From Desulfotomaculum nigrificans DSM 574 (GTDB lineage Bacteria; Bacillota; Desulfotomaculia; Desulfotomaculales; Desulfotomaculaceae), in assembly GCF_000189755.2 (NCBI RefSeq), contig NZ_KI912183.1, positions 74,564 through 138,563 on the forward strand: a DNA stretch of 64,000 bases, given 5' to 3'. Shown piece by piece: positions 1 through 64,000 of the stretch. The notes under the pieces were generated by a model. The model was not told the DNA's origin and searched no databases. It saw nothing but the letters and a program-made list of their open reading frames with translations. The translations under genes were made by a program, and so were the position numbers. Every line of letters starts with the position of its first letter. The first letter of the stretch is position 1.

Positions 1-1
1 G

Positions 2-676
2 CGTCTGCTTAGTCAAAAAAGGATAGACGGATTGGTATACGCCGCAGCAGAAACAGGTAATCAAGGGATAAAAGAAGTGACCAGGAAAGGTTTTCCGGTT
101 GTCCTTCTGGCCCGTGAAATTGACGGTCTAAATTTGGACGCGGTTCTGGTTGATAACGTGGGTGCTGCATATGTTGCTACCAAACACCTGGTAGACTTAG
201 GACACAGGAAAATAGCACTTGTCACTGAGAGTTTAAAAATCCAATCCAGCCGTGACCGCCAGAAAGGTTACCTGAAGGTTCTTTCAGAAGAAGGCATTGT
301 TACCATACCGGAGTACCAAATTTTTAATGTTGGTAGTATGATGGCAGGCAAGGAAGCAGCAACGAAGTTGCTGACTCTGACAAATCCACCCTCTGCTGTT
401 GTAGCCTTCAATGACATGGTAGCCATTGGGGTTATGGAAGGAGCTAAAGAGATGGGGTTTAAAATTCCTCAAGATCTTTCGGTGATTGGTTTTGATGACA
501 CCATTATTGCCTCTGTTACCGATCCCCCGTTAACTACAATGGCCCAGCCTATTTATCAGATGGGAAGTTATGCCATAGACAGGTTGGTAGGACTCATAAA
601 AGGGGAAGGTGGTGGCGTAAAAAGATTGGTTTTAGAGGCTCGGCTAGTGGTCAGACGTTCAACAACCCCTGCGTAA
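2..676 (+). CDS. LacI-family transcriptional regulator, C-terminal part (cut by window start)
   Basis: The reading frame is open to the window edge, with codons from position 2 reading RLLSQKRIDG, so the N-terminal helix-turn-helix lies outside. What remains is the periplasmic-binding-protein-like effector domain of a LacI/GalR repressor. It carries the conserved VIGFDDT segment followed by DPPLTTMAQP and the C-terminal VVRRST strand typical of the family. The effector is probably a sugar or polyol. The gene lies about 200 bp upstream of a ribose-type ABC importer on the same strand, and that gap holds a LacI/cre-like palindrome, so it plausibly controls the importer. Family assignment is firm; ligand and target are inference. 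Confidence 0.9.
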   Translation, partial: RLLSQKRIDGLVYAAAETGNQGIKEVTRKGFPVVLLAREIDGLNLDAVLVDNVGAAYVATKHLVDLGHRKIALVTESLKIQSSRDRQKGYLKVLSEEGIVTIPEYQIFNVGSMMAGKEAATKLLTLTNPPSAVVAFNDMVAIGVMEGAKEMGFKIPQDLSVIGFDDTIIASVTDPPLTTMAQPIYQMGSYAIDRLVGLIKGEGGGVKRLVLEARLVVRRSTTPA

Positions 677-826
677 CGCATTTTAAGGAAAGTGTATTAA
701 ATAAACGGATGTCAACCCAAGATGTATTTAATTAAGCCCATAACGGATTTCTTTTAGACTAAGGCAAGTACTTTAAAGTCAGATGTAAAACGTGAATACA
801 CTTTACTTCTGAAATATTTCAATATA

Positions 827-840
827 TGTAAGCGCTTTCG
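827..840. promoter_or_regulatory. LacI/CcpA-type operator (cre-like) upstream of ABC importer
   Basis: TGTAAGCGCTTTCG matches the LacI-family/catabolite-response layout TGWAANCGNTNWCA except at the last position and is centred on the palindrome AAGCGCTT. It lies 40 bp before the ATPase start. A weak sigma-A-like pair (TTTACT at 802-807, TATGTA at 825-830, 17-bp spacer) would place the operator over the -10 region. It could be the site of the truncated LacI protein upstream or of CcpA. Confidence 0.6.
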
Positions 841-879
841 CTTTTGTTATCACACATCTAAGAAGGGAGGGCTTACACC

Positions 880-2376
880 ATGTCAGTTCCGCTTTTGCAA
901 TTAAAGGAAGTTTCCAAAGCATTTCCTGGAGTACAGGCCCTTGATAAAGTTAATTTACAGATTAAACCCGGCGAAGTACTTGGTTTGTTGGGTGAAAACG
1001 GTGCTGGTAAGTCTACGCTCATCAAAATACTTACCGGTGCATACCAGAAGGATGAAGGTCAAATATTCTGGGAAGGTCGGGAAGTGAATATTAGTAACCC
1101 CAAGGAAGCTATTTCTCTTGGGATTGCGTGTATCTATCAGGAGCTCAACTTGGTCCCCCACTTACCCATATACGAAAACATATTTTTGGGTCGGGAACCT
1201 AAGGCTATTTCAGCCATTGGATGGTTAGACCAAAGACAGATGATCAAGCGGTCGGCAGAATTGCTAAAGGAACTGGGATTGGAAATCAACCCTAAGAAAA
1301 AGGTGGAAACCCTTGGGGTTGGTCAGCAACAAATGGTTGAAATTGCCAAGGCTTTGTCTGTGAATGCCAAGCTCATTATTATGGATGAACCAACTGCCAG
1401 TTTAAGCGCCCATGAAACGAATGAATTGTTAAAGACCGTAATACGCTTAAAAGAACGGGGCATTGCTGTCATATTCATTTCTCACCGAATGGACGAGATT
1501 TATCAAGTCTGCGATACTGTTACTATTTTACGTGACGGGAAATATGTAGATAGCCTAGCCTTGAAGGACACCAACATAGAAGAAATCATTCGGCTTATGG
1601 TTGGTCGCAGTCTGGATGAGAAGTTTCCTAAAGTTGTTGTACCCAGGGGTGAAGAAGCCCTACGGGTAGAAGGTATTACCCGTAAGGGGATATTAAATAA
1701 TATCAGTTTCACGGCATACAGAGGGGAAGTTCTGGGCATAGCCGGTTTGGTTGGAGCAGGTCGTACAGATTTGGCACGGGCAATTTTCGGGGCTGATCCC
1801 AGGGATAGTGGGGAAATTTATGTAAATGGCGAACGAAAAGACATTAAGTCACCAAGGGATGCGATTAAGTGCGGGATAGCCTTTTTAACGGAAGATCGAA
1901 AGAGACAGGGTTTAATACTGATGCATAGTATAGCCTTTAATACGACCCTGATTGGCCTAAATGAATATGCCAGGGGAACGATTATCAATCTAAAAAAAGC
2001 GAACAAGGATGCAGAACGGATCATAAGGGATTTACAGGTTCGCCCCTTCATTATGAACCGCCCGACCCGCCAGCTGTCCGGAGGAAATCAGCAGAAAGTG
2101 GTAATTGCCAAATGGTTGTTGTCCAAGTCAAACATATTTATCTTTGATGAACCTACCAGGGGTATAGATGTGGGAGCCAAGGTCGAGGTCTATAACTTGA
2201 TTAACCAGTTGGTGTCCAATGGGGCGTGTGTCATCATGATTTCTTCAGAATTGCCTGAAGTTTTGGGTATGAGCGACCGGATACTGGTGATGCGGGAAGG
2301 AAATCTAACAGCTGAATTTAACCGTTCGGAGGCTACCCAGGAGAAAATTATGCAAGCTGCCACAGGAGGTCGATAA
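880..2376 (+). CDS. Sugar ABC transporter ATPase, RbsA/MglA type (two nucleotide-binding domains)
   Basis: This 498-aa protein is the energising subunit of a CUT2-family sugar importer at the inner face of the membrane. The first ABC domain has a Walker A motif GENGAGKST at residues 38-46 and a Walker B region IIMDEPTASL near 165. The second has the degenerate Walker A GLVGAGRTD usual for this family, a signature LSGGNQQKV near 397 and IFDEPTRGID. Both length and domain order are normal. The start follows the strong Shine-Dalgarno AGAAGGGAGG at 861-870. The permease gene follows after 2 bp, and the binding protein after that, in one operon. Substrate cannot be read from the sequence; the neighbouring inositol genes make a cyclic polyol such as myo-inositol a reasonable guess, with ribose-like sugars as the alternative. 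Confidence 0.93.
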   Translation: MSVPLLQLKEVSKAFPGVQALDKVNLQIKPGEVLGLLGENGAGKSTLIKILTGAYQKDEGQIFWEGREVNISNPKEAISLGIACIYQELNLVPHLPIYENIFLGREPKAISAIGWLDQRQMIKRSAELLKELGLEINPKKKVETLGVGQQQMVEIAKALSVNAKLIIMDEPTASLSAHETNELLKTVIRLKERGIAVIFISHRMDEIYQVCDTVTILRDGKYVDSLALKDTNIEEIIRLMVGRSLDEKFPKVVVPRGEEALRVEGITRKGILNNISFTAYRGEVLGIAGLVGAGRTDLARAIFGADPRDSGEIYVNGERKDIKSPRDAIKCGIAFLTEDRKRQGLILMHSIAFNTTLIGLNEYARGTIINLKKANKDAERIIRDLQVRPFIMNRPTRQLSGGNQQKVVIAKWLLSKSNIFIFDEPTRGIDVGAKVEVYNLINQLVSNGACVIMISSELPEVLGMSDRILVMREGNLTAEFNRSEATQEKIMQAATGGR

Positions 2377-2378
2377 CG

Positions 2379-3392
2379 ATGAGTGAGATAAAGCTAGCGA
2401 ATGCACAGATACTGGGAGAAGCGGAACAAAAAAACGCCAGAATAAAGGAGATCATAAGGAGTTTTGGAGCATTAATTGGCCTTTTAATACTCTGTACTAT
2501 TTTAACGATACTTACGCCTCACTTTTTAACCGTGGATAATTTAATGAACATTGCCCGCCAATCAACCATTAACAGTTTAATTGCCCTGGGAATGCTTCTG
2601 GCCCTTTTAACTGGTGGCATTGACCTTTCGGTAGGGTCAGTCCTGGCCCTGTCTATTATGACAATGGGTGTCGTGGTTGTAAAGTTAGGCATGAGCCCGG
2701 TACTGGGTATTGCGGTGTGTTTAGGTGTGGGTATTGCCCTTGGTTTTACAAACGCGGTCCTGCTTACCAAACTTCACTTACCACACCCGTTTATTTCAAC
2801 CATGGGCACCATGAACATCGCCAGGGGCCTTGCTTTGACCATTACTGCAGCCACTCCTGTTTCGGGTTTTCCGAACTCTATTCAGTTTTTAGGTGCTGCC
2901 TTTGTTGGGCCTGTTCCCGTAAGTTTTATTTTAGTCATTATCGTTTTCACAATCTTCCATCTCTTTCTTACCAGAACCACCACGGGACGCTATATTTATG
3001 CCGTGGGAGGCAACCAGGAAGCTGCTCGCCTTTCCGGTATTAATGTTGACAGAATATTAACTATTGTCTACACGCTGAGCGGTTTTTTAACTGCCCTGGC
3101 TGGCCTGGTATTGGTCGGAAGGGTCAACTCGGCCTATCCCCTGGCAGGACTTTCTTATGAAACTGATGCTATAGCTGCAGCAATTATCGGTGGAGCCAGT
3201 TTTTTTGGTGGTGTCGGTACTGTATGGGGGACACTGATTGGTGCTCTGATTATGGCTGTTCTTCGTAATGGACTAAACTTACTCAGTGTTTCTGCGGAAA
3301 TGCAGACCGTTGCCATAGGTATTGTGATTATTGCGGCCGTATATGTGGATGTAATTCGCCAGCGTGCGGCAGCTAAAGCTAAGAGGGGGTGA
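2379..3392 (+). CDS. Sugar ABC transporter permease, RbsC type
   Basis: This 337-aa polytopic membrane protein of the CUT2 (BPD_transp_2) family forms the translocation pore of the importer. It shows repeated hydrophobic segments, the family stretch LLTGGIDLSVGSVLAL near residues 78-93 and the cytoplasmic-loop region GGNQEAARLSGIN near 210 that contacts the ATPase. The start ATG lies 2 bp after the ATPase stop, with AGGAGG in the end of the upstream gene, indicating translational coupling. A single permease gene suggests a homodimeric pore, as in ribose transporters. Substrate is inferred only from context. Confidence 0.92.
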   Translation: MSEIKLANAQILGEAEQKNARIKEIIRSFGALIGLLILCTILTILTPHFLTVDNLMNIARQSTINSLIALGMLLALLTGGIDLSVGSVLALSIMTMGVVVVKLGMSPVLGIAVCLGVGIALGFTNAVLLTKLHLPHPFISTMGTMNIARGLALTITAATPVSGFPNSIQFLGAAFVGPVPVSFILVIIVFTIFHLFLTRTTTGRYIYAVGGNQEAARLSGINVDRILTIVYTLSGFLTALAGLVLVGRVNSAYPLAGLSYETDAIAAAIIGGASFFGGVGTVWGTLIGALIMAVLRNGLNLLSVSAEMQTVAIGIVIIAAVYVDVIRQRAAAKAKRG

Positions 3393-3471
3393 TCTACCTA
3401 GAAACGCTTTTTGAACCTATATTTTAGAAAGCATTGGCCGGAGAACAAATAATTTTTAGGGAGGGTTTCTG

Positions 3472-4458
3472 GTGCTGAAAAGATTGAGTATTGTGGCAGT
3501 AATTTTAACCATGATGTTTATGGTTGTTGGATGTGGCGGGAGCCAGCCAACTACTGGGGACACTAAAAAAGAAGATAAAGCTGCTGCTGACAAGAAAATC
3601 ACCGTGGGTGTTGTACTTAAGGCTTCTAACAGCGACTATTGGAAAATTGTTACTGCAGGCGCCGAGCAAGCTGGTAAAGACCTGGGTGTAGATGTTAAGG
3701 TTATGGGTCCCAATGCCGAAACTGACATTACCGGTCAGGTCAGTATGATTGAAGACCAAATTACCAAGAAGGTTTCCGCATTGGTTGTTGCCCCCAGCCA
3801 GCCATCCTCTGCCATTCCTATCTTCGATAAAGCAAAAGCTGCCAACATCCCTGTAATTCTGGCTGATACCGATGCCCCCTGGGACAGTAAAGTTTCTTTC
3901 GTAGGTACCGGTAACCTTGCCGGTGGTAAAATGGGTGGCGAATATCTGGCTAAGAAACTGGGTAAAGGTGCCAAGGTTGTTATTATTCGTGGTGCTCTGG
4001 GTGACAGCACCCACGACGAGCGTGCTAACGGTGCAAAAGAGGCTTTGGAAGCTGCCGGTGTACAAATTATTTCCATTCAGCCTGCTAACTCTGACCGTGC
4101 TATGGCCATGAGTGTTATGGAGAACATCCTGCAGGCTAACCCCAATGTTCAGGGTGTGTTTGCTACCAACGATGAAATGGCCTTAGGTGCTCTGCAGGCT
4201 CTAGCTGCCAAGAAGATGCAGATTCCTGTGGTGGGTTTCGACGGTTCACCTGATGCCCTTAAATCCATCGCTGAAGGTAAACTTGATGCTTCAGTTGCCC
4301 AGAGTCCCTTTAACATTGGTAAAATGTCTGTAGAAGCTGCTGTTAAAGCTGCTAAGGGCGAAACTGTTGAAAAACGTATTGATACCGGTACCGAAATCAT
4401 TAACAAAGATAACGTAGCTCAAAAACAAGCTGAATTGGATAAGATCTTGAAAAAATAA
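3472..4458 (+). CDS. Sugar-binding lipoprotein of ABC importer, RbsB-like
   Basis: This 328-aa extracellular substrate-binding protein would capture the sugar and deliver it to the permease. The N-terminus is a lipoprotein signal with lipobox VVGC, so Cys21 should be lipidated and hold the protein at the outer face of the membrane. A charged linker follows, then a Peripla_BP_4 domain (ITVGVVLKASNSDYW at about 43-57, GVFATNDEMALGAL near 230). The GTG start at 3472 is set by GGGAGGG at 3459-3465. It is the last gene of the importer operon and is followed by a hairpin terminator. Ligand specificity is not decided by any residue I can read. Confidence 0.92.
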   Translation: MLKRLSIVAVILTMMFMVVGCGGSQPTTGDTKKEDKAAADKKITVGVVLKASNSDYWKIVTAGAEQAGKDLGVDVKVMGPNAETDITGQVSMIEDQITKKVSALVVAPSQPSSAIPIFDKAKAANIPVILADTDAPWDSKVSFVGTGNLAGGKMGGEYLAKKLGKGAKVVIIRGALGDSTHDERANGAKEALEAAGVQIISIQPANSDRAMAMSVMENILQANPNVQGVFATNDEMALGALQALAAKKMQIPVVGFDGSPDALKSIAEGKLDASVAQSPFNIGKMSVEAAVKAAKGETVEKRIDTGTEIINKDNVAQKQAELDKILKK

Positions 4459-4471
4459 AACCATTGCTGAT

Positions 4472-4504
4472 AGTAGGGGTCCCACAATGGCCCCTACTTT
4501 TTAA
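4472..4504 (+). terminator. Rho-independent terminator after the importer operon
   Basis: AGTAGGGG (4472-4479) pairs with CCCCTACT (4491-4498) across an 11-nt loop and is followed by TTTT. It would end the ABC importer transcript and separate it from the isomerase gene. Confidence 0.75.
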
Positions 4505-4510
4505 ATATTT

Positions 4511-4519
4511 AACGTTTAC
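4511..4519. promoter_or_regulatory. Putative operator core upstream of the isomerase gene
   Basis: AACGTTTAC repeats the right part of the operator cores found before iolG, the second lacI gene and iolM. It lies just after the importer terminator and 108 bp before the isomerase start, where a promoter for the isomerase/oxidoreductase pair would be expected. It is a single, imperfect copy, so assignment is tentative. Confidence 0.4.
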
Positions 4520-4626
4520 GAATAAGAGGAGACATTAGTACGAATTACCGACAGTATAGGTATTTCCATCCTTAAAGGATAAAAAACCCGTGAAAATTGA
4601 TGAAATAAAATAAGGGGTTAATCAAT

Positions 4627-5406
4627 ATGATAAAATCAGTCTGCATTGAAACAATTTTTACAGAGGCTCCTTTTAAGGAAAGGTTTCAACTAGCCAGGCA
4701 GTCAGGATTTAAGTATATTGAATTCTGGTCCAGGCAGGATAAAAATATTGAGCAAATAAAGCATTTATGCGAGGAGTATGATTTAAAAGTGGCAAGCTTC
4801 TCGGGAGATGAGAGCTTTTCAATGATAGCTGCGAACGAGAGTGAGCAATATATTGAATTCGTTGAAGAGTCAATCAACGTTGCAAAGTACCTGAGCTGCG
4901 ATTATTTAGTTATTCATTCAAATGCTTTGGGTGAAGGTGGAGTAGTGCTTAATGATTATAAGGAAATAAGTGGTTTAGTAAAGTTTACCACTATGTATAA
5001 TATTCTGAACACTCTTGCTCCCATAGCCGAGAAAGCTAAAGTTACCCTTGTGTTGGAGGCCTTAAATACAAAGGTGGACCATGCGGGAAACTTTTTGGCA
5101 TACACGAAAGATGCCGCTGAATTAATTAAAATGGTAAATTCTCCATTTATTAAAATTTTGTACGATGTTTATCACATGCAAATTATGGAAGGAAATCTAA
5201 TCGATAATATAAAAAGGTATATTGATTGCATAGGTTATATTCACATAGCAGACGTTCCTGGGCGGCAGGAGCCGGGCACAGGTGAGATAAACTATACCAA
5301 TATTTTACAAACCGTCAAATCCTTAAATTTTACTGGGGTAGTGGGTTTTGAATTATACCCATCACGGAATTCCAGCGAGGTTGCACAATTCTTGGCTAAT
5401 CTTTAA
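4627..5406 (+). CDS. Sugar isomerase, TIM barrel, hydroxypyruvate isomerase/OtnI-like
   Basis: This 259-aa protein belongs to the xylose-isomerase-like TIM-barrel (AP endonuclease 2) superfamily. Its motifs follow the hydroxypyruvate isomerase/2-oxo-tetronate isomerase branch: VLEALN carrying the first metal-binding Glu (around residue 144), YDVYHMQIMEGN, then HIADVPGRQEPGTGEINY and FELYPS with the last metal ligand. Such enzymes interconvert an aldose and ketose through a divalent-metal enediol mechanism. The ATG start has AAGGGG upstream. It precedes a Gfo/Idh oxidoreductase by about 50 bp, probably as one unit. In an inositol island it might act on a keto-inositol or a keto-acid product; which substrate is unknown. 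Confidence 0.8.
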   Translation: MIKSVCIETIFTEAPFKERFQLARQSGFKYIEFWSRQDKNIEQIKHLCEEYDLKVASFSGDESFSMIAANESEQYIEFVEESINVAKYLSCDYLVIHSNALGEGGVVLNDYKEISGLVKFTTMYNILNTLAPIAEKAKVTLVLEALNTKVDHAGNFLAYTKDAAELIKMVNSPFIKILYDVYHMQIMEGNLIDNIKRYIDCIGYIHIADVPGRQEPGTGEINYTNILQTVKSLNFTGVVGFELYPSRNSSEVAQFLANL

Positions 5407-5456
5407 AATTAACCATCAAACCTATCTTAATTCCAAAATCTCTTGGGGGAGTAAAG

Positions 5457-6572
5457 ATGGAAAAAGTAAAAGCAGGTATTATTGGTGCTGGCAATGTCGG
5501 TAAAGTCCATGTGGAGGCTTTGCGCAGGCTGGGCAACGTAGAAATACTGGGGGTATCCGGCAGCAGTCAGAGAAGCGCCGAGGAGCGGGCACGGCAATTG
5601 GGAATTCCCCGGGTCTATCAAAACTACCAAGAAATGTTGGCAGATCCGGATATACAGGTGGTGCATAACTGTACGCCCAACCAACTCCATTATCAAATCA
5701 ACAGGGATGCCTTGTTGGCTGGTAAACATGTGCTATGTGAAAAACCCCTGACCGTAGAACCGGAGCAGGCCAGGGAACTGGTGGAACTGGCCGAGCAACG
5801 GAATTTGGTGCATGGTGTTATGTTCAACTACCGCATGTATCCCATGGTGCAGGAGGCCAGGTCGGCTATTCTGGGAGGAGATATTGGTCAAATTAACCTA
5901 GTGCACGGCAGTTATCTCCAGGATTGGCTTCTATACGACACCGACTACAATTGGCGGCTGGAGTCCGAACTGGGCGGATTATCTGGGGCTTTGGCTGATA
6001 TCGGGAGTCACTGGTGTGATCTGGCGGAATTTATGACCGGTTCAAGAATAGTTTCAGTTTTTGTGGATATGGATACCGTAGTGCCCGAAAGGACAGATCT
6101 CCAAGGGAGACGGCATCGGGTTAGGGTTGAGGATTATGCCACCGTTTTACTTCGCTTTGCCAACGGAGCCAGGGGGGTTTTTACTGTTTCCCAGGTTAGC
6201 CCGGGACATAAAAACAGGCTGAGGATTGAAGTAGACGGGGCTCGTGCCGCCCTGGCCTGGGATCAGGAGCAGCCGGAGCAATTATGGTTCGGGTACCGGT
6301 CAGAGGCTAACCGTATACTTTTAAAGGAACCGGCTAACCTCAGGGTAGGCAGTTCCTATGCCCACTACCCGGCGGGGCACATAGAAGGCTGGCCGGATGG
6401 GCTTAAAAATCTCTTGGCTGAGTTTTATCAGGCTGTCCGGCAGGAAAAGTTACCCTCAAATAACAGTCCAGGTTTTCCAACCTTTAAAGATGGGTACAGA
6501 TCGGTGGCAATTATTTCGGCAATGCTGGATAGTTACAGGACTGGCCAGTGGGTGAAAATAATTGTCGAATAA
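5457..6572 (+). CDS. Gfo/Idh/MocA-family oxidoreductase
   Basis: This is a 371-aa NAD(P)-dependent dehydrogenase. The N-terminal Rossmann fold has GIIGAGNVGKVH at residues 8-19, followed by the family signature CEKPLTV near residue 95 that provides the catalytic Lys. The C-terminal alpha/beta domain has ADIGSHWCDLAEF near 180, carrying the usual Asp/His pair. The start is supported by GGGGGAG at 5443-5449. It is about 30 residues longer than the iolG product nearby, with low apparent similarity, so it likely has a different substrate (for example another inositol isomer or a sugar acid). Neighbours suggest polyol catabolism; the exact reaction is not known. Confidence 0.85.
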   Translation: MEKVKAGIIGAGNVGKVHVEALRRLGNVEILGVSGSSQRSAEERARQLGIPRVYQNYQEMLADPDIQVVHNCTPNQLHYQINRDALLAGKHVLCEKPLTVEPEQARELVELAEQRNLVHGVMFNYRMYPMVQEARSAILGGDIGQINLVHGSYLQDWLLYDTDYNWRLESELGGLSGALADIGSHWCDLAEFMTGSRIVSVFVDMDTVVPERTDLQGRRHRVRVEDYATVLLRFANGARGVFTVSQVSPGHKNRLRIEVDGARAALAWDQEQPEQLWFGYRSEANRILLKEPANLRVGSSYAHYPAGHIEGWPDGLKNLLAEFYQAVRQEKLPSNNSPGFPTFKDGYRSVAIISAMLDSYRTGQWVKIIVE

Positions 6573-6648
6573 TGTACCGGATATTAAAAAGTAGTAATAA
6601 ACGGGTGAAAGAATTCAGTGTATTTTTGAAAAATTTTTTCAAAACGCA

Positions 6649-6677
6649 TTGACTGGAATTGAAAACGTTTGTATAAT
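6649..6677 (+). promoter_or_regulatory. Sigma-A promoter of iolG with embedded operator
   Basis: TTGACT (6649-6654), a 17-bp spacer and TATAAT (6672-6677) form a near-consensus vegetative promoter. The spacer itself contains the palindromic core GAAAACGTTT (6661-6670), so a bound repressor would exclude RNA polymerase. The same design recurs at 7818-7846. Confidence 0.88.
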
Positions 6678-6702
6678 TAACTTACTAGTTGAAAACGTTT
6701 AC
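6661..6702. promoter_or_regulatory. Double LacI-family operator upstream of iolG
   Basis: Two identical cores GAAAACGTTT occur at 6661-6670 and 6691-6700, 30 bp apart, i.e. about three helical turns, so two repressor dimers would sit on the same face of the DNA. The first is inside the promoter spacer and the second just after the expected transcription start. AACGTT-centred palindromes are typical of LacI-family repressors. Confidence 0.82.
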
Positions 6703-6718
6703 GGAGGGATAGGTTTTA

Positions 6719-7732
6719 ATGAAATTGGGATTGATAGGAGCGGGAAGAATAGGAAGGCTTCATGGTGAGGTTATAACTTACTATATACCCAATGCCGAAA
6801 TTAAAACAGTATCTGATGTTTTTATGAATGAGGGAATTAAGAATTGGGCCAACCATCTTGGGATTTCCAATATTACCACGGATTACAAAGAAATATTGAG
6901 TGATCCCGAAATCCAAGCAGTGTTAATTTGTTCTTCAACTGATACTCATGCTAAGTTCATTATTGAGGCAGCCAAGGCCGGAAAACATATCTTCTGTGAA
7001 AAGCCGATAGATTTTAATGTAGAGAAAATTAATGAAGCATTGAGAACTGTAAATGAGGCAGGAGTAAAGTTGCAAATTGGTTTCCAGAGACGATTTGATC
7101 ATAATTTTAAGAGAATGAAGGAGCTCATCGAGGAAGGAAAAATTGGTGATATTCATATTGTTAAAATTACTTCCAGGGATCCAGCTCCACCACCGGTTGA
7201 ATATATAAGGGTTTCCGGCGGTATTTTTCTTGACATGATGATCCATGATTTTGATATGGCCCGTTACTTGTCGGGAAGCGAAGTTGAAGAAGTTTATGCC
7301 CAGGGCAGTGTTTTGGTTGATCCTGCAATTGGTGAAGCCGGGGACATTGATACAGCCATAGTTACTCTAAAATTTAAGAATGGTGCACACGGAGTAATAG
7401 ATAACAGCAGGCAGGCCGTTTACGGTTATGACCAGAGGGTAGAAGTATTTGGTTCAAAAGGTTGTCTCACTGTTGAGAATGATTTTCCTAACTCGGTAGT
7501 CTTAAGTACTGCAGAAAATGTAGTCAGCGACAAACCGCACTATTTCTTCCTGGAAAGATATATGAACGCATATGTAGAGGAAATAAAGGCTTTTGTTAAT
7601 GCAATTGAAGAAGGAAAGGAAACTCCGGTAGTTGGTAATGATGGGTTACAACCTGTATTAATAGGTCTGGCCGCACAAAAATCCCTTAAGGAAGGAAGGC
7701 CTGTCAGAATCAAAGAAAAGTTTATTCTTTAG
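6719..7732 (+). CDS. iolG: Inositol 2-dehydrogenase-like oxidoreductase (Gfo/Idh/MocA family)
   Basis: This 337-aa NAD-dependent dehydrogenase has the Rossmann motif GLIGAGRIGRLH at residues 4-15, CEKPID near 98 and the IolG-type catalytic stretch GGIFLDMMIHDFDMARY near 165-182 with its Asp-x3-His pair. IolG oxidises myo-inositol to scyllo-inosose, the first step of inositol breakdown. ATG at 6719 follows GGAGGG at 6703-6708. It stands alone behind its own promoter with two operators. The next gene is the presumed LacI repressor, followed by homologues of the next three Thermotoga inositol-pathway enzymes, which supports the assignment. Other Gfo/Idh substrates remain possible. Confidence 0.82.
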   Translation: MKLGLIGAGRIGRLHGEVITYYIPNAEIKTVSDVFMNEGIKNWANHLGISNITTDYKEILSDPEIQAVLICSSTDTHAKFIIEAAKAGKHIFCEKPIDFNVEKINEALRTVNEAGVKLQIGFQRRFDHNFKRMKELIEEGKIGDIHIVKITSRDPAPPPVEYIRVSGGIFLDMMIHDFDMARYLSGSEVEEVYAQGSVLVDPAIGEAGDIDTAIVTLKFKNGAHGVIDNSRQAVYGYDQRVEVFGSKGCLTVENDFPNSVVLSTAENVVSDKPHYFFLERYMNAYVEEIKAFVNAIEEGKETPVVGNDGLQPVLIGLAAQKSLKEGRPVRIKEKFIL

Positions 7733-7817
7733 GAAAAGCCGATTAGCTTTAAGAAGATTTACTGAAGCCTATTGAGGACGGGTTTGTCCCAAATGCCGGG
7801 ATTTAAGTATGAAACCA

Positions 7818-7846
7818 TTGACTCGTAACGAAAACGTTTGTATAAT
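7818..7846 (+). promoter_or_regulatory. Sigma-A promoter of the second lacI gene with embedded operator
   Basis: TTGACT (7818-7823), a 17-bp spacer and TATAAT (7841-7846). Operator core GAAAACGTTT at 7830-7839 lies inside the spacer. The 56-bp block 7816-7871 is identical at 50 positions to 6647-6702 upstream of iolG. Confidence 0.88.
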
Positions 7847-7871
7847 TAATTTACTGGTTGAAAACGTTTAC
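7830..7871. promoter_or_regulatory. Double LacI-family operator upstream of the second lacI gene
   Basis: Cores GAAAACGTTT at 7830-7839 and 7860-7869 are again 30 bp apart. Their position directly before a lacI-type gene indicates autorepression, and their identity with the iolG sites indicates one regulon. Confidence 0.82.
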
Positions 7872-7887
7872 TTGTTAGGTGGTATTC

Positions 7888-8898
7888 GTGACAGTAACTA
7901 TCAAAGATATTGCCAAAAAAGCAGGAGTTTCCTACGCCACCGTTTCCCGAGCCCTGAATAATCGGCCTGAAGTTAACGAAAAAACCAGACGGGAGATTCA
8001 AAAACTGGCAGAAGAAATGGGCTATAAACCCAATGCTTTGGCCAGAGGTCTGGTAACCAAGGAAACCAAAACTTTAGGTTTGATCATACCTGACATAACT
8101 AACCCATTTTTTCCGGAAGTAGCCAGAGGAGTGGAAGAAGCGGCTGCTCAAGCCGGTTATAACGTTTTTCTTTGTAATACCAACTGGCTAGCGGCCAAAG
8201 AGGAAACTTATCTGGAGGTACTTGAAGAAAAGAGGGTTGACGGGCTTATTTTAGCTTCAGTCGCTAAGGACTGTGATGTAGTAAAAAGAGTGATTAAAAG
8301 AGGAACACCGCTGGTCCTGGTCAACCGGGTACTGAAAGATGTGGATGCTCATTATGTTGTTATTGATAACAATAAAGGAAGTTTTCAGGTGGTAGAACAT
8401 TTACTTGGGTTGGGACACCGCATCATAGGTTTTATCGGCGGGTTAGCTCACGTAGAGGCAACCCGTGAGCGGCTTCAGGGGTATCGTTTAGCCCTTGCAT
8501 CCGCCGGTATTCCAGTTGATGAAGATCTAATTCGTTTAGGCACCTTTAAGAAAGAAAGTGGTTATGAAAATACTATTTCTTTAATGAAAGATTGCAAGAA
8601 AAAGCCTACCGCTATTTTTGCTGCCAACGACGTTCTGGCACTGGGTGTTATTCAAGCTGTTCAGGATTGTGGTTTACAAGTGCCCGAAGATGTTGCAGTG
8701 ATTGGTTTTGACGATATTCCTTTTGCAGCTTACGCGGAAGTGAGTCTGACCACAGTGGCTCAGCCTAAATATACAATGGGTGAAATGGCAGCCAAAATCT
8801 TAATTGAGGAAATTAAGGAGGGACCTTCAAAGGAAAAGAAACATGTAGTGTTGCAACCTAAGTTAGTCATTCGCAAGAGCAGCGGTAAAAAACGATGA
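7888..8898 (+). CDS. LacI-family transcriptional repressor of the inositol genes (presumed)
   Basis: This 336-aa regulator has the classic N-terminal helix-turn-helix TIKDIAKKAGVSYATVSRAL (about residues 4-23), a hinge helix PNALARGL, and a sugar-binding-protein-like effector domain with TKTLGLIIPDITNPFFPE, AIFAANDVLALGV and VIGFDDIPFA. GTG at 7888 is chosen because AGGTGG at 7877-7882 lies 5 bp upstream; an in-frame GTG at 7879 overlaps that ribosome site. Matching operator pairs before this gene and iolG, and single cores before iolM and the isomerase gene, suggest it represses the whole island and itself. The inducer is probably inositol or a keto derivative (inference). Confidence 0.9.
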   Translation: MTVTIKDIAKKAGVSYATVSRALNNRPEVNEKTRREIQKLAEEMGYKPNALARGLVTKETKTLGLIIPDITNPFFPEVARGVEEAAAQAGYNVFLCNTNWLAAKEETYLEVLEEKRVDGLILASVAKDCDVVKRVIKRGTPLVLVNRVLKDVDAHYVVIDNNKGSFQVVEHLLGLGHRIIGFIGGLAHVEATRERLQGYRLALASAGIPVDEDLIRLGTFKKESGYENTISLMKDCKKKPTAIFAANDVLALGVIQAVQDCGLQVPEDVAVIGFDDIPFAAYAEVSLTTVAQPKYTMGEMAAKILIEEIKEGPSKEKKHVVLQPKLVIRKSSGKKR

Positions 8899-8947
8899 GT
8901 ACTGTATTAGTGCATGAAATGCACACATTTCTTTTAAACAAAATTTC

Positions 8948-8957
8948 AAACGTTTAC
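8948..8957. promoter_or_regulatory. Operator core upstream of iolM
   Basis: AAACGTTTAC, identical over 10 bp with the right ends of the two double operators, lies 50 bp before the iolM start in the lacI-iolM gap. It would let the same repressor control the iolM-iolN-iolO unit. Confidence 0.6.
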
Positions 8958-9007
8958 AGTACTGAAAATCCTTCAGTAATATAACAATTCATGAGGGGGA
9001 GAAATTA

Positions 9008-10204
9008 GTGAATAAGAAAATGCGTGCTGTGGTGTTGAGGGCTGATTGGGACCCGAAACCAGATTTTAAACTGGGTGCTAAAGACATTGAATTTAAACAA
9101 ACCTACCTGGGCTCCAAAGTATGGCGGAATCCCACTGTGGCAGTAGAAGAGGTGGATATTCCGGAGCCAGGTCCCGGTGAAGTTCTCATTGAAGTCAAGG
9201 CCTGTGGTATCTGCGGTAGTGACGTTCATATGGCCCAGCCCGATGAAGAAGGTTACATCTGGTACCCTGGTTTAACTGGATTCCCTGCAGTACTGGGTCA
9301 CGAGTTCGCCGGTAAAGTTGTCAAGGCCGGTCCCGGCGCTATCAACAAGCGCACTAACAAACCCTTTGTGGGCGGCGAGGATGTTTGTGCTGAAGAAATG
9401 GTCTGGTGCGGTCGCTGCCAGCCTTGTGCCGACGGATATCCTAACCACTGTGAGCGCCTGGATGAACTGGGCTTTAACGTAAACGGTGCCTTTGCCAAGT
9501 ATATTGTTGTGCCGGATCGTTTGGTTTGGAGTCTTGACCCCCTGAAGAAGGTTTATGAAGGCGATGATATCTACCTGGCCGGATCACTGGTGGAGCCAAC
9601 CTGTGTAGCTTACAATGCTGTGGTACAGCGGGGCGGCGGCATTAAACCCGGAGACAATGTTGTAATTGCCGGTGGTGGGCCCGTTGGTCTGGCTGCCTGC
9701 GCTATCATGAAGCGGATGGGGGCAGCAAAAGTTATTCTTTCCGAGCCCGAAGAAGGCCGCGCCCAAATTGGTTTACAGCTTGGCGCTGATGTAGTGATTA
9801 ACCCGCTTAAAGAAGATTTTGTACAGCGTGTATTGGAACTGACTGACGGTTATGGAGCTAAACTGTATCTGGAAGCAACTGGGTTACCCACTGTTGTATA
9901 TCCTCTTATCGAGCAATGCATTTGGGAAGGCCGTGGGCTAAACAGTACTGTGGTAGTCGTTGCTCGTGCCGATGCAAAAATGCCTGTTACCGGTGAGGTA
10001 TTACAGGTTCGTCGGGCCCAGATTGTCGGTGCCCAAGGTCACTCCGGCGAAGGCACCTTCCCGCGTGTAATCGAGGCTATGGCCAGTGGAATGAATATGC
10101 TTCCCCTGATCACTAAGAAAATTAAGCTGGATGAGGTTCCAGAAAACCTGATTATGCTGCGCACTGACCGTAAAGAATGTAAAATTACTGCTTTAATTGA
10201 TTAG
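9008..10204 (+). CDS. iolM: scyllo-Inosose 3-dehydrogenase-like zinc alcohol dehydrogenase
   Basis: This 398-aa medium-chain, zinc-dependent dehydrogenase has a catalytic-domain signature ACGICGSDVHM near residue 68, GHEFAG near 99 and a structural-zinc cysteine cluster VWCGRCQPCADGYPNHC near 134-150. Its Rossmann motif is IAGGGPVGLAA near 220. The extended N-terminus with YLGSKVWRNP and the overall pattern recall the T. maritima enzyme of the IolG-IolM-IolN-IolO route, which oxidises scyllo-inosose to a diketo-inositol. GTG at 9008 follows GAGGGGGAG. The next gene encodes the hydrolase expected to open that diketone. Generic threonine/sorbitol dehydrogenase is the fallback reading. Confidence 0.78.
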   Translation: MNKKMRAVVLRADWDPKPDFKLGAKDIEFKQTYLGSKVWRNPTVAVEEVDIPEPGPGEVLIEVKACGICGSDVHMAQPDEEGYIWYPGLTGFPAVLGHEFAGKVVKAGPGAINKRTNKPFVGGEDVCAEEMVWCGRCQPCADGYPNHCERLDELGFNVNGAFAKYIVVPDRLVWSLDPLKKVYEGDDIYLAGSLVEPTCVAYNAVVQRGGGIKPGDNVVIAGGGPVGLAACAIMKRMGAAKVILSEPEEGRAQIGLQLGADVVINPLKEDFVQRVLELTDGYGAKLYLEATGLPTVVYPLIEQCIWEGRGLNSTVVVVARADAKMPVTGEVLQVRRAQIVGAQGHSGEGTFPRVIEAMASGMNMLPLITKKIKLDEVPENLIMLRTDRKECKITALID

Positions 10205-10278
10205 TTAAATACTTAAATTTACTTCTCTAATTTTCTGCCACAAGATAATTTAATCTAAATATAAGGGGGACATAAACA

Positions 10279-11253
10279 ATGAGCAAATGGGGTTTACCTC
10301 TTAAAGATGCCGGCAGTATGGATAAAAATGATGGCATCTATTTGCAGAATATGACCTGGGCTCAAGTTGAGGAAAGACTTAAAAAGTGTGACCTTATTAT
10401 TATTCCCATCGGTGCCACTGAGGCCCATGGCCCTCATGCCTGCCTTGGTGAAGATACTTTCCTGGTCACCCGGATGGCCGAGTTAGTAGCTAAAAAGACT
10501 GGCTGCACTGTATCTCAACCTCTCTGGTGGGGTTCCCACCCCTATCACCACATGGGTATGCCCGGTACGGTTATCCTGCCTGAAGAAATTTTTATTGGCG
10601 TATTGAAATCTGTAATGGCAGGTTATTGGAACGCTGGTTTCCGTAAAATGATTCTGTTAAATGGTCACGGTCAAGAATATGTTATTCCCACTGCTATTCA
10701 CCAGTTTGCCAAAACCTACCAGGTGCCGATGGTTGTATGTAACCTTAACTGGTACCATGCCATCCAGGACCAGTTTAAATTAAAGAGCGAAGGCGGACCT
10801 TATGAAACTTCCTTTATTCATGCTGACGAAGTAGAGACATCCTGGTCCCTGGCTTTGTTCCAGGAAATGATTGATATGAGCAAGGCAGTGGATACCAAGG
10901 TACAGGGCTATATGCCTGACGGCCACGTGGATAAGGCCGGCAACCTGCTGCATCGTCCCATTGCCTGGTACGGTCAGGTAGGTATGGGTCCCATAGAAGT
11001 ATCTGCATATCCAGAAGGTGTAGTAGGAAAGGCCACCCTGGCCTCTGCGGAAAAAGCCATTCCTGGTATCGAGAAACTCCTCGATTATATGGTTAAGTTG
11101 GTTGAAGATATTATGACCACCTTCCCGCCTGGTAAACTTCCCCCGATTGAAGGCCTTACCCAACGGCCTAAGGAAGAAGTGGAAGCCGTTCTCAAGGGCC
11201 CCCTGGCTCCCGGTGGCCGCAGCTTGTATTCTTTACACTGGCCTCCAGCATAA
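10279..11253 (+). CDS. iolN: 3-Dehydro-scyllo-inosose hydrolase-like protein, creatininase fold
   Basis: This 324-aa protein has a creatinine-amidohydrolase fold. Metal-binding motifs are PIGATEAHGPHACLGEDTF (about residues 38-56), the aromatic SQPLWWGSHPYHHMGMPGT segment, and LLNGHGQE near 132. In the Thermotoga inositol pathway a protein of this fold hydrolyses the carbon ring of the diketo-inositol to a keto-gluconate. Its position directly after the iolM homologue and before the iolO homologue supports that role rather than creatinine or pterin chemistry. The start ATG follows AAGGGGGA. Length and motifs look intact. Confidence 0.78.
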   Translation: MSKWGLPLKDAGSMDKNDGIYLQNMTWAQVEERLKKCDLIIIPIGATEAHGPHACLGEDTFLVTRMAELVAKKTGCTVSQPLWWGSHPYHHMGMPGTVILPEEIFIGVLKSVMAGYWNAGFRKMILLNGHGQEYVIPTAIHQFAKTYQVPMVVCNLNWYHAIQDQFKLKSEGGPYETSFIHADEVETSWSLALFQEMIDMSKAVDTKVQGYMPDGHVDKAGNLLHRPIAWYGQVGMGPIEVSAYPEGVVGKATLASAEKAIPGIEKLLDYMVKLVEDIMTTFPPGKLPPIEGLTQRPKEEVEAVLKGPLAPGGRSLYSLHWPPA

Positions 11254-11275
11254 AAGACGATTTCCTTCTATACAC

Positions 11276-11308
11276 AGACAGGACCACCTTGATAAGGCGG
11301 TCCTGTCT
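11276..11308 (+). promoter_or_regulatory. Stem-loop between iolN and iolO
   Basis: AGACAGGACCACC (11276-11288) pairs with GGCGGTCCTGTCT (11296-11308) across a 7-nt loop with one mismatch. No U-tract follows, so it is more likely a processing or stability hairpin, or a weak attenuator, than a full terminator. Confidence 0.55.
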
Positions 11309-11341
11309 TATATACATGATGTTTTTAGGAGGTGGATTGTC

Positions 11342-12148
11342 TTGCTTAAATGTATTGTTGTATCGGGCCCGGCTAAATTTGAGGCGCTAGCCTTTAAAGA
11401 TGATTTATACACCAGTATCAAAAAAGTAGCTGCTTTAGGTTATGATACAGTGGAATTGGCTATACGGGATCCTAATCTGGTAGATGCTCAGTCCATAAAA
11501 GAACTGGTGGAACAGCTTAACTTACCTGTGGTGGCCATCGGTACCGGCCAGGCTTATGGAGAAGAAGGACTTAGCTTTACTGACTTGGATCCCAGTATCA
11601 GGGCTAAGGCTATACAAAGAATTAAAGATCAGGTGCAGTTTGCTGCTAAGTTTGGTGCAAAGGTTATTATTGGTCTCATCAGGGGCAAAGTCCAGCCCGG
11701 CGTAGAAGTAAAGCAGGCGGAAGAATGGCTGGTTTCAGCACTTCAAGAATGTGCGGATTATGCCCAACCCTTTGGTGTCACCCTTGTTGTGGAACCAATT
11801 AACCGTTACGAGACTAATCTCATTAATACCGTCGCTGAAACAATAGAAATAATCAAACGAACCAGTCGTACAAATTTGCAGGTACTGTTTGACACTTTCC
11901 ATGCCAATATTGAAGAATCCAGTATTTTAGACAGTATTAGAGAGGTAGCTCCCTATCTTGGACATTTTCATGTGGCAGATAGTAACCGTTGGGCTCCTGG
12001 CTGCGGGCATCTGGACTTTCCGTCGATTTTAGATGTTTTAAAAGAGGTGGGCTACAGCGGGGCCGTTTCGGCAGAAATTTTGCCAAAACCGGATCCTGAT
12101 AGCAGTGCCAGGTTAACAATCGAATATATGAAAAGGCTTGGGCTTTAG
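11342..12148 (+). CDS. iolO: 5-Keto-L-gluconate epimerase-like TIM-barrel protein
   Basis: This 268-aa member of the sugar phosphate isomerase/epimerase TIM-barrel family has metal and substrate motifs VVEPINRYETN, LFDTFHANIEE, HVADSNRWAPGCGHLDF and SAEILPKPD. The set resembles the T. maritima epimerase that turns 5-keto-L-gluconate into D-tagaturonate. TTG at 11342 is chosen because AGGAGG at 11327-11332 lies 9 bp upstream and the protein then begins MLKCIVVSGP; the upstream in-frame extension runs through a hairpin and the iolN gene and is not family-like. It is the last gene of the inositol cluster. No tagaturonate-processing gene is seen in this window. Confidence 0.78.
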   Translation: MLKCIVVSGPAKFEALAFKDDLYTSIKKVAALGYDTVELAIRDPNLVDAQSIKELVEQLNLPVVAIGTGQAYGEEGLSFTDLDPSIRAKAIQRIKDQVQFAAKFGAKVIIGLIRGKVQPGVEVKQAEEWLVSALQECADYAQPFGVTLVVEPINRYETNLINTVAETIEIIKRTSRTNLQVLFDTFHANIEESSILDSIREVAPYLGHFHVADSNRWAPGCGHLDFPSILDVLKEVGYSGAVSAEILPKPDPDSSARLTIEYMKRLGL

Positions 12149-12162
12149 TCCCAGGCGGGAAC

Positions 12163-12192
12163 TAAGGGTGGGTCAAGACCTGCCCTTTTTTC
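12163..12192 (+). terminator. Terminator after iolO
   Basis: AGGGTGGGTC (12165-12174) pairs with GACCTGCCCT (12177-12186), including two G-U pairs, and is followed by TTTTT. It closes the catabolic island. Confidence 0.7.
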
Positions 12193-12264
12193 ATATCATC
12201 GTCCTAGTATAAAATCTACCCTCCGCTGCATAATAAAGATGAATGCACTGGGGAGGGTAGCGAA

Positions 12265-12960
12265 TTGAATGATGTCTGGCCGCATATTTGGCGTACGGTG
12301 GTTATATATTTTGCTGTCTTAGTTATTGTCCGGCTAATGGGCAAACGGGAAATCGGCCAACTTTCGTCCTTTGACTTTGTAGTGGCAATTATTCTGGCCG
12401 AACTGGCGGCCATTCCAATGGAATCTCATAATATTCCCATTTGGCATGGGATTATCCCTTTGGTCACGCTGGGTATTTTAGAAGTAGCCTTTTCCTATTT
12501 GACACTGATTAACCGACCTTTACGTAAAATTCTTTACGGGGCGCCGCAAATAATTATTGAAAACGGCCGCCTGCTAAAACACGAAATGCGGTCATCCCGT
12601 TATAACCTGGATGACCTGTTAAGCCAGCTGCGGGAAAAGGGTTATCCGGATATTGAAGATGTTGAATATGCTATCCTGGAACCGTCAGGCCGGCTGAGTG
12701 TTATCCCTAAGTCCCAAAAAAGGCCGGTTACCCCCGCAGACCTGGGAATTTCTACCCCATACGAAGGGTTACCCACGGTACTGGTGATGGACGGAGATGT
12801 GCTGGAGGAAAACCTGCACCAGGTTAATTTAAGCGAAGCATGGCTCAAGGAAAAGTTGGCGGAGAGGGGCTTACACCCGAAAAGCGTCCTGCTGGCCACC
12901 TTAAACACCAAAGGGCAGCTGTTAATAGATTGTCAAAATGATGCCCGGGCCCGTAAGTAA
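12265..12960 (+). CDS. DUF421 (YetF/YdfR-like) membrane protein
   Basis: This 231-aa protein has an N-terminal membrane part with about three hydrophobic segments, including VVIYFAVLVIVRLMGKREIGQ, followed by a soluble C-terminal YetF domain (about residues 90-205). The conserved segment RLMGKREIGQLS marks the DUF421 family, common in Bacillus and Clostridia, with no settled biochemical role. TTG at 12265 follows GGGAGGG at 12250-12256. The gene is isolated between the iolO terminator and comEA, and it is not obviously part of either neighbour's function. Confidence 0.85.
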   Translation: MNDVWPHIWRTVVIYFAVLVIVRLMGKREIGQLSSFDFVVAIILAELAAIPMESHNIPIWHGIIPLVTLGILEVAFSYLTLINRPLRKILYGAPQIIIENGRLLKHEMRSSRYNLDDLLSQLREKGYPDIEDVEYAILEPSGRLSVIPKSQKRPVTPADLGISTPYEGLPTVLVMDGDVLEENLHQVNLSEAWLKEKLAERGLHPKSVLLATLNTKGQLLIDCQNDARARK

Positions 12961-13039
12961 ATTAATATATGTGTTAAATTAAGAAGGAAAATGCCGCATT
13001 TGGTAGAAATATCCTCTTAATAATGGAGGAAGGTGCGGT

Positions 13040-13660
13040 ATGTTTAATCTTGGTCGCAAGGAGCAAATTATTATTTTTATTGTCATAGGGGTAATCTTAT
13101 TTTCTGCCGGTTACCAGTGGGCCGGTAGGCGAGCAGACTCACCGGTGGAAGTGGTGGGTACCGCCAATGCGGTGGCTAACAAAGAGGAAGTAGGTCCGGT
13201 GGTTCATGTGGACGGTGCCGTGGAAAAACCAGGGGTATATAAATTACCCCCCGGCAGCCGGGTTAACGATGCCGTTGCCCAGGCAGTGGCCTTGCCTGAG
13301 GCCGACCTGAGTGCGTTAAATCTGGCCGCACCCTTAAAGGACGGGGAAAAACTGGTGGTGGCCCGTAAAGGGGAACCAGCTAACGCCCCGGCAGTAGCCC
13401 AACAACCGGTCCGGTCCGGGGCCGCTGCCGGATCGGCAGCACCGACCACGGCTCAGAAATCAACGGGATTAATCAATATAAACACTGCCAGCAGTGCCGA
13501 ATTAGAAAGTTTACCCGGTATCGGTCCTACCTTGGCCAATAGAATAATACAACACCGGCAGGCTAACGGACCATTTCAGTCCATTGAGGATTTAAAAAAC
13601 GTTTCCGGTATCGGGGATAAGAAGTTTGCTGATTTACAGCACCTGATTACTGTTCAGTAA
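13040..13660 (+). CDS. comEA: Competence protein ComEA, DNA receptor
   Basis: This 206-aa membrane-anchored DNA-binding protein for transformation has an N-terminal transmembrane helix (about residues 10-27, IIIFIVIGVILFSAGY). An SLBB domain (VHVDGAVEKPGVYKLPPGSR, about 54-115) and a Pro/Ala-rich linker follow. The C-terminal helix-hairpin-helix repeats GLININTASSAELESLPGIG and the second hairpin ending DLKNVSGIG bind double-stranded DNA outside the membrane. ATG at 13040 follows GGAGGAAGG. It sits upstream of comEC as in other Firmicutes, with a transglycosylase gene between them. Confidence 0.95.
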   Translation: MFNLGRKEQIIIFIVIGVILFSAGYQWAGRRADSPVEVVGTANAVANKEEVGPVVHVDGAVEKPGVYKLPPGSRVNDAVAQAVALPEADLSALNLAAPLKDGEKLVVARKGEPANAPAVAQQPVRSGAAAGSAAPTTAQKSTGLININTASSAELESLPGIGPTLANRIIQHRQANGPFQSIEDLKNVSGIGDKKFADLQHLITVQ

Positions 13661-13686
13661 TGTTGGTTAGTTAGGAAGTGAAAACT

Positions 13687-14331
13687 GTGGACGTAACCTT
13701 GATGGCCCAATTAATTAGATTGCATGCCCTGGACCGTACTCTTAATTTTGACAATTCTGGCGATCAGAAAGAGTCCGGCCAATTTGCCCTGCTGTTGGCT
13801 AAAATGATGGCAGCGGAGGCTGGTTCCCCGGCGGCCGGTATGAATTTAAAACCCACCGTTCGTATGGTGGAAGTACCATACTGGCATGGTAAAGCGGCTC
13901 AGGCTGGGGCTCAGGCGGCGACTAATTTTGCCGCCGGTGGTGTTAAACAGTATGAGGCCACCATTGAGCGGGCGGCCCTGCGGCATGGGGTGGACCCGGC
14001 CCTGTGTAAGGCGGTGGCCAGGGCTGAGTCCGGCTTCAACCCTCTGGCCACCTCCAAGGCAGGGGCCATGGGACTAATGCAGCTGATGCCTGGGACCGCC
14101 AGGAGTCTCGGAGTGGATAACCCCTACGACCCGGAACAAAACGCCGATGCCGGAGTACGCTACATCAAATCACTGCTTAATAAATACAATGGCGATATCC
14201 GGCTGGCATTGGCCGCATATAATGCCGGTCCTGCTGCCGTGGATAAGTATAAGGGGATACCGCCTTATAAGGAAACCATTAATTATGTGCAAACCGTCAC
14301 CGGCTACCATCGTCAATACCTGGGTGGTTAA
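13687..14331 (+). CDS. Lytic transglycosylase, SLT domain
   Basis: This 214-aa protein carries a C-terminal SLT (goose-lysozyme-like) domain. Catalytic Glu lies in [19 protein letters not shown], followed by LMQLMPGTA and [13 protein letters not shown], which are the standard lysozyme-fold motifs for cleaving peptidoglycan glycan strands. No obvious signal peptide is visible, as in several Firmicute relatives. GTG at 13687 is preferred because GGAAGTG ends 6 bp before it; an in-frame GTG at 13678 overlaps that site. It lies between comEA and comEC, within 30 bp of one and overlapping neither, and may open the wall for DNA uptake (inference). Confidence 0.88.
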
Positions 14332-14332
14332 C

Positions 14333-16732
14333 ATGAATCGGCCGCTGGTATTTTTGGTAATGGCCCTGGTTCTTGGCATTGTGGGAGCCACGGCCTGGCA
14401 AATTGATACAACCTTGGCCCTAGGTTTAGGGTTATTAGCCTGGTTGACAGCAGGGATAGGGATTTTAAGGACCTGGCGCTATAACGCATGGGTCTTTTTT
14501 TGTGCCTGCCTGATGCTGGGTTTTACCTTAACCACCATAGAAAGAACTGCCATACCGCCGCATCTGGCAACCCTCAACGGAAAGAATGTAAAGGTTACCG
14601 GTGAGGTTGTTGACCAGCCGGATGTGCGGGCCGATGGGGTTTATTATCGGTTAGAGGTTAAACAACTTGAATTTAACCGGGAAACACTGGGAGAAAAGTG
14701 TATTTTAAGGGTTAAAATTAAAGGCCGGGGGCCGGTCTTTAAGTACGGAGATATTTTGGCCTTACAGGGGATAGTTAACATCCCGGACCCCCCGGGCAAC
14801 CCGGGGGCCTTTGACTACCGGGTATGGTTAACCAGACAGGGTATCGCCGCCACTCTTAGTGTTAGAGACGCTAAAGAAGTCAAGGTTCTGGACAGAGGCG
14901 GCAGCTTTATCTTTAAGACTGCCCTGGCCATTCGGGATCGCCTGGAAAAAATTTACGATCAAACCATGACCAGGACCCAGGCGGCTATACTAAAAGGGAT
15001 TATGTTTGGCACCCGGGGTGAAATACCTCCGGAAATACAACAAGCCTTTAACTCCACCGGCCTGGTGCATATCCTGAGTGTTTCCGGGTTTCACGTTGGT
15101 TTGGTGGTGGTGCTGGTGCTGGGGTTACTTCGTTTATGCCGCTTGCCGGCCCGTTTCACCCCGCTGGTGGCCATCCCCTTACTTTTGTTTTACGCTGTTA
15201 TGACCGGCCTGGGCCCGGCGGTAACTCGTTCAACCATCATGGCCATACTGTTGATCATATCCCATCATATTGGCAGGCAGCAGGACTGGCCCACTACTTT
15301 AGCCCTGGCAGCAGCTGTAATCTTGGCCACCAATCCCCAAAATTTATATGATATCGGGTTCCAACTTTCCTTTGTTGCCACCTGGGGCCTGTTCTATATT
15401 ACGCCTAAGTTATTAGACCTTTGGCCTGGTTGGCCCCGAGCCCTGGCTCTGTTAGTGGCAGTGCCTTTGGCTGCCCAGCTGGCCACCTTACCCCTGGTGG
15501 TGTTGTACTTTAACCTGGTGTCTCCGGTATCAATATTGGCCAACCTGCTGACTGTCCACCTGGTGGCCTTGATTATGCTGTTTGGCGGTATGTCCTTATT
15601 ACCGGGGTTGTTTTATCTGCCACTGGCCCACTGGTTGAATGTCAGTACCGGCTTACTGACTGACCTGTTCCTGTGGTTGGTACAGTGGTGCAACTCACTG
15701 CCCGGGGCTGCCTGGTATTTACCCACCCCGCCCTGGTGGGTAGTTGTGGCTTATTACATATGCCTGGTAGGCAGCCTGGAGCTGGTACACCGGATAGAAT
15801 GGCAGTATAAATTAAAAGAAACCTTTAATAAATTAGCGCCAGATAAAACCAAAGCCAGATTTGCCCTGGCTACGCTGGTGTTTTTAATAATGCTGACGGC
15901 CTGGTTCATGTGGCCGGTGCACAATGAACTGCAGGTTCATTTTATCGACGTGGGACAGGGAGACAGCACGTTAATCATCACCCCTAATAACCGCACCATG
16001 CTGGTGGATGCCGGTGGTTGGCCCCAGGAACTGGTAACAGCTAGGGGAGCCGGAGATCATGTGGTGGTGCCTTATTTACACCGGTTGGGCATCAACCATT
16101 TAGATGTATTAGTCTTAACCCACCCCCATGCTGATCATGCCGGGGGAGCCAGGGCGGTGCTCGAAGCAATGGATGTGGGGATGGTGTTGGTATCACCCTA
16201 TGGGTTGAGTAAAGAGGACAAGGTAGACGATGGCTACGAAACCGTTATTCAAAAAATAAAATCCAAAAATATTAAACTTCAACCAGTTAGGTCGGGGGAC
16301 ATGCTAAACATCGACCCTGCCATTGCGGTGCGAGTTTTATCACCGGCAGAAAAAATTATAGGTACACGCTCGGATGCCAACAATAACAGCCTGATCTTAA
16401 AAATTACCTATTTTCAGCGAAGTGTTCTACTGGCCGGGGATGCCGAAGCAGAAGTAGAGGAAGAGTTAATCAAAAGTAGCGGGGATTTAGCAGCGGAGGT
16501 TGTTAAGGTTCCCCATCATGGCAGTGGGTATTTCGCTGAAAATTTCTTTTCCGAGGTCAACCCTCAGGTTGCTGTCATATCGGTAGGAGCCAATAACCGT
16601 TTTGGCCACCCTGCTGCCAGGACATTAGAGACTTTGCGAGAGATGAATTGCCGGGTGTTACGCACCGATAAACAAGGCGCCATTATTTTAACAACCGATG
16701 GAACTAAATGGGGGATGCAAACGGGCAAGTAA
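14333..16732 (+). CDS. comEC: DNA internalisation protein ComEC/Rec2
   Basis: This 799-aa protein forms the membrane channel for single-stranded DNA in natural transformation. The N-terminal helices and DUF4131 region contain an OB-like part (TGEVVDQPDV). The central Competence domain has GLVHILSVSGFHVGLVV, the family hallmark, and about eight further membrane segments. The C-terminal metallo-beta-lactamase domain has HFIDVGQGDSTLI, MLVDAGG and LTHPHADHAGG near residue 600, consistent with the non-transforming-strand nuclease. ATG at 14333 is one base after the transglycosylase stop; longer in-frame upstream sequence merely overlaps that gene. No frameshift is apparent. Confidence 0.94.
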   Translation: MNRPLVFLVMALVLGIVGATAWQIDTTLALGLGLLAWLTAGIGILRTWRYNAWVFFCACLMLGFTLTTIERTAIPPHLATLNGKNVKVTGEVVDQPDVRADGVYYRLEVKQLEFNRETLGEKCILRVKIKGRGPVFKYGDILALQGIVNIPDPPGNPGAFDYRVWLTRQGIAATLSVRDAKEVKVLDRGGSFIFKTALAIRDRLEKIYDQTMTRTQAAILKGIMFGTRGEIPPEIQQAFNSTGLVHILSVSGFHVGLVVVLVLGLLRLCRLPARFTPLVAIPLLLFYAVMTGLGPAVTRSTIMAILLIISHHIGRQQDWPTTLALAAAVILATNPQNLYDIGFQLSFVATWGLFYITPKLLDLWPGWPRALALLVAVPLAAQLATLPLVVLYFNLVSPVSILANLLTVHLVALIMLFGGMSLLPGLFYLPLAHWLNVSTGLLTDLFLWLVQWCNSLPGAAWYLPTPPWWVVVAYYICLVGSLELVHRIEWQYKLKETFNKLAPDKTKARFALATLVFLIMLTAWFMWPVHNELQVHFIDVGQGDSTLIITPNNRTMLVDAGGWPQELVTARGAGDHVVVPYLHRLGINHLDVLVLTHPHADHAGGARAVLEAMDVGMVLVSPYGLSKEDKVDDGYETVIQKIKSKNIKLQPVRSGDMLNIDPAIAVRVLSPAEKIIGTRSDANNNSLILKITYFQRSVLLAGDAEAEVEEELIKSSGDLAAEVVKVPHHGSGYFAENFFSEVNPQVAVISVGANNRFGHPAARTLETLREMNCRVLRTDKQGAIILTTDGTKWGMQTGK

Positions 16733-16884
16733 AAGATTGAAAGGTTTTGAATGCATCTTTTTAAAATTATTACACGTTGCGACATTTTGTAGGATAGGTG
16801 TTATAAACCACTTAAAAAAATGTCGATTTGGGACCTGCCAACCCTTCCCAATTGCTGTATAATTTAGGAGGGAGGGAAATAGCT

Positions 16885-18279
16885 TTGAAAAAACACATAG
16901 CAACTTTGACCGCACTAGCCCTATGCTGCCTGTTAAACTTTCCTGCAGCCGGGTTTGCTAAAACACCTTCGTTAGTTATTAATAATAAGGTGGTACAATC
17001 TGATGTACCGCCACAAATCAGTAACGGCCGGGTACTGGTGCCGCTACGCGTCATTTCCGAATCTATGGGAGCCAGTGTGACTTGGAACGGTAAGAGTAAA
17101 CAAATCTATATTTCAGCTAACCAAAAGGTGTTAAAGTTACAATTAAACAATAAAATCGCCTATGTGGGGAGCCAGGCCTTAACTCTGGATGCACCACCTC
17201 AACTAATCAAGGATCGTACCTTTGTCCCTTTACGGTTTATTGGAGAAAGTTTGGATTCTGAAGTAACCTGGGACGGCCAAAACAGCCGGGTGGTTATAAG
17301 CCAGACCAAACACGATAGTTATTTGCCAAAACCGGCGGACCAGCCTAAACAATTTAACAATCCCCGCACTTTATCTGACATATCATACCGGGAAGTGGAT
17401 AACCAGACTATTATCGATCTAAAAGTTAAGGCAGGAAGCAATAAAATAATGAAGTTAAGCAACCCGGACCGGTTAGTGATTGATTTAGCCGACACCACCA
17501 AAGCCACCGGTGATTCGCTAAATATAAATACTAATCTGGTGGCGGCAGTTAGAATTGGGCAATTTAACGATACCACCACCCGGGTGGTATTGGATTTAAA
17601 GAACTTTGTCACCTATGAAGCGAAACAATCCGGTGATAACTTGACTATTACATTAAAGGAAGGTGTCAACGAGCAGCCGGCACCCCAGCCTGCCACCAAC
17701 GATAACAGTATTTATGCTAATAAGACCATCAACCCCGATAGCAACATTGTGGTGGTGGATGCCGGACACGGCGGTCAGGATGTGGGAGCAATCGGAGTTT
17801 CGGGCAGATACGAAAAGGACATCAACCTGAATATTGCCCTTAAACTGAAAGCGGCCTTGGAAGCCAAAGGATTCCAAGTGGTTATGACCAGGGATCATGA
17901 TACCTTTGTCAGTCTGCCGGGTATTGTTGAGATTGCCAACAATGCTAACCCCTTTGCCTTTGTTAGTATTCACGCTAATAAGGCCGGCAGTGCACAGGCC
18001 ACCGGGGTGGAGACTTACACCTTTTATGGCACTGACCGGACTCTGGCCAACTTGGTAGAAAACTCAATTGTAGCTCGGACCAAACAAACCAACCGGGGCG
18101 TCAAAGAAGCCGGATTTTACGTTATCAAGTATACTAAAGTACCGGCGGTGCTGGTGGAAACCGGCTTTATCTCCAATCCCGCCGAGGAAAATTTTTTATT
18201 TGATGACAACAATCAAACTACCATTGCCAATGCCATCGCTGATGCTGTAGCCCAATTTAAGGTTTCCCTGCGTAAATAA
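16885..18279 (+). CDS. N-acetylmuramoyl-L-alanine amidase with copper-amine-oxidase-like and AMIN domains
   Basis: This 464-aa secreted cell-wall hydrolase has an N-terminal signal peptide (KKHIATLTALALCCLLNF, cleavage near AGFAK). Tandem copper-amine-oxidase N-like repeats follow, marked by RVLVPLRVISESMGASVTWN and a second FVPLRFIGESLDSEVTWD. An AMIN domain (about 165-270) comes next, and then the Amidase_3 catalytic domain with VVVDAGHGGQDVGAIG, Glu in YEKDIN, SIHANKA and VETGFISN as zinc ligands and catalytic Glu. TTG at 16885 follows the strong GGAGGGAGGG at 16867-16876; a TATAAT at 16858-16863 may be its -10. It cleaves the lactyl-peptide bond of peptidoglycan. Confidence 0.93.
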   Translation: MKKHIATLTALALCCLLNFPAAGFAKTPSLVINNKVVQSDVPPQISNGRVLVPLRVISESMGASVTWNGKSKQIYISANQKVLKLQLNNKIAYVGSQALTLDAPPQLIKDRTFVPLRFIGESLDSEVTWDGQNSRVVISQTKHDSYLPKPADQPKQFNNPRTLSDISYREVDNQTIIDLKVKAGSNKIMKLSNPDRLVIDLADTTKATGDSLNINTNLVAAVRIGQFNDTTTRVVLDLKNFVTYEAKQSGDNLTITLKEGVNEQPAPQPATNDNSIYANKTINPDSNIVVVDAGHGGQDVGAIGVSGRYEKDINLNIALKLKAALEAKGFQVVMTRDHDTFVSLPGIVEIANNANPFAFVSIHANKAGSAQATGVETYTFYGTDRTLANLVENSIVARTKQTNRGVKEAGFYVIKYTKVPAVLVETGFISNPAEENFLFDDNNQTTIANAIADAVAQFKVSLRK

Positions 18280-18331
18280 ATTAGGCCCATCATTTAAGGT
18301 TATAATAAAAAGAGACATGAGGTGAATTAAT

Positions 18332-18652
18332 ATGGCTGTAGTAGAGATTACTGTTATTCCTCTGGGAACCGAATCCACCAGCTTGAGCAAATATGTAGCC
18401 GGTTGCTTGCAGGTTTTACAACAGGCCGGGGATATCAAATATCAATTAACTCCGATGGGCACCGTTATTGAGGGTGAATTAACCAAAGTGTTAGAACTGG
18501 TTCGGCAAATGCATGAGCAACCATTTATGGCCGGGGCCCAGCGGGTTAATACCATTATCCGTATCGATGACCGGAGGGACAAACAGGCCACCATGGAAGG
18601 CAAAGTCCGTTCAGTTGAGGCCAAATTAGTGACACCGGGCGGTACTGTCTAA
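18332..18652 (+). CDS. MTH1187/YkoF-family thiamine-binding protein
   Basis: This 106-aa protein of the thiamine-binding (former DUF77) family starts with VVEITVIPLGTESTSLSKYV and contains YQLTPMGTVIEGEL, the characteristic ferredoxin-like fold motifs. Relatives bind thiamine or a precursor, but the physiological role is unclear. ATG follows GAGGTG. The stop lies 1 bp before the holA start, so the two are probably co-transcribed, though no functional link is evident. Confidence 0.88.
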   Translation: MAVVEITVIPLGTESTSLSKYVAGCLQVLQQAGDIKYQLTPMGTVIEGELTKVLELVRQMHEQPFMAGAQRVNTIIRIDDRRDKQATMEGKVRSVEAKLVTPGGTV

Positions 18653-18653
18653 C

Positions 18654-19700
18654 ATGGAGTATTACCAAGGATTAATCAATAGCCTGGCCAGGGGACAGGT
18701 GGCGCCGGTCTACCTATTCTACGGTGAGGAAGAATACTTGAAGGAAAAAGCGGTGGCCAAGTTTAAAGAGCACCTGCTCCCCCAGGCTGCCGATTTTAAT
18801 TTAGATGTTTTAGATGGGGAAGAAACAGAGTTAACTACCGTGGTGTCCCTGGCGGAAAACCTGCCCTTTATGGCTGAACGCCGGTTGGTGATTGTTAAAA
18901 ATGCGCCCTGGTTTAAAGGTAAGGCCAAGGGCAGTGCAGATCAGTCCAGCGGAGAGGACAAGTCCGCCGGTAAGGAAGGAACGTTGCTTAATTATCTCAA
19001 CCAACCGGCACCCACCACCTGCCTCATATTTGTGACCGGGGACAGTGTTGACAGGCGGAAAAAGTTATTTAAAGCAGTGGAGTCAGCAGGTAAAGCTGTT
19101 GACTTTAAGGCCCTAAAGGCTAATGAGATGGCCGCCTGGGTGACCAATCAGGTGAAAGCCAGGGGCAAAAAGATAGATGCCATGGCTGTCCGGGCTCTGG
19201 TGGAGGCCAACGGCAAATTAGGCCTGTTAAACCTGGCCAATGAGGTGGAAAAATTAATAACTTATGTGGGGGAAGCGAAAGACATATCCCTGACTGATGT
19301 GCAGCAGGTGGGTGTAACCAATCTAGAACAAAATATTTTTACGGTGGTGGATGAGGCCGTAAGTGGCAATACCGCCCAAGCCATCACCGGTATTAAAGAA
19401 CTATTAGCCTTAAAAGAACAACCGGTTAAGATTTTAGCCATGCTGGCCCGGCAGTTTCGTCTGGCCATTCAGGTGGAGGCACTGGTGCGGACAGGTTGTC
19501 CCGAAAGGGAAGTGGCCGGCAAACTTGGGCTCCATGATTTTGTGGTGCGCAAAGCTTTAGCCCAGGCCAGAAAAAGCAGTACGGCCAAGCTGGAGTGGGC
19601 TTTGGAACGTTTGGCGGCGATGGATGCCGAGATCAAAAAAGGCCAGCAAGATTTTTTGCCGGCCATTGCCAATACCTTAATAAGATTAAGCCAGAAATAA
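18654..19700 (+). CDS. holA: DNA polymerase III subunit delta
   Basis: This 348-aa clamp-loader subunit opens the beta sliding clamp. The start region VAPVYLFYGEEEYL is the usual delta N-terminus, a lid/AAA-like core contains LIFVTGDSVDRRKKLFK, and the C-terminal collar domain ends in ANTLIRLSQK. Size matches Firmicute HolA. It follows the thiamine-binding gene with a 1-bp gap and converges on rpsT, as in B. subtilis where yqeN faces rpsT. Confidence 0.94.
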   Translation: MEYYQGLINSLARGQVAPVYLFYGEEEYLKEKAVAKFKEHLLPQAADFNLDVLDGEETELTTVVSLAENLPFMAERRLVIVKNAPWFKGKAKGSADQSSGEDKSAGKEGTLLNYLNQPAPTTCLIFVTGDSVDRRKKLFKAVESAGKAVDFKALKANEMAAWVTNQVKARGKKIDAMAVRALVEANGKLGLLNLANEVEKLITYVGEAKDISLTDVQQVGVTNLEQNIFTVVDEAVSGNTAQAITGIKELLALKEQPVKILAMLARQFRLAIQVEALVRTGCPEREVAGKLGLHDFVVRKALAQARKSSTAKLEWALERLAAMDAEIKKGQQDFLPAIANTLIRLSQK

Positions 19701-19713
19701 AAAATAACAGCAA

Positions 19714-19737
19714 AAAACCACCCACACGGGTGGTTTT
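19714..19737. terminator. Bidirectional terminator between holA and rpsT
   Basis: AAAACCACCC (19714-19723) and GGGTGGTTTT (19728-19737) form a perfect 10-bp stem with a 4-nt loop. A-rich and T-rich flanks allow it to act for both convergent transcripts. Confidence 0.88.
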
Positions 19738-19739
19738 AA

Positions 19740-20006
19740 TTAACCTGCCATTTTGTTAAACCGCTTGGTTAGGCGAGATTTCTTTCTGGCAGCGGCATTT
19801 TTATGTAAAACGCCTTTAGTTACTGCTTTATCAAGGGCTATCAGAGCTTTACGCAGAGTGGTCTGCGCCAGTTCCTGGTTAGCGGAATTTAACGCCTCTT
19901 CGTACCGACGAATGGCAGTTTTTACTGCGGATTTAATACGAGCATTCCGAAGGGTACGTTTACGTGTAATCTCAACCCGCTTAGCAGCAGATTTAATATT
20001 AGGCAA
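19740..20006 (-). CDS. rpsT: 30S ribosomal protein S20
   Basis: This 88-aa basic protein binds 16S rRNA in the small subunit. The family N-terminus reads PNIKSAAKRVEITRKRTLRN and the C-terminus KNAAARKKSRLTKRFNKMAG. The start is TTG at 20006 on the reverse strand, set by GGGGAGGTGAG a few bases upstream, and it gives the normal S20 length; longer in-frame ATG starts add non-family residues. A TTG start on an S20 gene may help keep its expression limited. It is the only reverse-strand gene in the first 35 kb. Confidence 0.95.
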   Translation of the reverse strand: MPNIKSAAKRVEITRKRTLRNARIKSAVKTAIRRYEEALNSANQELAQTTLRKALIALDKAVTKGVLHKNAAARKKSRLTKRFNKMAG

Positions 20007-20129
20007 ATTTCTCACCTCCCCAACAAGGGTTATTTTACCACGGCCATTTTTAAAATGCAAGCTACTTTAGTATATCATATCCTAATTTGGTCAATCATAA
20101 TGACAGACTTAAAATATCAGGAGGTGATT

Positions 20130-20465
20130 ATGTTGCTGGGAATGGTAGTTAGATTTATCGTATCCGCTCTGGTATTAATGGTGGTCAGTTGGCTGTCTCC
20201 CGGCTTCGTAGTTCGTGGTGGTATCATTGGTGCACTCATTGCAGCAGTGGTTATTGCCGTGCTGGGCTATATTGCCGAAAGCCTGCTGGGTGACAAGGTT
20301 TCACCGCAAAGACGCGGCCTGGTTGGCTTTATCACCGCCGCAGTGGTAATTTACTTGGCCCAGTTTATCATTCCTAACCTGCTCAGTGTCAGCATCTTGG
20401 GAGCACTAATTTCCGCCTTTATCATTGGTCTAATTGATGCCGTTGTACCAACAGTGGTAAGATAA
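20130..20465 (+). CDS. Phage-holin-4-type small membrane protein (chromosomal)
   Basis: This 111-aa, very hydrophobic protein has about four transmembrane segments (VVRFIVSALVLMVVSWL, GGIIGALIAAVVIAVLGYI, GFITAAVVIYLAQFIIP, LGALISAFIIGLIDAVV). It resembles the phage_holin_4_2 (YvlD-like) family, which is widespread in Firmicute chromosomes outside prophages. ATG at 20130 is chosen from AGGAGGTG at 20119-20126. No phage genes surround it, so lysis activity is not implied. The function is unknown. Confidence 0.8.
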   Translation: MLLGMVVRFIVSALVLMVVSWLSPGFVVRGGIIGALIAAVVIAVLGYIAESLLGDKVSPQRRGLVGFITAAVVIYLAQFIIPNLLSVSILGALISAFIIGLIDAVVPTVVR

Positions 20466-20491
20466 CAAAATTAACCAATCGTTATTACCGG

Positions 20492-20525
20492 AGAAACCCT
20501 ACATAAGCAGGGTTTCTTTTTTTTC
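20492..20525 (+). terminator. Terminator after the holin-like gene
   Basis: AGAAACCCT (20492-20500) pairs with AGGGTTTCT (20509-20517) over an 8-nt loop and runs into TTTTTTT. Confidence 0.88.
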
Positions 20526-20586
20526 ATACCGTCTCCGCATTGAGAATATTAATTTAGAAACAAGCCCCATTGAGGAGGGGTGATTA

Positions 20587-21705
20587 ATGTGCAGAATTTA
20601 TCTTAGAAGATGGCACAGAAACAGGCGGCCTGGGACCGGTTTTTTTTTGCTATCGGTAATGCTAATGGCCCTTTTTGTTTTTTTTTACTTTAGCCCGTCG
20701 CAGGTTAATACCCGCCAGGTTATGGTTAATACCGTGACCTGGTTGGTAAAAAAGGCTATTCAGGACCCCCGGGGGATGGTCTTAACCTCTATGCCGGCCT
20801 TAGCCTGGCATGATACCCCGGAGGAGATGGAAAGTCCCGGCCGGGCTTTACTTACCTGGTTAATGGGGGTGGCAGGGATTGACCTAAATGCTTATGGCAT
20901 CATCCGGGCCCAAATACCGTTGTTAGCTCAGGTGGCTCCGGCCGGGGTGCCAACGGTGACGGTGGAGCCGGAAAAATCGGTGGGACAGGAACAACCGATC
21001 ATCAGCCGTGATCTTAGCACCGATACACTGGTGGGTATTTATAACACCCATACCGGAGAAACCTACTCGCTAACTGATGGAACGGACCGCTTGAACGGTA
21101 AAAAGGGTGGGGTGGTGACGGTGGCCGAAGAGATAGCCGGGGTATTAGAAAAGGAATTCGCCATTCGAGTGGCCCGGTCTGATACCATCCATGATAAGCA
21201 ATACGCCACATCTTACTTGGAATCAGAAAAGACAGCCCGGGCATTAGTAGCCCAAAACCCTAAAATGATTGCCTTATTGGATGTCCACCGGGACGCCGGT
21301 CGCTCCCGGGAGGAAAGTCTGGTGCAAGTTAACGGCCGGAAGGTAGCCCCCATTTTAATTATTATTGGTTCCGATGCCCGGCGCCCTTTCCCCAATTGGC
21401 AGCAGAACTACGATTTTGCCTGCCGGGTGGCGGCCAAATTGGATGAGCTGTATCCGGGACTTTGCCAGGGTGTCAGGGTAAAGGAGGGGAGATATAACCA
21501 GTTCTTACATCCCGGCGCTATCCTGGTGGAAGTGGGTACGGCCAATAACTCCCTGGCAGAAGCCATAGCCAGCGGGGAAATGCTGGCCCGGGCCCTGGGT
21601 CAAATAATTAATGAAGAGATTAAATCTAAAAAGACAGTTAAATCCAAGCCAGATCAAGCAGTTGATCAAACTGTCAGCACCCTTTGTTTTAATTATTGGA
21701 AATAA
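20587..21705 (+). CDS. spoIIP: Stage II sporulation protein P
   Basis: This 372-aa membrane-anchored amidase/endopeptidase works with SpoIID and SpoIIM to thin septal peptidoglycan during engulfment of the forespore. It has an N-terminal membrane anchor (FFLLSVMLMALFVFFYF, residues about 19-35). The catalytic SpoIIP domain (about 145-350) has IYNTHTGETY, VTVAEEIAGVLEKEF, ALLDVHRDAG and ILVEVGTANNSL, including the zinc-binding His/Glu residues. ATG follows GAGGAGGGG. In Bacillus it is preceded by gpr; no gpr is present here. Its presence shows the organism can sporulate. Confidence 0.94.
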   Translation: MCRIYLRRWHRNRRPGTGFFLLSVMLMALFVFFYFSPSQVNTRQVMVNTVTWLVKKAIQDPRGMVLTSMPALAWHDTPEEMESPGRALLTWLMGVAGIDLNAYGIIRAQIPLLAQVAPAGVPTVTVEPEKSVGQEQPIISRDLSTDTLVGIYNTHTGETYSLTDGTDRLNGKKGGVVTVAEEIAGVLEKEFAIRVARSDTIHDKQYATSYLESEKTARALVAQNPKMIALLDVHRDAGRSREESLVQVNGRKVAPILIIIGSDARRPFPNWQQNYDFACRVAAKLDELYPGLCQGVRVKEGRYNQFLHPGAILVEVGTANNSLAEAIASGEMLARALGQIINEEIKSKKTVKSKPDQAVDQTVSTLCFNYWK

Positions 21706-21762
21706 ATGTATAGGCCGGTCAATATAGGCACATCCTTAGACTAAGTGAGGAGGTGCCTTTTT

Positions 21763-22173
21763 ATGCTCAGGTGTTTGGCCATCATCATCACCCTTGGCGT
21801 TTTTTTAACGGTGGTGTCGTTGGGAGTTAACCTTTCCGTGGCCCGGTTTAATCAAACAGTCCTCCCGCCGGAACCAATTAAACCATTCTATATAAAGGAA
21901 CAGTCCGATAGGCTGCAAATTGCCTTAGTCGGCGAAACCATTGAAGTAAATAAAAAAGCCATAGAAAACAAACTGGTGACCTACTTAGAAATCGGTCGTC
22001 AGCAATGGACTGCGGTGAAGGACAATCCATACTTTATCCACCAGGTGGCAAGTATATTTAGTCATGCCCGGCAAAAGTGGGATCTTTGGCTTAACTCTGA
22101 TCAAGTTAAAGCGGTAAACGGATGGATCAAAGAACAACTGGACAGCTACCAAAGTGACAGCCATAAAAGTTGA
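21763..22173 (+). CDS. Hypothetical membrane-anchored protein
   Basis: This 136-aa protein is not one I recognise. The N-terminus is a signal anchor ([21 protein letters not shown], shortened here to its first 20 or so residues), followed by a soluble part rich in charged and aromatic residues facing outside. ATG at 21763 follows GAGGAGG at 21747-21753. It lies between spoIIP and lepA on the same strand. It could belong to the sporulation gene set, for example as a mother-cell membrane protein, but nothing in the sequence proves that. Confidence 0.6.
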
Positions 22174-22237
22174 AGACCAGGTCATCCGGTGCTATAATGA
22201 AAAAAGTATGTCGTTTTGGGAGTTAGGAGGAGTCTTT

Positions 22238-24049
22238 ATGGCAATGCCCCAAGACCGGATTAGAAACTTTTGCATTATAGCTCATATTGATCACGGCAAA
22301 TCTACTCTGGCCGATAGATTGTTGGAAACCACCGGGGCCTTAAGCCAGCGGGAGATGACCGAACAAGTTCTGGATAAGATGGACCTGGAGCGGGAAAGAG
22401 GCATCACCATTAAATTGCAGGCGGTGCGTCTCTTTTATACTGCTGCTGATGGACAAGAGTACCAGTTAAACCTTATTGATACTCCCGGTCACGTGGACTT
22501 TACCTATGAGGTTTCCCGCAGCCTGGCTGCCTGTGAAGGAGCCCTGCTGGTGGTGGATGCTTCCCAGGGGATTGAAGCACAAACCCTGGCCAATGTATAT
22601 TTAGCACTGGAAAATGATCTGGAAATTATTCCTGTGATTAATAAAATTGATTTACCCAGCGCTGAACCGGAAAGGGTTAAGCAGGAAATCGAGGATGTCA
22701 TCGGACTGGATACCTCAGATGCTATCCTGGCCTCGGCCAAGAGCGGCATTGGTATTCCGGAAATTTTGGAGCAGGTGGTCACCAAGATCCCCCCGCCGCA
22801 GGGCGATTTGGATGCGCCCTTGCAGGCCTTGATCTTTGATTCCCACTATGACCCCTACCGGGGGGTTATTGCCTATATCCGGGTTGTGCAGGGTAGCATT
22901 AAGCCCGGTATGCGCATTAGAATGATGGCCACCCAGAAGGAATTTGAAGTGGACGAGGTGGGCGTATTCCGTCCGGACATGACCTTTGTTGATGAACTGC
23001 GGGTGGGTGAGGTTGGATTCGTAGCTGCCAGCATGAAAAACGTACAGGATGTCAGGGTGGGCGATACTATCACCTCTGCCGATAACCCGGCACCCCAACC
23101 TTTGCCCGGTTACCGTAAGGTGACGCCAATGGTTTTCTGCGGTTTGTACCCGGTGGAAACGGTTGATTATGAAGACCTGCGGGATGCCCTGGATAAATTG
23201 AAATTAAATGATGCTTCATTAATATATGAACCGGAGACCTCTGAGGCATTGGGTTTTGGTTTCCGCTGCGGTTTCCTGGGCCTGTTGCATATGGAGATTA
23301 TCCAGGAAAGATTGGAGCGGGAGTACGGGTTAGGTTTGATTACCACTGCCCCCAGCGTTGTCTACCGGGTTACCACCACCAAAGGAGAACAACTGGAGAT
23401 TGATAACCCTAGCAACCTGCCGCCGGTGAACAAGATTGAAATGATTGAAGAACCCTATGTTAAAGCCACCATTATGGTACCTAAAGATTTTGTGGGTTCG
23501 GTGATGGAGCTGTGCCAAAACAAGCGTGGCATCTACAGCAACATGGAGTATATGGGTATCAACCGGGTCATGTTAACCTATGAAATACCTCTGTCCGAGA
23601 TAATTTATGACTTCTTTGACCAGTTAAAATCCCGCACTAAGGGTTATGCTTCATTGGATTACGAGTTAATTGGTTACCGCCAGTCTGACCTGGTTAAACT
23701 TGATATCTTGCTAAATGGAGAACCACTGGACGCCCTGTCTTGTATTGTGCATAAAGACAGAGCTTACTCCAGAGGCAGGGCGCTGGTGGAAAAACTGCGT
23801 TCCTTAATTCCTCGGCATATGTTTGAAATTCCCGTGCAAGCGGCCATTGGCAATAGAGTCATTGCTCGGGAAACCATCAAAGCCCAGCGCAAAGACGTAC
23901 TGGCCAAATGCTATGGTGGTGACATCACCCGTAAGAGGAAGCTGCTGGAGAAACAAAAAGAAGGTAAAAAGCGGATGAAACAAGTGGGTAATGTGGAAAT
24001 TCCGCAGGAAGCCTTCATGGCGGTATTAAGTATTGAAGAGAATAAATAA
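22238..24049 (+). CDS. lepA: Elongation factor 4 (LepA)
   Basis: This 603-aa ribosome-bound translational GTPase acts in back-translocation or subunit assembly. The G domain has [19 protein letters not shown] (G1), ERGITIK (G2), [10 protein letters not shown] (G3) and NKIDLP (G4). Domains II, III and V follow, and the LepA-specific C-terminal domain reads [23 protein letters not shown] at 22238 follows TAGGAGG at 22224-22230; a longer in-frame extension overlaps the preceding gene and is not family-like. Length is standard. Confidence 0.97.
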
Positions 24050-24075
24050 GAATTAAAGAGTAAGCTGGTGGACTA

Positions 24076-25212
24076 ATGGCCATAGGACTATATATTCACG
24101 TTCCCTTTTGCATTCGCAAGTGCCTCTATTGTGATTTTACTTCTTACCTCTTAAAACAAGAACAAGTTGCATTGTATATTAAGGCTCTGAAGGGGGAGAT
24201 TATCCTTTATGGCCAACTACTGGCTCCGGAGCATAAAACCATAGCTTCAATTTTTGTGGGCGGCGGTACGCCCACTTGTCTTATGTCACGACAACTGGCG
24301 GACATTTTGGACCAGGTGGCCCGGTATTTTACCATTCAACCCGGAGCAGAAATTACCACCGAAGCCAACCCCGGCACAGTAAGCTTAAATTCCTTAAAGG
24401 AATTAAAACGGGTCGGGTTTAACCGGCTGAGTCTGGGGGTGCAGTCAACCCACCAGGAATTACTAAATCTGATCGGGCGTATCCACAACCTGGACCAGGC
24501 CCGCCAGGCGGTGGACTTTGCCCGGCAAGCAGGCTTTAACAACCTTAATTTGGACCTAATATTTGGCTTACCCCGACAGACTGCTGCCCAGTGGCGGCAG
24601 TCTTTATCTCAAGTGTTGGCCTGGCAGCCGGAACACCTATCTTGCTATGGTTTGCAGTTGGAAGAGTCAACCCCACTGGCCCGGGCGGTTGAACGCGGTG
24701 ATCTGCCCGCCTGCCCGGAGGAACTGGAGTTAGCCATGTACCTTACCACCATTGAGGTACTGGCTGAGGCCGGCTACCGGCATTACGAAATTTCCAATTT
24801 TGCCAAGCCAGGCTATGAGTGCCGGCACAATCTAATTTACTGGCACAATCAGCAGTATCTGGGCCTGGGTCCCGCTGCCCATTCTTACATCAATAATGCA
24901 CGTTGGGCAAATGTGGATCATATTGATAAATATGCCAGGTTAGTTGCTCAGGGGATGCAACCGGTGGAGGAGTGCCACAGACTCACCCCAAGGGAACAGA
25001 TGGAGGAAACCGCCTTTTTAGGCCTCCGGCTGATGAAGGGGTTGGAGTTAAAATCCTTTGCTCAAAGATTTGGCCGGGAGCTTACCGAGGTTTTCGGTGA
25101 TAGGATTAAAGATTTACAAGCCCAGGGACTGGTGGAACTTAAGGACGGTTTTCTTAGACTTACTAAAAAGGGGTTGCCGGTGGCGAACCGGGTTTTTGCA
25201 GCCTTTGTTTAG
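24076..25212 (+). CDS. hemW: Radical SAM heme chaperone HemW (HemN-like)
   Basis: This 378-aa radical SAM protein has the cluster motif CIRKCLYC at residues 12-19 followed by DF, then GGGTPT near 63 and LGVQS near 130. The pattern CX3CX2C with this CDF context and the gene position after lepA match HemW, which binds heme and delivers it to apoproteins, rather than true coproporphyrinogen dehydrogenase HemN. The C-terminal winged-helix region is complete. Assignment between the two relies on family resemblance and synteny. Confidence 0.9.
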   Translation: MAIGLYIHVPFCIRKCLYCDFTSYLLKQEQVALYIKALKGEIILYGQLLAPEHKTIASIFVGGGTPTCLMSRQLADILDQVARYFTIQPGAEITTEANPGTVSLNSLKELKRVGFNRLSLGVQSTHQELLNLIGRIHNLDQARQAVDFARQAGFNNLNLDLIFGLPRQTAAQWRQSLSQVLAWQPEHLSCYGLQLEESTPLARAVERGDLPACPEELELAMYLTTIEVLAEAGYRHYEISNFAKPGYECRHNLIYWHNQQYLGLGPAAHSYINNARWANVDHIDKYARLVAQGMQPVEECHRLTPREQMEETAFLGLRLMKGLELKSFAQRFGRELTEVFGDRIKDLQAQGLVELKDGFLRLTKKGLPVANRVFAAFV

Positions 25213-25253
25213 GCTGGCGGCTCAAGGTAATAGTTTACTGGTATTGGCTAACC

Positions 25254-25282
25254 TTGACAAATAATTAGCCATTTGTTAAATT
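25254..25282 (+). promoter_or_regulatory. Probable sigma-A promoter of the hrcA operon
   Basis: TTGACA (25254-25259) with a 17-bp spacer to TAAATT (25277-25282). The expected start point then falls just at the CIRCE element. TATAAT at 25288-25293 is better as a -10 but has no -35 at the right distance. Confidence 0.55.
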
Positions 25283-25292
25283 TTTAATATAA

Positions 25293-25319
25293 TTAGCACT
25301 CGGCTAGATAGAGTGCTAA
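25293..25319. promoter_or_regulatory. CIRCE element (HrcA operator)
   Basis: TTAGCACTC (25293-25301), a 9-bp spacer and GAGTGCTAA (25311-25319) form a perfect consensus CIRCE inverted repeat, 36 bp before hrcA. HrcA binding here represses the heat-shock operon. It is the only copy seen in the window. Confidence 0.98.
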
Positions 25320-25355
25320 CACTCCTTATGGTGGGCAAGCAGGAGGTGTGCCGAC

Positions 25356-26399
25356 GTGAAAATGGATGAACGCAAGCAACGGATTCTGTTGGCCATCGTT
25401 AAAGACTATATCACCACTGCTGAACCGGTTGGTTCACGAACCATATCCAGAAAATATAAACTGGGCGTCAGCCCGGCTACCATTCGTAATGAGATGTCCG
25501 ACTTGGAAGAAATGGGCTTTATTGAGCAACCCCACACTTCCGCCGGACGAATTCCTTCCGACCTGGGCTATCGTTATTACGTGGATTGCTTAATGGAGCG
25601 GGAACAATTAACTCCTGAAGAGGAAGATACTATTATACAGGGTTATCAAAATAAGGTGCGGGATGTGGGCGAGGTAATCAACCGCACCGGTAGAATCTTA
25701 GCCAAGTTAACTAACTACACCGCCCTGGTACGACCACCCTGGGCGGCACAAAGTGCTTACAAACATATTCAGTTGATTCTAATGGCACCGGGCCAGGCTA
25801 TCTTGATTGTGGTCATGGATACCGGTACAGTGCAGCATCAGATGATGCCGGTACCCGAGAATATTACCCAGCAGGATTTGGATCAAATATCCGGCGTGTT
25901 AAACGCTAAACTGCAGGGCCGGACCATGGATAATATCAGGCTGACTTTAATTAAAGAGATATACTTTGAACTATCCAAACACCGTCATATTTTAGACTTG
26001 GCCTTAGATTTATTACAGGCCAGGTTAACTATGGCAAAAGAGGATAAAATATACCTGGATGGGGTATTTAATATCTTGGATCAGCCTGAGTTCCACAATG
26101 TAGAAAAAGTAAAGGTTTTGCTATCCCTGTTAGAGCAGGAAGATAAGCTGCGGGATTTGCTGGATCCACCGGGTAATAACACGGGTGTTACGGTACGGAT
26201 TGGTAACGAAAACCCGCAACAGGGGATGCAAAACTGCAGTATGGTAACTGCCACCTACCGGGTGGGGGACAGGATACTGGGCAGTATTGGTGTACTGGGG
26301 CCCACCCGTATGGAGTATGCCAAGGTGGTTACCGTGGTGGATTATATGACCAAACACCTTTCCCGCGTCTTAGAAAAAATGTTAAAGGGTCAGGTTTAA
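25356..26399 (+). CDS. hrcA: Heat-inducible transcription repressor HrcA
   Basis: This 347-aa repressor binds CIRCE and links heat-shock expression to chaperonin capacity. The N-terminal winged helix has the signature TTAEPVGSRTISRKYKLGVS and SPATIRNEMSDLEEMGFIEQ; a dimerisation/GAF-like domain follows, ending TKHLSRVLEKML. GTG at 25356 lies 9 bp after AGGAGGTG. First gene of a hrcA - chaperonin - grpE - dnaK unit. HrcA normally needs GroEL for activity; here the neighbouring chaperonin is of the thermosome type, so its co-chaperone may differ. Confidence 0.96.
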   Translation: MKMDERKQRILLAIVKDYITTAEPVGSRTISRKYKLGVSPATIRNEMSDLEEMGFIEQPHTSAGRIPSDLGYRYYVDCLMEREQLTPEEEDTIIQGYQNKVRDVGEVINRTGRILAKLTNYTALVRPPWAAQSAYKHIQLILMAPGQAILIVVMDTGTVQHQMMPVPENITQQDLDQISGVLNAKLQGRTMDNIRLTLIKEIYFELSKHRHILDLALDLLQARLTMAKEDKIYLDGVFNILDQPEFHNVEKVKVLLSLLEQEDKLRDLLDPPGNNTGVTVRIGNENPQQGMQNCSMVTATYRVGDRILGSIGVLGPTRMEYAKVVTVVDYMTKHLSRVLEKMLKGQV

Positions 26400-26421
26400 C
26401 AATTTAAGGAGGAACCAGTAA

Positions 26422-27987
26422 TTGAGTCTGAAGCAACAGGCCAGTCAGGGGGCCGAAGTTAATGAAAAGATGGCGGCACTGATGACCAATTCCAATGCGG
26501 TAAGAGCCATTGCCTCTGCCGTGCAGGGAACCTTGGGCCCCAAGGGCCTGGATACCATGCTGGTGGATAAATTTGGTGAGGTGGTCATCACCAATGATGG
26601 GGTGACCATCCTTACCATGATGGAGGCCAATCACCCGGCGGCTCGCCTGGTGATTAATATTGCCAAGGCCCAGCAAGAGGAAATTGGCGATGGCACCACC
26701 ACTGCCACTGTAATGGCAGGGGCCTTAGTCAGTGCCGGAGTAGAACAGGTGGCTAAAGGAGTGCCGGTGGCCCGGGTTATTGAGGGAATCAGGGCCGGGG
26801 TCCGGCGGGCACTGGAAGCCATTAAGGAACGGGCTGTTCATCTGGAAGATTTGCAACACCCCCGGGTACGCCAGGTGGCCCTGGTGGCCGGGCGGGAACA
26901 TCAGGATATTGCCGATTTAGTGGTGGAAGCGGCCTCATTAATTGGCAGGGAAAAACTTTTAGAACCTAACTTTAAACTGTCAGATACAGTGGTATCTGAA
27001 GAAGGTGCCGAAAACCAGGTGTTCATGGGCGTTATCATTAATAAAGAAACCATGAATAAACAAATGCCCCGGGTACTGGAGCAGGTCAAGGTTTTAGTCA
27101 TTGATGATGCCCTGGAACCGGAGGAAATTGAAGATGAGGCCCTGGGCACCGAATCGGGTTTTGCCCGTTACTTGGAACTGCAAAATCAGTTCCGGACCAA
27201 CATCCAAAAGATCATTGACCTCGGGGTGGGCCTGGTGCTGGTGGACCGGGGTGTAGATGACATCGCTGAAGAAATGCTTACCGATGCCGGTATCATGGTG
27301 GTGCAGCGGGTTTTAAATAAAGAACTGCGCCGGGCGGCGGAACACACCGGGGCCCGTGTAATTAAGCGCACCGGGTTAAGGAAGGATTTGGCTGAACTAC
27401 AGAAACATTTAGGCAGTGCTGATAAAGTGCTGGAGGACGAAAAACTGGAGCAGGTTTGGATACTGGGTGGACACGGCAAACCAATGGCTACTGTTTTAGT
27501 TGGTGCTGCCACCGAAGAGGTGGTGGGTGAGCGCGAGCGCATTGCCAGAGATGCCGCCAGTTCTGTGCAGGCGGCCATCAAAGGTGGTGTGGTACCCGGT
27601 GGCGGTGCTCTGGAACTGGCGGTTTCCCGGGAAGTGGAAAAGGTCCGGGAGAATATCCGGGGTATGGCCGCCTACGGGGTGGACTGCGTGGTGGAGGCGC
27701 TGCGCAGCCCAATGGCCCAAATTGTGGCCAATGCCGGGTTTAATCCTCTGGAAAAAATTGGCGACGTCCTGGCGGCCCAGGCTGAACAAAACAAGATTTC
27801 CCTGGGTATTGACTGCGACACCGGAGAAATTGTGGATATGCTGGAAATTGGCGTGCTTGACCCGGCCCTGGTAAAAATTCATGCTTTGAAGGCCGCCGGT
27901 GAGATAGCTGAAGCCATCCTGCGGATAGATACCATCATTAAGATGAAAGAATATAATAAACCTTCCGATGAAGGGGCAGAGCATTAA
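26422..27987 (+). CDS. Group III (archaeal-like, thermosome-type) chaperonin
   Basis: This 521-aa chaperonin is of the TCP-1/thermosome class, not bacterial GroEL. Nucleotide-binding motifs are TLGPKGLDTMLVD (about 38-50), TNDGVTIL (58-65) and EIGDGTTTATVMAGAL (87-102); later come VVPGGGALE near 392 and an ARDAASSVQAAIKGG segment. There is no adjacent groES, and the C-terminus lacks the GGM tail of GroEL, as expected if a built-in lid replaces GroES. TTG at 26422 lies 9 bp after AGGAGG. Such genes inside dnaK operons are known from Carboxydothermus and other Firmicutes. It would fold client proteins in the cytoplasm in response to heat shock. Confidence 0.93.
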   Translation: MSLKQQASQGAEVNEKMAALMTNSNAVRAIASAVQGTLGPKGLDTMLVDKFGEVVITNDGVTILTMMEANHPAARLVINIAKAQQEEIGDGTTTATVMAGALVSAGVEQVAKGVPVARVIEGIRAGVRRALEAIKERAVHLEDLQHPRVRQVALVAGREHQDIADLVVEAASLIGREKLLEPNFKLSDTVVSEEGAENQVFMGVIINKETMNKQMPRVLEQVKVLVIDDALEPEEIEDEALGTESGFARYLELQNQFRTNIQKIIDLGVGLVLVDRGVDDIAEEMLTDAGIMVVQRVLNKELRRAAEHTGARVIKRTGLRKDLAELQKHLGSADKVLEDEKLEQVWILGGHGKPMATVLVGAATEEVVGERERIARDAASSVQAAIKGGVVPGGGALELAVSREVEKVRENIRGMAAYGVDCVVEALRSPMAQIVANAGFNPLEKIGDVLAAQAEQNKISLGIDCDTGEIVDMLEIGVLDPALVKIHALKAAGEIAEAILRIDTIIKMKEYNKPSDEGAEH

Positions 27988-28017
27988 CCCGGGCAGACCG
28001 GTCTCTCCTCTCAAATA

Positions 28018-28036
28018 CCGGGCTGCTAAAGCCCGG
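28018..28036 (+). promoter_or_regulatory. GC-rich stem-loop between the chaperonin gene and grpE
   Basis: CCGGGCT (28018-28024) pairs with AGCCCGG (28030-28036) across 5 nt, with no U-tract. A further upstream CCCGGGC at 27988-27994 could compete for the same arm. It is probably an mRNA processing or stability element adjusting chaperonin versus grpE/dnaK levels. Confidence 0.5.
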
Positions 28037-28066
28037 GCATAGTGATGCAAATTAAGAGGTGATAAG

Positions 28067-28672
28067 ATGACTGAAGAAAAAAAGGTGGAACAGCAGGAAG
28101 AAGCGGCTGCTGCTGAAGCCAACCTCATAAATGAACAGGCAACAAATGAGCAAGTGGATAAAACAGAGGAGATTCCCGAGGCTGAGCAGCAAACAGACGA
28201 AGAAATTGACGACCCGGCTGAATTAAAGCGACTGCTGGCCGAAAAGACGGCTGAAGCGGAGAATAATTTTAACCGGGCCCTGAGACTGCAGGCTGATTAT
28301 GAAAACCTGCGGCGCCGGACTCGCCAGGAGCGGGAGGAGCTCTTAAAATTCGGGGCTGAACAGTTAATTACCGCACTGCTGCCGGTACTGGATAACTTTG
28401 AACGGGCACTGGCCTCAGCCGGTAACGGCGGGGAAAAATTTGTCAGTGGGGTGGAAATGATTAGCCGCCAGCTGAACGAAGTGCTACAAAACGAAGGATT
28501 AACCCCCATTCCGGCTGTCGGGGAACAATTTGACCCCAACATACATGAGGCCGTAATGCAGGTGGAAGATACCGGAGAGCCTGAAAATACAGTGGTGGAG
28601 GAACTCAGAAAAGGCTACTACCTAAAAGGCAAGGTTATCCGGCCCGCTATGGTTAAAGTGGCTAAATCTTAA
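28067..28672 (+). CDS. grpE: Nucleotide exchange factor GrpE
   Basis: This 201-aa protein releases ADP from DnaK. It has a long acidic N-terminal tail (about residues 1-60, Glu/Gln rich), a coiled-coil dimerisation helix with RALRLQADYENLRRRTRQER, and the C-terminal beta domain with NEGLTPIPAVGEQFDPNIHE and KGKVIRPAMVKVAK. ATG follows AAGAGGTG. It lies between the chaperonin gene and dnaK in the HrcA-controlled operon. Confidence 0.95.
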   Translation: MTEEKKVEQQEEAAAAEANLINEQATNEQVDKTEEIPEAEQQTDEEIDDPAELKRLLAEKTAEAENNFNRALRLQADYENLRRRTRQEREELLKFGAEQLITALLPVLDNFERALASAGNGGEKFVSGVEMISRQLNEVLQNEGLTPIPAVGEQFDPNIHEAVMQVEDTGEPENTVVEELRKGYYLKGKVIRPAMVKVAKS

Positions 28673-28708
28673 CTAAATCCTAATTTGATAGATAAAAATA
28701 TATAATAA

Positions 28709-30568
<1,860 letters not shown>

Positions 30569-30596
30569 GTAGATGTAATATAATAGAGTAGTGTTT

Positions 30597-30626
30597 AATT
30601 ACAGGGGAACTTGTTCCCCTGTAATT
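30597..30626. terminator. Perfect long inverted repeat after dnaK
   Basis: Two perfect 14-bp arms (30597-30610 and 30613-30626, core ACAGGGGAAC) are separated by only TT. The outer AATT pairs leave just a short U-rich 3' end, so it may be a partial terminator or RNase barrier lowering dnaJ transcription relative to dnaK. Confidence 0.7.
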
Positions 30627-30712
30627 TATGAAAAAGTACTAGTCGGCAGGTATTTCTGTTATCCGAAGAGAATGATCTGCTGCAGAAAAATAGAAAGTTA
30701 AGGTGGTGAAAC

Positions 30713-31858
30713 ATGGCTAAGCGGGACTATTATGAGGTGCTGGGTGTCTCCCGGGACGCCTCGCCGGATGAGATAAAGAAAGCCTACCGGAAGCTGGCCC
30801 GCCAGTACCACCCGGATGCTAACCCCGACAATAAAGAAGCAGCCGAAGCTAAATTTAAGGAAATAGCTGAGGCGTACGCTGTTTTAAGTGACCCGGAAAA
30901 ACGGGCGGCCTATGACCAGTTTGGTCACGCCGCCACCGATGGTCAGGGCTTTGGCGGCTTCGGCGGTTTTGGTGGTTTTGACGGCGGTGGCTTCGGTGAC
31001 TTTGGTGGTTTGGGCGACATTTTTGACATGTTCTTTGGTGGCATGGGTGGTCGCCAGCGCACCGGACCCCAAAAGGGTAATGACCTGCGGGTTAATATGG
31101 AAATCTCCTTCAAGGAAGCAGCCTTTGGGGTGGAACGGGATATTCAAGTGCCCCGGGTGGAAACCTGCGATGTCTGTGGCGGCAGTGGCTCTGCCCCCGG
31201 CAGCAGGCCCAAAACCTGTGATATGTGTCATGGTACAGGCCAGGTTCAGTACGCCCAAAACACACCCTTTGGCCGGATTGTGCAAAGCCGCACCTGTGAC
31301 AAGTGCCGCGGCAGCGGGAAGATCATTGAACGGCCTTGCCCTAACTGCCGGGGTGCTGGCCAGGTCAAAAAAACCAGGTCTATTCATGTTAAAATACCGG
31401 CCGGGGTGGATGAAGGTTCCCGCCTGCGCTTAAGCGGCGAGGGCGAAGCAGGGTTAAGGGGTGGCCCGCCGGGTGACCTGTACATTTATATTACTGTCCG
31501 GCCGCATAAGTTCTTCGTACGGGAAGGTAATGACATCATCTGTGAGGTGGATCTCAGCTTTGCCCAGGCCGCCCTGGGAGCTACCATAGAAGTACCGACT
31601 CTGGAGGGCACAGCCGAACTGAAAATTCCTGAGGGAACCCAAACCGGCACTATCTTCCGCATGCGCGGCAAGGGTATTCCCTATTTGAACGGCAGTGGGC
31701 GTGGCGACCAACATGTGCGGGTGAAAGTGGTTACACCCACCAAGTTGACCGAAAGACAAAGGGAATTATTAAAGGAATTTGCCAAAATATCCGGAGAAAA
31801 AACTCATGGAAGCGGAAAAAATATCTTCGAGAAAATGAAAGATGCTTTTATGGGGTAA
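30713..31858 (+). CDS. dnaJ: Chaperone protein DnaJ (Hsp40)
   Basis: This 381-aa co-chaperone stimulates DnaK ATPase. The J domain has YHPDAN with the HPD triad near 33-35. A Gly/Phe-rich region (about 75-110) follows, then a zinc domain with all four CXXCXGXG repeats ([32 protein letters not shown]), and finally the C-terminal substrate-binding and dimerisation domains. ATG follows AAGGTGG. It is separated from dnaK by a 144-bp gap containing a perfect hairpin, so it may have extra control. Confidence 0.97.
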
Positions 31859-31865
31859 ACTAGGC

Positions 31866-31901
31866 TTAAGGGTATTCCTTTGGGGCTGTTAGCTGTTAGC
31901 C
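31866..31901. repeat. Dispersed repeat, copy 1 (partial), before prmA
   Basis: This contains TTAAGGGTATTCCTTTGGGG followed by GCTGTTAGCTGTTAGCC. The same blocks occur, in inverted orientation, at about 43444-43493, and related ones at 42848-42865. It looks like one arm of the inverted-repeat element seen upstream of cdd and era. Confidence 0.6.
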
Positions 31902-31932
31902 TTTGGGGTCTGGTTTGTTGGGAGGAAGTTTG

Positions 31933-32859
31933 ATGAATTGGTTGGAAGTTGCCGTCCATGTACCCCATGAGGGGATTGATATGGTCAGCAATGTCTTTGA
32001 TGAAATGGGTGTCGGCGGGGTTGTCATTGAAGACCCCGCCTTAATTTCTAAATACATAGCAGCCGAAATATGGGATCACTGGGAGTTTCCACCGGAGGTT
32101 TTAAACCGTCCAATGCCCCTGGTTAAGGGTTATTTTCCGGAGGGACCGGGGTTGGAGGACAAGCTGGCTCTCTTACAGGAAAGGTTAGCAGCTTTGCCCC
32201 TGGCGGATGTTCCCCGGATGGAGACCAAACGGGTGGCTGAAGAGGATTGGGCCACCGCCTGGATGAAGTATTATAAGCCGGTGGAAATTGGCCGTCGCCT
32301 GGCAGTAAAACCCAGCTGGGAAGATTATACGCCGCCGGAGGGCAGGTTGGTGCTGGAACTGGATCCCGGTATGGCCTTTGGCTGCGGCAACCACCCCACC
32401 ACCACCATGTGTATGGAGTTTTTGGAGGAGATTATCAAAGGCGGTGAAACCGCCGTCGATGTGGGTACCGGCACCGGTATTTTAGCCATCACGGCAGCTA
32501 AACTGGGGGCGGCCAAAGTGATAGCAGTGGATCTGGATGAAGTGGCGGTGCAGGTGGCCAGGGAAAATGTGCAGCGCAATCAAGTGCAAGGCCAGGTGGA
32601 GGTACTGCAGGGGAACCTGCTGGATAAGGTGACCCAACCGGTGGATTTAGTTATTGCCAATATTATCGCCAAGGTGATTATCATTTTGGCTCCGGATGTG
32701 CGAAAAATTCTTAAACCTGGTGGTTACTTCATTGCCTCGGGCATCATTCGCTTCCGGGCCGAGGAAGTGCGGGAAAAACTGCAGGAGGCAGGATTTAAAG
32801 TGCTGGAGCGCAAGGAAGACGGGGAATGGGTGTCTTACCTCAGCGTTTTGGAGGGATAA
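31933..32859 (+). CDS. prmA: Ribosomal protein L11 methyltransferase
   Basis: This 308-aa S-adenosylmethionine-dependent enzyme trimethylates lysines and the N-terminus of ribosomal protein L11. The N-terminal L11-recognition domain begins MNWLEVAVHVPHEG. The Rossmann-fold domain has LELDPGMAFGCGNHPTT (about 136-152), AVDVGTGTGILAITAAKLGA (SAM motif I) and the catalytic-site LVIANIIA motif. ATG at 31933 is set by GGAGG at 31921-31925; an in-frame upstream ATG at 31903 lies within the repeat element and is less likely. Follows dnaJ as in Bacillus (yqeT). Confidence 0.95.
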   Translation: MNWLEVAVHVPHEGIDMVSNVFDEMGVGGVVIEDPALISKYIAAEIWDHWEFPPEVLNRPMPLVKGYFPEGPGLEDKLALLQERLAALPLADVPRMETKRVAEEDWATAWMKYYKPVEIGRRLAVKPSWEDYTPPEGRLVLELDPGMAFGCGNHPTTTMCMEFLEEIIKGGETAVDVGTGTGILAITAAKLGAAKVIAVDLDEVAVQVARENVQRNQVQGQVEVLQGNLLDKVTQPVDLVIANIIAKVIIILAPDVRKILKPGGYFIASGIIRFRAEEVREKLQEAGFKVLERKEDGEWVSYLSVLEG

Positions 32860-32861
32860 GT

Positions 32862-33602
32862 TTGGCCCGGTTTTTTGTAGATCCGCAGGACATTAAAGGA
32901 GACACAGCCATTATCACCGGTCCCGATGTTAAACATATCAGCAAGGTGTTGCGCATGGGTAACGGGGACCGGTTAACCATACTGGATGGCCGGGGCCTGG
33001 TATTTACCGCTGAGATTACCGGTATGACAAAAGACGAAGTCACCTGCCACCTGCTAGGCCCGGAGGTGGCCCCCGCCGAACCAAACCTTAAGGTGACCCT
33101 GGTGCAGGGGTTACCCAAAGGTGATAAAATGGAGACCATTATTCAAAAGTGTACCGAATTGGGGATATACCAAATCATTCCCCTGGCCGCAGCCCGGTCG
33201 GTGGTCAGGCTGGACGGTAAAAAGGCCGCCGAGCGTCAGCAACGCTGGCAAAGGGTGGCCATGGAGGCGGCCAAACAATGCCGGCGGCCGGTTATTCCCC
33301 GGGTGCAAAAACTCTGCCAGTTAACCGAAGTAATTTCAATGATTCCTACCAATGCTTTGGGTGTCATAGCATGGGAAGATGAAAAACAGCAGTCCCTGCG
33401 GCAATTACTGCAGGGGGTGACAATGCCGGAGGAAATATATATCTTTATCGGACCTGAAGGGGGCTTTGATCCGGAAGAGGTGGCCCGGCTGAGTCAAAGG
33501 GGATGGCCTAACGTGACCCTGGGTCCCCGCATATTACGGACGGAGACGGCCGGACCGACGGCTTTAACAATGGTACTTTATCACTATGGGGAACTGGGTT
33601 AA
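32862..33602 (+). CDS. rsmE: 16S rRNA (uracil1498-N3)-methyltransferase
   Basis: This 246-aa enzyme of the SPOUT superfamily methylates U1498 of 16S rRNA. The N-terminal PUA-like domain begins ARFFVDPQDI and contains HISKVLRMGNGDRL. The SPOUT domain has LVQGLPKGDKMETIIQKCTE and the knot motifs IFIGPEGGFDPEEV and LGPRILRTETA. TTG at 32862 follows GGAGGG at 32850-32855, which lies in the last codons of prmA, so the two are coupled. Confidence 0.95.
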   Translation: MARFFVDPQDIKGDTAIITGPDVKHISKVLRMGNGDRLTILDGRGLVFTAEITGMTKDEVTCHLLGPEVAPAEPNLKVTLVQGLPKGDKMETIIQKCTELGIYQIIPLAAARSVVRLDGKKAAERQQRWQRVAMEAAKQCRRPVIPRVQKLCQLTEVISMIPTNALGVIAWEDEKQQSLRQLLQGVTMPEEIYIFIGPEGGFDPEEVARLSQRGWPNVTLGPRILRTETAGPTALTMVLYHYGELG

Positions 33603-33614
33603 GGAGGTGCTGTC

Positions 33615-34940
33615 ATGACCAAAACCGCTGCCATATACACCCTTGGCTGTAAGGTAAACCAGTATGAGTCGGCGGCCATCGGTGATTTATTTCGCCAGGC
33701 CGGTTACCAGTTAGTGGATTTTGAACAGCCGGCGGATGTTTATGTTGTTAATACCTGTACCGTCACCCACCTGGGGGATCGTAAGTCCAGACAAATAATT
33801 CGCCGGGCGGCTAAACAAAATCCGGCTGCGGTAATTGCGGTGACAGGTTGCTATGCCCAGACCTCCCCCGGTGAGGTGCTGGAAATTCCCGGTGTAGATT
33901 TGGTGGTAGGAACCCGGGATCGGGCTCGCATTGTTAAATTAGTGGAAGGCCACGTTAAGAATAAAGGCCCGGTTAATGCGGTGGAAGACATTATGCAAAG
34001 CGAATGTTTTGAAGAACTACCGGTACCGACGGAACAGGGGAAAGCCAGGGCCTTTCTGAAAATCCAGGAAGGTTGCAACAGCTTTTGTGCCTATTGTATC
34101 ATCCCCTATGCCCGGGGGCCGGTAAGAAGCCGCTTACCCGAGAATGTGCTAAAGGCTGCCACTGAACTGGTTCAACAGGGATACCAGGAAATTGTTTTAA
34201 CGGGGATTCACATTGGGGCCTACGGCCAGGATTTTACGGCACAAAACATTGACCTGGCCTGGTTGGTGGAACGATTGGCGGCTGTGCCGGGATTGCGGCG
34301 GCTGCGTCTGGGCTCTGTGGAGCCCCATGATATTAACACCGCCTTAATTGAGGCAGTGGCCAACCACCCCAATATCTGCCGTCATCTGCATATCCCCCTG
34401 CAAAGCGGCGATGATCAAATCCTGGCTAAAATGCGGCGGCGTTATGACACCCGGGAGTATAATCGCTTGATCGCAGAGATTTATCGTAAAGTGCCGGGGG
34501 TGGCCATCACCAGTGATGTAATTGTGGGTTTTCCCGGTGAAACGGAGGCAAATTTTCAAAACACCCTGCGCACCGTAGCCAAGGCCAAATTTGCCCGTAT
34601 TCACGTGTTTAAATATTCCCCCCGCAAAGGCACCCCGGCGGCAGAATTTGCCGACCAGGTACCACCGGAGGAAAAAGAAGAGCGCAGCCGCAGATTGATT
34701 GAATTGGGTGAACAGCTGGCCCATGAATTTGCCCGGATCCAGGTGGGCAAAGATCTGGAAGTATTGGTGGAGCAACCATCCCATGAATATACCCCCCTGT
34801 GGGAAGGGCACACTGATACCTACCTGAAAGTAATTTTTCCTGCCGATGAATCGGTGCGGGGGCAGATTGCTAAGGTACATATCGATAATGTAGAAGGGCC
34901 AATATTAAAAGGCACAATTATTTCTAAACAGGCAGGATAA
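33615..34940 (+). CDS. mtaB: tRNA t6A37 methylthiotransferase MtaB
   Basis: This 441-aa radical SAM enzyme adds a methylthio group to t6A at position 37 of ANN-decoding tRNAs. The N-terminal UPF0004 domain contains IYTLGCKVNQYES and VVNTCTVT, with cysteines for the auxiliary cluster. The radical SAM motif CNSFCAYC sits near 154-161 with IIPYARGPVRSR, and a C-terminal TRAM domain follows. The KVNQYE start and position after rsmE match B. subtilis yqeV. ATG follows AAGGAGGTG. Confidence 0.95.
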   Translation: MTKTAAIYTLGCKVNQYESAAIGDLFRQAGYQLVDFEQPADVYVVNTCTVTHLGDRKSRQIIRRAAKQNPAAVIAVTGCYAQTSPGEVLEIPGVDLVVGTRDRARIVKLVEGHVKNKGPVNAVEDIMQSECFEELPVPTEQGKARAFLKIQEGCNSFCAYCIIPYARGPVRSRLPENVLKAATELVQQGYQEIVLTGIHIGAYGQDFTAQNIDLAWLVERLAAVPGLRRLRLGSVEPHDINTALIEAVANHPNICRHLHIPLQSGDDQILAKMRRRYDTREYNRLIAEIYRKVPGVAITSDVIVGFPGETEANFQNTLRTVAKAKFARIHVFKYSPRKGTPAAEFADQVPPEEKEERSRRLIELGEQLAHEFARIQVGKDLEVLVEQPSHEYTPLWEGHTDTYLKVIFPADESVRGQIAKVHIDNVEGPILKGTIISKQAG

Positions 34941-35029
34941 TATTAAAGGTGTGTTGAATAAATCCTTAGGAAAAACTATGTCAATGAAGTAGTTTTTTGT
35001 AAGAATGGCATTGGGAGGAGGTGTTTTGG

Positions 35030-35374
35030 GTGCAAGACTGCCTCTTTTGTAAAATAATTGCCAAAGAAATACCTGCCCAGATAGTCTATGAAGATGACCG
35101 GGTACTGGCATTTAAGGATATTAACCCCGTGGCTCCTGTCCATGTGTTGATTATCCCCAAAAAACATATTTCCACTTTGCTGGATTTGCATAACGAAGAT
35201 GCAGAGTTAATCGGTCATATTTTTCTCACCTGTGCCAAACTGGCCAAAGAAATGGGATTAGCTGACAATGGGTTCCGGGTAGTCTCCAACTGTAAAGAAG
35301 AGGGCGGCCAGACGGTATTTCACCTTCACTTCCACCTGCTAGGAGGCAGACCAATGGAGTGGCCCCCGGGTTAG
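35030..35374 (+). CDS. HIT-family nucleotide-binding protein (HinT-like)
   Basis: This 114-aa histidine-triad hydrolase of purine nucleotide conjugates (AMP-lysine type) begins DCLFCKIIAKEIPAQIVYED, with a CxxC zinc-type pair, and ends with the triad HLHFHLLGGRPM. GTG at 35030 lies 6 bp after GGAGGAGGTG. A longer in-frame GTG at 35021 overlaps that ribosome site. It follows mtaB and precedes rpsU, a common clostridial order. Confidence 0.94.
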   Translation: MQDCLFCKIIAKEIPAQIVYEDDRVLAFKDINPVAPVHVLIIPKKHISTLLDLHNEDAELIGHIFLTCAKLAKEMGLADNGFRVVSNCKEEGGQTVFHLHFHLLGGRPMEWPPG

Positions 35375-35378
35375 GTTG

Positions 35379-35407
35379 TTGACTGATCGACCAGGCCATT
35401 GTATAAT
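35379..35407 (+). promoter_or_regulatory. Sigma-A promoter of rpsU
   Basis: TTGACT (35379-35384), exactly 17 bp, TATAAT (35402-35407). This is a strong consensus match located 94 bp before the rpsU start. Confidence 0.88.
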
Positions 35408-35500
35408 AACATGGTATTGTAACTTTGACGTTTTTTTACTTGCTATATATTTGGTAATGTTTTTCAAGGTTTTATGGTTTGGCGGAGGGAGGGAAATTGA

Positions 35501-35680
35501 GTGGCGGAAGTTAGGGTTGGCAAAAATGAGACACTGGACAGTGCCCTCCGGCGCTTTAAGCGGAACTGTCAAAAGGCTGGCGTTTTAGCTGAGGCACGTA
35601 GGCATGAACATTATGAAAAGCCCAGTGTAAGAAGAAAGAAGAAATCTGAGGCTGCCCGTAAGCGTAAAAACTTTAGATAG
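35501..35680 (+). CDS. rpsU: 30S ribosomal protein S21
   Basis: This 59-aa basic protein is S21 of the small ribosomal subunit: [20 protein letters not shown] at the N-terminus and a Lys/Arg-rich tail [16 protein letters not shown]. It begins with GTG at 35501 preceded by GGAGGGAGGG at 35483-35493 and has its own promoter. The TAG stop (35678-35680) is the first triplet of a 16-bp direct repeat flanking an IS30-family element, so the insertion fell exactly at the gene end without changing the protein. Its original terminator lies beyond the element at 37035-37068. Confidence 0.95.
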
Positions 35681-35693
35681 TAAAAAAACATTG
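35678..35693 (+). repeat. Left copy of 16-bp target-site duplication
   Basis: TAGTAAAAAAACATTG, identical to 37015-37030. The first three bases are the rpsU stop codon. Confidence 0.85.
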
Positions 35694-35696
35694 TAA

Positions 35697-35717
35697 ATTG
35701 CAATATTAAATGCAACA
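35697..35717 (+). repeat. Left inverted repeat of the IS30-family element
   Basis: It ends in ATTAAATGCAACA, matching the right end (36989-37009, opposite orientation) at 19 of 21 positions. Confidence 0.75.
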
Positions 35718-35852
35718 CTTTTTAGTGAGAACTCATTATGATTTTAGGTTTACAGCAGATCTTTTGCTTTAGCCGCTACTTCTTTGAGCGAGCATAGAGG
35801 AGGGTTGCCTCGGCAAGACAAGGTCTTTACACTTGACTACCCTCAAGAGAGC

Positions 35853-36938
<1,086 letters not shown>

Positions 36939-36988
36939 TCATACATGATTTCTCACTATGGTTGTTTATTTTTTTGCTGTATTTTACC

Positions 36989-37009
36989 TGTTGCATTTAA
37001 TTTTACAAT
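36989..37009 (-). repeat. Right inverted repeat of the IS30-family element
   Basis: The reverse complement begins ATTGTAAA and ends ATTAAATGCAACA, pairing with the left end at 35697-35717. Confidence 0.75.
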
Positions 37010-37014
37010 GAACC

Positions 37015-37030
37015 TAGTAAAAAAACATTG
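37015..37030 (+). repeat. Right copy of 16-bp target-site duplication
   Basis: TAGTAAAAAAACATTG, identical to 35678-35693. Confidence 0.85.
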
Positions 37031-37034
37031 CAAA

Positions 37035-37068
37035 AATGCTTGGCATTAATGTGCCAAGCATTTTTTAA
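37035..37068 (+). terminator. Displaced rpsU terminator
   Basis: AATGCTTGGCA pairs with TGCCAAGCATT over a short TTAATG loop and is followed by TTTTTT. Joined to the rpsU stop across the duplicated 16 bp it would lie about 20 bp after the gene; it is now about 1.35 kb away. Confidence 0.85.
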
Positions 37069-37193
37069 CATGAGGCTGATGCTTAGAGACTAAAATTTTG
37101 CCAGCAGTTAATCATAAGTGATAATAGGTACCAATAATTAGTAATTTTCCCCTGCCGGGTAGCATAGAAATAATCCCGAGGAGGGGATTTTTT

Positions 37194-37493
37194 ATGTCCT
37201 TGCGTGATTTCCATAAAAGGTTTAAGAAACAGCTGTCCGACTTTTTCGAGATTCCCAGTGACGTTATGTTGGACTTGCCTAAAATCGTGCTGGTGGGTAA
37301 TTTACAGGTATTTATTGAAAATCACCGCGGTATTGTTGAATATTCCTTGGAAAAGGTGCGCATTAAAGTTGGCGAAGGAGAAGTGGGTATTACCGGCCGC
37401 AGCCTGACCCTGCGCAATATAAGAACCGATGAAATTTGCGTGGAAGGGCAAATAACATCTTTAAATTTTCTTAAGCCGGGGGAGGTGTGGTAA
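37194..37493 (+). CDS. yqfC: Sporulation protein YqfC
   Basis: This 99-aa protein of the YabP/YqfC family has a compact beta-rich sequence with EIPSDVMLDLPKIVLVGNLQ and the repeat-like IVEYSLEKVRIKVGEGEVGI. In Bacillus it is made in the mother cell and acts with YqfD during sporulation. ATG follows GAGGAGGGG. Its stop overlaps the yqfD start (TAATG), so they are coupled. This is the first gene after the IS30 element. Confidence 0.92.
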   Translation: MSLRDFHKRFKKQLSDFFEIPSDVMLDLPKIVLVGNLQVFIENHRGIVEYSLEKVRIKVGEGEVGITGRSLTLRNIRTDEICVEGQITSLNFLKPGEVW

Positions 37494-38761
37494 TGGTCCT
37501 ATTCAGGTTATTCTCATTTTTACTGGGATATGTGGCCCTGGTGGTACGGGGCGACTCTTTGGAAAAGTTTGTCAATATGGCCGCCAGCCGGGGTATATTT
37601 TTGTGGGATATTACCCGACTGGGGCAAGATAAAGTGAAAGTCAGGGTACGGATACCCGAAGTTCATTCCTTAAGGCATATTGCCCGGGCTACCGGCAGCC
37701 GCTTTAATATTACCGAGCGTCGGGGCCTGCCCTTTGTGTTTAACCGTCTTAAGAAAAGAAAGCTGCTGGCCATTGGCAGTGTGGTATTTTTGGTTACCCT
37801 TTACATCCTGTCTTCCTTTGTCTGGTTTATTGATGTAACCGGCACTGACAAGCTGTCAAAGGCCGAAGTGCAAAGGATTGCTGCGGAAGCGGGATTAAAA
37901 CGTGGGGTACTCAAACAGCAACTGGATACTAAACTGGTGGAGAAAAATATCCGGGATAAAATCCCCGCCGTGGCTTGGGTAGGTGTTCGCGTAGAAGGTA
38001 CCAGAGTGGTAATTGAAATTGCCGAACGGAAGCTGGTGCCGGTGGAACCTAACAAGGGACCGGCCCATATAGTAGCCACCAAGGCCGGTCTGATTAAAGA
38101 GGTACTGGTATTAAGGGGACAAGCGGCGGTAAAAGAAGGTGACACCGTTTTGCCGGGACAAATACTGATCAGCGGGGAGATAAAAGAAGAGGTTAAACCA
38201 GAAGAAACCAACCAACCGCTGCCCGAGGGTCAGGAACCGCCTGAGCCTAAATATATCAGTCATTTTGTGCAGGCCAAGGGTATGGTCAGGGCCAGGGTTT
38301 GGTACGAGGGTTACGGCGAATGCAGTTTAAGTGAAACCCGGGAGAAGTTCTCCGGACAGCAAAAGACCTCCGTCCGTATTAAATTTGGGTCCAAGGAAAT
38401 AATCATATCAGGTCCTAAAGATTCTCCGTACCAGCACTTTGAGGTAAAGCAAATTGTTAAAGCACTGCCTAAATGGAGGAATATTGAAATCCCCGTCGAA
38501 CTAATTACTTTACAGTACCGTGAGAAGGTTATTGAGCGCATTAACCACGGTCCGTCAGGCGCCAAGCAAATTGCCGGGCAAAAGGCTTTGCAAGAAGCAA
38601 AGGCCAAGCTGCCCAAAGATGCCAAAATAACTGAACAACGACTGGAAGAAGTTAAAACCGGCAGGCCGGAAGATCTGGTAAGAATAAAGGCTTTTGTGGA
38701 AACTGTAGAGGATATTGGCGAAATGAAACCCTTCAAGCCAACCGAGGAGGAAAAGTATTGA
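37493..38761 (+). CDS. yqfD: Sporulation protein YqfD
   Basis: This 422-aa membrane protein of the YqfD family, needed at stage IV of sporulation, has an N-terminal soluble/membrane part (FRLFSFLLGYVALVVRG), a transmembrane helix near residues 90-108 (LAIGSVVFLVTLYILSSFV) and a long extracytoplasmic domain with POTRA-like stretch VTGTDKLSKAEVQRIAAEAG. ATG at 37493 is chosen from GGAGGTG a few bases upstream; an in-frame GTG at 37487 is part of that site. The stop TGA overlaps the phoH TTG start. Confidence 0.92.
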   Translation: MVLFRLFSFLLGYVALVVRGDSLEKFVNMAASRGIFLWDITRLGQDKVKVRVRIPEVHSLRHIARATGSRFNITERRGLPFVFNRLKKRKLLAIGSVVFLVTLYILSSFVWFIDVTGTDKLSKAEVQRIAAEAGLKRGVLKQQLDTKLVEKNIRDKIPAVAWVGVRVEGTRVVIEIAERKLVPVEPNKGPAHIVATKAGLIKEVLVLRGQAAVKEGDTVLPGQILISGEIKEEVKPEETNQPLPEGQEPPEPKYISHFVQAKGMVRARVWYEGYGECSLSETREKFSGQQKTSVRIKFGSKEIIISGPKDSPYQHFEVKQIVKALPKWRNIEIPVELITLQYREKVIERINHGPSGAKQIAGQKALQEAKAKLPKDAKITEQRLEEVKTGRPEDLVRIKAFVETVEDIGEMKPFKPTEEEKY

Positions 38762-39720
38762 CCGAACGTACTGAAGCAAAGGTACAGATTGACGATATTG
38801 AATCAGCAGCAGCAGTTTTTGGTAAACAGGATGAACATTTAAATTTTATCGAACAAAGCCTGGGTGTAAGGATAGTGGCCCGGGGCGATGAAATTACCAT
38901 TATAGGTCCACCGGAACAGGCGGAACAGGGTAAGCAGATCTTTGACCAGCTTATTGCTTTTTATAAGGCCGGCAATCATATCGGCCGGCACGAAATTAAC
39001 TATGCTTTAAGGTCCATCAAAGCAGGTGTCAAAAGCCCCTTAACGGATTTAGCCAAAGATGTGGTAATAGTTACTGCCCGGGGTAAACAGGTTAAACCAA
39101 AAACCCTGGGGCAAAAGGAATATATTAAAAATATTAAAACCCACGATATTGTGTTTGCCATTGGACCGGCAGGTAGTGGTAAAACTTACCTGGCGGTGGC
39201 AATGGCAGTTAACGCCCTGCGTAAAAAAGAAGTCAACCGCCTGATTTTAACCCGGCCGGCGGTGGAAGCAGGGGAAAAGCTGGGCTTTTTGCCGGGTGAT
39301 CTGCAGGAGAAAATTGATCCTTACTTAAGGCCCTTATATGATAGCCTGTACGACATTTTAGGCCTTGATCATACGCAAAAATACCTGGAAAGAAATGTTA
39401 TTGAAATTGCTCCGCTGGCCTACATGCGAGGGCGGACTTTGGAAGATTCCTTTATCATTTTAGACGAAGCCCAGAATACTACGCCGGAGCAAATGAAAAT
39501 GTTCCTTACCAGATTGGGATTTGGCTCTAAAGCCATCATCACCGGTGATATTACCCAAATAGACCTGCCCAAGGGGCAGAGTTCCGGTTTGGTTGATGCC
39601 AAGCGGGTGTTAGAAGGGGTTAAAGGCATCGCCTTTCAATGGATGACCGGAGCAGATATCGTACGGCACCCTCTGGTAATGGAAATTATCCGGGCTTACG
39701 AACAGCAGGCCGAACACTAA
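38758..39720 (+). CDS. phoH: PhoH-family ATPase
   Basis: This 320-aa P-loop protein has an N-terminal KH-like part (FIEQSLGVRIVARGDEITI) and the PhoH ATPase core, with Walker A GPAGSGKTYLAVAMAV near 136 and Walker B SFIILDEAQNTTPEQMKMFL near 235. The PhoH/YbeZ group works with the nearby ribonuclease YbeY, probably in RNA or ribosome maintenance. TTG at 38758 overlaps the yqfD stop by 4 bp. Confidence 0.94.
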   Translation: MTERTEAKVQIDDIESAAAVFGKQDEHLNFIEQSLGVRIVARGDEITIIGPPEQAEQGKQIFDQLIAFYKAGNHIGRHEINYALRSIKAGVKSPLTDLAKDVVIVTARGKQVKPKTLGQKEYIKNIKTHDIVFAIGPAGSGKTYLAVAMAVNALRKKEVNRLILTRPAVEAGEKLGFLPGDLQEKIDPYLRPLYDSLYDILGLDHTQKYLERNVIEIAPLAYMRGRTLEDSFIILDEAQNTTPEQMKMFLTRLGFGSKAIITGDITQIDLPKGQSSGLVDAKRVLEGVKGIAFQWMTGADIVRHPLVMEIIRAYEQQAEH

Positions 39721-39756
39721 AGTGAGTCTGGCTGTCAAACTCGGGGAGTGAAATTA

Positions 39757-41916
39757 ATGCTTTCATTACGCCAGCTAGGGGGAGGCCTGCTTAAAGGCCT
39801 TTCACTTTTATTTAATAACCCCAAATTTCGCCGCTACATGGCGGGAACTTTCTTTTTTATTGTGACCACCCTGTTGGTTTCCTTTGATTTTGTGCCACAA
39901 AAGGTAAATTTACAGGCAGGCCAAATATCTCCCACTACCATTTATGCCCCCCGGTCAGTGGTTTATGTTGACCAGGAAAAAACCGCTGAAGAGCGGCGTA
40001 AGGCAATGGAGAAGGTGCCGCGGGTGCCGGAGATAAACCCGGATGTGGCGGTGGCGGTACGCAACGACATAAACCAGGTGTTGGCAGATATTAAGGCTGT
40101 ACAAGTGAATAAAAATATGGATACGGCAGCCAAAATATCCCGTTTAAAGGCTTTAATTCCCTTTAGTCTGAGGGAAGATACTTTAAGCAGCCTGGCTGTG
40201 GGCAGTCCCGCCGACATTGATCAATTGGCCCAGGGTATCTTCAGTGTTTTAAATGAAACAATGGACCAGGGGGAAGGAATTACCACTGACCAACTGGCAG
40301 AGGCTAAAACCAAAGCCGTTAGTAAATTTGCCGCTCGACATTTTGCCGCGCCTTACAGAGAACTGGGAGAAGGTTTAATTAAGCATTTTCTTAGGGCTAA
40401 TGCCTTTTTTGATGAGGAAAAATATCATATGCTGCAGCGGGAAGCAGCCGAGTCGGTGCCGCCGGTACGGGTGAATATTCAGTACCGGGAACGTATTATC
40501 TCCCAGGGTGATGTGGTAACAGCTGAACATATTGCTAAACTCCAGGCCTTGGGCTTGTCCAGACCGGAGCGTACCTTTGGCACCATGCTTGGTACTGCTC
40601 TGCTGGTGGCTTTACTGATGACGGTGGTTTTACTTTATACTTATATCAACCGTAGAGATATTTACCAAAACAGCCGTTACCTGAACTTAATTGGTATTAT
40701 TGTGGTCATCGTCCTGATTGTGTCCCGGGGAGTTATGGCCATAAATATCAGCCATTGGCCGGAATTGGGAGCCCTGTTTGGTTATATGGCGCCGCTGGCT
40801 TCCGCAGGCATGCTGATCACCATTTTGTTGGATTCCCGGCTGGCCTTGCTGGTGGTGATTAACCTGGCCCTGCTGTTAGGGGTCATGTCGGGAAACCAGT
40901 TTCATTTCGGTCTGGTATCCTTTGTGGGAGGAGTAAGCGGCGTATTCAGTGTTTCTAAATTAAGCCAGCGGGGCGACCTGGTGCGGGCGGGTATTTATGT
41001 TGGTGCCACCAACGTGGTGATTATAGCTGTGGTGGGGTTAATTACCAATGTTCCCTGGTACCTGTTAATTACTTCTTCCCTGGCTCTGGGTATCGCCAAC
41101 GGTCTTTTGTCTTCAATTCTCACCAATGGTGCGCTGCCTTATTTGGAGACAAGCTTTGGCATTACTTCAACGGTAAAATTATTGGAACTGTCCAACCCCA
41201 ATAACCCTTTGTTAAAAAAGCTGTTAACCGAAGCGCCGGGCAGTTATCACCACAGTATCCTGGTGGGCAACCTGGCGGAGGCCGCTGCCGAGTCGGTGGG
41301 AGCGGAGCCGCTGCTGGTACGGGTGGGGGCTTACTATCACGATATTGGCAAGATCAAGCGTCCTTACTTCTTTATTGAAAACCAACTGGGTGGTGATAAC
41401 CCCCATGATAAAATTGCCCCTTCCCTAAGCACCCTGATTCTTACTTCCCACGTTAAGGATGGGGTGGAACTGGCCAGGGAACATAAACTGCCGCAGCCCA
41501 TCATTGATATTATTGAGCAGCACCACGGCAAGAGCTTGGTCAGCTATTTCTACCATAAGGCTTTGGAAGGGGATCGGACCGAAACCGTCAATGAGGAAGA
41601 TTTCCGTTACGAAGGACCCAAACCCAGAACCAAGGAAGCGGCCATTGTGATGCTGGCCGATAATATTGAGGCGGCTGTTCGTTCATTGCAGAACCCCACC
41701 GTCGGCCGGGTGGAAGGTCTGGTCAGAAAGATTATCAAAGACCGGCTGATGGACGGTCAATTAGATGAGTGTAACTTAACATTTAAAGATTTAGATGCCA
41801 TTGCCAACAGTTTTGTGCGGGTACTTTCCGGCATCTTTCACAACCGGATTGAGTATCCGGATATGAAACAAGAGATGGAAAGGAGAAAAAACCGTTATGC
41901 CGGTTCTCGTAAGTAA
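39757..41916 (+). CDS. 7TM-HD phosphohydrolase (PgpH/YqfF), c-di-AMP phosphodiesterase
   Basis: This 719-aa membrane enzyme has an N-terminal helix, an extracytoplasmic 7TMR-HDED domain (about 60-270), seven membrane segments (about 280-470) and a cytoplasmic HD domain. The metal site shows YHHSILVGNLAEAAAE, YYHDIGKIKRPYFF near 525 and IEQHHGKSLVSYFYHKA. In Listeria and Bacillus this family hydrolyses cyclic di-AMP. ATG at 39757 is preferred because GGGGAG at 39743-39748 is correctly spaced; an in-frame GTG at 39748 overlaps it. The 3' end overlaps ybeY by 20 bp. Confidence 0.92.
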   Translation: MLSLRQLGGGLLKGLSLLFNNPKFRRYMAGTFFFIVTTLLVSFDFVPQKVNLQAGQISPTTIYAPRSVVYVDQEKTAEERRKAMEKVPRVPEINPDVAVAVRNDINQVLADIKAVQVNKNMDTAAKISRLKALIPFSLREDTLSSLAVGSPADIDQLAQGIFSVLNETMDQGEGITTDQLAEAKTKAVSKFAARHFAAPYRELGEGLIKHFLRANAFFDEEKYHMLQREAAESVPPVRVNIQYRERIISQGDVVTAEHIAKLQALGLSRPERTFGTMLGTALLVALLMTVVLLYTYINRRDIYQNSRYLNLIGIIVVIVLIVSRGVMAINISHWPELGALFGYMAPLASAGMLITILLDSRLALLVVINLALLLGVMSGNQFHFGLVSFVGGVSGVFSVSKLSQRGDLVRAGIYVGATNVVIIAVVGLITNVPWYLLITSSLALGIANGLLSSILTNGALPYLETSFGITSTVKLLELSNPNNPLLKKLLTEAPGSYHHSILVGNLAEAAAESVGAEPLLVRVGAYYHDIGKIKRPYFFIENQLGGDNPHDKIAPSLSTLILTSHVKDGVELAREHKLPQPIIDIIEQHHGKSLVSYFYHKALEGDRTETVNEEDFRYEGPKPRTKEAAIVMLADNIEAAVRSLQNPTVGRVEGLVRKIIKDRLMDGQLDECNLTFKDLDAIANSFVRVLSGIFHNRIEYPDMKQEMERRKNRYAGSRK

Positions 41917-42358
41917 TCTCCAGGAAGAAATACCAGTTGAAGATAATTTATACCAGCTAGTGGAAGCAGTGGTGATGGAGAGCCTGAAGGCAGAGGGTTA
42001 TTCCACCGAGGCCGAAGTGGGGCTAATCTTTGTGGATGACGGGTATATCCAAAGTTTAAATGCGGAATATCGAGGTATAGATAAGCCCACTGATGTTTTG
42101 TCCTTTGCTATGCATGAAGGTGAACCCATGCCCGAGGAAGAAGAAGCAGAGGATCTGCTGGGAGATATTGTCATTTCCCTGCCCACCGCCCTGCGCCAGT
42201 CCAAGGAATATGGCCATAGTTTTGAGCGGGAAGTGGCTTTTTTAACCGCCCACGGAGCACTGCATCTGTTGGGTTATGACCACCAAACTGAAGCAGAAAG
42301 ACAGGTTATGCGGGAAAAAGAGGAGGCTATTCTGGGCCGCCTTAACATTACCAGGTGA
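41897..42358 (+). CDS. ybeY: Endoribonuclease YbeY (rRNA maturation)
   Basis: This 153-aa metal-dependent RNase acts in 16S rRNA 3' maturation and ribosome quality control. The zinc motif HGALHLLGYDHQTEAE (three histidines, about residues 118-133) and STEAEVGLIFVDDGYIQSLN are diagnostic. It overlaps the upstream HD phosphohydrolase gene by 20 bp, and its stop overlaps the dgkA leader, indicating one operon with phoH. Confidence 0.95.
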   Translation: MPVLVSNLQEEIPVEDNLYQLVEAVVMESLKAEGYSTEAEVGLIFVDDGYIQSLNAEYRGIDKPTDVLSFAMHEGEPMPEEEEAEDLLGDIVISLPTALRQSKEYGHSFEREVAFLTAHGALHLLGYDHQTEAERQVMREKEEAILGRLNITR

Positions 42359-42363
42359 TTATT

Positions 42364-42720
42364 TTGGTCGTTAAAGGTTTCCTAAATAGTTTTCGTTACG
42401 CCCTGGCGGGCATAGTATGCGTGTTTCGGACCCAAAGGAATATGAAGGTTCACTGCGTTGCGGCAACACTGGCCGTAACGGTGGGCCTTTTTTTGCGTTT
42501 ATCGTCTTCCGAGTGGGTGGATATAGTATTATCTATTTTCTTTGTTCTAGCCGCCGAAGCCATTAACACCGCCGTAGAAGCAGCGGTAAATTTATGTACC
42601 ACAGAAAAACACCCCTGGGCCAAAGTGGCCAAGGACTGTGCGGCCGGAGCAGTGCTGCTGGCGGCAGTAAATTCAGTGATAGTAGCGGTGCTGGTGTTTG
42701 GAAAGAGGATACTTTCTTAA
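42364..42720 (+). CDS. dgkA: Diacylglycerol/undecaprenol kinase
   Basis: This 118-aa integral membrane kinase of the DgkA family has three transmembrane helices and the signature FFVLAAEAINTAVEAAVNL with active-site Glu/Asn. In Gram-positives the preferred substrate is undecaprenol, feeding the lipid carrier for cell wall synthesis. TTG at 42364 has AGGTG 7 bp upstream; a GTG at 42355 is possible but overlaps that site. Confidence 0.93.
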   Translation: MVVKGFLNSFRYALAGIVCVFRTQRNMKVHCVAATLAVTVGLFLRLSSSEWVDIVLSIFFVLAAEAINTAVEAAVNLCTTEKHPWAKVAKDCAAGAVLLAAVNSVIVAVLVFGKRILS

Positions 42721-42735
42721 GGGCAGGACTTTAGG

Positions 42736-42865
42736 GGTCTGGCTTTTCGCTATTCGCCGTTCGCTGTTCTCCTTTAGACTTGCTGGTCAGGTCTTTAGGG
42801 TCATGTTGTTAGCGCGAAAAGCGAAAAGCTGATAGCGAAAAGCAGACCAAAGAGAAATACCCCAC
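42736..42865. repeat. Dispersed inverted-repeat element, copy 2, before cdd
   Basis: GGTCTGGCTTTTCGCTAT (42736-42753) pairs with the block at 42831-42848 (reverse complement GGTCTGCTTTTCGCTATC) with one bulge. It ends in AAAGAGAAATACCCC, the inverse of the GGTATTTC signature shared with the copies before era and prmA. It fills most of the 160-bp dgkA-cdd gap. Confidence 0.7.
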
Positions 42866-42880
42866 AGAGGAGGCGTTTAA

Positions 42881-43291
42881 ATGACTATATCGGCGGAGAA
42901 ACTTATAAATATGGCTCTGCAGGCCAGAGAGAAGGCCTATGTGCCCTACTCAAAATTTAAAGTAGGGGCTGCCCTGTTAACCAGGGAAGGTCAGGTTTTT
43001 ACCGGCTGCAATGTGGAAAATGCTTCTTATGGCCTTACCTGCTGCGCTGAGCGAACTGCTATTTTTAAGGCTGTTTCAGAGGGATATAAAGATTTCGACG
43101 CCATTGCCATAGTGGCCGATGTCCCAGGATACTGCAGCCCTTGCGGTGCCTGCCGCCAGGTGTTGGCCGAATTTGGCGGGCAAATAAAAGTACACATGGG
43201 CAATTTGCAAGGCAATTACCGCACCACCACGGTGGCGGAACTGCTGCCAGGTTATTTTAAAGGGGAAGACATGCTCGAGAGTCGGGGTTAA
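42881..43291 (+). CDS. cdd: Cytidine deaminase
   Basis: This 136-aa homotetrameric zinc deaminase converts cytidine to uridine in pyrimidine salvage. It has PYSKFKVGAALLTREG, the substrate/zinc motifs CNVENASYGLTCCAERTA with catalytic Glu, and PCGACRQVLAEFG. ATG follows GAGGAGG. It lies between dgkA and era as in Bacillus. Confidence 0.96.
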   Translation: MTISAEKLINMALQAREKAYVPYSKFKVGAALLTREGQVFTGCNVENASYGLTCCAERTAIFKAVSEGYKDFDAIAIVADVPGYCSPCGACRQVLAEFGGQIKVHMGNLQGNYRTTTVAELLPGYFKGEDMLESRG

Positions 43292-43295
43292 TGCT

Positions 43296-43510
43296 TAGGG
43301 TAATCCTTACGGGTCTAGCTGTTAGCTATTGGCTATTAGCTTTTGGCTTCGTGGTATTTCCCACGGGTCTTGTTTTATACTGTATTACTTTGGGTCAAGC
43401 GTCATAAACCCCAAAGTAATACTATTAATTCTAACAGCTAATGGCTAACAGCTAACAGCAGGACCCAAAAGAAATACCCTTAAGTCTAACAGCTGACCCC
43501 AAAGGAATAC
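43296..43510. repeat. Dispersed inverted-repeat element, copy 3, before era
   Basis: Outer arms 43311-43340 and 43437-43466 match at 25 of 30 positions and contain GCTGTTAGCTNTTRGC units. Inside, TATTACTTTGGG (43383-43394) pairs perfectly with CCCAAAGTAATA (43410-43421). Beyond the right arm come inverted GGTATTTC/GGTATTCC signature blocks. The RNA could form one long branched hairpin. No ORF lies within. Confidence 0.75.
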
Positions 43511-43534
43511 CAGTTAGCAAGAAGGAGGATTTCC

Positions 43535-44443
43535 ATGTTTAATACCCCGGAAGGATATCGTTCGGGTTTTGTGGCCCTGGTGGGGCGTCCTAACGTTGGT
43601 AAATCAACACTGTTAAATAAACTGGTGGGCCAAAAGGTGGCCATTATGTCGGATAAACCCCAGACCACCAGGCATAAAATACACTCCGTCTTGAGTAGAA
43701 ACGATGCTCAAATTGTTTTCTTAGATACCCCCGGTATTCATAAGCCCAGGCATAAGCTGGGGGAATACATGGTTGACGTAGCCCTGGGTGCCCTTAAAGA
43801 AGTGGATGTGGTGTTGTTTTTAGTGGAGGCCACCGGACCACCGGGCGCCGGTGACCGCTATATTGCCGAACAACTTAAAGAGATCAAAACGCCGGTCTTT
43901 TTATTAATCAATAAGGTGGACCTGGTCAAAAAGGAAGAGGTATTGGAGCGAATTGTTAGCTATAAGGACCTGTTAGATTTTGCCGAGGTGGTGCCGGTTT
44001 CCGCCCTGGCGGGAGAAAATGTGGACAGGTTAGTGGATACTATTGTGCAGTACCTGCCCGAGGGACCCCAGTATTATCCTGCGGATATGGTTACCGACCG
44101 GCCGGAGCGGTTTATTATGGCTGAGATTATCCGGGAAAAAGTATTACATTTGACCAGCGAAGAAGTACCGCACTCGGTGGCAGTGGTGGTGGAACAAATC
44201 CAGGCCAGATCCAATGGTGTGGTGGCTGTGCATGCCGTTATTTATACCGAACGGGAGTCCCAAAAGGCTATCTTAATTGGCAAAGGCGGCAACATGTTGA
44301 AGGAAGTAGGACGCCGGGCCAGACAAGAAATAGAAAACCTGTTGGGTTCCAAAGTTTATTTGGAACTGTGGGTTAAAGTGAAAAAGGACTGGCGCAATAA
44401 AATGGCTGATCTAAGGAACTTTGGTTTCATGGAAGAAGAGTAG
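43535..44443 (+). CDS. era: GTPase Era
   Basis: This 302-aa Ras-like GTPase with a KH domain binds the 3' end of 16S rRNA and is needed for 30S assembly. G motifs are GRPNVGKSTLLNKLVG, FLDTPGIHKP and INKVDLV. The C-terminal KH region reads KAILIGKGGNMLKEVGRRAR. ATG follows AAGGAGG. The gene follows an inverted-repeat element of about 215 bp, so its leader is unusual. Confidence 0.97.
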   Translation: MFNTPEGYRSGFVALVGRPNVGKSTLLNKLVGQKVAIMSDKPQTTRHKIHSVLSRNDAQIVFLDTPGIHKPRHKLGEYMVDVALGALKEVDVVLFLVEATGPPGAGDRYIAEQLKEIKTPVFLLINKVDLVKKEEVLERIVSYKDLLDFAEVVPVSALAGENVDRLVDTIVQYLPEGPQYYPADMVTDRPERFIMAEIIREKVLHLTSEEVPHSVAVVVEQIQARSNGVVAVHAVIYTERESQKAILIGKGGNMLKEVGRRARQEIENLLGSKVYLELWVKVKKDWRNKMADLRNFGFMEEE

Positions 44444-44541
44444 TTACCGTAAAAAACAGGACTATAGACCTATATATGCCACCCTCAAAAAAAAGGTAAA
44501 TTGACCGTAAATAATAACAAAAGCAAAGGAGGAGTGGTATT

Positions 44542-45666
44542 ATGGGTAAGCTTAGAGCGGTTTTAATAACAACTGCATTGGTGAGTAGTTTATTAGTGGG
44601 GGGTGCAGCGGCTGACGCCAAGGGGCATAGCGGTGGAAACAGCGGGCACGGTAGCTCTGGCAGCAGCCCAAGTAGTTCGCAATCCAGCAGCTATTTTAAC
44701 GGCAACTCCCAGGCAGGGATAAAGGAAACAGCCAAAGATACGGTACAGGCCAAGAAGCAAGATCAAACCAGAGTTCAAGATAAAATCAAATTACAAAACC
44801 AAACCAAAATAAAAGCTAAGCAGGAGGTCAAAACCAGGGCCAGGGTAGAGGCTAAATACTTTAAGGATACTGAAAAGCACTGGGCCGCAGCAGCCATTCA
44901 ACGATTACAGATGCAGGGCATTGTATCCGGTTTCCCCGATGGTGAATTTCACCCCGATGATCCAGTCACCCAGGCCCAAGTCATTGCCATGGTAATGGGT
45001 GCTTTTGATACCGAGGATGATCAGATTACTTCCGAGGAGAACACCCAAAATACCAATAATGAACAAAATACCGACTTGGATCAGCAAAACGGTGAGGGTG
45101 CCACCGGTGAAAACAATACCGGGGATGAACTCAGTGATGTACCCGATTGGGCTAAGGGATCAGTGCAGAAGGCTTTGCAGAAAGGTATTCTTACCCGTAA
45201 CATGAACCGTTTTCACTCCCAGGTTCAGGCCAGTCGGGTCCAGTCTATGGTATGGGTGGCTAAAGCCCTGGGCTTAGAGCCTGTGGATACCTCTGATATC
45301 CCCTTTAAAGACGGTGTTTTAGTTGCCCCGGAAGATATTGGTTATGTGATGGCCCTCTACAACGAAGGAATAATCAAAGGTGGCCCCGGCGGGTTATTAA
45401 ACCCCAATAGCTCCATCACCCGGGCCCAAATCGCCGCTATTATTGACCGGGTTTTAAATCAGCAATCAGAAGAACAGGATCAAAACAACGATAATCAGCA
45501 GGGCTCAAACAACACTGATCAGCAGGACTCAACTGAAACCTCAGGTACCACCACCAATAGTACAACAAGCGAGATAACCGGTACTGATACTTCTACCACC
45601 ACTGATAGCACTAACAGTACTGCTACTACCGGTTCCGAAACAAATGCTGACACCACTGCCAATTAA
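44542..45666 (+). CDS. S-layer homology (SLH) domain surface protein
   Basis: This is a 374-aa exported protein. An N-terminal signal peptide (about 1-27, ending GGAAADAKG) leads into a Ser/Gly then Lys/Gln-rich helix. SLH repeat 1 (about 113-160) has HWAAAAIQRLQMQGIVSG and PDGEFHPDDPVTQAQ, an acidic Asn/Glu linker follows, and two weaker SLH repeats run to about 305, the last with INEGI-like YNEGIIKGG and LNPNSSITRAQIAAIID. The tail is a low-complexity Thr/Ser/Asn/Gln stretch. SLH domains bind pyruvylated secondary wall polymers. ATG follows GGAGGAGTGG. Confidence 0.88.
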   Translation: MGKLRAVLITTALVSSLLVGGAAADAKGHSGGNSGHGSSGSSPSSSQSSSYFNGNSQAGIKETAKDTVQAKKQDQTRVQDKIKLQNQTKIKAKQEVKTRARVEAKYFKDTEKHWAAAAIQRLQMQGIVSGFPDGEFHPDDPVTQAQVIAMVMGAFDTEDDQITSEENTQNTNNEQNTDLDQQNGEGATGENNTGDELSDVPDWAKGSVQKALQKGILTRNMNRFHSQVQASRVQSMVWVAKALGLEPVDTSDIPFKDGVLVAPEDIGYVMALYNEGIIKGGPGGLLNPNSSITRAQIAAIIDRVLNQQSEEQDQNNDNQQGSNNTDQQDSTETSGTTTNSTTSEITGTDTSTTTDSTNSTATTGSETNADTTAN

Positions 45667-45673
45667 ACGAAAA

Positions 45674-45703
45674 GCCACGCCACAATAAGGCGTGGCCATA
45701 TTT
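45674..45703. terminator. Terminator between SLH gene and rubrerythrin-like gene
   Basis: GCCACGCC (45674-45681) pairs with GGCGTGGC (45689-45696) over 7 nt, followed by ATATTTTTG; the A-rich left flank could serve the reverse-strand gene too. Confidence 0.82.
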
Positions 45704-45707
45704 TTGT

Positions 45708-46127
45708 TTAAGAAAAATACCGATCCAAAATGCCTTTCAGAGCCCTGGCGTGACGGGCTTCATCTTTAGCAGCTTCATCGAAGAAGTCATGGGCCTCATC
45801 GATATTGTTTTCCTTGGCCAGTACAGCTGCTTCCCGTTTACCTTTGTTGGACATAGTTTCCCCGGTAATGGCCTTTTGCAGGTTTTCTTTAGTGCTGGTG
45901 GATATTTCACCGTTTAATTCAGCAAAGCGGGCAGCATGCCAGGCTTCTTCCATAGCAATGGTCTTGATAACCTCAGCCACTTCCGGATAACCTTCCCGCT
46001 GGGCCTGTCTGGCCACAGCCAGGTACCAACCAACTTCAGCATTTTCACCTTTAAAATTTTTGTCCACATGTTCTTCAACTACTGTACCCTTGGTCACTCC
46101 AAACTTAACCTCGGTAGCAAAATCCAT
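45708..46127 (-). CDS. Rubrerythrin-like ferritin-fold diiron protein (no rubredoxin domain)
   Basis: This 139-aa ferritin-like protein has the paired diiron ligands visible: [36 protein letters not shown] and [20 protein letters not shown]. Rubrerythrins reduce hydrogen peroxide in anaerobes; this one lacks the C-terminal CxxC rubredoxin module, so it must take electrons from a separate donor. ATG at 46127 follows AAGGAGG on the reverse strand. It is the third reverse-strand gene of the window and stands alone between converging SLH and diverging recO genes. Confidence 0.88.
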
Positions 46128-46219
46128 TTAAATTCCTCCTTGTTAAGTAGTTCAGCTTTATTTTGTCCCAAAAAATATTTTTATTTACTATCCGGTAATA
46201 AAAGTGATAAAACTTAAAT

Positions 46220-46990
46220 ATGAAAACATATAAATTAGACGCCATAATTTTAAAATCCCGAGACATGCGGGAAGCCGATAAAATTTTGACTTTATACTCC
46301 ATCCAGCAGGGCAAACAAAGGGTGGTGGCCCACGGGGCAGCTAAACCAAAGAGCCGTAAAAGGGGAGCGGTGCAGCCCTTTTGCTATTCTTCATTGATGC
46401 TGCACCGGGGCAAAGAGTTAGACTCGGTGAGCCAGGCTGAACTTAAGGAATCCTTTCCGGAATTGAGAACCGACCTTGACCGGTTGGCCGGGGCGGCTTA
46501 TATGGCGGAACTGGCTGATGGATTCTTAGGGGAAGGGGAGCCTAACCAGGCTATTTTTGGCCTACTGCTGGCCACCCTGCACCTGATGGCTAAAGGAGAT
46601 ACCCAATTGGCGTTGCGAGCCTTTGAGGCTAAACTGATGTGGTTAACCGGATTTAAACCTGAGTTGGACCATTGTACTGGCTGCGGCCAATCCCTGACCG
46701 GAACAAAGGTCAGATTTGGCCTTCGGCATGGTGGATTACTTTGTCCGGACTGTGCCGCTCGGGAAAGCCAAACAGAAATTTTTAGCCGTGGTACCGTGGA
46801 AGTTCTTAAAACCATTTATCGCTGGGAACTGTTAAAATTACATCAATTAAGGGTGCCGGAAGCTTTAAGACAGGAACTAAGCCGCCTGCTCCGGTCATAT
46901 ATTGAATATCATTTGGAAAGAAGACTTAAAACTGCTGAATTTATGGATAGACTGTATAAAAATAACCCCGGCGGGGGTACAAATATATAG
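46220..46990 (+). CDS. recO: DNA repair protein RecO
   Basis: This 256-aa recombination mediator loads RecA onto SSB-coated DNA with RecR. It has an N-terminal OB fold (YKLDAIILKSRDMREADKIL), a helical middle part and a zinc site CTGCGQ ... CPDCAARES near residues 153-178. The ribosome site before ATG 46220 is weak. It follows the era region as in Bacillus. Confidence 0.94.
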   Translation: MKTYKLDAIILKSRDMREADKILTLYSIQQGKQRVVAHGAAKPKSRKRGAVQPFCYSSLMLHRGKELDSVSQAELKESFPELRTDLDRLAGAAYMAELADGFLGEGEPNQAIFGLLLATLHLMAKGDTQLALRAFEAKLMWLTGFKPELDHCTGCGQSLTGTKVRFGLRHGGLLCPDCAARESQTEIFSRGTVEVLKTIYRWELLKLHQLRVPEALRQELSRLLRSYIEYHLERRLKTAEFMDRLYKNNPGGGTNI

Positions 46991-47018
46991 AACATATGAT
47001 ATTAAAGGGGGAGTACCC

Positions 47019-47468
47019 GTGACCAGTGAACTGGAAAAAATAGATTTGATCAGAGCCAGGCTGGGCGTTGGTTACAAGGAGGCCAAGGAGGCCCTGGACG
47101 CAGCTGAAGGAGATGTGGTGCAAGCTTTAATTTCCCTGGAGCAGAAAAATCGGGACTGGAATGAAAAACTATATGGCAAGGGTAATGAATTTATTGCCCA
47201 GTTTAAATCCATTATTGAAAAGGGCCATAAAACCAAAGTTAAAGTTAAAAAGGATGATAAGACAGTGGTGGAGTTTCCAGCCACCATTGGTGCGCTGGGC
47301 GTATTGGGAGCGATGGCCAGTACCCCCATCTTAATTGTCAGCGCCCTGGGCACCATTGCCGGATTAGCCAATAACTACCGGTTGGAATTTGATCGAACCC
47401 GGGAAGATAACTGGCAGCCGGAGGTAGAGGTTCCGGACGACACTTGCGACAACCAACCCCAGCACTAA
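47019..47468 (+). CDS. DUF4342 protein with UBA/TS-N-like N-terminus
   Basis: This 149-aa protein starts with a UBA-like three-helix segment (IDLIRARLGVGYKEAKEALD, then AEGDVVQALISLE), followed by a basic strand region KTKVKVKKDDKTVVEFPATIG and a hydrophobic segment LGVLGAMASTPILIVSALGTI that may enter the membrane. This layout matches DUF4342, common next to recO in clostridia; function unknown. GTG at 47019 follows GGGGGAG; a longer in-frame reading overlaps recO and is unlikely. Confidence 0.85.
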   Translation: MTSELEKIDLIRARLGVGYKEAKEALDAAEGDVVQALISLEQKNRDWNEKLYGKGNEFIAQFKSIIEKGHKTKVKVKKDDKTVVEFPATIGALGVLGAMASTPILIVSALGTIAGLANNYRLEFDRTREDNWQPEVEVPDDTCDNQPQH

Positions 47469-47519
47469 ACTATTGACAAGACTTTATTATTTTGGTAGAT
47501 TTTTGGTGTGCTTATAATC

Positions 47520-47755
47520 GAAGATAGGCGATGAGGGAAAGTTAATCTGGAGGTTGTTTTAACAGCGAGCCGGGTGGGTGGAAGCCGGTAAAACAAGCCA
47601 GGTGAAAGGGGTTCCTGAGCCGCAGGAGGAAAGCCGGTGTATCCCGGTGAGTAAAACCTGCATCAAATGAAGGTGGGCCGTTTTAAACGGTCAAACAGGG
47701 TGGAACCGCGGGAATAGCATCCCGTCCCTGACGTTTGTCAGAGACGGGATTTTTA
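47520..47755 (+). promoter_or_regulatory. T-box riboswitch controlling glyQS
   Basis: The T-box sequence AGGGTGGAACCGCGGG is at 47697-47712. It is followed by an intrinsic terminator with stem ATCCCGTC/GACGGGAT plus CTGAC/GTCAG inside 47719-47750, then TTTTTATTTT. Upstream, a Stem I is visible: GATGAGGGAAAG (47528-47539), and GGTTGTTTTA pairing with TAAAACAAGCC around the GAGCCGGGTGGGTGGAAGCC distal region. Uncharged tRNA-Gly should favour the antiterminator and glyQS expression. Glycine triplets GGG/GGT lie in the probable specifier loop near 47608-47612 (tentative). Confidence 0.95.
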
Positions 47756-47800
47756 TTTTATATATAGTTCACCATTTTAGTAGGAGGAGGAGTAGATACC

Positions 47801-48688
47801 TTGAATTTCCAGGAATTAATTTTGACCCTGAATAAGTTTTGGGCCGAACAAAACTGCATAATCCTGCAGCCATATGATATTGAGAAGGGTGCCGGTACCA
47901 TGAACCCCGCCACCTTTTTACGGGCCCTGGGCCCGGAACCCTGGCGGGTGGCTTATGTGGAACCTTCCCGCCGCCCCACTGACGGTCGTTACGGTGAGAA
48001 CCCCAACCGTCTGCAGCATTATTTCCAGTATCAAGTTATTCTTAAACCGTCCCCGGATGACGTTATTCCCATTTACCTGGACTCCCTGCGGGCCATTGGT
48101 ATTGACCCGGACCGGCACGACATCCGTTTTGTCGAGGACAACTGGGAATCTCCCACCCTGGGTGCCTGGGGTCTGGGTTGGGAAGTATGGCTGGACGGTA
48201 TGGAAATTACCCAATTTACCTATTTCCAGCAGTGCGGCGGCATTGACTGCCACCCGGTAAGTGCTGAAATTACCTACGGTCTGGAGCGCCTGGCCATGTT
48301 TATCCAGCAAAAGGACAGTGTCTTTGATATCGTCTGGGTAGATGATATTACCTACGGTGATGTTTACCACCAGAACGAAGTGGAACAATCGGGTTATAAC
48401 TTTGAAGCGGCCAATACGGACATGCTTTTTGACTTATTTGATATGTATGAGACCGAAGCCAACCGTATCTTGGAAAAAGGCCTGGTATTACCGGCCTATG
48501 ACTATGTTTTAAAATGCTCCCATACCTTCAATTTACTGGATGCCAGGGGGGCCATCAGTGTTTCCGAGCGCCAGGGCTTCATTGCCCGGGTGCGGCAAAT
48601 GGCCCGGGCCTGTGCCCAGGCTTATGTGGAGCAACGGGAGAAATTAGGATTTCCTCTGTTAAAGAAAGGGGGCCGCATCAATGGCTAA
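47801..48688 (+). CDS. glyQ: Glycyl-tRNA synthetase alpha subunit
   Basis: This 295-aa catalytic subunit of the alpha2beta2 glycyl-tRNA synthetase is recognised by [20 protein letters not shown] at the start and the class II region [40 protein letters not shown] and [16 protein letters not shown] at 47801 follows GGAGGAGGAG. It is expressed behind a T-box leader and overlaps glyS by 8 bp. Confidence 0.97.
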
Positions 48689-50765
48689 GGACTTTTTACT
48701 GGAGATTGGCATAGAAGAAATGCCGGCCCGCTTTCTGGCCCCGGCTTTGGCCCAATTAAAGGAATTAACCGCAAAAACCCTGCAGGAACAAAGAATCGTC
48801 TATGGTGATATTGCCACCTACGGCACGCCCCGGCGGCTGGTGCTGTACGTAAAAGATGCGGCTGAAGACCAGGCTCCCCTGGAAAAAGAAGTGAAGGGGC
48901 CGGCCAAAAAGGCGGCCTTTGATATTGACGGTAATCCTACCAAAGCCATTCAAGGCTTTATGCGCTCCCAGGGGGTTAGTTTAGAAGACCTGGTGGTGCG
49001 CCATATCGGCCAGGTGGAATACCTGTATGCCGTTAAGCGGGAAGCAGGCCGACCCACCGCCGATGTTCTGGCGGAGATTTGCCCTGCCCTGATTACCGGA
49101 CTGCATTTCCCCAAACCCATGCGCTGGGGTTCCCTGGAAATGCGTTTTGCCCGTCCCATTCGCTGGCTGTTAGCCTTGTTTGGTGATGATGTGGTGCCCT
49201 TTGAACTGGCTAACCTGAAGTCAAATAGAATTACCTACGGGCATCGGTTCCTAACCACCGGGGATTTGCCCATTGCCAATCCGGCGGATTACTTTGACCG
49301 GATTAGAAAAGCATATGTGCTCATTGACCCGGTGGAACGCAAGGAGGTTATCCGGCAGCAGGTGCAGGAACTGGCGGCGGCCGAAGGCGGTCAGGTGGAA
49401 ATGGACGAAGACCTGCTGGACGAGATCACTAATATCGTTGAATGGCCCACCGCCCTCTGCGGCAGTTTCGACCGGGATTATCTTAAATTACCCGCGGCGG
49501 TGCTGGTCACCCCTATGCGGGAACACCAGCGGTACTTCCCGGTGCTGGGACCGGACGGTCAACTTTTAAATAAATTTATTGCTGTGAGAAACGGTACTAA
49601 AGCTTATTTAGATATTGTCACCGCCGGTAACGAAAAGGTTTTACGGGCCCGCCTGGCCGATGCTGCCTTCTTCTTTGAAGAAGATTTGAAAAAGCCACTG
49701 GCCAGTAAAGTTGATGGTCTAAAGAAAGTGGTATTCTTGGAAGGTTTGGGTACCGTGGCGGATAAAGTTGACCGCATTGGGGCCCTGGCCGACCACCTGG
49801 CGGAATTGCTGGGCGCCGATGAACAACAACAAGAAAAAATTCAGCGGGCCGCTCTGTTGGCTAAAGCGGACCTGGTAACCAATATGGTGTATGAATTCCC
49901 CGAGCTGCAGGGGGTTATGGGGCGGGAATATGCCCTGCGTAACGGCGAAGATCCGGATGTGGCCGAGGCCATCTTCCAGCATTACCTGCCCCGTTTTGCC
50001 GGTGACCAACTGCCGAACACCCTGGCCGGCCGGGTATTAAGCCTGGCTGATAAGATGGACACCATTGTAGGTTGTTTTGCCATCGGCATCCAGCCCACCG
50101 GGTCCGCCGACCCCTATGCGCTGCGTCGGCAGGCCCTGGGTATTTGCCACATTATCACCGAAGGAAATCTCCATCTGTCCCTCAAGCAAATGATTGAGTG
50201 GGCCTACCAGGGATACAGTGCAGAGGTAGAACTAAAATACACCCTGCCCCAGGTTGCCGGCGAGATTGAAGAATTCTTTAAACAGCGGATTAAAGGCATG
50301 ATGAGCGACCGGGGCCTGTCCTATGACACCGTGGAGGCAGTTTTAGCTGTGGGATTTGATGATATAACCGATGCCTTTGCCAGAGGTGCAGCCCTCACTT
50401 CCTTCCGGGACCAGCCCGCCTTTAACGCCCTGATGACTGCCTTCAACCGGGCCAATAACCTGGCCAAAAACGCCACCGGCGGAGCTATCAATGAGGCCTA
50501 CTTAGAGCACCCGGCAGAGCATGAGTTATACCGGCAATTAACTGCCCTAACCCAAAAGGTGCAGCCCCTTATTCAAAGCCGGGACTATGTGGCGGCCCTA
50601 AGGGAAATTGCCGCCATCCAGGCCCCGCTCAATGAGTTCTTTGAACAAGTAATGGTGATGGTGGAGGATGAGAGAATAAAAACCAACCGCCTGGCCCTGT
50701 TAAAGAATTTAGTGGATTTAAGCAAAACCGTAGCAGATTTCAGCAAGGTTGTGCTGGAAGGGTAA
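48681..50765 (+). CDS. glyS: Glycyl-tRNA synthetase beta subunit
   Basis: This 694-aa tRNA-binding subunit begins [20 protein letters not shown], the usual GlyS opening, with RNG-type [15 protein letters not shown] and [20 protein letters not shown] motifs in the middle. An HD-like region [16 protein letters not shown] and a C-terminal anticodon-binding domain follow. Length is normal. It is translated from an overlapping start within glyQ and followed by a strong terminator. Confidence 0.97.
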
Positions 50766-50766
50766 T

Positions 50767-50822
50767 AAAAAAGCCTGTTGACCTTCTGGGCATTATGCCC
50801 GGGACGGCGGCAGGCTTTTTTA
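50767..50822 (+). terminator. Terminator after glyS
   Basis: An outer stem AAAAAAGCCTG/CAGGCTTTTTT closes a branched structure with inner CTGGGCATTATGCCCGG, ending in a T-run at 50816-50821. Confidence 0.8.
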
Positions 50823-50848
50823 TATGTCCCTTCGTTAATTTTTTTATA

Positions 50849-50873
50849 CCCAAATTTTTTAAAAAAATTTGGG
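50849..50873. promoter_or_regulatory. 25-bp near-perfect palindrome before ccpN
   Basis: CCCAAATTTTTT, a central A, then AAAAAATTTGGG. It lies about 90 bp before ccpN and beyond the glyS terminator. It may be an operator (possibly autoregulatory) or part of a second weak terminator. Confidence 0.45.
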
Positions 50874-50964
50874 CAAAGGAAGTGATTTTTAACACAATAT
50901 AGTATATATTATATGTATTAGTTCTCTAATTAGTATGTCACAATTGAGGTTAGGGGGTGAGGGG

Positions 50965-51600
50965 ATGGAACTTTCCAAAAGGCAGGAGGCCATTTTAGAG
51001 ATTGTTAAAAAAAATGGTCCCATCACCGGTGAGCAAATCGCAGAGCAGCTCAACCTAACCAGGGCGACCCTGCGGCCGGACTTATCTATTCTGACCATGG
51101 CAGGTCTGCTGGAGGCGCGACCGAGGGTAGGTTATTTTTATAGCGGCAAGACTGCTGACCGAGTTTTAGCAGATAAGATCACCCGGATTAAAGTGGGCGA
51201 TGTTAAGTCTGTACCCATTGTGGTGCCCGAACAGTGTACCGTATACGATGCAGTGGTAACCATGTTTATTGAAGATGTAGGCACCCTATACGTGGTTCGG
51301 GAAGGCGGTCTGCTGGAGGGAGTTGTCTCCCGCAAGGATCTGCTGAAGTCCACCCTGGGTGGCCAGGACATTCACAAACTTCCTGTGGGTGTCATTATGA
51401 CCCGCATGCCCAACGTACACACAACCGATGTGAATGACTCAGTGTGGTTGGCGGCCCACAAGCTACTAACCCACGAAGTGGATTCGCTGCCGGTGGTTAA
51501 AACTGTGCCTGGTACTAAGGAAAAACAGTATGAGGTTGTGGGGAGATTTTCCAAGACCAACGTAACCCGGCTCTTCGTAGAACTGGGTGAAGGGTCCTGA
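50965..51600 (+). CDS. ccpN: CcpN-type repressor (HTH plus two CBS domains)
   Basis: This 211-aa regulator has an N-terminal winged helix ([40 protein letters not shown]), followed by two CBS domains (about 80-205) with [20 protein letters not shown] and [18 protein letters not shown] that sense nucleotides. CcpN represses gluconeogenic genes in Bacillus. ATG at 50965 follows GGGGGTGAGG; an in-frame ATG at 50935 lacks a ribosome site. It is directly upstream of the PPDK regulatory protein and PPDK, so it probably controls pyruvate-PEP flux here. Confidence 0.9.
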
Positions 51601-52444
51601 GGAGGGGTTAGCCATTATTGCGCCAAAAGATGATCATCCGATTGTATATATTGTTTCCGACTCCATTGGTGAAACAGCGGAATTGGTAGCCAAGGCGGCA
51701 GTGAGTCAGTTTAACAGCGGAAATGTAGAAATCCGCCGGGTTCCGTATGTGAACGATCCCCAGGACATTGTGGATGTAGTTGACGAAGCCCAGGGAAATA
51801 ATTGCATCATTGCCTTTACACTGGTTTTGCCGGAATTACGTGAGGTGCTGGTAAGGGAAGCTGACAGGCACCATATTCCAACGGTTGATATTATGGGGCC
51901 ATTTTTAGATGCCTTGACCTTAATTACATCCGGCCCGCCCAAATTGGAACCCGGACTGGTCCGTAAATTGGATGAAGAATATTTTCGCCGGGTAGAGGCC
52001 ATTGAATTTGCCGTTAAGTATGACGACGGCAAGGACCCCCGAGGCATCACCAGAGCGGATATAGTAATCTTAGGGGTATCCCGTACTTCTAAAACACCTT
52101 TAAGCATGTATCTGGCTCATAAGCGCATTAAAGCCGCCAACGTACCGCTGGTTCCGGAAGTGGCACCGCCACAGGAAATTTTTAATTTACCACCGAACAA
52201 AGTAATTGGTTTAACCATTAAGCCGCAACAATTAAATATTATCCGAACCGAGCGGTTAAAAACCCTTGGCCTAACTTCCCATGCTGATTATGCCAGCCAT
52301 GAGCGAATTCTGAAAGAATTGGAGTATGCCGAGGGCATTATGAAACGCATCGGATGTCCCATCATAGACGTGACCAACAAGGCCGTTGAGGAGACCGCCA
52401 GCAAGGTGCTGGAGATTTACTACCGGAGCGGACGGCATAGGTAA
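51587..52444 (+). CDS. Pyruvate, phosphate dikinase regulatory protein (kinase/pyrophosphorylase, DUF299)
   Basis: This bifunctional protein phosphorylates (ADP-dependent) and dephosphorylates (Pi-dependent) a threonine of PPDK. The family opening [20 protein letters not shown], the P-loop-like [17 protein letters not shown] near residue 160 and [15 protein letters not shown] at the end are clear. The start is uncertain: GTG at 51587 has no ribosome site and overlaps ccpN by 14 bp, whereas GAGGAGGGG (51599-51607) sits correctly for ATT at 51614, a rare start codon giving 276 aa. The adjacent PPDK gene is the substrate. Confidence 0.92.
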
Positions 52445-52492
52445 ATGTGAGATAGGAAGTAAACAGTGAACATAAAGTAAGAGGGAAATACA

Positions 52493-52513
52493 AAAGGTGA
52501 GAAAATCACCTTT
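52493..52513 (+). promoter_or_regulatory. Stem-loop in the ppdK leader
   Basis: AAAGGTGA (52493-52500) pairs with TCACCTTT (52506-52513) across GAAAA, just 6 bp upstream of the ppdK ribosome site AGGAGGG. No U-tract, so a translation-level or processing element is more likely than a terminator. Confidence 0.4.
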
Positions 52514-52536
52514 GAAAATAGGAGGGAAAATCTAAA

Positions 52537-55182
52537 GTGGCAGCCACAAAGTATGTCTATACCTTTTCTGAAGGAAAAGCGGAAATGAAGGACCTGTTGG
52601 GTGGTAAAGGGGCTAACCTGGCTGAAATGACTAACATCGGTTTGCCTGTGCCTCCCGGCTTTACCATCACCACCGAAGCTTGCAAAGAGTTTTATAAAGC
52701 AGGACGTAATTTCCCTGCCGGCCTGGAACAGGAAGTGGAAGAAAAGGTAGCCTGGTTGGAACAGACCCTGGGCAAGAAATTTGGTGATCCCAACGGACCC
52801 TTACTGGTATCGGTGCGTTCCGGTGCCGTCATCTCTATGCCCGGCATGATGGATACTGTGCTGAACCTGGGTCTGAACGATCAAACAGTCATCGGTTTAG
52901 CTGCCAGCAGCGGTAATCCACGCTGGGCTTACGATTGCTACCGGCGCTTCATTCAAATGTTTGGCAATGTGGTGTTGGGTATCGAACATCACCGCTTTGA
53001 GGCAGTTTTAGAAGACCAGAAATATAAAGCCGGGGTAAAGTATGATAACCAGTTAACTGCTGAAGATTGGCAGGAGGTTATCAAGCACTATAAAACCATT
53101 GTGCGCAAAGAAACCGGTAAAGATTTTCCCCAAGACCCCATGGAGCAATTATATAAAGCCATCTATGCTGTCTTTAATTCATGGGAAAATGACCGGGCCA
53201 TTGTCTATCGTAAAATTCACAAAATACCGGATGACCTGGGCACTGCCGTAAACGTGCAGGCAATGGTATTCGGTAATATGGGAGATGATTGTGGTACCGG
53301 GGTAGCTTTTACCCGCAACCCCTCCACCGGGGAAAAGGTACTCTATGGAGAATTTCTCACCAATGCCCAGGGTGAAGACGTAGTGGCCGGTATTCGTACA
53401 CCTCAGCCCATCGCCAAGCTGGAAGAAGAAATGCCCGAAGTTTACCGGCAGTTTGCCCAGACCTGTGCTTTGCTGGAAAAACATTACAAAGATATGCAGG
53501 ATATTGAGTTTACCATTGAGCGGAATAAACTCTGGATGTTGCAAACCCGTAATGGCAAACGGACAGCCCAAGCAGCCATCAGGATTGCCGTAGAAATGGT
53601 GGAGGAGGGGCTCATTAGTAAAGAGACCGCCATTAAACGAGTTGACCCCATGCAGCTGAACCAGCTTTTACACCGCCGCATTGATCCCAATGCCAAGCTG
53701 GAAGTTATTGCTAAAGGTCTGCCTGCTTCCCCCGGTTCCGCCTGCGGCGCCGTGGTATTTGATGCCGATTTAGCGGAAAAATTGGGCGAGCAAGGTAAAA
53801 AGGTAATTTTAGTAGGGACGGAAACCACCCCGGACGATATTCACGGCATGGTGGCATCCCAGGGTATCCTCACTTCCCGGGGCGGCATGACCAGTCACGC
53901 GGCAGTGGTGGCCCGGGGTATGGGCAAACCCTGTGTTTGCGGCTGTGAAAGCATTAAAATTGATTATGAAAACAAACAATTCCTGGTGGGTCAGCTGGTG
54001 GTCAAAGAAGGTGATGTTATCTCCATTGACGGCTCCACCGGTCAAGTAATGCTGGGTGAAGTACCCATGATTGATCCGGAGCTGTCACCGGAGTTCCAAA
54101 AACTGTTGACCTGGGCGGACGAAATCCGTACCCTGGGCGTCAGGGCCAATGCTGACACCCCGGAGGACGCGGCCAAAGCCAGGGAATTTGGCGCCGGCGG
54201 TATTGGTCTAACCCGCACCGAGCATATGTTTATGGCCCAGGACAGATTACCCATTGTGCAAGAAATGATCCTGGCCTCCACCCTGGAAGAGCGGGAGGCA
54301 GCCCTGGCCAAACTGCTGCCCATGCAGGAAGGGGACTTCTATGGTATATTAAAGGCTATGGCCGGCTTACCGGTATGTATCCGCCTGCTGGATCCGCCGT
54401 TACATGAATTCTTACCCAATGCCGAGGAACTGGCGGTGGAAATTACCCGGTTAAAACTAACCAACAGTGATCAGAGCGAAATTAAGGCCAAGGAAGAACT
54501 GCTGCGCAAGGTTCGCTCCCTGTCTGAGTTTAACCCCATGCTGGGTCACCGCGGCTGCCGGTTGGGGATCACCTGGCCGGAGGTATACGCCATGCAGGCC
54601 AGGGCCATCTTCCAAGCCACTGCCCGGTTGGTTAAAGAGGGGTATCAGGTGGAGCCGGAAGTAGAAATTCCTTTGGTGATTGAAGTGAAGGAATTGGCTT
54701 ACCTGCGGCAGGTAGTGGAACGGGTGGCCCAGGAAGTAAAAGAAGCCACCGGGGTGGACTTCCATTATACTGTGGGTACCATGATTGAAGTGCCCAGAGC
54801 AGCATTGCTGGCTGACGAAATTGCCACCCAGGCTGAATTCTTCTCCTTTGGTACCAATGACCTGACCCAAACCACCCTGGGCTTCTCCCGGGACGATGCC
54901 GAAGGTAAGTTCATGCAGCCTTACTTAGAAAAGAAAATCCTTACCGAAAACCCCTTTATGGTGTTAGATCGTAAGGGCGTGGGCAAACTGATGCAGTGGA
55001 CGGTAGAAAATGCTCGCCGGGTTAAACCGGAGCTGATTATCGGCATCTGCGGTGAACATGGCGGCGAACCCAGCTCCATTGAGTTCTGCCACCTAATCGG
55101 CTTGGACTACGTCAGCTGCTCACCCTATCGGGTACCCATCGCCCGGTTGGCCGCAGCCCAGGCTAAGGTTAACAACGACTAA
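52537..55182 (+). CDS. ppdK: Pyruvate, phosphate dikinase
   Basis: This 881-aa enzyme interconverts pyruvate, ATP and Pi with PEP, AMP and PPi, in energy-saving glycolysis or gluconeogenesis of anaerobes. The N-terminal ATP-grasp domain begins YVYTFSEGKAEMKDLLGGKG. The phosphohistidine domain has GGMTSHAAVVARGMGKPC with catalytic His454 and regulatory Thr452, the site modified by the protein encoded upstream. The C-terminal TIM barrel has GIGLTRTEHMF and GICGEHGGEPSSIEFC. GTG at 52537 follows AGGAGGG. Full length. Confidence 0.97.
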   Translation: MAATKYVYTFSEGKAEMKDLLGGKGANLAEMTNIGLPVPPGFTITTEACKEFYKAGRNFPAGLEQEVEEKVAWLEQTLGKKFGDPNGPLLVSVRSGAVISMPGMMDTVLNLGLNDQTVIGLAASSGNPRWAYDCYRRFIQMFGNVVLGIEHHRFEAVLEDQKYKAGVKYDNQLTAEDWQEVIKHYKTIVRKETGKDFPQDPMEQLYKAIYAVFNSWENDRAIVYRKIHKIPDDLGTAVNVQAMVFGNMGDDCGTGVAFTRNPSTGEKVLYGEFLTNAQGEDVVAGIRTPQPIAKLEEEMPEVYRQFAQTCALLEKHYKDMQDIEFTIERNKLWMLQTRNGKRTAQAAIRIAVEMVEEGLISKETAIKRVDPMQLNQLLHRRIDPNAKLEVIAKGLPASPGSACGAVVFDADLAEKLGEQGKKVILVGTETTPDDIHGMVASQGILTSRGGMTSHAAVVARGMGKPCVCGCESIKIDYENKQFLVGQLVVKEGDVISIDGSTGQVMLGEVPMIDPELSPEFQKLLTWADEIRTLGVRANADTPEDAAKAREFGAGGIGLTRTEHMFMAQDRLPIVQEMILASTLEEREAALAKLLPMQEGDFYGILKAMAGLPVCIRLLDPPLHEFLPNAEELAVEITRLKLTNSDQSEIKAKEELLRKVRSLSEFNPMLGHRGCRLGITWPEVYAMQARAIFQATARLVKEGYQVEPEVEIPLVIEVKELAYLRQVVERVAQEVKEATGVDFHYTVGTMIEVPRAALLADEIATQAEFFSFGTNDLTQTTLGFSRDDAEGKFMQPYLEKKILTENPFMVLDRKGVGKLMQWTVENARRVKPELIIGICGEHGGEPSSIEFCHLIGLDYVSCSPYRVPIARLAAAQAKVNND

Positions 55183-55287
55183 CCAGAGGAGATTAAGGGT
55201 AGGAGAGGCCACCCCAAAGGGTTGTCACGTGTCGTGAATGGTTGATAAATATAAAAGCAAAAGATAAGCAAACCAAACTAAACATTA

Positions 55288-55316
55288 ACAGGGCCGATGA
55301 GGCCCTATTTTCTTTT
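55288..55316 (+). terminator. Terminator after ppdK
   Basis: AGGGCC (55290-55295) pairs with GGCCCT (55301-55306) over GATGA, followed by ATTTTCTTTT. It lies about 105 bp after ppdK in a 297-bp gap that otherwise shows no gene. Confidence 0.75.
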
Positions 55317-55479
55317 GACGGGAAACCCAGTCAAGGTGCAAAACCGGCGGATAATAGAAATTAACACTGGTTAGACTTCATGTTCAATAACCACAAGGGA
55401 AAAAACAGCCATTTGTAAAAAAGGAATTGTAATATCTCCGTCGAATAGTTTCTAAAATAGAAAAGCAAGAGAGGATAAC

Positions 55480-56043
55480 ATGCAAAACCTCAGACTTTTT
55501 ATTGCCATAGACGTCCCGGATTCACTGAAAAATTCCTTAACCGAACTGCAAAGAACAATTTTTGCCGACTCCTCTGTTAAATTGGTGGAGCAGCAAAATC
55601 TTCATCTTACTTTAAAATTTTTAGGTGAAACTCCCGGGGACAAGTGCCCGGACATCGTGCAGGCCATGCAACAAACCGTAATTGGTTGTCCACCCTTTCA
55701 ACTCCGACTGCATGGCCTGGGTATCTTCCCAACCAGGGGTAACCCGAAGGTTGTTTGGGTTGGTATTGGCGGTGCAAGAGGGAAGCTGATCACCTTACAA
55801 CAAAATCTGGAACAAAATCTGGCCGGGTTTGGTTTCCCTGCGGAGGGGCGAAAATATTCCCCCCACCTGACCCTGGGCCGACTCCGAGAACCTCTTAATT
55901 TAAATCAGCTACAGACAAACATCGGCCGGTACCGTGAGCAAGAGTTTGGGGCGTGGCAGGTTTCTGCCATTAAACTGATGCAAAGTACCCTAACCAAGGC
56001 CGGCCCCATTTATAAAGTACTGGCCACCATACCGTTGGGTTAA
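55480..56043 (+). CDS. thpR: RNA 2',3'-cyclic phosphodiesterase (2H phosphoesterase)
   Basis: This 187-aa 2H-family enzyme, LigT/ThpR type, carries the two signature histidine motifs, HLTLKFLGE near residue 47 and HLTLGRL near 129, and begins LRLFIAIDVPDSLKNSL as usual. It opens 2',3'-cyclic phosphates on RNA; the cellular role is not settled. ATG follows AAGAGAGGATA. It is preceded by a terminator and appears to be a short separate unit. Confidence 0.93.
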   Translation: MQNLRLFIAIDVPDSLKNSLTELQRTIFADSSVKLVEQQNLHLTLKFLGETPGDKCPDIVQAMQQTVIGCPPFQLRLHGLGIFPTRGNPKVVWVGIGGARGKLITLQQNLEQNLAGFGFPAEGRKYSPHLTLGRLREPLNLNQLQTNIGRYREQEFGAWQVSAIKLMQSTLTKAGPIYKVLATIPLG

Positions 56044-56147
56044 AACGGTCTAAACCCTTTGTACCCAACATAATGTTTTATATCAAGGCTAATCTATGCA
56101 AACCCATCGATTGTCACCCTTCATCCTCTACAAAGGGGGTTTTATTA

Positions 56148-56756
56148 ATGTTAATACTGGGTCTTAACGGCAGCCCCAATGCTGAAGGCAACACATCCTT
56201 TATGTTGAAAGAAGCTTTACAGGCGGCTGCCGAGACCGGCGCGGAAACCAGGTTGATCAATGTGGCTGAAATTGTGGTGACAGCTAATCAACTGTTTTGT
56301 GATGCCTGTACCACTCCCTGTGCCGGCGTTTGTTACCGGGATACACCATTAGAGGATTTGCTTAATCTTATCAAGCAGGCTGATGGCATTATTATGGGTA
56401 GCCCGGTATACTTTGGGACCATAGCTTCGCCCATGAAACTGCTGTGGGATAAAAGCCGGGCTTTGCGTAAGGAAAAGGCCCTGGTTGATGTGGTGGGAGC
56501 AGCTATCTCAGTGGGAGGGTCCCGTTTTGGGGGGCAGGAAACCACGGTGAAAGCTCTGCAGGATATCATGTTGGTGCACGGTATGATTCTGGTGGGAGAC
56601 GGCGCCTATGACTTTGATGCCGGGCACCTGGGGGCCAGCGCCCAAAGACCGGCAGCTCAGGATCCCGATGCGGTTAAACGCTGCCGCATATTAGGCCACC
56701 GGGTGGCTGAAGTGGCCCGGGCCACTGTTGCTCTTAGACAAAGAAAAAAAGGTTAG
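56148..56756 (+). CDS. Flavodoxin-like NAD(P)H-dependent FMN reductase / iron-sulfur flavoprotein
   Basis: This 202-aa flavodoxin-fold protein has the FMN phosphate loop LGLNGSPNAEGNTSFML and the segment GIIMGSPVYFGTIASPMKLL, as in NADPH-dependent FMN reductases. Three cysteines CDACTTPCAGVC (about residues 46-57) fall where iron-sulfur flavoproteins of anaerobes bind a cluster, so a 4Fe-4S or disulfide role is possible. ATG at 56148 follows AAGGGGG; upstream in-frame codons are not family-like. The substrate is unknown. Confidence 0.85.
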   Translation: MLILGLNGSPNAEGNTSFMLKEALQAAAETGAETRLINVAEIVVTANQLFCDACTTPCAGVCYRDTPLEDLLNLIKQADGIIMGSPVYFGTIASPMKLLWDKSRALRKEKALVDVVGAAISVGGSRFGGQETTVKALQDIMLVHGMILVGDGAYDFDAGHLGASAQRPAAQDPDAVKRCRILGHRVAEVARATVALRQRKKG

Positions 56757-56765
56757 GGTAAGCCC

Positions 56766-57773
56766 ATGGACATCAGGCAACAGACTGAGGAACTGGAAAG
56801 AAAGCTGTTATCCCCCTATGCCTGCTGCAGTGCTGACAGTAAAGGCAGGGAACGCCCGGAGGAACCCTGTCCGGTGCGCACAGTGTTTCAGCGGGACCGC
56901 GATCGCATCATCCACTGCAAAGCCTTTCGGCGACTAAAGCTTAAGACACAGGTCTTTATTATCCCCGAAGGGGACCATTACCGAACCAGGCTTACGCATA
57001 CCCTGGAAGTGGCACAAATAGCCAGAACCTGTGCCAAAGCCTTACGTCTTAATGAGGATTTAACCGAAGCCATTGCCTTAGGCCATGACCTGGGTCATAC
57101 CCCCTTTGGTCATGCCGGGGAGCAAGTGTTGGCCAAGGTGTACTCACCCGATTTTAAACATAACAGGCAAAGTCTCAGGGTGGTGGATTTGCTGGAGGGC
57201 CAGCATGGTTTAAATCTTACCTGGGAGGTAAGGGATGGTATTTTAAATCATACCGGTCCTAATATGCCGGCCACCCTGGAGGGGCAAATTGTAAAAATTG
57301 CTGACCGTATCGCTTATATTAACCATGATATTGATGACGCCCTGCGGGCCGGGGTGCTTAAAGAGCAGGATTTGCCCCGGGATTGCCTGGAAATCTTAGG
57401 CTTCCGGCACAGTGAGAGAATCAATACTATGGTGATAGATTTAATCAGGGCCAGCACCGGCCGGCCGGAAATCACCATGAGTCGGGAAGTCCGGCAAGCC
57501 ATGGAGAAATTGCGAAACTTTATGTTTGACCATGTATATATCGGCTCAGAGGCTAAAACTGAAGAAAATAAAGCCCGGCATGTGGTGGAAAGCCTTTATT
57601 TTTACTTCCTTGAACACCCGGAACGGATGCCCGGCGATATCCTAAACAGGGAGGAGCCGGAGGGTACACCCCGGTTGGTGGCCGATTACATAGCGGGAAT
57701 GACAGATCGTTACGCTGTGGCTGAATATAAAAAAATATTTATCCCCAGGGGATTTCCCCTGCATAAACTATAG
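56766..57773 (+). CDS. dgt: Deoxyguanosinetriphosphate triphosphohydrolase-like HD protein
   Basis: This 335-aa HD-domain dNTP triphosphohydrolase-like enzyme is expected to release PPP from dGTP or other dNTPs. The start CPVRTVFQRDRDRIIHCKAF and the HD residues in TRLTHTLEVAQIARTCA and ALGHDLGHTPFGHAGE (about 100-118) are typical, along with KIADRIAYINHDIDD. ATG follows AGGGTAAG. It precedes dnaG as in many clostridia. Confidence 0.93.
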   Translation: MDIRQQTEELERKLLSPYACCSADSKGRERPEEPCPVRTVFQRDRDRIIHCKAFRRLKLKTQVFIIPEGDHYRTRLTHTLEVAQIARTCAKALRLNEDLTEAIALGHDLGHTPFGHAGEQVLAKVYSPDFKHNRQSLRVVDLLEGQHGLNLTWEVRDGILNHTGPNMPATLEGQIVKIADRIAYINHDIDDALRAGVLKEQDLPRDCLEILGFRHSERINTMVIDLIRASTGRPEITMSREVRQAMEKLRNFMFDHVYIGSEAKTEENKARHVVESLYFYFLEHPERMPGDILNREEPEGTPRLVADYIAGMTDRYAVAEYKKIFIPRGFPLHKL

Positions 57774-57912
57774 TGATATATTCATTGCAAATTTTGGCAA
57801 TAATAAACTTGTCGCAAGCAGAAAAAATGTCGAACCATTGCAGGAGTTTTTTGGGTAATAGCGAATAGTCTTTAAACTGTAGTCCTGATTGCATGGATAT
57901 ACCAGTAGCAGG

Positions 57913-57969
57913 AAAAACACCCTCGGGTGAAGAATTTTTAATTATCCTTTCTTTTGAGGGTGGTTTTTT
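57913..57969 (+). promoter_or_regulatory. Hairpin overlapping the dnaG ribosome-binding site
   Basis: AAAAACACCCTC (57913-57924) can pair with GAGGGTGGTTTTT (57956-57968) with one bulged G. The right arm contains the dnaG Shine-Dalgarno GAGGGTGG and ends in a T-run directly before ATG 57970. It could hide the ribosome site or act as an intrinsic terminator/attenuator; the 31-nt loop is long. Confidence 0.5.
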
Positions 57970-59772
57970 ATGAGTGGCCGTATCCCGGACGAGGTAATAG
58001 AAGACATTCGCCAAAAGTCCGATATTGTCGAAGTGGTTTCCCGGTATATTTCTCTGGAGAAGCGGGGCAGGAATTATGTAGCACTTTGTCCTTTCCACCA
58101 GGAAAAGACGCCTTCCTTCAACATTAATCCGGAAAAACAGATTTTTCACTGTTTTGGTTGCGGTGTTGGAGGAGAGGTTTTTAAATTTCTGATGCTGATG
58201 GAAGGGTTGTCTTTTCCCGAAGCGGTCAGATTGCAGGGGGCTAAAGTCGGGGTAGTAATTCCGGAACAACTTTCTCCCCGGGATTTAGCCCGCCGTAGTA
58301 AGCAGCAAAGGGCTTTGCAAATATACGCCCTGGCCAGAGATTTTTACCGTGCGCTGCTGTCCCGGGACGTAGGGGCCAAGGCGGTTGAGTATTTGGCAGG
58401 TCGCAATTTGTCTGAAACAGTCAGGGAAACCTTTCAACTGGGCTATGCCCCCGAAGGCTGGGATAACCTGACCAAATTTTTAACGGCCAAAGGTATTTCC
58501 GTCGATGAATTGGTTAAGCTGGGGTTGGCCCAGAGTAAAGCTCCTGGCCGGTGTTATGACCGGTTCCGCAATCGGATTATCTTTCCCATATGGGATCCCC
58601 AGGGTCGGGTGGTTGGCTTTGGCGGCCGAACTATGGGAGATGATCTACCTAAGTACCTTAACTCCCCGGAAGGGGAATATTTTAACAAAGGGCAACTGTT
58701 ATATGGCCTGCATTTAGCCCGCCGGGGCATCAGGGAACAAGGGTATGCCGTTTTGATGGAAGGATATGTGGATGTTGTTTCCACCTATCAACATGGAGTA
58801 ACCAATGCGGTGGCTTCCCTGGGCACCGCCTTTACCCGGGAACAGGGTAAACTGCTGATGAACTATACCCACCAGGTGGTTATAGCCTATGACTCGGACA
58901 GCGCAGGAGTTAAGGCAGCCGTTCGGGCAGCGGAAATACTGCAGGAACTGGGGGGGCAGGTGCGCATTGCCACCATTCCGGAAGGTAAGGACCCCGATGA
59001 ATTTATACAAAAATACGGCCAACCGGGCTGGGCTGATGTAATTAAAAATGCAGTGTCCTTAATTCAGTTTAAGTTATTACAGGCAGTTAAACAATATGGT
59101 TTGCGAGAAAAGAAGAAAATTCTTTTGGAGGTGTTACCCAATTTGGCTGCAGTGGCCAGTCCGTTAGAATTAGAGGAAGCCATCCAACAAACGGCCACGG
59201 TTTTACAAGTCAATTGGGAAACCGTGTTGGCAGAAGTTAAAAAATTTAAAAGAAATAGCAGAAAGACAACTCCAGTATGGGATAAAACTGTTAAAAATAG
59301 CCATAATATACCGAGTAATGCCAACCCGGCACCTAAGGATGCTCGATCCAATGCCGAGACAGGATTGTTAAGGTTAGCTTTAGAGCATCAAGATATTGTA
59401 AATCGTATTGAGGCTGAATTGGGTAGGGAATTCTTTCAAAACCCTGATTACCAGGTAATCTTTTCCGCCATACTGGAACTTGGGGCCCAAGTATCGGCCG
59501 CCAGGTTATTCGATAAATTAAAGGAACCCCAGCAGAAAGTTTTAAGTGAACTATTGGTGCAGGAAATACCGGGTGAAAATCTGGATCAAATATTTAATGA
59601 CCTGGTTAGCACTATTAAAAGGGCAAGCGGCAAGGCCCGGCTGGAAGAACTACTGATGCAACTGGCCGTGGCGGAAAAGGCCGGCAACACCGAGCGGGTG
59701 CTCAGGTTGCGCCAGGAAATTAATTTTAACATTATGAAATCCGAGGGGCCCGAAAGGGGAGTGGCAACGTGA
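57970..59772 (+). CDS. dnaG: DNA primase
   Basis: This 600-aa primase makes RNA primers at the replication fork. It has an N-terminal CHC2 zinc domain ([18 protein letters not shown] then [10 protein letters not shown], about 40-65) and a Toprim core ([20 protein letters not shown] near 263 and [10 protein letters not shown] near 306). The C-terminal DnaB-interacting helical domain starts at about 450. Its TGA stop overlaps the sigA GTG start, the classical macromolecular-synthesis pair. Confidence 0.96.
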
Positions 59773-60872
59773 GGGACGAAATAAAAGGTGTAAAAGTTGA
59801 AAAAGTTAAAGAGATGATTGAAAAGGGCAAAAAGCGCGGTTCCCTGACTTATGGTGAAATCATGGATAGCCTGCAAGGTGCCGAATTAACGGCGGAACAA
59901 ATTGATGATATCTATGAACAATTAGCTGCCATGGGAATTGAAGTCGTCCCCGAAGTCACCGACCTGGAGCCACTGGAAGTAGACGATGCGGCAGACACAC
60001 CAACCGAAGATGTGGAAATTGATTTAAGTATTCCAGAGGGTATTGGTATTGATGACCCGGTAAGGATGTACCTGAAAGAGATTGGCCGCGTGCCCCTTTT
60101 ATCACCGGAAGAAGAAGTGGAATTGGCTAAACGTATGGAACAGGGCGATGAAGAGGCCAAACGCCGTTTAGCCGAGGCCAACCTGCGCTTGGTGGTAAGT
60201 ATTGCCAAACGATATGTGGGTCGGGGAATGCTGTTCCTGGATCTCATTCAGGAAGGTAACCTGGGTTTAATTAAAGCTGTTGAGAAATTTGATTATCGTA
60301 AAGGATATAAATTTAGTACCTATGCCACCTGGTGGATTCGCCAGGCCATCACCCGGGCCATTGCGGATCAGGCTCGCACCATCCGGATCCCGGTACATAT
60401 GGTGGAGACCATCAATAAATTAATTAGAGTTTCCCGGCAATTATTACAGGAATTAGGCCGGGAACCAACCCCCGAGGAAATTGCCAAAGAGATGAATATC
60501 TCCGGTGACAAAGTGCGGGAAATTATGAAGATTGCCCAAGAACCTGTGTCACTGGAAACTCCCATTGGTGAAGAAGAAGACTCTCACCTGGGCGATTTCA
60601 TTGAAGATGCCGATGCCCGGGCACCGGCAGAAGAAGCTTCCTTTACTCTGCTGCGGGAGCAGTTGGATGAAGTTTTAAAAACCCTGACTGACCGCGAGCA
60701 GAAAGTGCTGCGCCTGCGCTTTGGGTTGGATGACGGGCGGGCTCGTACCCTGGAAGAAGTGGGTCAGAAGTTTGGTGTGACCCGTGAGCGCATCCGCCAA
60801 ATTGAGGCCAAAACCCTAAGAAAGCTGCGTCACCCCAGCCGCAGTAAGAAGCTAAAGGATTATTTAGACTAA
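59769..60872 (+). CDS. sigA: RNA polymerase sigma factor SigA (RpoD)
   Basis: This 367-aa primary sigma factor has region 1.1 at the N-terminus, region 1.2 [20 protein letters not shown], region 2 with [20 protein letters not shown] and [20 protein letters not shown], region 3, and region 4.2 [20 protein letters not shown]. It directs the consensus TTGACA/TATAAT promoters found before rpsU, iolG and the tRNAs in this window. GTG at 59769 overlaps the dnaG stop by 4 bp (GTGA). Confidence 0.97.
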
Positions 60873-60902
60873 TTGTAAATATAAATTGGTTTTAAATTAA
60901 TG

Positions 60903-60931
60903 TTGACCTGAACAGGTTGTTTTAGTATAAT
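60903..60931 (+). promoter_or_regulatory. Sigma-A promoter of the tRNA operon
   Basis: TTGACC (60903-60908), 17 bp, TATAAT (60926-60931), ending 19 bp before the first tRNA. Strong match for a stable-RNA promoter. Confidence 0.88.
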
Positions 60932-60950
60932 AACTCTTGCGTGATGATGC

Positions 60951-61025
60951 TCCTCGATAGCTCAACGGTAGAGCAACCGGCTGTTAACCGGTAGGTTGTA
61001 GGTTCGAATCCTACTCGGGGAGCCA
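60951..61025 (+). tRNA. tRNA-Asn (anticodon GTT)
   Basis: 75 nt including encoded CCA. Acceptor TCCTCGA pairs with TCGGGGA, D stem GCTC/GAGC, anticodon stem ACCGG/CCGGT with loop CTGTTAA, and T loop TTCGAAT. All stems close. Confidence 0.97.
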
Positions 61026-61029
61026 AATT

Positions 61030-61104
61030 GGGCCTATAGCTCAACGGTAGAGCATCCGGCTCATAACCGGCTGGTTCCAGGTTCGAATCCTGGTGGGCCC
61101 ACCA
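61030..61104 (+). tRNA. tRNA with anticodon CAT (elongator Met or lysidine-modified Ile)
   Basis: 75 nt with CCA. Acceptor GGGCCTA pairs with TGGGCCC, and the anticodon loop is CTCATAA. Not initiator: the first pair G1-C72 is intact and the anticodon stem lacks three GC pairs. Position 27-43 is a U-C mismatch. The sequence alone does not separate tRNA-Met from tRNA-Ile2. Confidence 0.93.
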
Positions 61105-61105
61105 T

Positions 61106-61181
61106 GGCCCCTTGGTCAAGTGGTCTAAGACACCGCCCTTTCACGGCGGTAACACGGGTTCGAATCCCGTAGGGGTCACCA
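61106..61181 (+). tRNA. tRNA-Glu (anticodon TTC)
   Basis: 76 nt with CCA. Acceptor GGCCCCT pairs with AGGGGTC, anticodon stem CCGCC/GGCGG with loop CTTTCAC, T loop TTCGAAT. It begins 1 nt after the preceding tRNA. Confidence 0.97.
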
Positions 61182-61191
61182 AATCATATAA

Positions 61192-61267
<76 letters not shown>

Positions 61268-61269
61268 GT

Positions 61270-61300
61270 AAACCCTCATCAGACTTGATGAGGGTTTTGA
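61270..61300 (+). terminator. Terminator of the tRNA operon
   Basis: AAACCCTCATCA (61270-61281) pairs perfectly with TGATGAGGGTTT (61286-61297) over GACT, followed by TGATTTT. Confidence 0.88.
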
Positions 61301-61403
61301 TTTTATCCACATAAATTTTTTGTTGGCTGTCGTCATGTTGACATAATAAGTGTCAGAAACAAGACACCTGGCTATCTCTGTCTAATGGTAACTTATTAAT
61401 GAT

Positions 61404-63347
61404 ATGGATTTACAGGGAAAATTTAGAAGGCGGGGTGTCAGGTTGTTTCACAGTGTCAAAACTAAATTGCTCATACCGTTAGTTGTTCTGATCTTTATTT
61501 CTTTAGTGTTATCTTTTATGTTAAGTTACAGCCGAATGAGGTCGGCTATACTGGATCAGGAACAGGTGACCTACCGTAATATGGAATCCATTGTCAGGAA
61601 TGACCTGGAAGCAGTGTTCACTTCCACCCGCATGGGACTGGCCAGTGTGGTAAACATGCCGGAAGTGCAGCAGGCCTTTGCCCAGCGGGACCGGGAGAAA
61701 CTGCTGCAACTTACCATGCCTATTTTTGCAGAAGCCAAGAAAGAAGGTATTGAGCAGTTTCAGTTTCACCTGGCCCCGGCTATATCCTTTCTAAGACTAC
61801 ACCAGCCGGCTAAATATGGTGATGATTTGTCCTCTTTCCGGGCTACGGTGGTGCAGTGCAATAACACTAAGCAAACGGTGGCCGGGTTGGAAGAAGGTAA
61901 GGGCGGCTTTGGTTTCCGGGTGGTAACACCGGTTTTCTACCAGGGCCGGCACGTGGGCAGCGCTGAATACGGCATGGGCTTTAATAATAGGCTGCTGCTC
62001 AAGTGGCAGAAACAAATTGGCGGCGATTTCTTTATGTATCCTTACGCCAGTTCAGGTGTGGCCTGGGCTAAGATTGATAAGGACAAACCTTTGGCCGGTA
62101 CAGCCGAGAAAGATGAATTAAAGGTGCCGGTGGAGGAAATAAAAGCAGCCATGTCCGGTAAAGGTTTCCGGACGGTGTATTTGCAAAATGGCGCAGTGGC
62201 CGCAGTAATCATACCGGTTTTTGATTATAGCGGCAAACCCATTAGCTATGTCAAAGCCAATCTGGATCGCACCAAAGTACTTAATGAACTAACCAAGGTA
62301 CTTAGAGATAGTATTATTCATTTAGTGCTGTCTGTGCTGGTAATGGGCCTGATTATGTATCTGTTGATCGGTAAAATACTTAAGCCCCTGGACAAGTTGA
62401 CCGGGGAAATTGCTGTGGTGGCCCAGGGAGATTTAACCAGGGATTTTCATATCCAGGGTCATGATGAGATCGCCAGACTGGGCCAGAAGTTTAATACCAT
62501 GTTATTAAATTTCCGGCAACTCATTGGCGAAACTGTTACCGTGGCTAACAAGTTAAAAGGGTCCAGTGAGTCCCTTAGCCGATCCTCGGAAGAAACCAGT
62601 GCTTCTGTTCAGGAAGCCACCGAGCAAATTGATAAATTAGCCTATTCCCTTAATGATTTAGGCAACATTGCCCAGGACACGGCCCAATATAGCCAGCGGG
62701 TTGCTCAGGCCGCCGAAGAAGGTCAGCAAGCGGTGCAGCAGGCAATTAACCAGATGACTGTTTTACACCATATGGTGGAAGGTTTAGCCGCGGATACCGG
62801 CGGCTTGGGCTATAAAATTGAGGATATCAATAAGTTTGTGCAATTGATTGGGGACATTGCTGACCAAACCAACCTGTTGGCCTTGAATGCAGCCATTGAA
62901 GCGGCCCGGGCCGGCGAGCATGGCCAGGGATTTTCCGTAGTAGCCCAGGAGGTGCGCAAATTAGCCGATCGATCCAACCAAGCAGCCAGGGATGTTAAAC
63001 AAATTATTAAAGAAATTAGCGAGCAGTCGGAAAATGTTATCTGCAGCATGGATGCCGGTCTAAATGAAGTCAAAACCGGACGCGCCTTAATCGAACGAAC
63101 CGGAGAAAAGTTTAATCACATTAGGGATCTGGTGGATTCTTTAGTGCAACAGGCCCAGGCAGTGGCTGCCGCCAGTGCCCAGGCTAATTTAAGTGGCTCG
63201 GAAATTGCCGCCGCCACCCAGCAGCAATCGGCAGCTGTTCAACAGGTGGCTGGGGAAGCCCATCTGCTGAACCAATTATCCCAAGATTTATTAGACCAGA
63301 TAGGAAAATTTAAAAGCAATGCCAGTGCTGACAACCAGCCTGCTTAG
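61404..63347 (+). CDS. Methyl-accepting chemotaxis protein (transmembrane chemoreceptor)
   Basis: This 647-aa receptor has a short cytoplasmic N-terminus, TM1 ([19 protein letters not shown], about 22-40), an extracellular Cache-type sensor (about 45-300) and TM2 (about 308-330). A HAMP region follows ([20 protein letters not shown]), then the MCP signalling coiled coil whose tip reads [20 protein letters not shown] and [16 protein letters not shown], contacting CheA/CheW. ATG at 61404 has no clear ribosome site; TTG at 61443 with AGAAGG upstream is a shorter option. No flagellar or che genes are in the window. Ligand unknown. Confidence 0.93.
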
Positions 63348-63356
63348 GCTTCATTG

Positions 63357-63388
63357 CCCCCGGGTGTGATAAATCCGGGGGTACTTTT
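63357..63388 (+). terminator. Terminator after the chemoreceptor gene
   Basis: CCCCCGG (63357-63363) pairs with CCGGGGG (63375-63381) over an 11-nt loop, followed by TACTTTTAT. GC-rich stem, short T-run. Confidence 0.65.
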
Positions 63389-63494
63389 ATATGAAATAAT
63401 TTATCCGAAATTGGCTATGCTGGTAAGGAAAAACCTTGTACTTAAAGGATTTTGCGGTAAGACTGACGAAATAACCTGCTGAGGTAGAAGGCAT

Positions 63495-64000
63495 ATGATA
63501 AAAATCAGTGACAGATTAAAACTACTGGCCGGATATGTTCCCCCGGGCAGTATTATGGCCGATATTGGTACCGATCACGGGTACTTACCTGTATACTTAA
63601 TCCAGCAAGGTATTTGCCCCAGGGCGGTGGCCGCTGATATTAACCAGGGCCCTCTGCAGGCGGCCAGAGCCAACGTGACCCAACATGGAGTGGCAGACCT
63701 GATTGACCTGCGGCTGGGCAACGGCTTGCAAGTGTTGGACCCTGGAGAAGTAGATACTATCGTTATTGCCGGTATGGGCGGCGGCACCATCCGGGATATT
63801 TTAAGTGATGCACCCGCCGTGGCCACCGCGGCCCGCCGATTAATATTGCAGCCAATGGCTGATGAGGCAGAGCTGCGGCAATATTTAGTACAAAACGGCT
63901 GGACCATTGTGGACGAGGATATGTTGCTGGAGGATGGCCGTTTATACATTATAGTGGTGGCCGAAAGGGGAGCGGAAAGGATGCCAGCCCCCATTTTACT
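63495..64000 (+). CDS. trmK: tRNA (adenine22-N1)-methyltransferase, N-terminal part (cut by window end)
   Basis: 168 codons are present and the gene runs off the window. The translation opens MIKISDRLKLLAGYVPPGS and has the SAM motif MADIGTDHGYLPVYLI, then AADINQGPLQAARANV and VIAGMGGGTIRDIL with the GMGGG signature of the TrmK family. TrmK makes m1A22 in bacterial tRNAs. ATG at 63495 follows GAGGTAGAAGG. Position after sigA agrees with B. subtilis yqfN. Confidence 0.93.
   Translation, partial: MIKISDRLKLLAGYVPPGSIMADIGTDHGYLPVYLIQQGICPRAVAADINQGPLQAARANVTQHGVADLIDLRLGNGLQVLDPGEVDTIVIAGMGGGTIRDILSDAPAVATAARRLILQPMADEAELRQYLVQNGWTIVDEDMLLEDGRLYIIVVAERGAERMPAPIL

Follow-up and report, generated by a model that had tools for sequence, protein, structure and literature searches.

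The gene between hrcA and grpE in the 64,000-nucleotide stretch of Desulfotomaculum nigrificans DSM 574 analysed here (hereafter, the window) encodes a group III chaperonin, as tree, predicted structure and diagnostic residues agree. We read it as an ordinary member of this group that is co-transcribed under the control of HrcA and CIRCE and provides an accessory folding chamber beside canonical GroESL, a reading to which we assign a probability of roughly 0.88. Nothing supports the replacement of GroEL by the group III chaperonin as the partner of HrcA, and the comparison of genomes speaks against it. The arrangement of hrcA and chaperonin is not rare. The features of the operon are as follows:

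25254..25293, + strand: putative sigma-70-like promoter or promoters before CIRCE (TTGACA-N17-TAAATT and TAGCCA-N16-TATAAT, from a consensus scan)
25293..25319, + strand: CIRCE operator, a perfect inverted repeat (TTAGCACTC-N9-GAGTGCTAA), 36 nt before hrcA
25356..26399, + strand: hrcA, heat-inducible transcriptional repressor (TIGR00331, 369 bits, cut-off 197)
26422..27987, + strand: group III chaperonin (bacterial thermosome-like), separated from hrcA by 22 nt and from grpE by 79 nt
28067..28672, + strand: grpE (NF010738, 178 bits, cut-off 137)
28733..30568, + strand: dnaK (NF001413, 1002 bits, cut-off 648)
30713..31858, + strand: dnaJ (NF008035, 501 bits, cut-off 338)

The gene order places the chaperonin in the dnaK operon, and with hrcA and CIRCE ahead of that operon it is a predicted member of the HrcA/CIRCE regulon. 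Both a perfect CIRCE and the position between hrcA and grpE had been proposed in the sequence-only reading; the former is confirmed, at an expectation of 0.01 matches per shuffled window even when up to three mismatches are allowed, and the latter by the HrcA (369 bits) and GrpE (178 bits) family matches. The promoter evidence is weak and near chance, as the scan of the region returned six sites against a mean of 3.7 in shuffled sequences. Family models were applied to hrcA, grpE, dnaK and dnaJ; other neighbouring genes we take to be hemW, lepA, prmA and rsmE, and an open frame downstream of the operon region (35853-36899, minus strand) presumably encodes a transposase of the IS30 type, which it resembles.

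The chaperonin ORF (26422-27987, plus strand) starts with a TTG codon preceded by AGGAGG and encodes 521 amino acids. The best thermosome model scored 313 bits (curated cut-off 450) and the best GroEL model, NF009487, 191 bits (curated cut-off 352); scores below both curated cut-offs are what is expected of a third group. By sequence, the nearest solved chains are 9rwq, an ancestral group III chaperonin (713 bits), 5x9u, the group III chaperonin of Carboxydothermus hydrogenoformans (513 bits), and then 9rwp, an ancestral group II chaperonin (311 bits). The sequence file of 9rwq carries the molecule name ACII, and the entry title and the relevant passages of PMC12696368 describe it as ancestral group III. 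In a phylogeny built from 46 proteins, the 34 rows of group III split off with support 99, and groups I (6 rows) and II (6 rows, all haloarchaeal) formed branches with support 100 and 99, respectively. The phylogeny against groups I and II that had been suggested as a check thus places the window chaperonin with group III, outside both other groups and not inside group I; nor does a groES gene adjoin it. Its closest relatives in this tree come from Desulforamulus, Desulfofundulus and Pelotomaculum, and among the matches listed (the best 80 of 581 loci) it is 83% identical to the Desulforamulus aeronauticus protein.

The AlphaFold2 model of the chaperonin (pLDDT 89, pTM 0.83) had as its top PDB matches the closed and open group III structures 5x9v and 5x9u, with TM scores of 0.92 and 0.93 by target length and 49% identity in the structural alignment. 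These structures are of Ch-CPN from C. hydrogenoformans, with which the window chaperonin, although from a different genus, shares the fold, the lid, the catalytic Asp/Arg/Asp and the absence of the nucleotide-sensing loop (PMC5635000). Of the residues that An 2017 describes for Ch-CPN, the catalytic D59, R158 and D377 are kept together with GDGTTT, as are L241, F247, Y250 and F257 of the lid; R158, the arginine at the gamma-phosphate, does not vary in two alignments, one of 26 and one of 27 rows. The model contains a helix at 244-266 that corresponds to the built-in lid. Compared with ancestral group II, the loop between alpha6 and alpha7 is six residues shorter (alignment gaps of 2, 3 and 1), and this is the deletion to be expected where the nucleotide-sensing loop is absent. 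The group III or thermosome-type identity claimed at the outset is therefore borne out by the tree, the model matches and the diagnostic residues. Homology and prediction show the fold, the lid and the catalytic residues, and GroES-free assembly of a hexadecameric double ring and client folding may be expected by analogy with the C. hydrogenoformans protein.

The source genome consists of one contig of 3.05 Mb and is 99.95% complete. It contains a single groES and a single classical groEL, located at 2.779 Mb, with a second perfect CIRCE of their own in front, so that the genome has two chaperonin systems with the same type of operator. The claim that the chaperonin has no GroES partner holds locally but fails genome-wide, as the recommended search for groESL finds an ordinary copy behind its own perfect CIRCE. 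All nine genomes of the genus have a CIRCE before groES. A third CIRCE of the source genome, with one mismatch, lies outside the window (L006:1501-1527, corresponding to G000:C1:1506861-1506887). It follows TTGACA-N18-TAGTAT at a distance of a few bases and precedes a minus-strand ORF of family GH130 (mannoside phosphorylase family, 189 bits) by 37 nt. This suggests that HrcA may also control a gene for a glycoside phosphorylase in the species. Among the eight further genomes of the genus, a third site with at most one mismatch occurs only in G203, about 0.4 kb from an Hsp20 gene.

With the window protein as query (E <= 1e-80), a sample of 398 genomes from the phylum yielded at least 127 with the chaperonin gene, so that its earlier attribution to a few Firmicutes was an understatement. 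The number is a lower bound, as genome G192, counted as negative, bears a chaperonin copy shortened at a contig end. GroES was found in 125 of these 127 genomes and HrcA in all of them; two or more perfect CIRCEs were present in 121 of the 127 and in 210 of the 271 others, counts that ignore relatedness. Setting the window genome aside, 126 group III genomes remain, and we read the neighbourhood in 100 of them, with gap lengths taken between stop-to-stop frames and not between start codons. The next recognised gene upstream was hrcA in 99 of these loci, within 300 nt in 98; in the exception, L141, the chaperonin frame is split and a further chaperonin fragment lies between it and hrcA. The hundredth locus starts at a contig break. 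A CIRCE near the hrcA start was perfect in 96 relatives, had one mismatch in one and was absent from three, all cut by contig ends. Downstream, grpE followed the chaperonin within 300 nt in 97 of 100 loci (exceptions: L069, L077 and L138).

A similar picture emerged from named public genomes, for which the best 80 of 581 loci were considered. In this set hrcA lay within 150 nt upstream in 75 loci, by the same stop-to-stop measure; L167, L211 and L236 are cut by contig ends, and in L193 open frames lie between hrcA and the chaperonin. A perfect CIRCE near the hrcA start was found in 69 of the 80, and a one-mismatch version in two more. The loci include Paenibacillus, Aneurinibacillus and Thermoactinomyces. 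Three of the best 80 of 581 (L201, L211 and L236) are contigs of metagenome-assembled genomes labelled Armatimonadetes that carry a group III chaperonin. L201 has the order hrcA-chaperonin-grpE-dnaK-dnaJ with no CIRCE within three mismatches; the absence from L211 and L236 is uninformative because both contigs are cut before hrcA. In L183 the chaperonin (5968-7548) is near neither hrcA nor dnaK and follows open frames that we take to be murI and an RNase PH gene. In L137 (G015) and L138 (G341), both from single-contig genomes, the chaperonin gene is in two frames, which reflects either sequencing errors or decaying genes; L138 has no separate grpE call, and an open frame of 835 residues there contains dnaK.

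Two other origins of the window gene were weighed and are both exceedingly improbable. That the gene is a divergent GroEL paralogue of group I with a retained groESL-like role would be in line with its match to GroEL family models (NF009487 at best, 191 bits), but the thermosome model scores higher (313 bits), the protein falls outside the group I branch with its support of 100, the model has a predicted lid helix, and a separate groEL is present in the genome. A recent transfer from an archaeon into the operon would in turn account for its being closer to archaeal thermosomes than to GroEL, and the published views include that of an ancient transfer into Firmicutes (PMC12696368, in the passages concerned). 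Against a recent event, however, its closest relatives in the tree are those of Desulforamulus, Desulfofundulus and Pelotomaculum, the same syntenic place is held across dozens of families, and identity to the haloarchaeal thermosomes listed is about 27-33%.

A further alternative concerns regulation. The sequence-only reading had asked whether HrcA is tuned here by a GroES-independent chaperonin; in this case the group III chaperonin, and not or not only GroEL, would activate HrcA, and the operon would sense the load of its own product rather than that of GroEL. We regard this as unlikely. In its favour, 99 of 100 loci have hrcA as the nearest recognised upstream gene, the distance is no more than 150 nt in 75 of the 80 named loci (best 80 of 581), the two genes remain neighbours where grpE and dnaK have left, HrcA occurs in 127 of 127 group III genomes, and binding of HrcA to DNA is raised by GroESL in Campylobacter (PMC8533110, which in the passages concerned also cites the same for Bacillus subtilis and Chlamydia). 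Yet GroES coexists with the chaperonin in 125 of 127 group III genomes, the two absences both being in incomplete assemblies, and L183 has the chaperonin away from both hrcA and dnaK. Furthermore, HrcA persists without the chaperonin gene, as 265 of the 271 genomes scored negative have it (G192, a false negative, is among the 271), and grpE comes after hrcA in 42 of the 44 loci picked as group III-negative. The two exceptions are G192, which has the chaperonin gene, and G175, from which grpE and dnaK are gone too.

A phylogeny of 140 HrcA proteins (97 with and 43 without a chaperonin neighbour) points in the same direction, as it requires at least 16 changes in chaperonin status, six of which are forced by well-supported branches. 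The tree comprises 140 of 143 rows; L304, where the shortened chaperonin that makes G192 a false negative is located, and two rows of short coverage were left out. The repeated changes fit an accessory gene that was repeatedly lost, or gained, at one site while HrcA and CIRCE continued. The comparison thus gives the proposed tuning no support, given the coexisting GroES, the CIRCE before groES throughout the genus and the retention of HrcA and CIRCE in relatives without the chaperonin; what would speak for it is the tight linkage of hrcA and chaperonin. We likewise consider it improbable that this linkage marks a conserved functional pair in which HrcA would be folded or kept active by its neighbour, two load signals (GroEL and group III) would meet at one operator, and dnaK would be the dispensable neighbour, a reading suggested by lineages where grpE-dnaK departed and CIRCE-hrcA-chaperonin-dnaJ remained. 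In the titles and abstract openings of the literature covered, with most subscription journals outside that scope, we found no test of HrcA against a group III chaperonin.

None of the 127 group III genomes was shown to lack GroEL. The best candidate was G320 (94% complete, about 210 contigs), which has no GroES and whose sole Cpn60-family match is the group III member, but an assembly gap is the best reading: its guaA contig stops at the first guaA codons, on the side where the relative G274 has groESL, and of its two perfect CIRCEs only the one at hrcA was located. The other group III genome without GroES, G260, is 63% complete. Two further genomes, G350 (97% complete) and G362 (92%), have HrcA and CIRCE with neither a Cpn60 family match nor GroES; the explanation is either a gap in the assembly or a bacterium that has no chaperonin.

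In at least seven loci (L069, L077, L176, L178, L180, L185 and L186) grpE and dnaK are missing between chaperonin and dnaJ. There, dnaJ starts at most 320 nt from the chaperonin, and hrcA, chaperonin and dnaJ stay together behind a CIRCE, which is perfect in five and has one mismatch in L180 and L185. A full-length dnaK followed by grpE was found elsewhere in six of the seven genomes and not found in that of L178; no CIRCE was detected around the displaced dnaK in the stretches read (up to three mismatches in L240 and L241, up to four in L243-L246). In a chaperonin tree of 160 rows, the seven loci fall inside a clade of 12 rows with at least three changes, two of them forced by starred branches; this tree was built with no mixture model and carries a long-branch warning. 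L190 was labelled intact in it, although its hrcA-chaperonin pair has no grpE in the 1.2 kb remaining on the contig; its perfect CIRCE lies downstream of the chaperonin rather than before hrcA. The departures of grpE and dnaK probably represent one to three events, with one early loss followed by later returns as the alternative to separate losses. By position, the link to hrcA and dnaJ appears more durable than the dnaK link stressed in the literature, and a dedicated link between chaperonin and DnaK is weakened, as the seven loci keep hrcA-chaperonin-dnaJ while grpE and dnaK are gone. The departure need not involve the chaperonin, as in G175 both genes are gone and the chaperonin is absent.

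Control of the displaced dnaK by HspR was considered and rejected, as no HAIR-like site (up to three mismatches to the consensus) was found before dnaK in seven loci, namely the six with a displaced dnaK and, from G350, the second locus of this gene; the scan also included L008 with groESL. The single near-match falls within another open frame, in L240, and 0.4 are expected per 10 kb. An HspR-like gene adjoins dnaK-grpE only in L245 and L246 (67.9 and 82.2 bits, under the curated cut-off of 105).

GroEL/GroES is, like group III, an ATP-driven folding ring, and GroEL needs GroES. In the source genome this group I system also stands behind CIRCE, and its clade is separate from that of the window chaperonin. 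The archaeal thermosome (group II) has a built-in lid and fold in common with the window chaperonin, which nonetheless belongs to a separate clade, lacks the nucleotide-sensing loop and is encoded within the Hsp70 operon of a bacterium. Both the family and its location next to these genes were already known: An 2017 (PMC5635000) places group III genes in the DnaK operon with one exception, and the review PMC5904260, citing Techtmann & Robb 2010, has both chaperonin types regulated by HrcA in Firmicutes. From the Firmicutes group III systems with hrcA and groESL that the cited part of this review describes, we found no difference; a wider spread is documented here. The partnership with DnaK put forward in PMC5635000 and PMC5220055 rests, in the passages concerned, on the shared operon, and the latter (2017) calls the working relation of groups I and III within one cell not yet characterised.

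In the model that we propose, one HrcA-repressed promoter at CIRCE would most likely yield a transcript of hrcA, chaperonin, grpE, dnaK and dnaJ, and heat would inactivate HrcA so that the whole set rises together. Canonical GroESL, with its own CIRCE in the same cell, would be the chaperonin most likely to keep HrcA active, as is published for other bacteria. The group III chaperonin, an ATPase of thermosome type whose built-in lid would close the ring without GroES, would act as an accessory folding chamber whose clients are probably handed over by the DnaJ/DnaK system. Read most simply, HrcA would co-repress hrcA-chaperonin-grpE-dnaK-dnaJ and, as a second unit apart from it, groESL.

The window chaperonin is an ordinary case: its family and its location in the operon are both published, and it probably works beside the GroEL system. 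The value of the analysis lies in having counted how often and how constantly the hrcA-chaperonin arrangement occurs, and in a set of natural rearrangements in which chaperonin and dnaK are apart. Should the neighbouring chaperonin after all tune HrcA, it would constitute a second chaperonin-based heat sensor.
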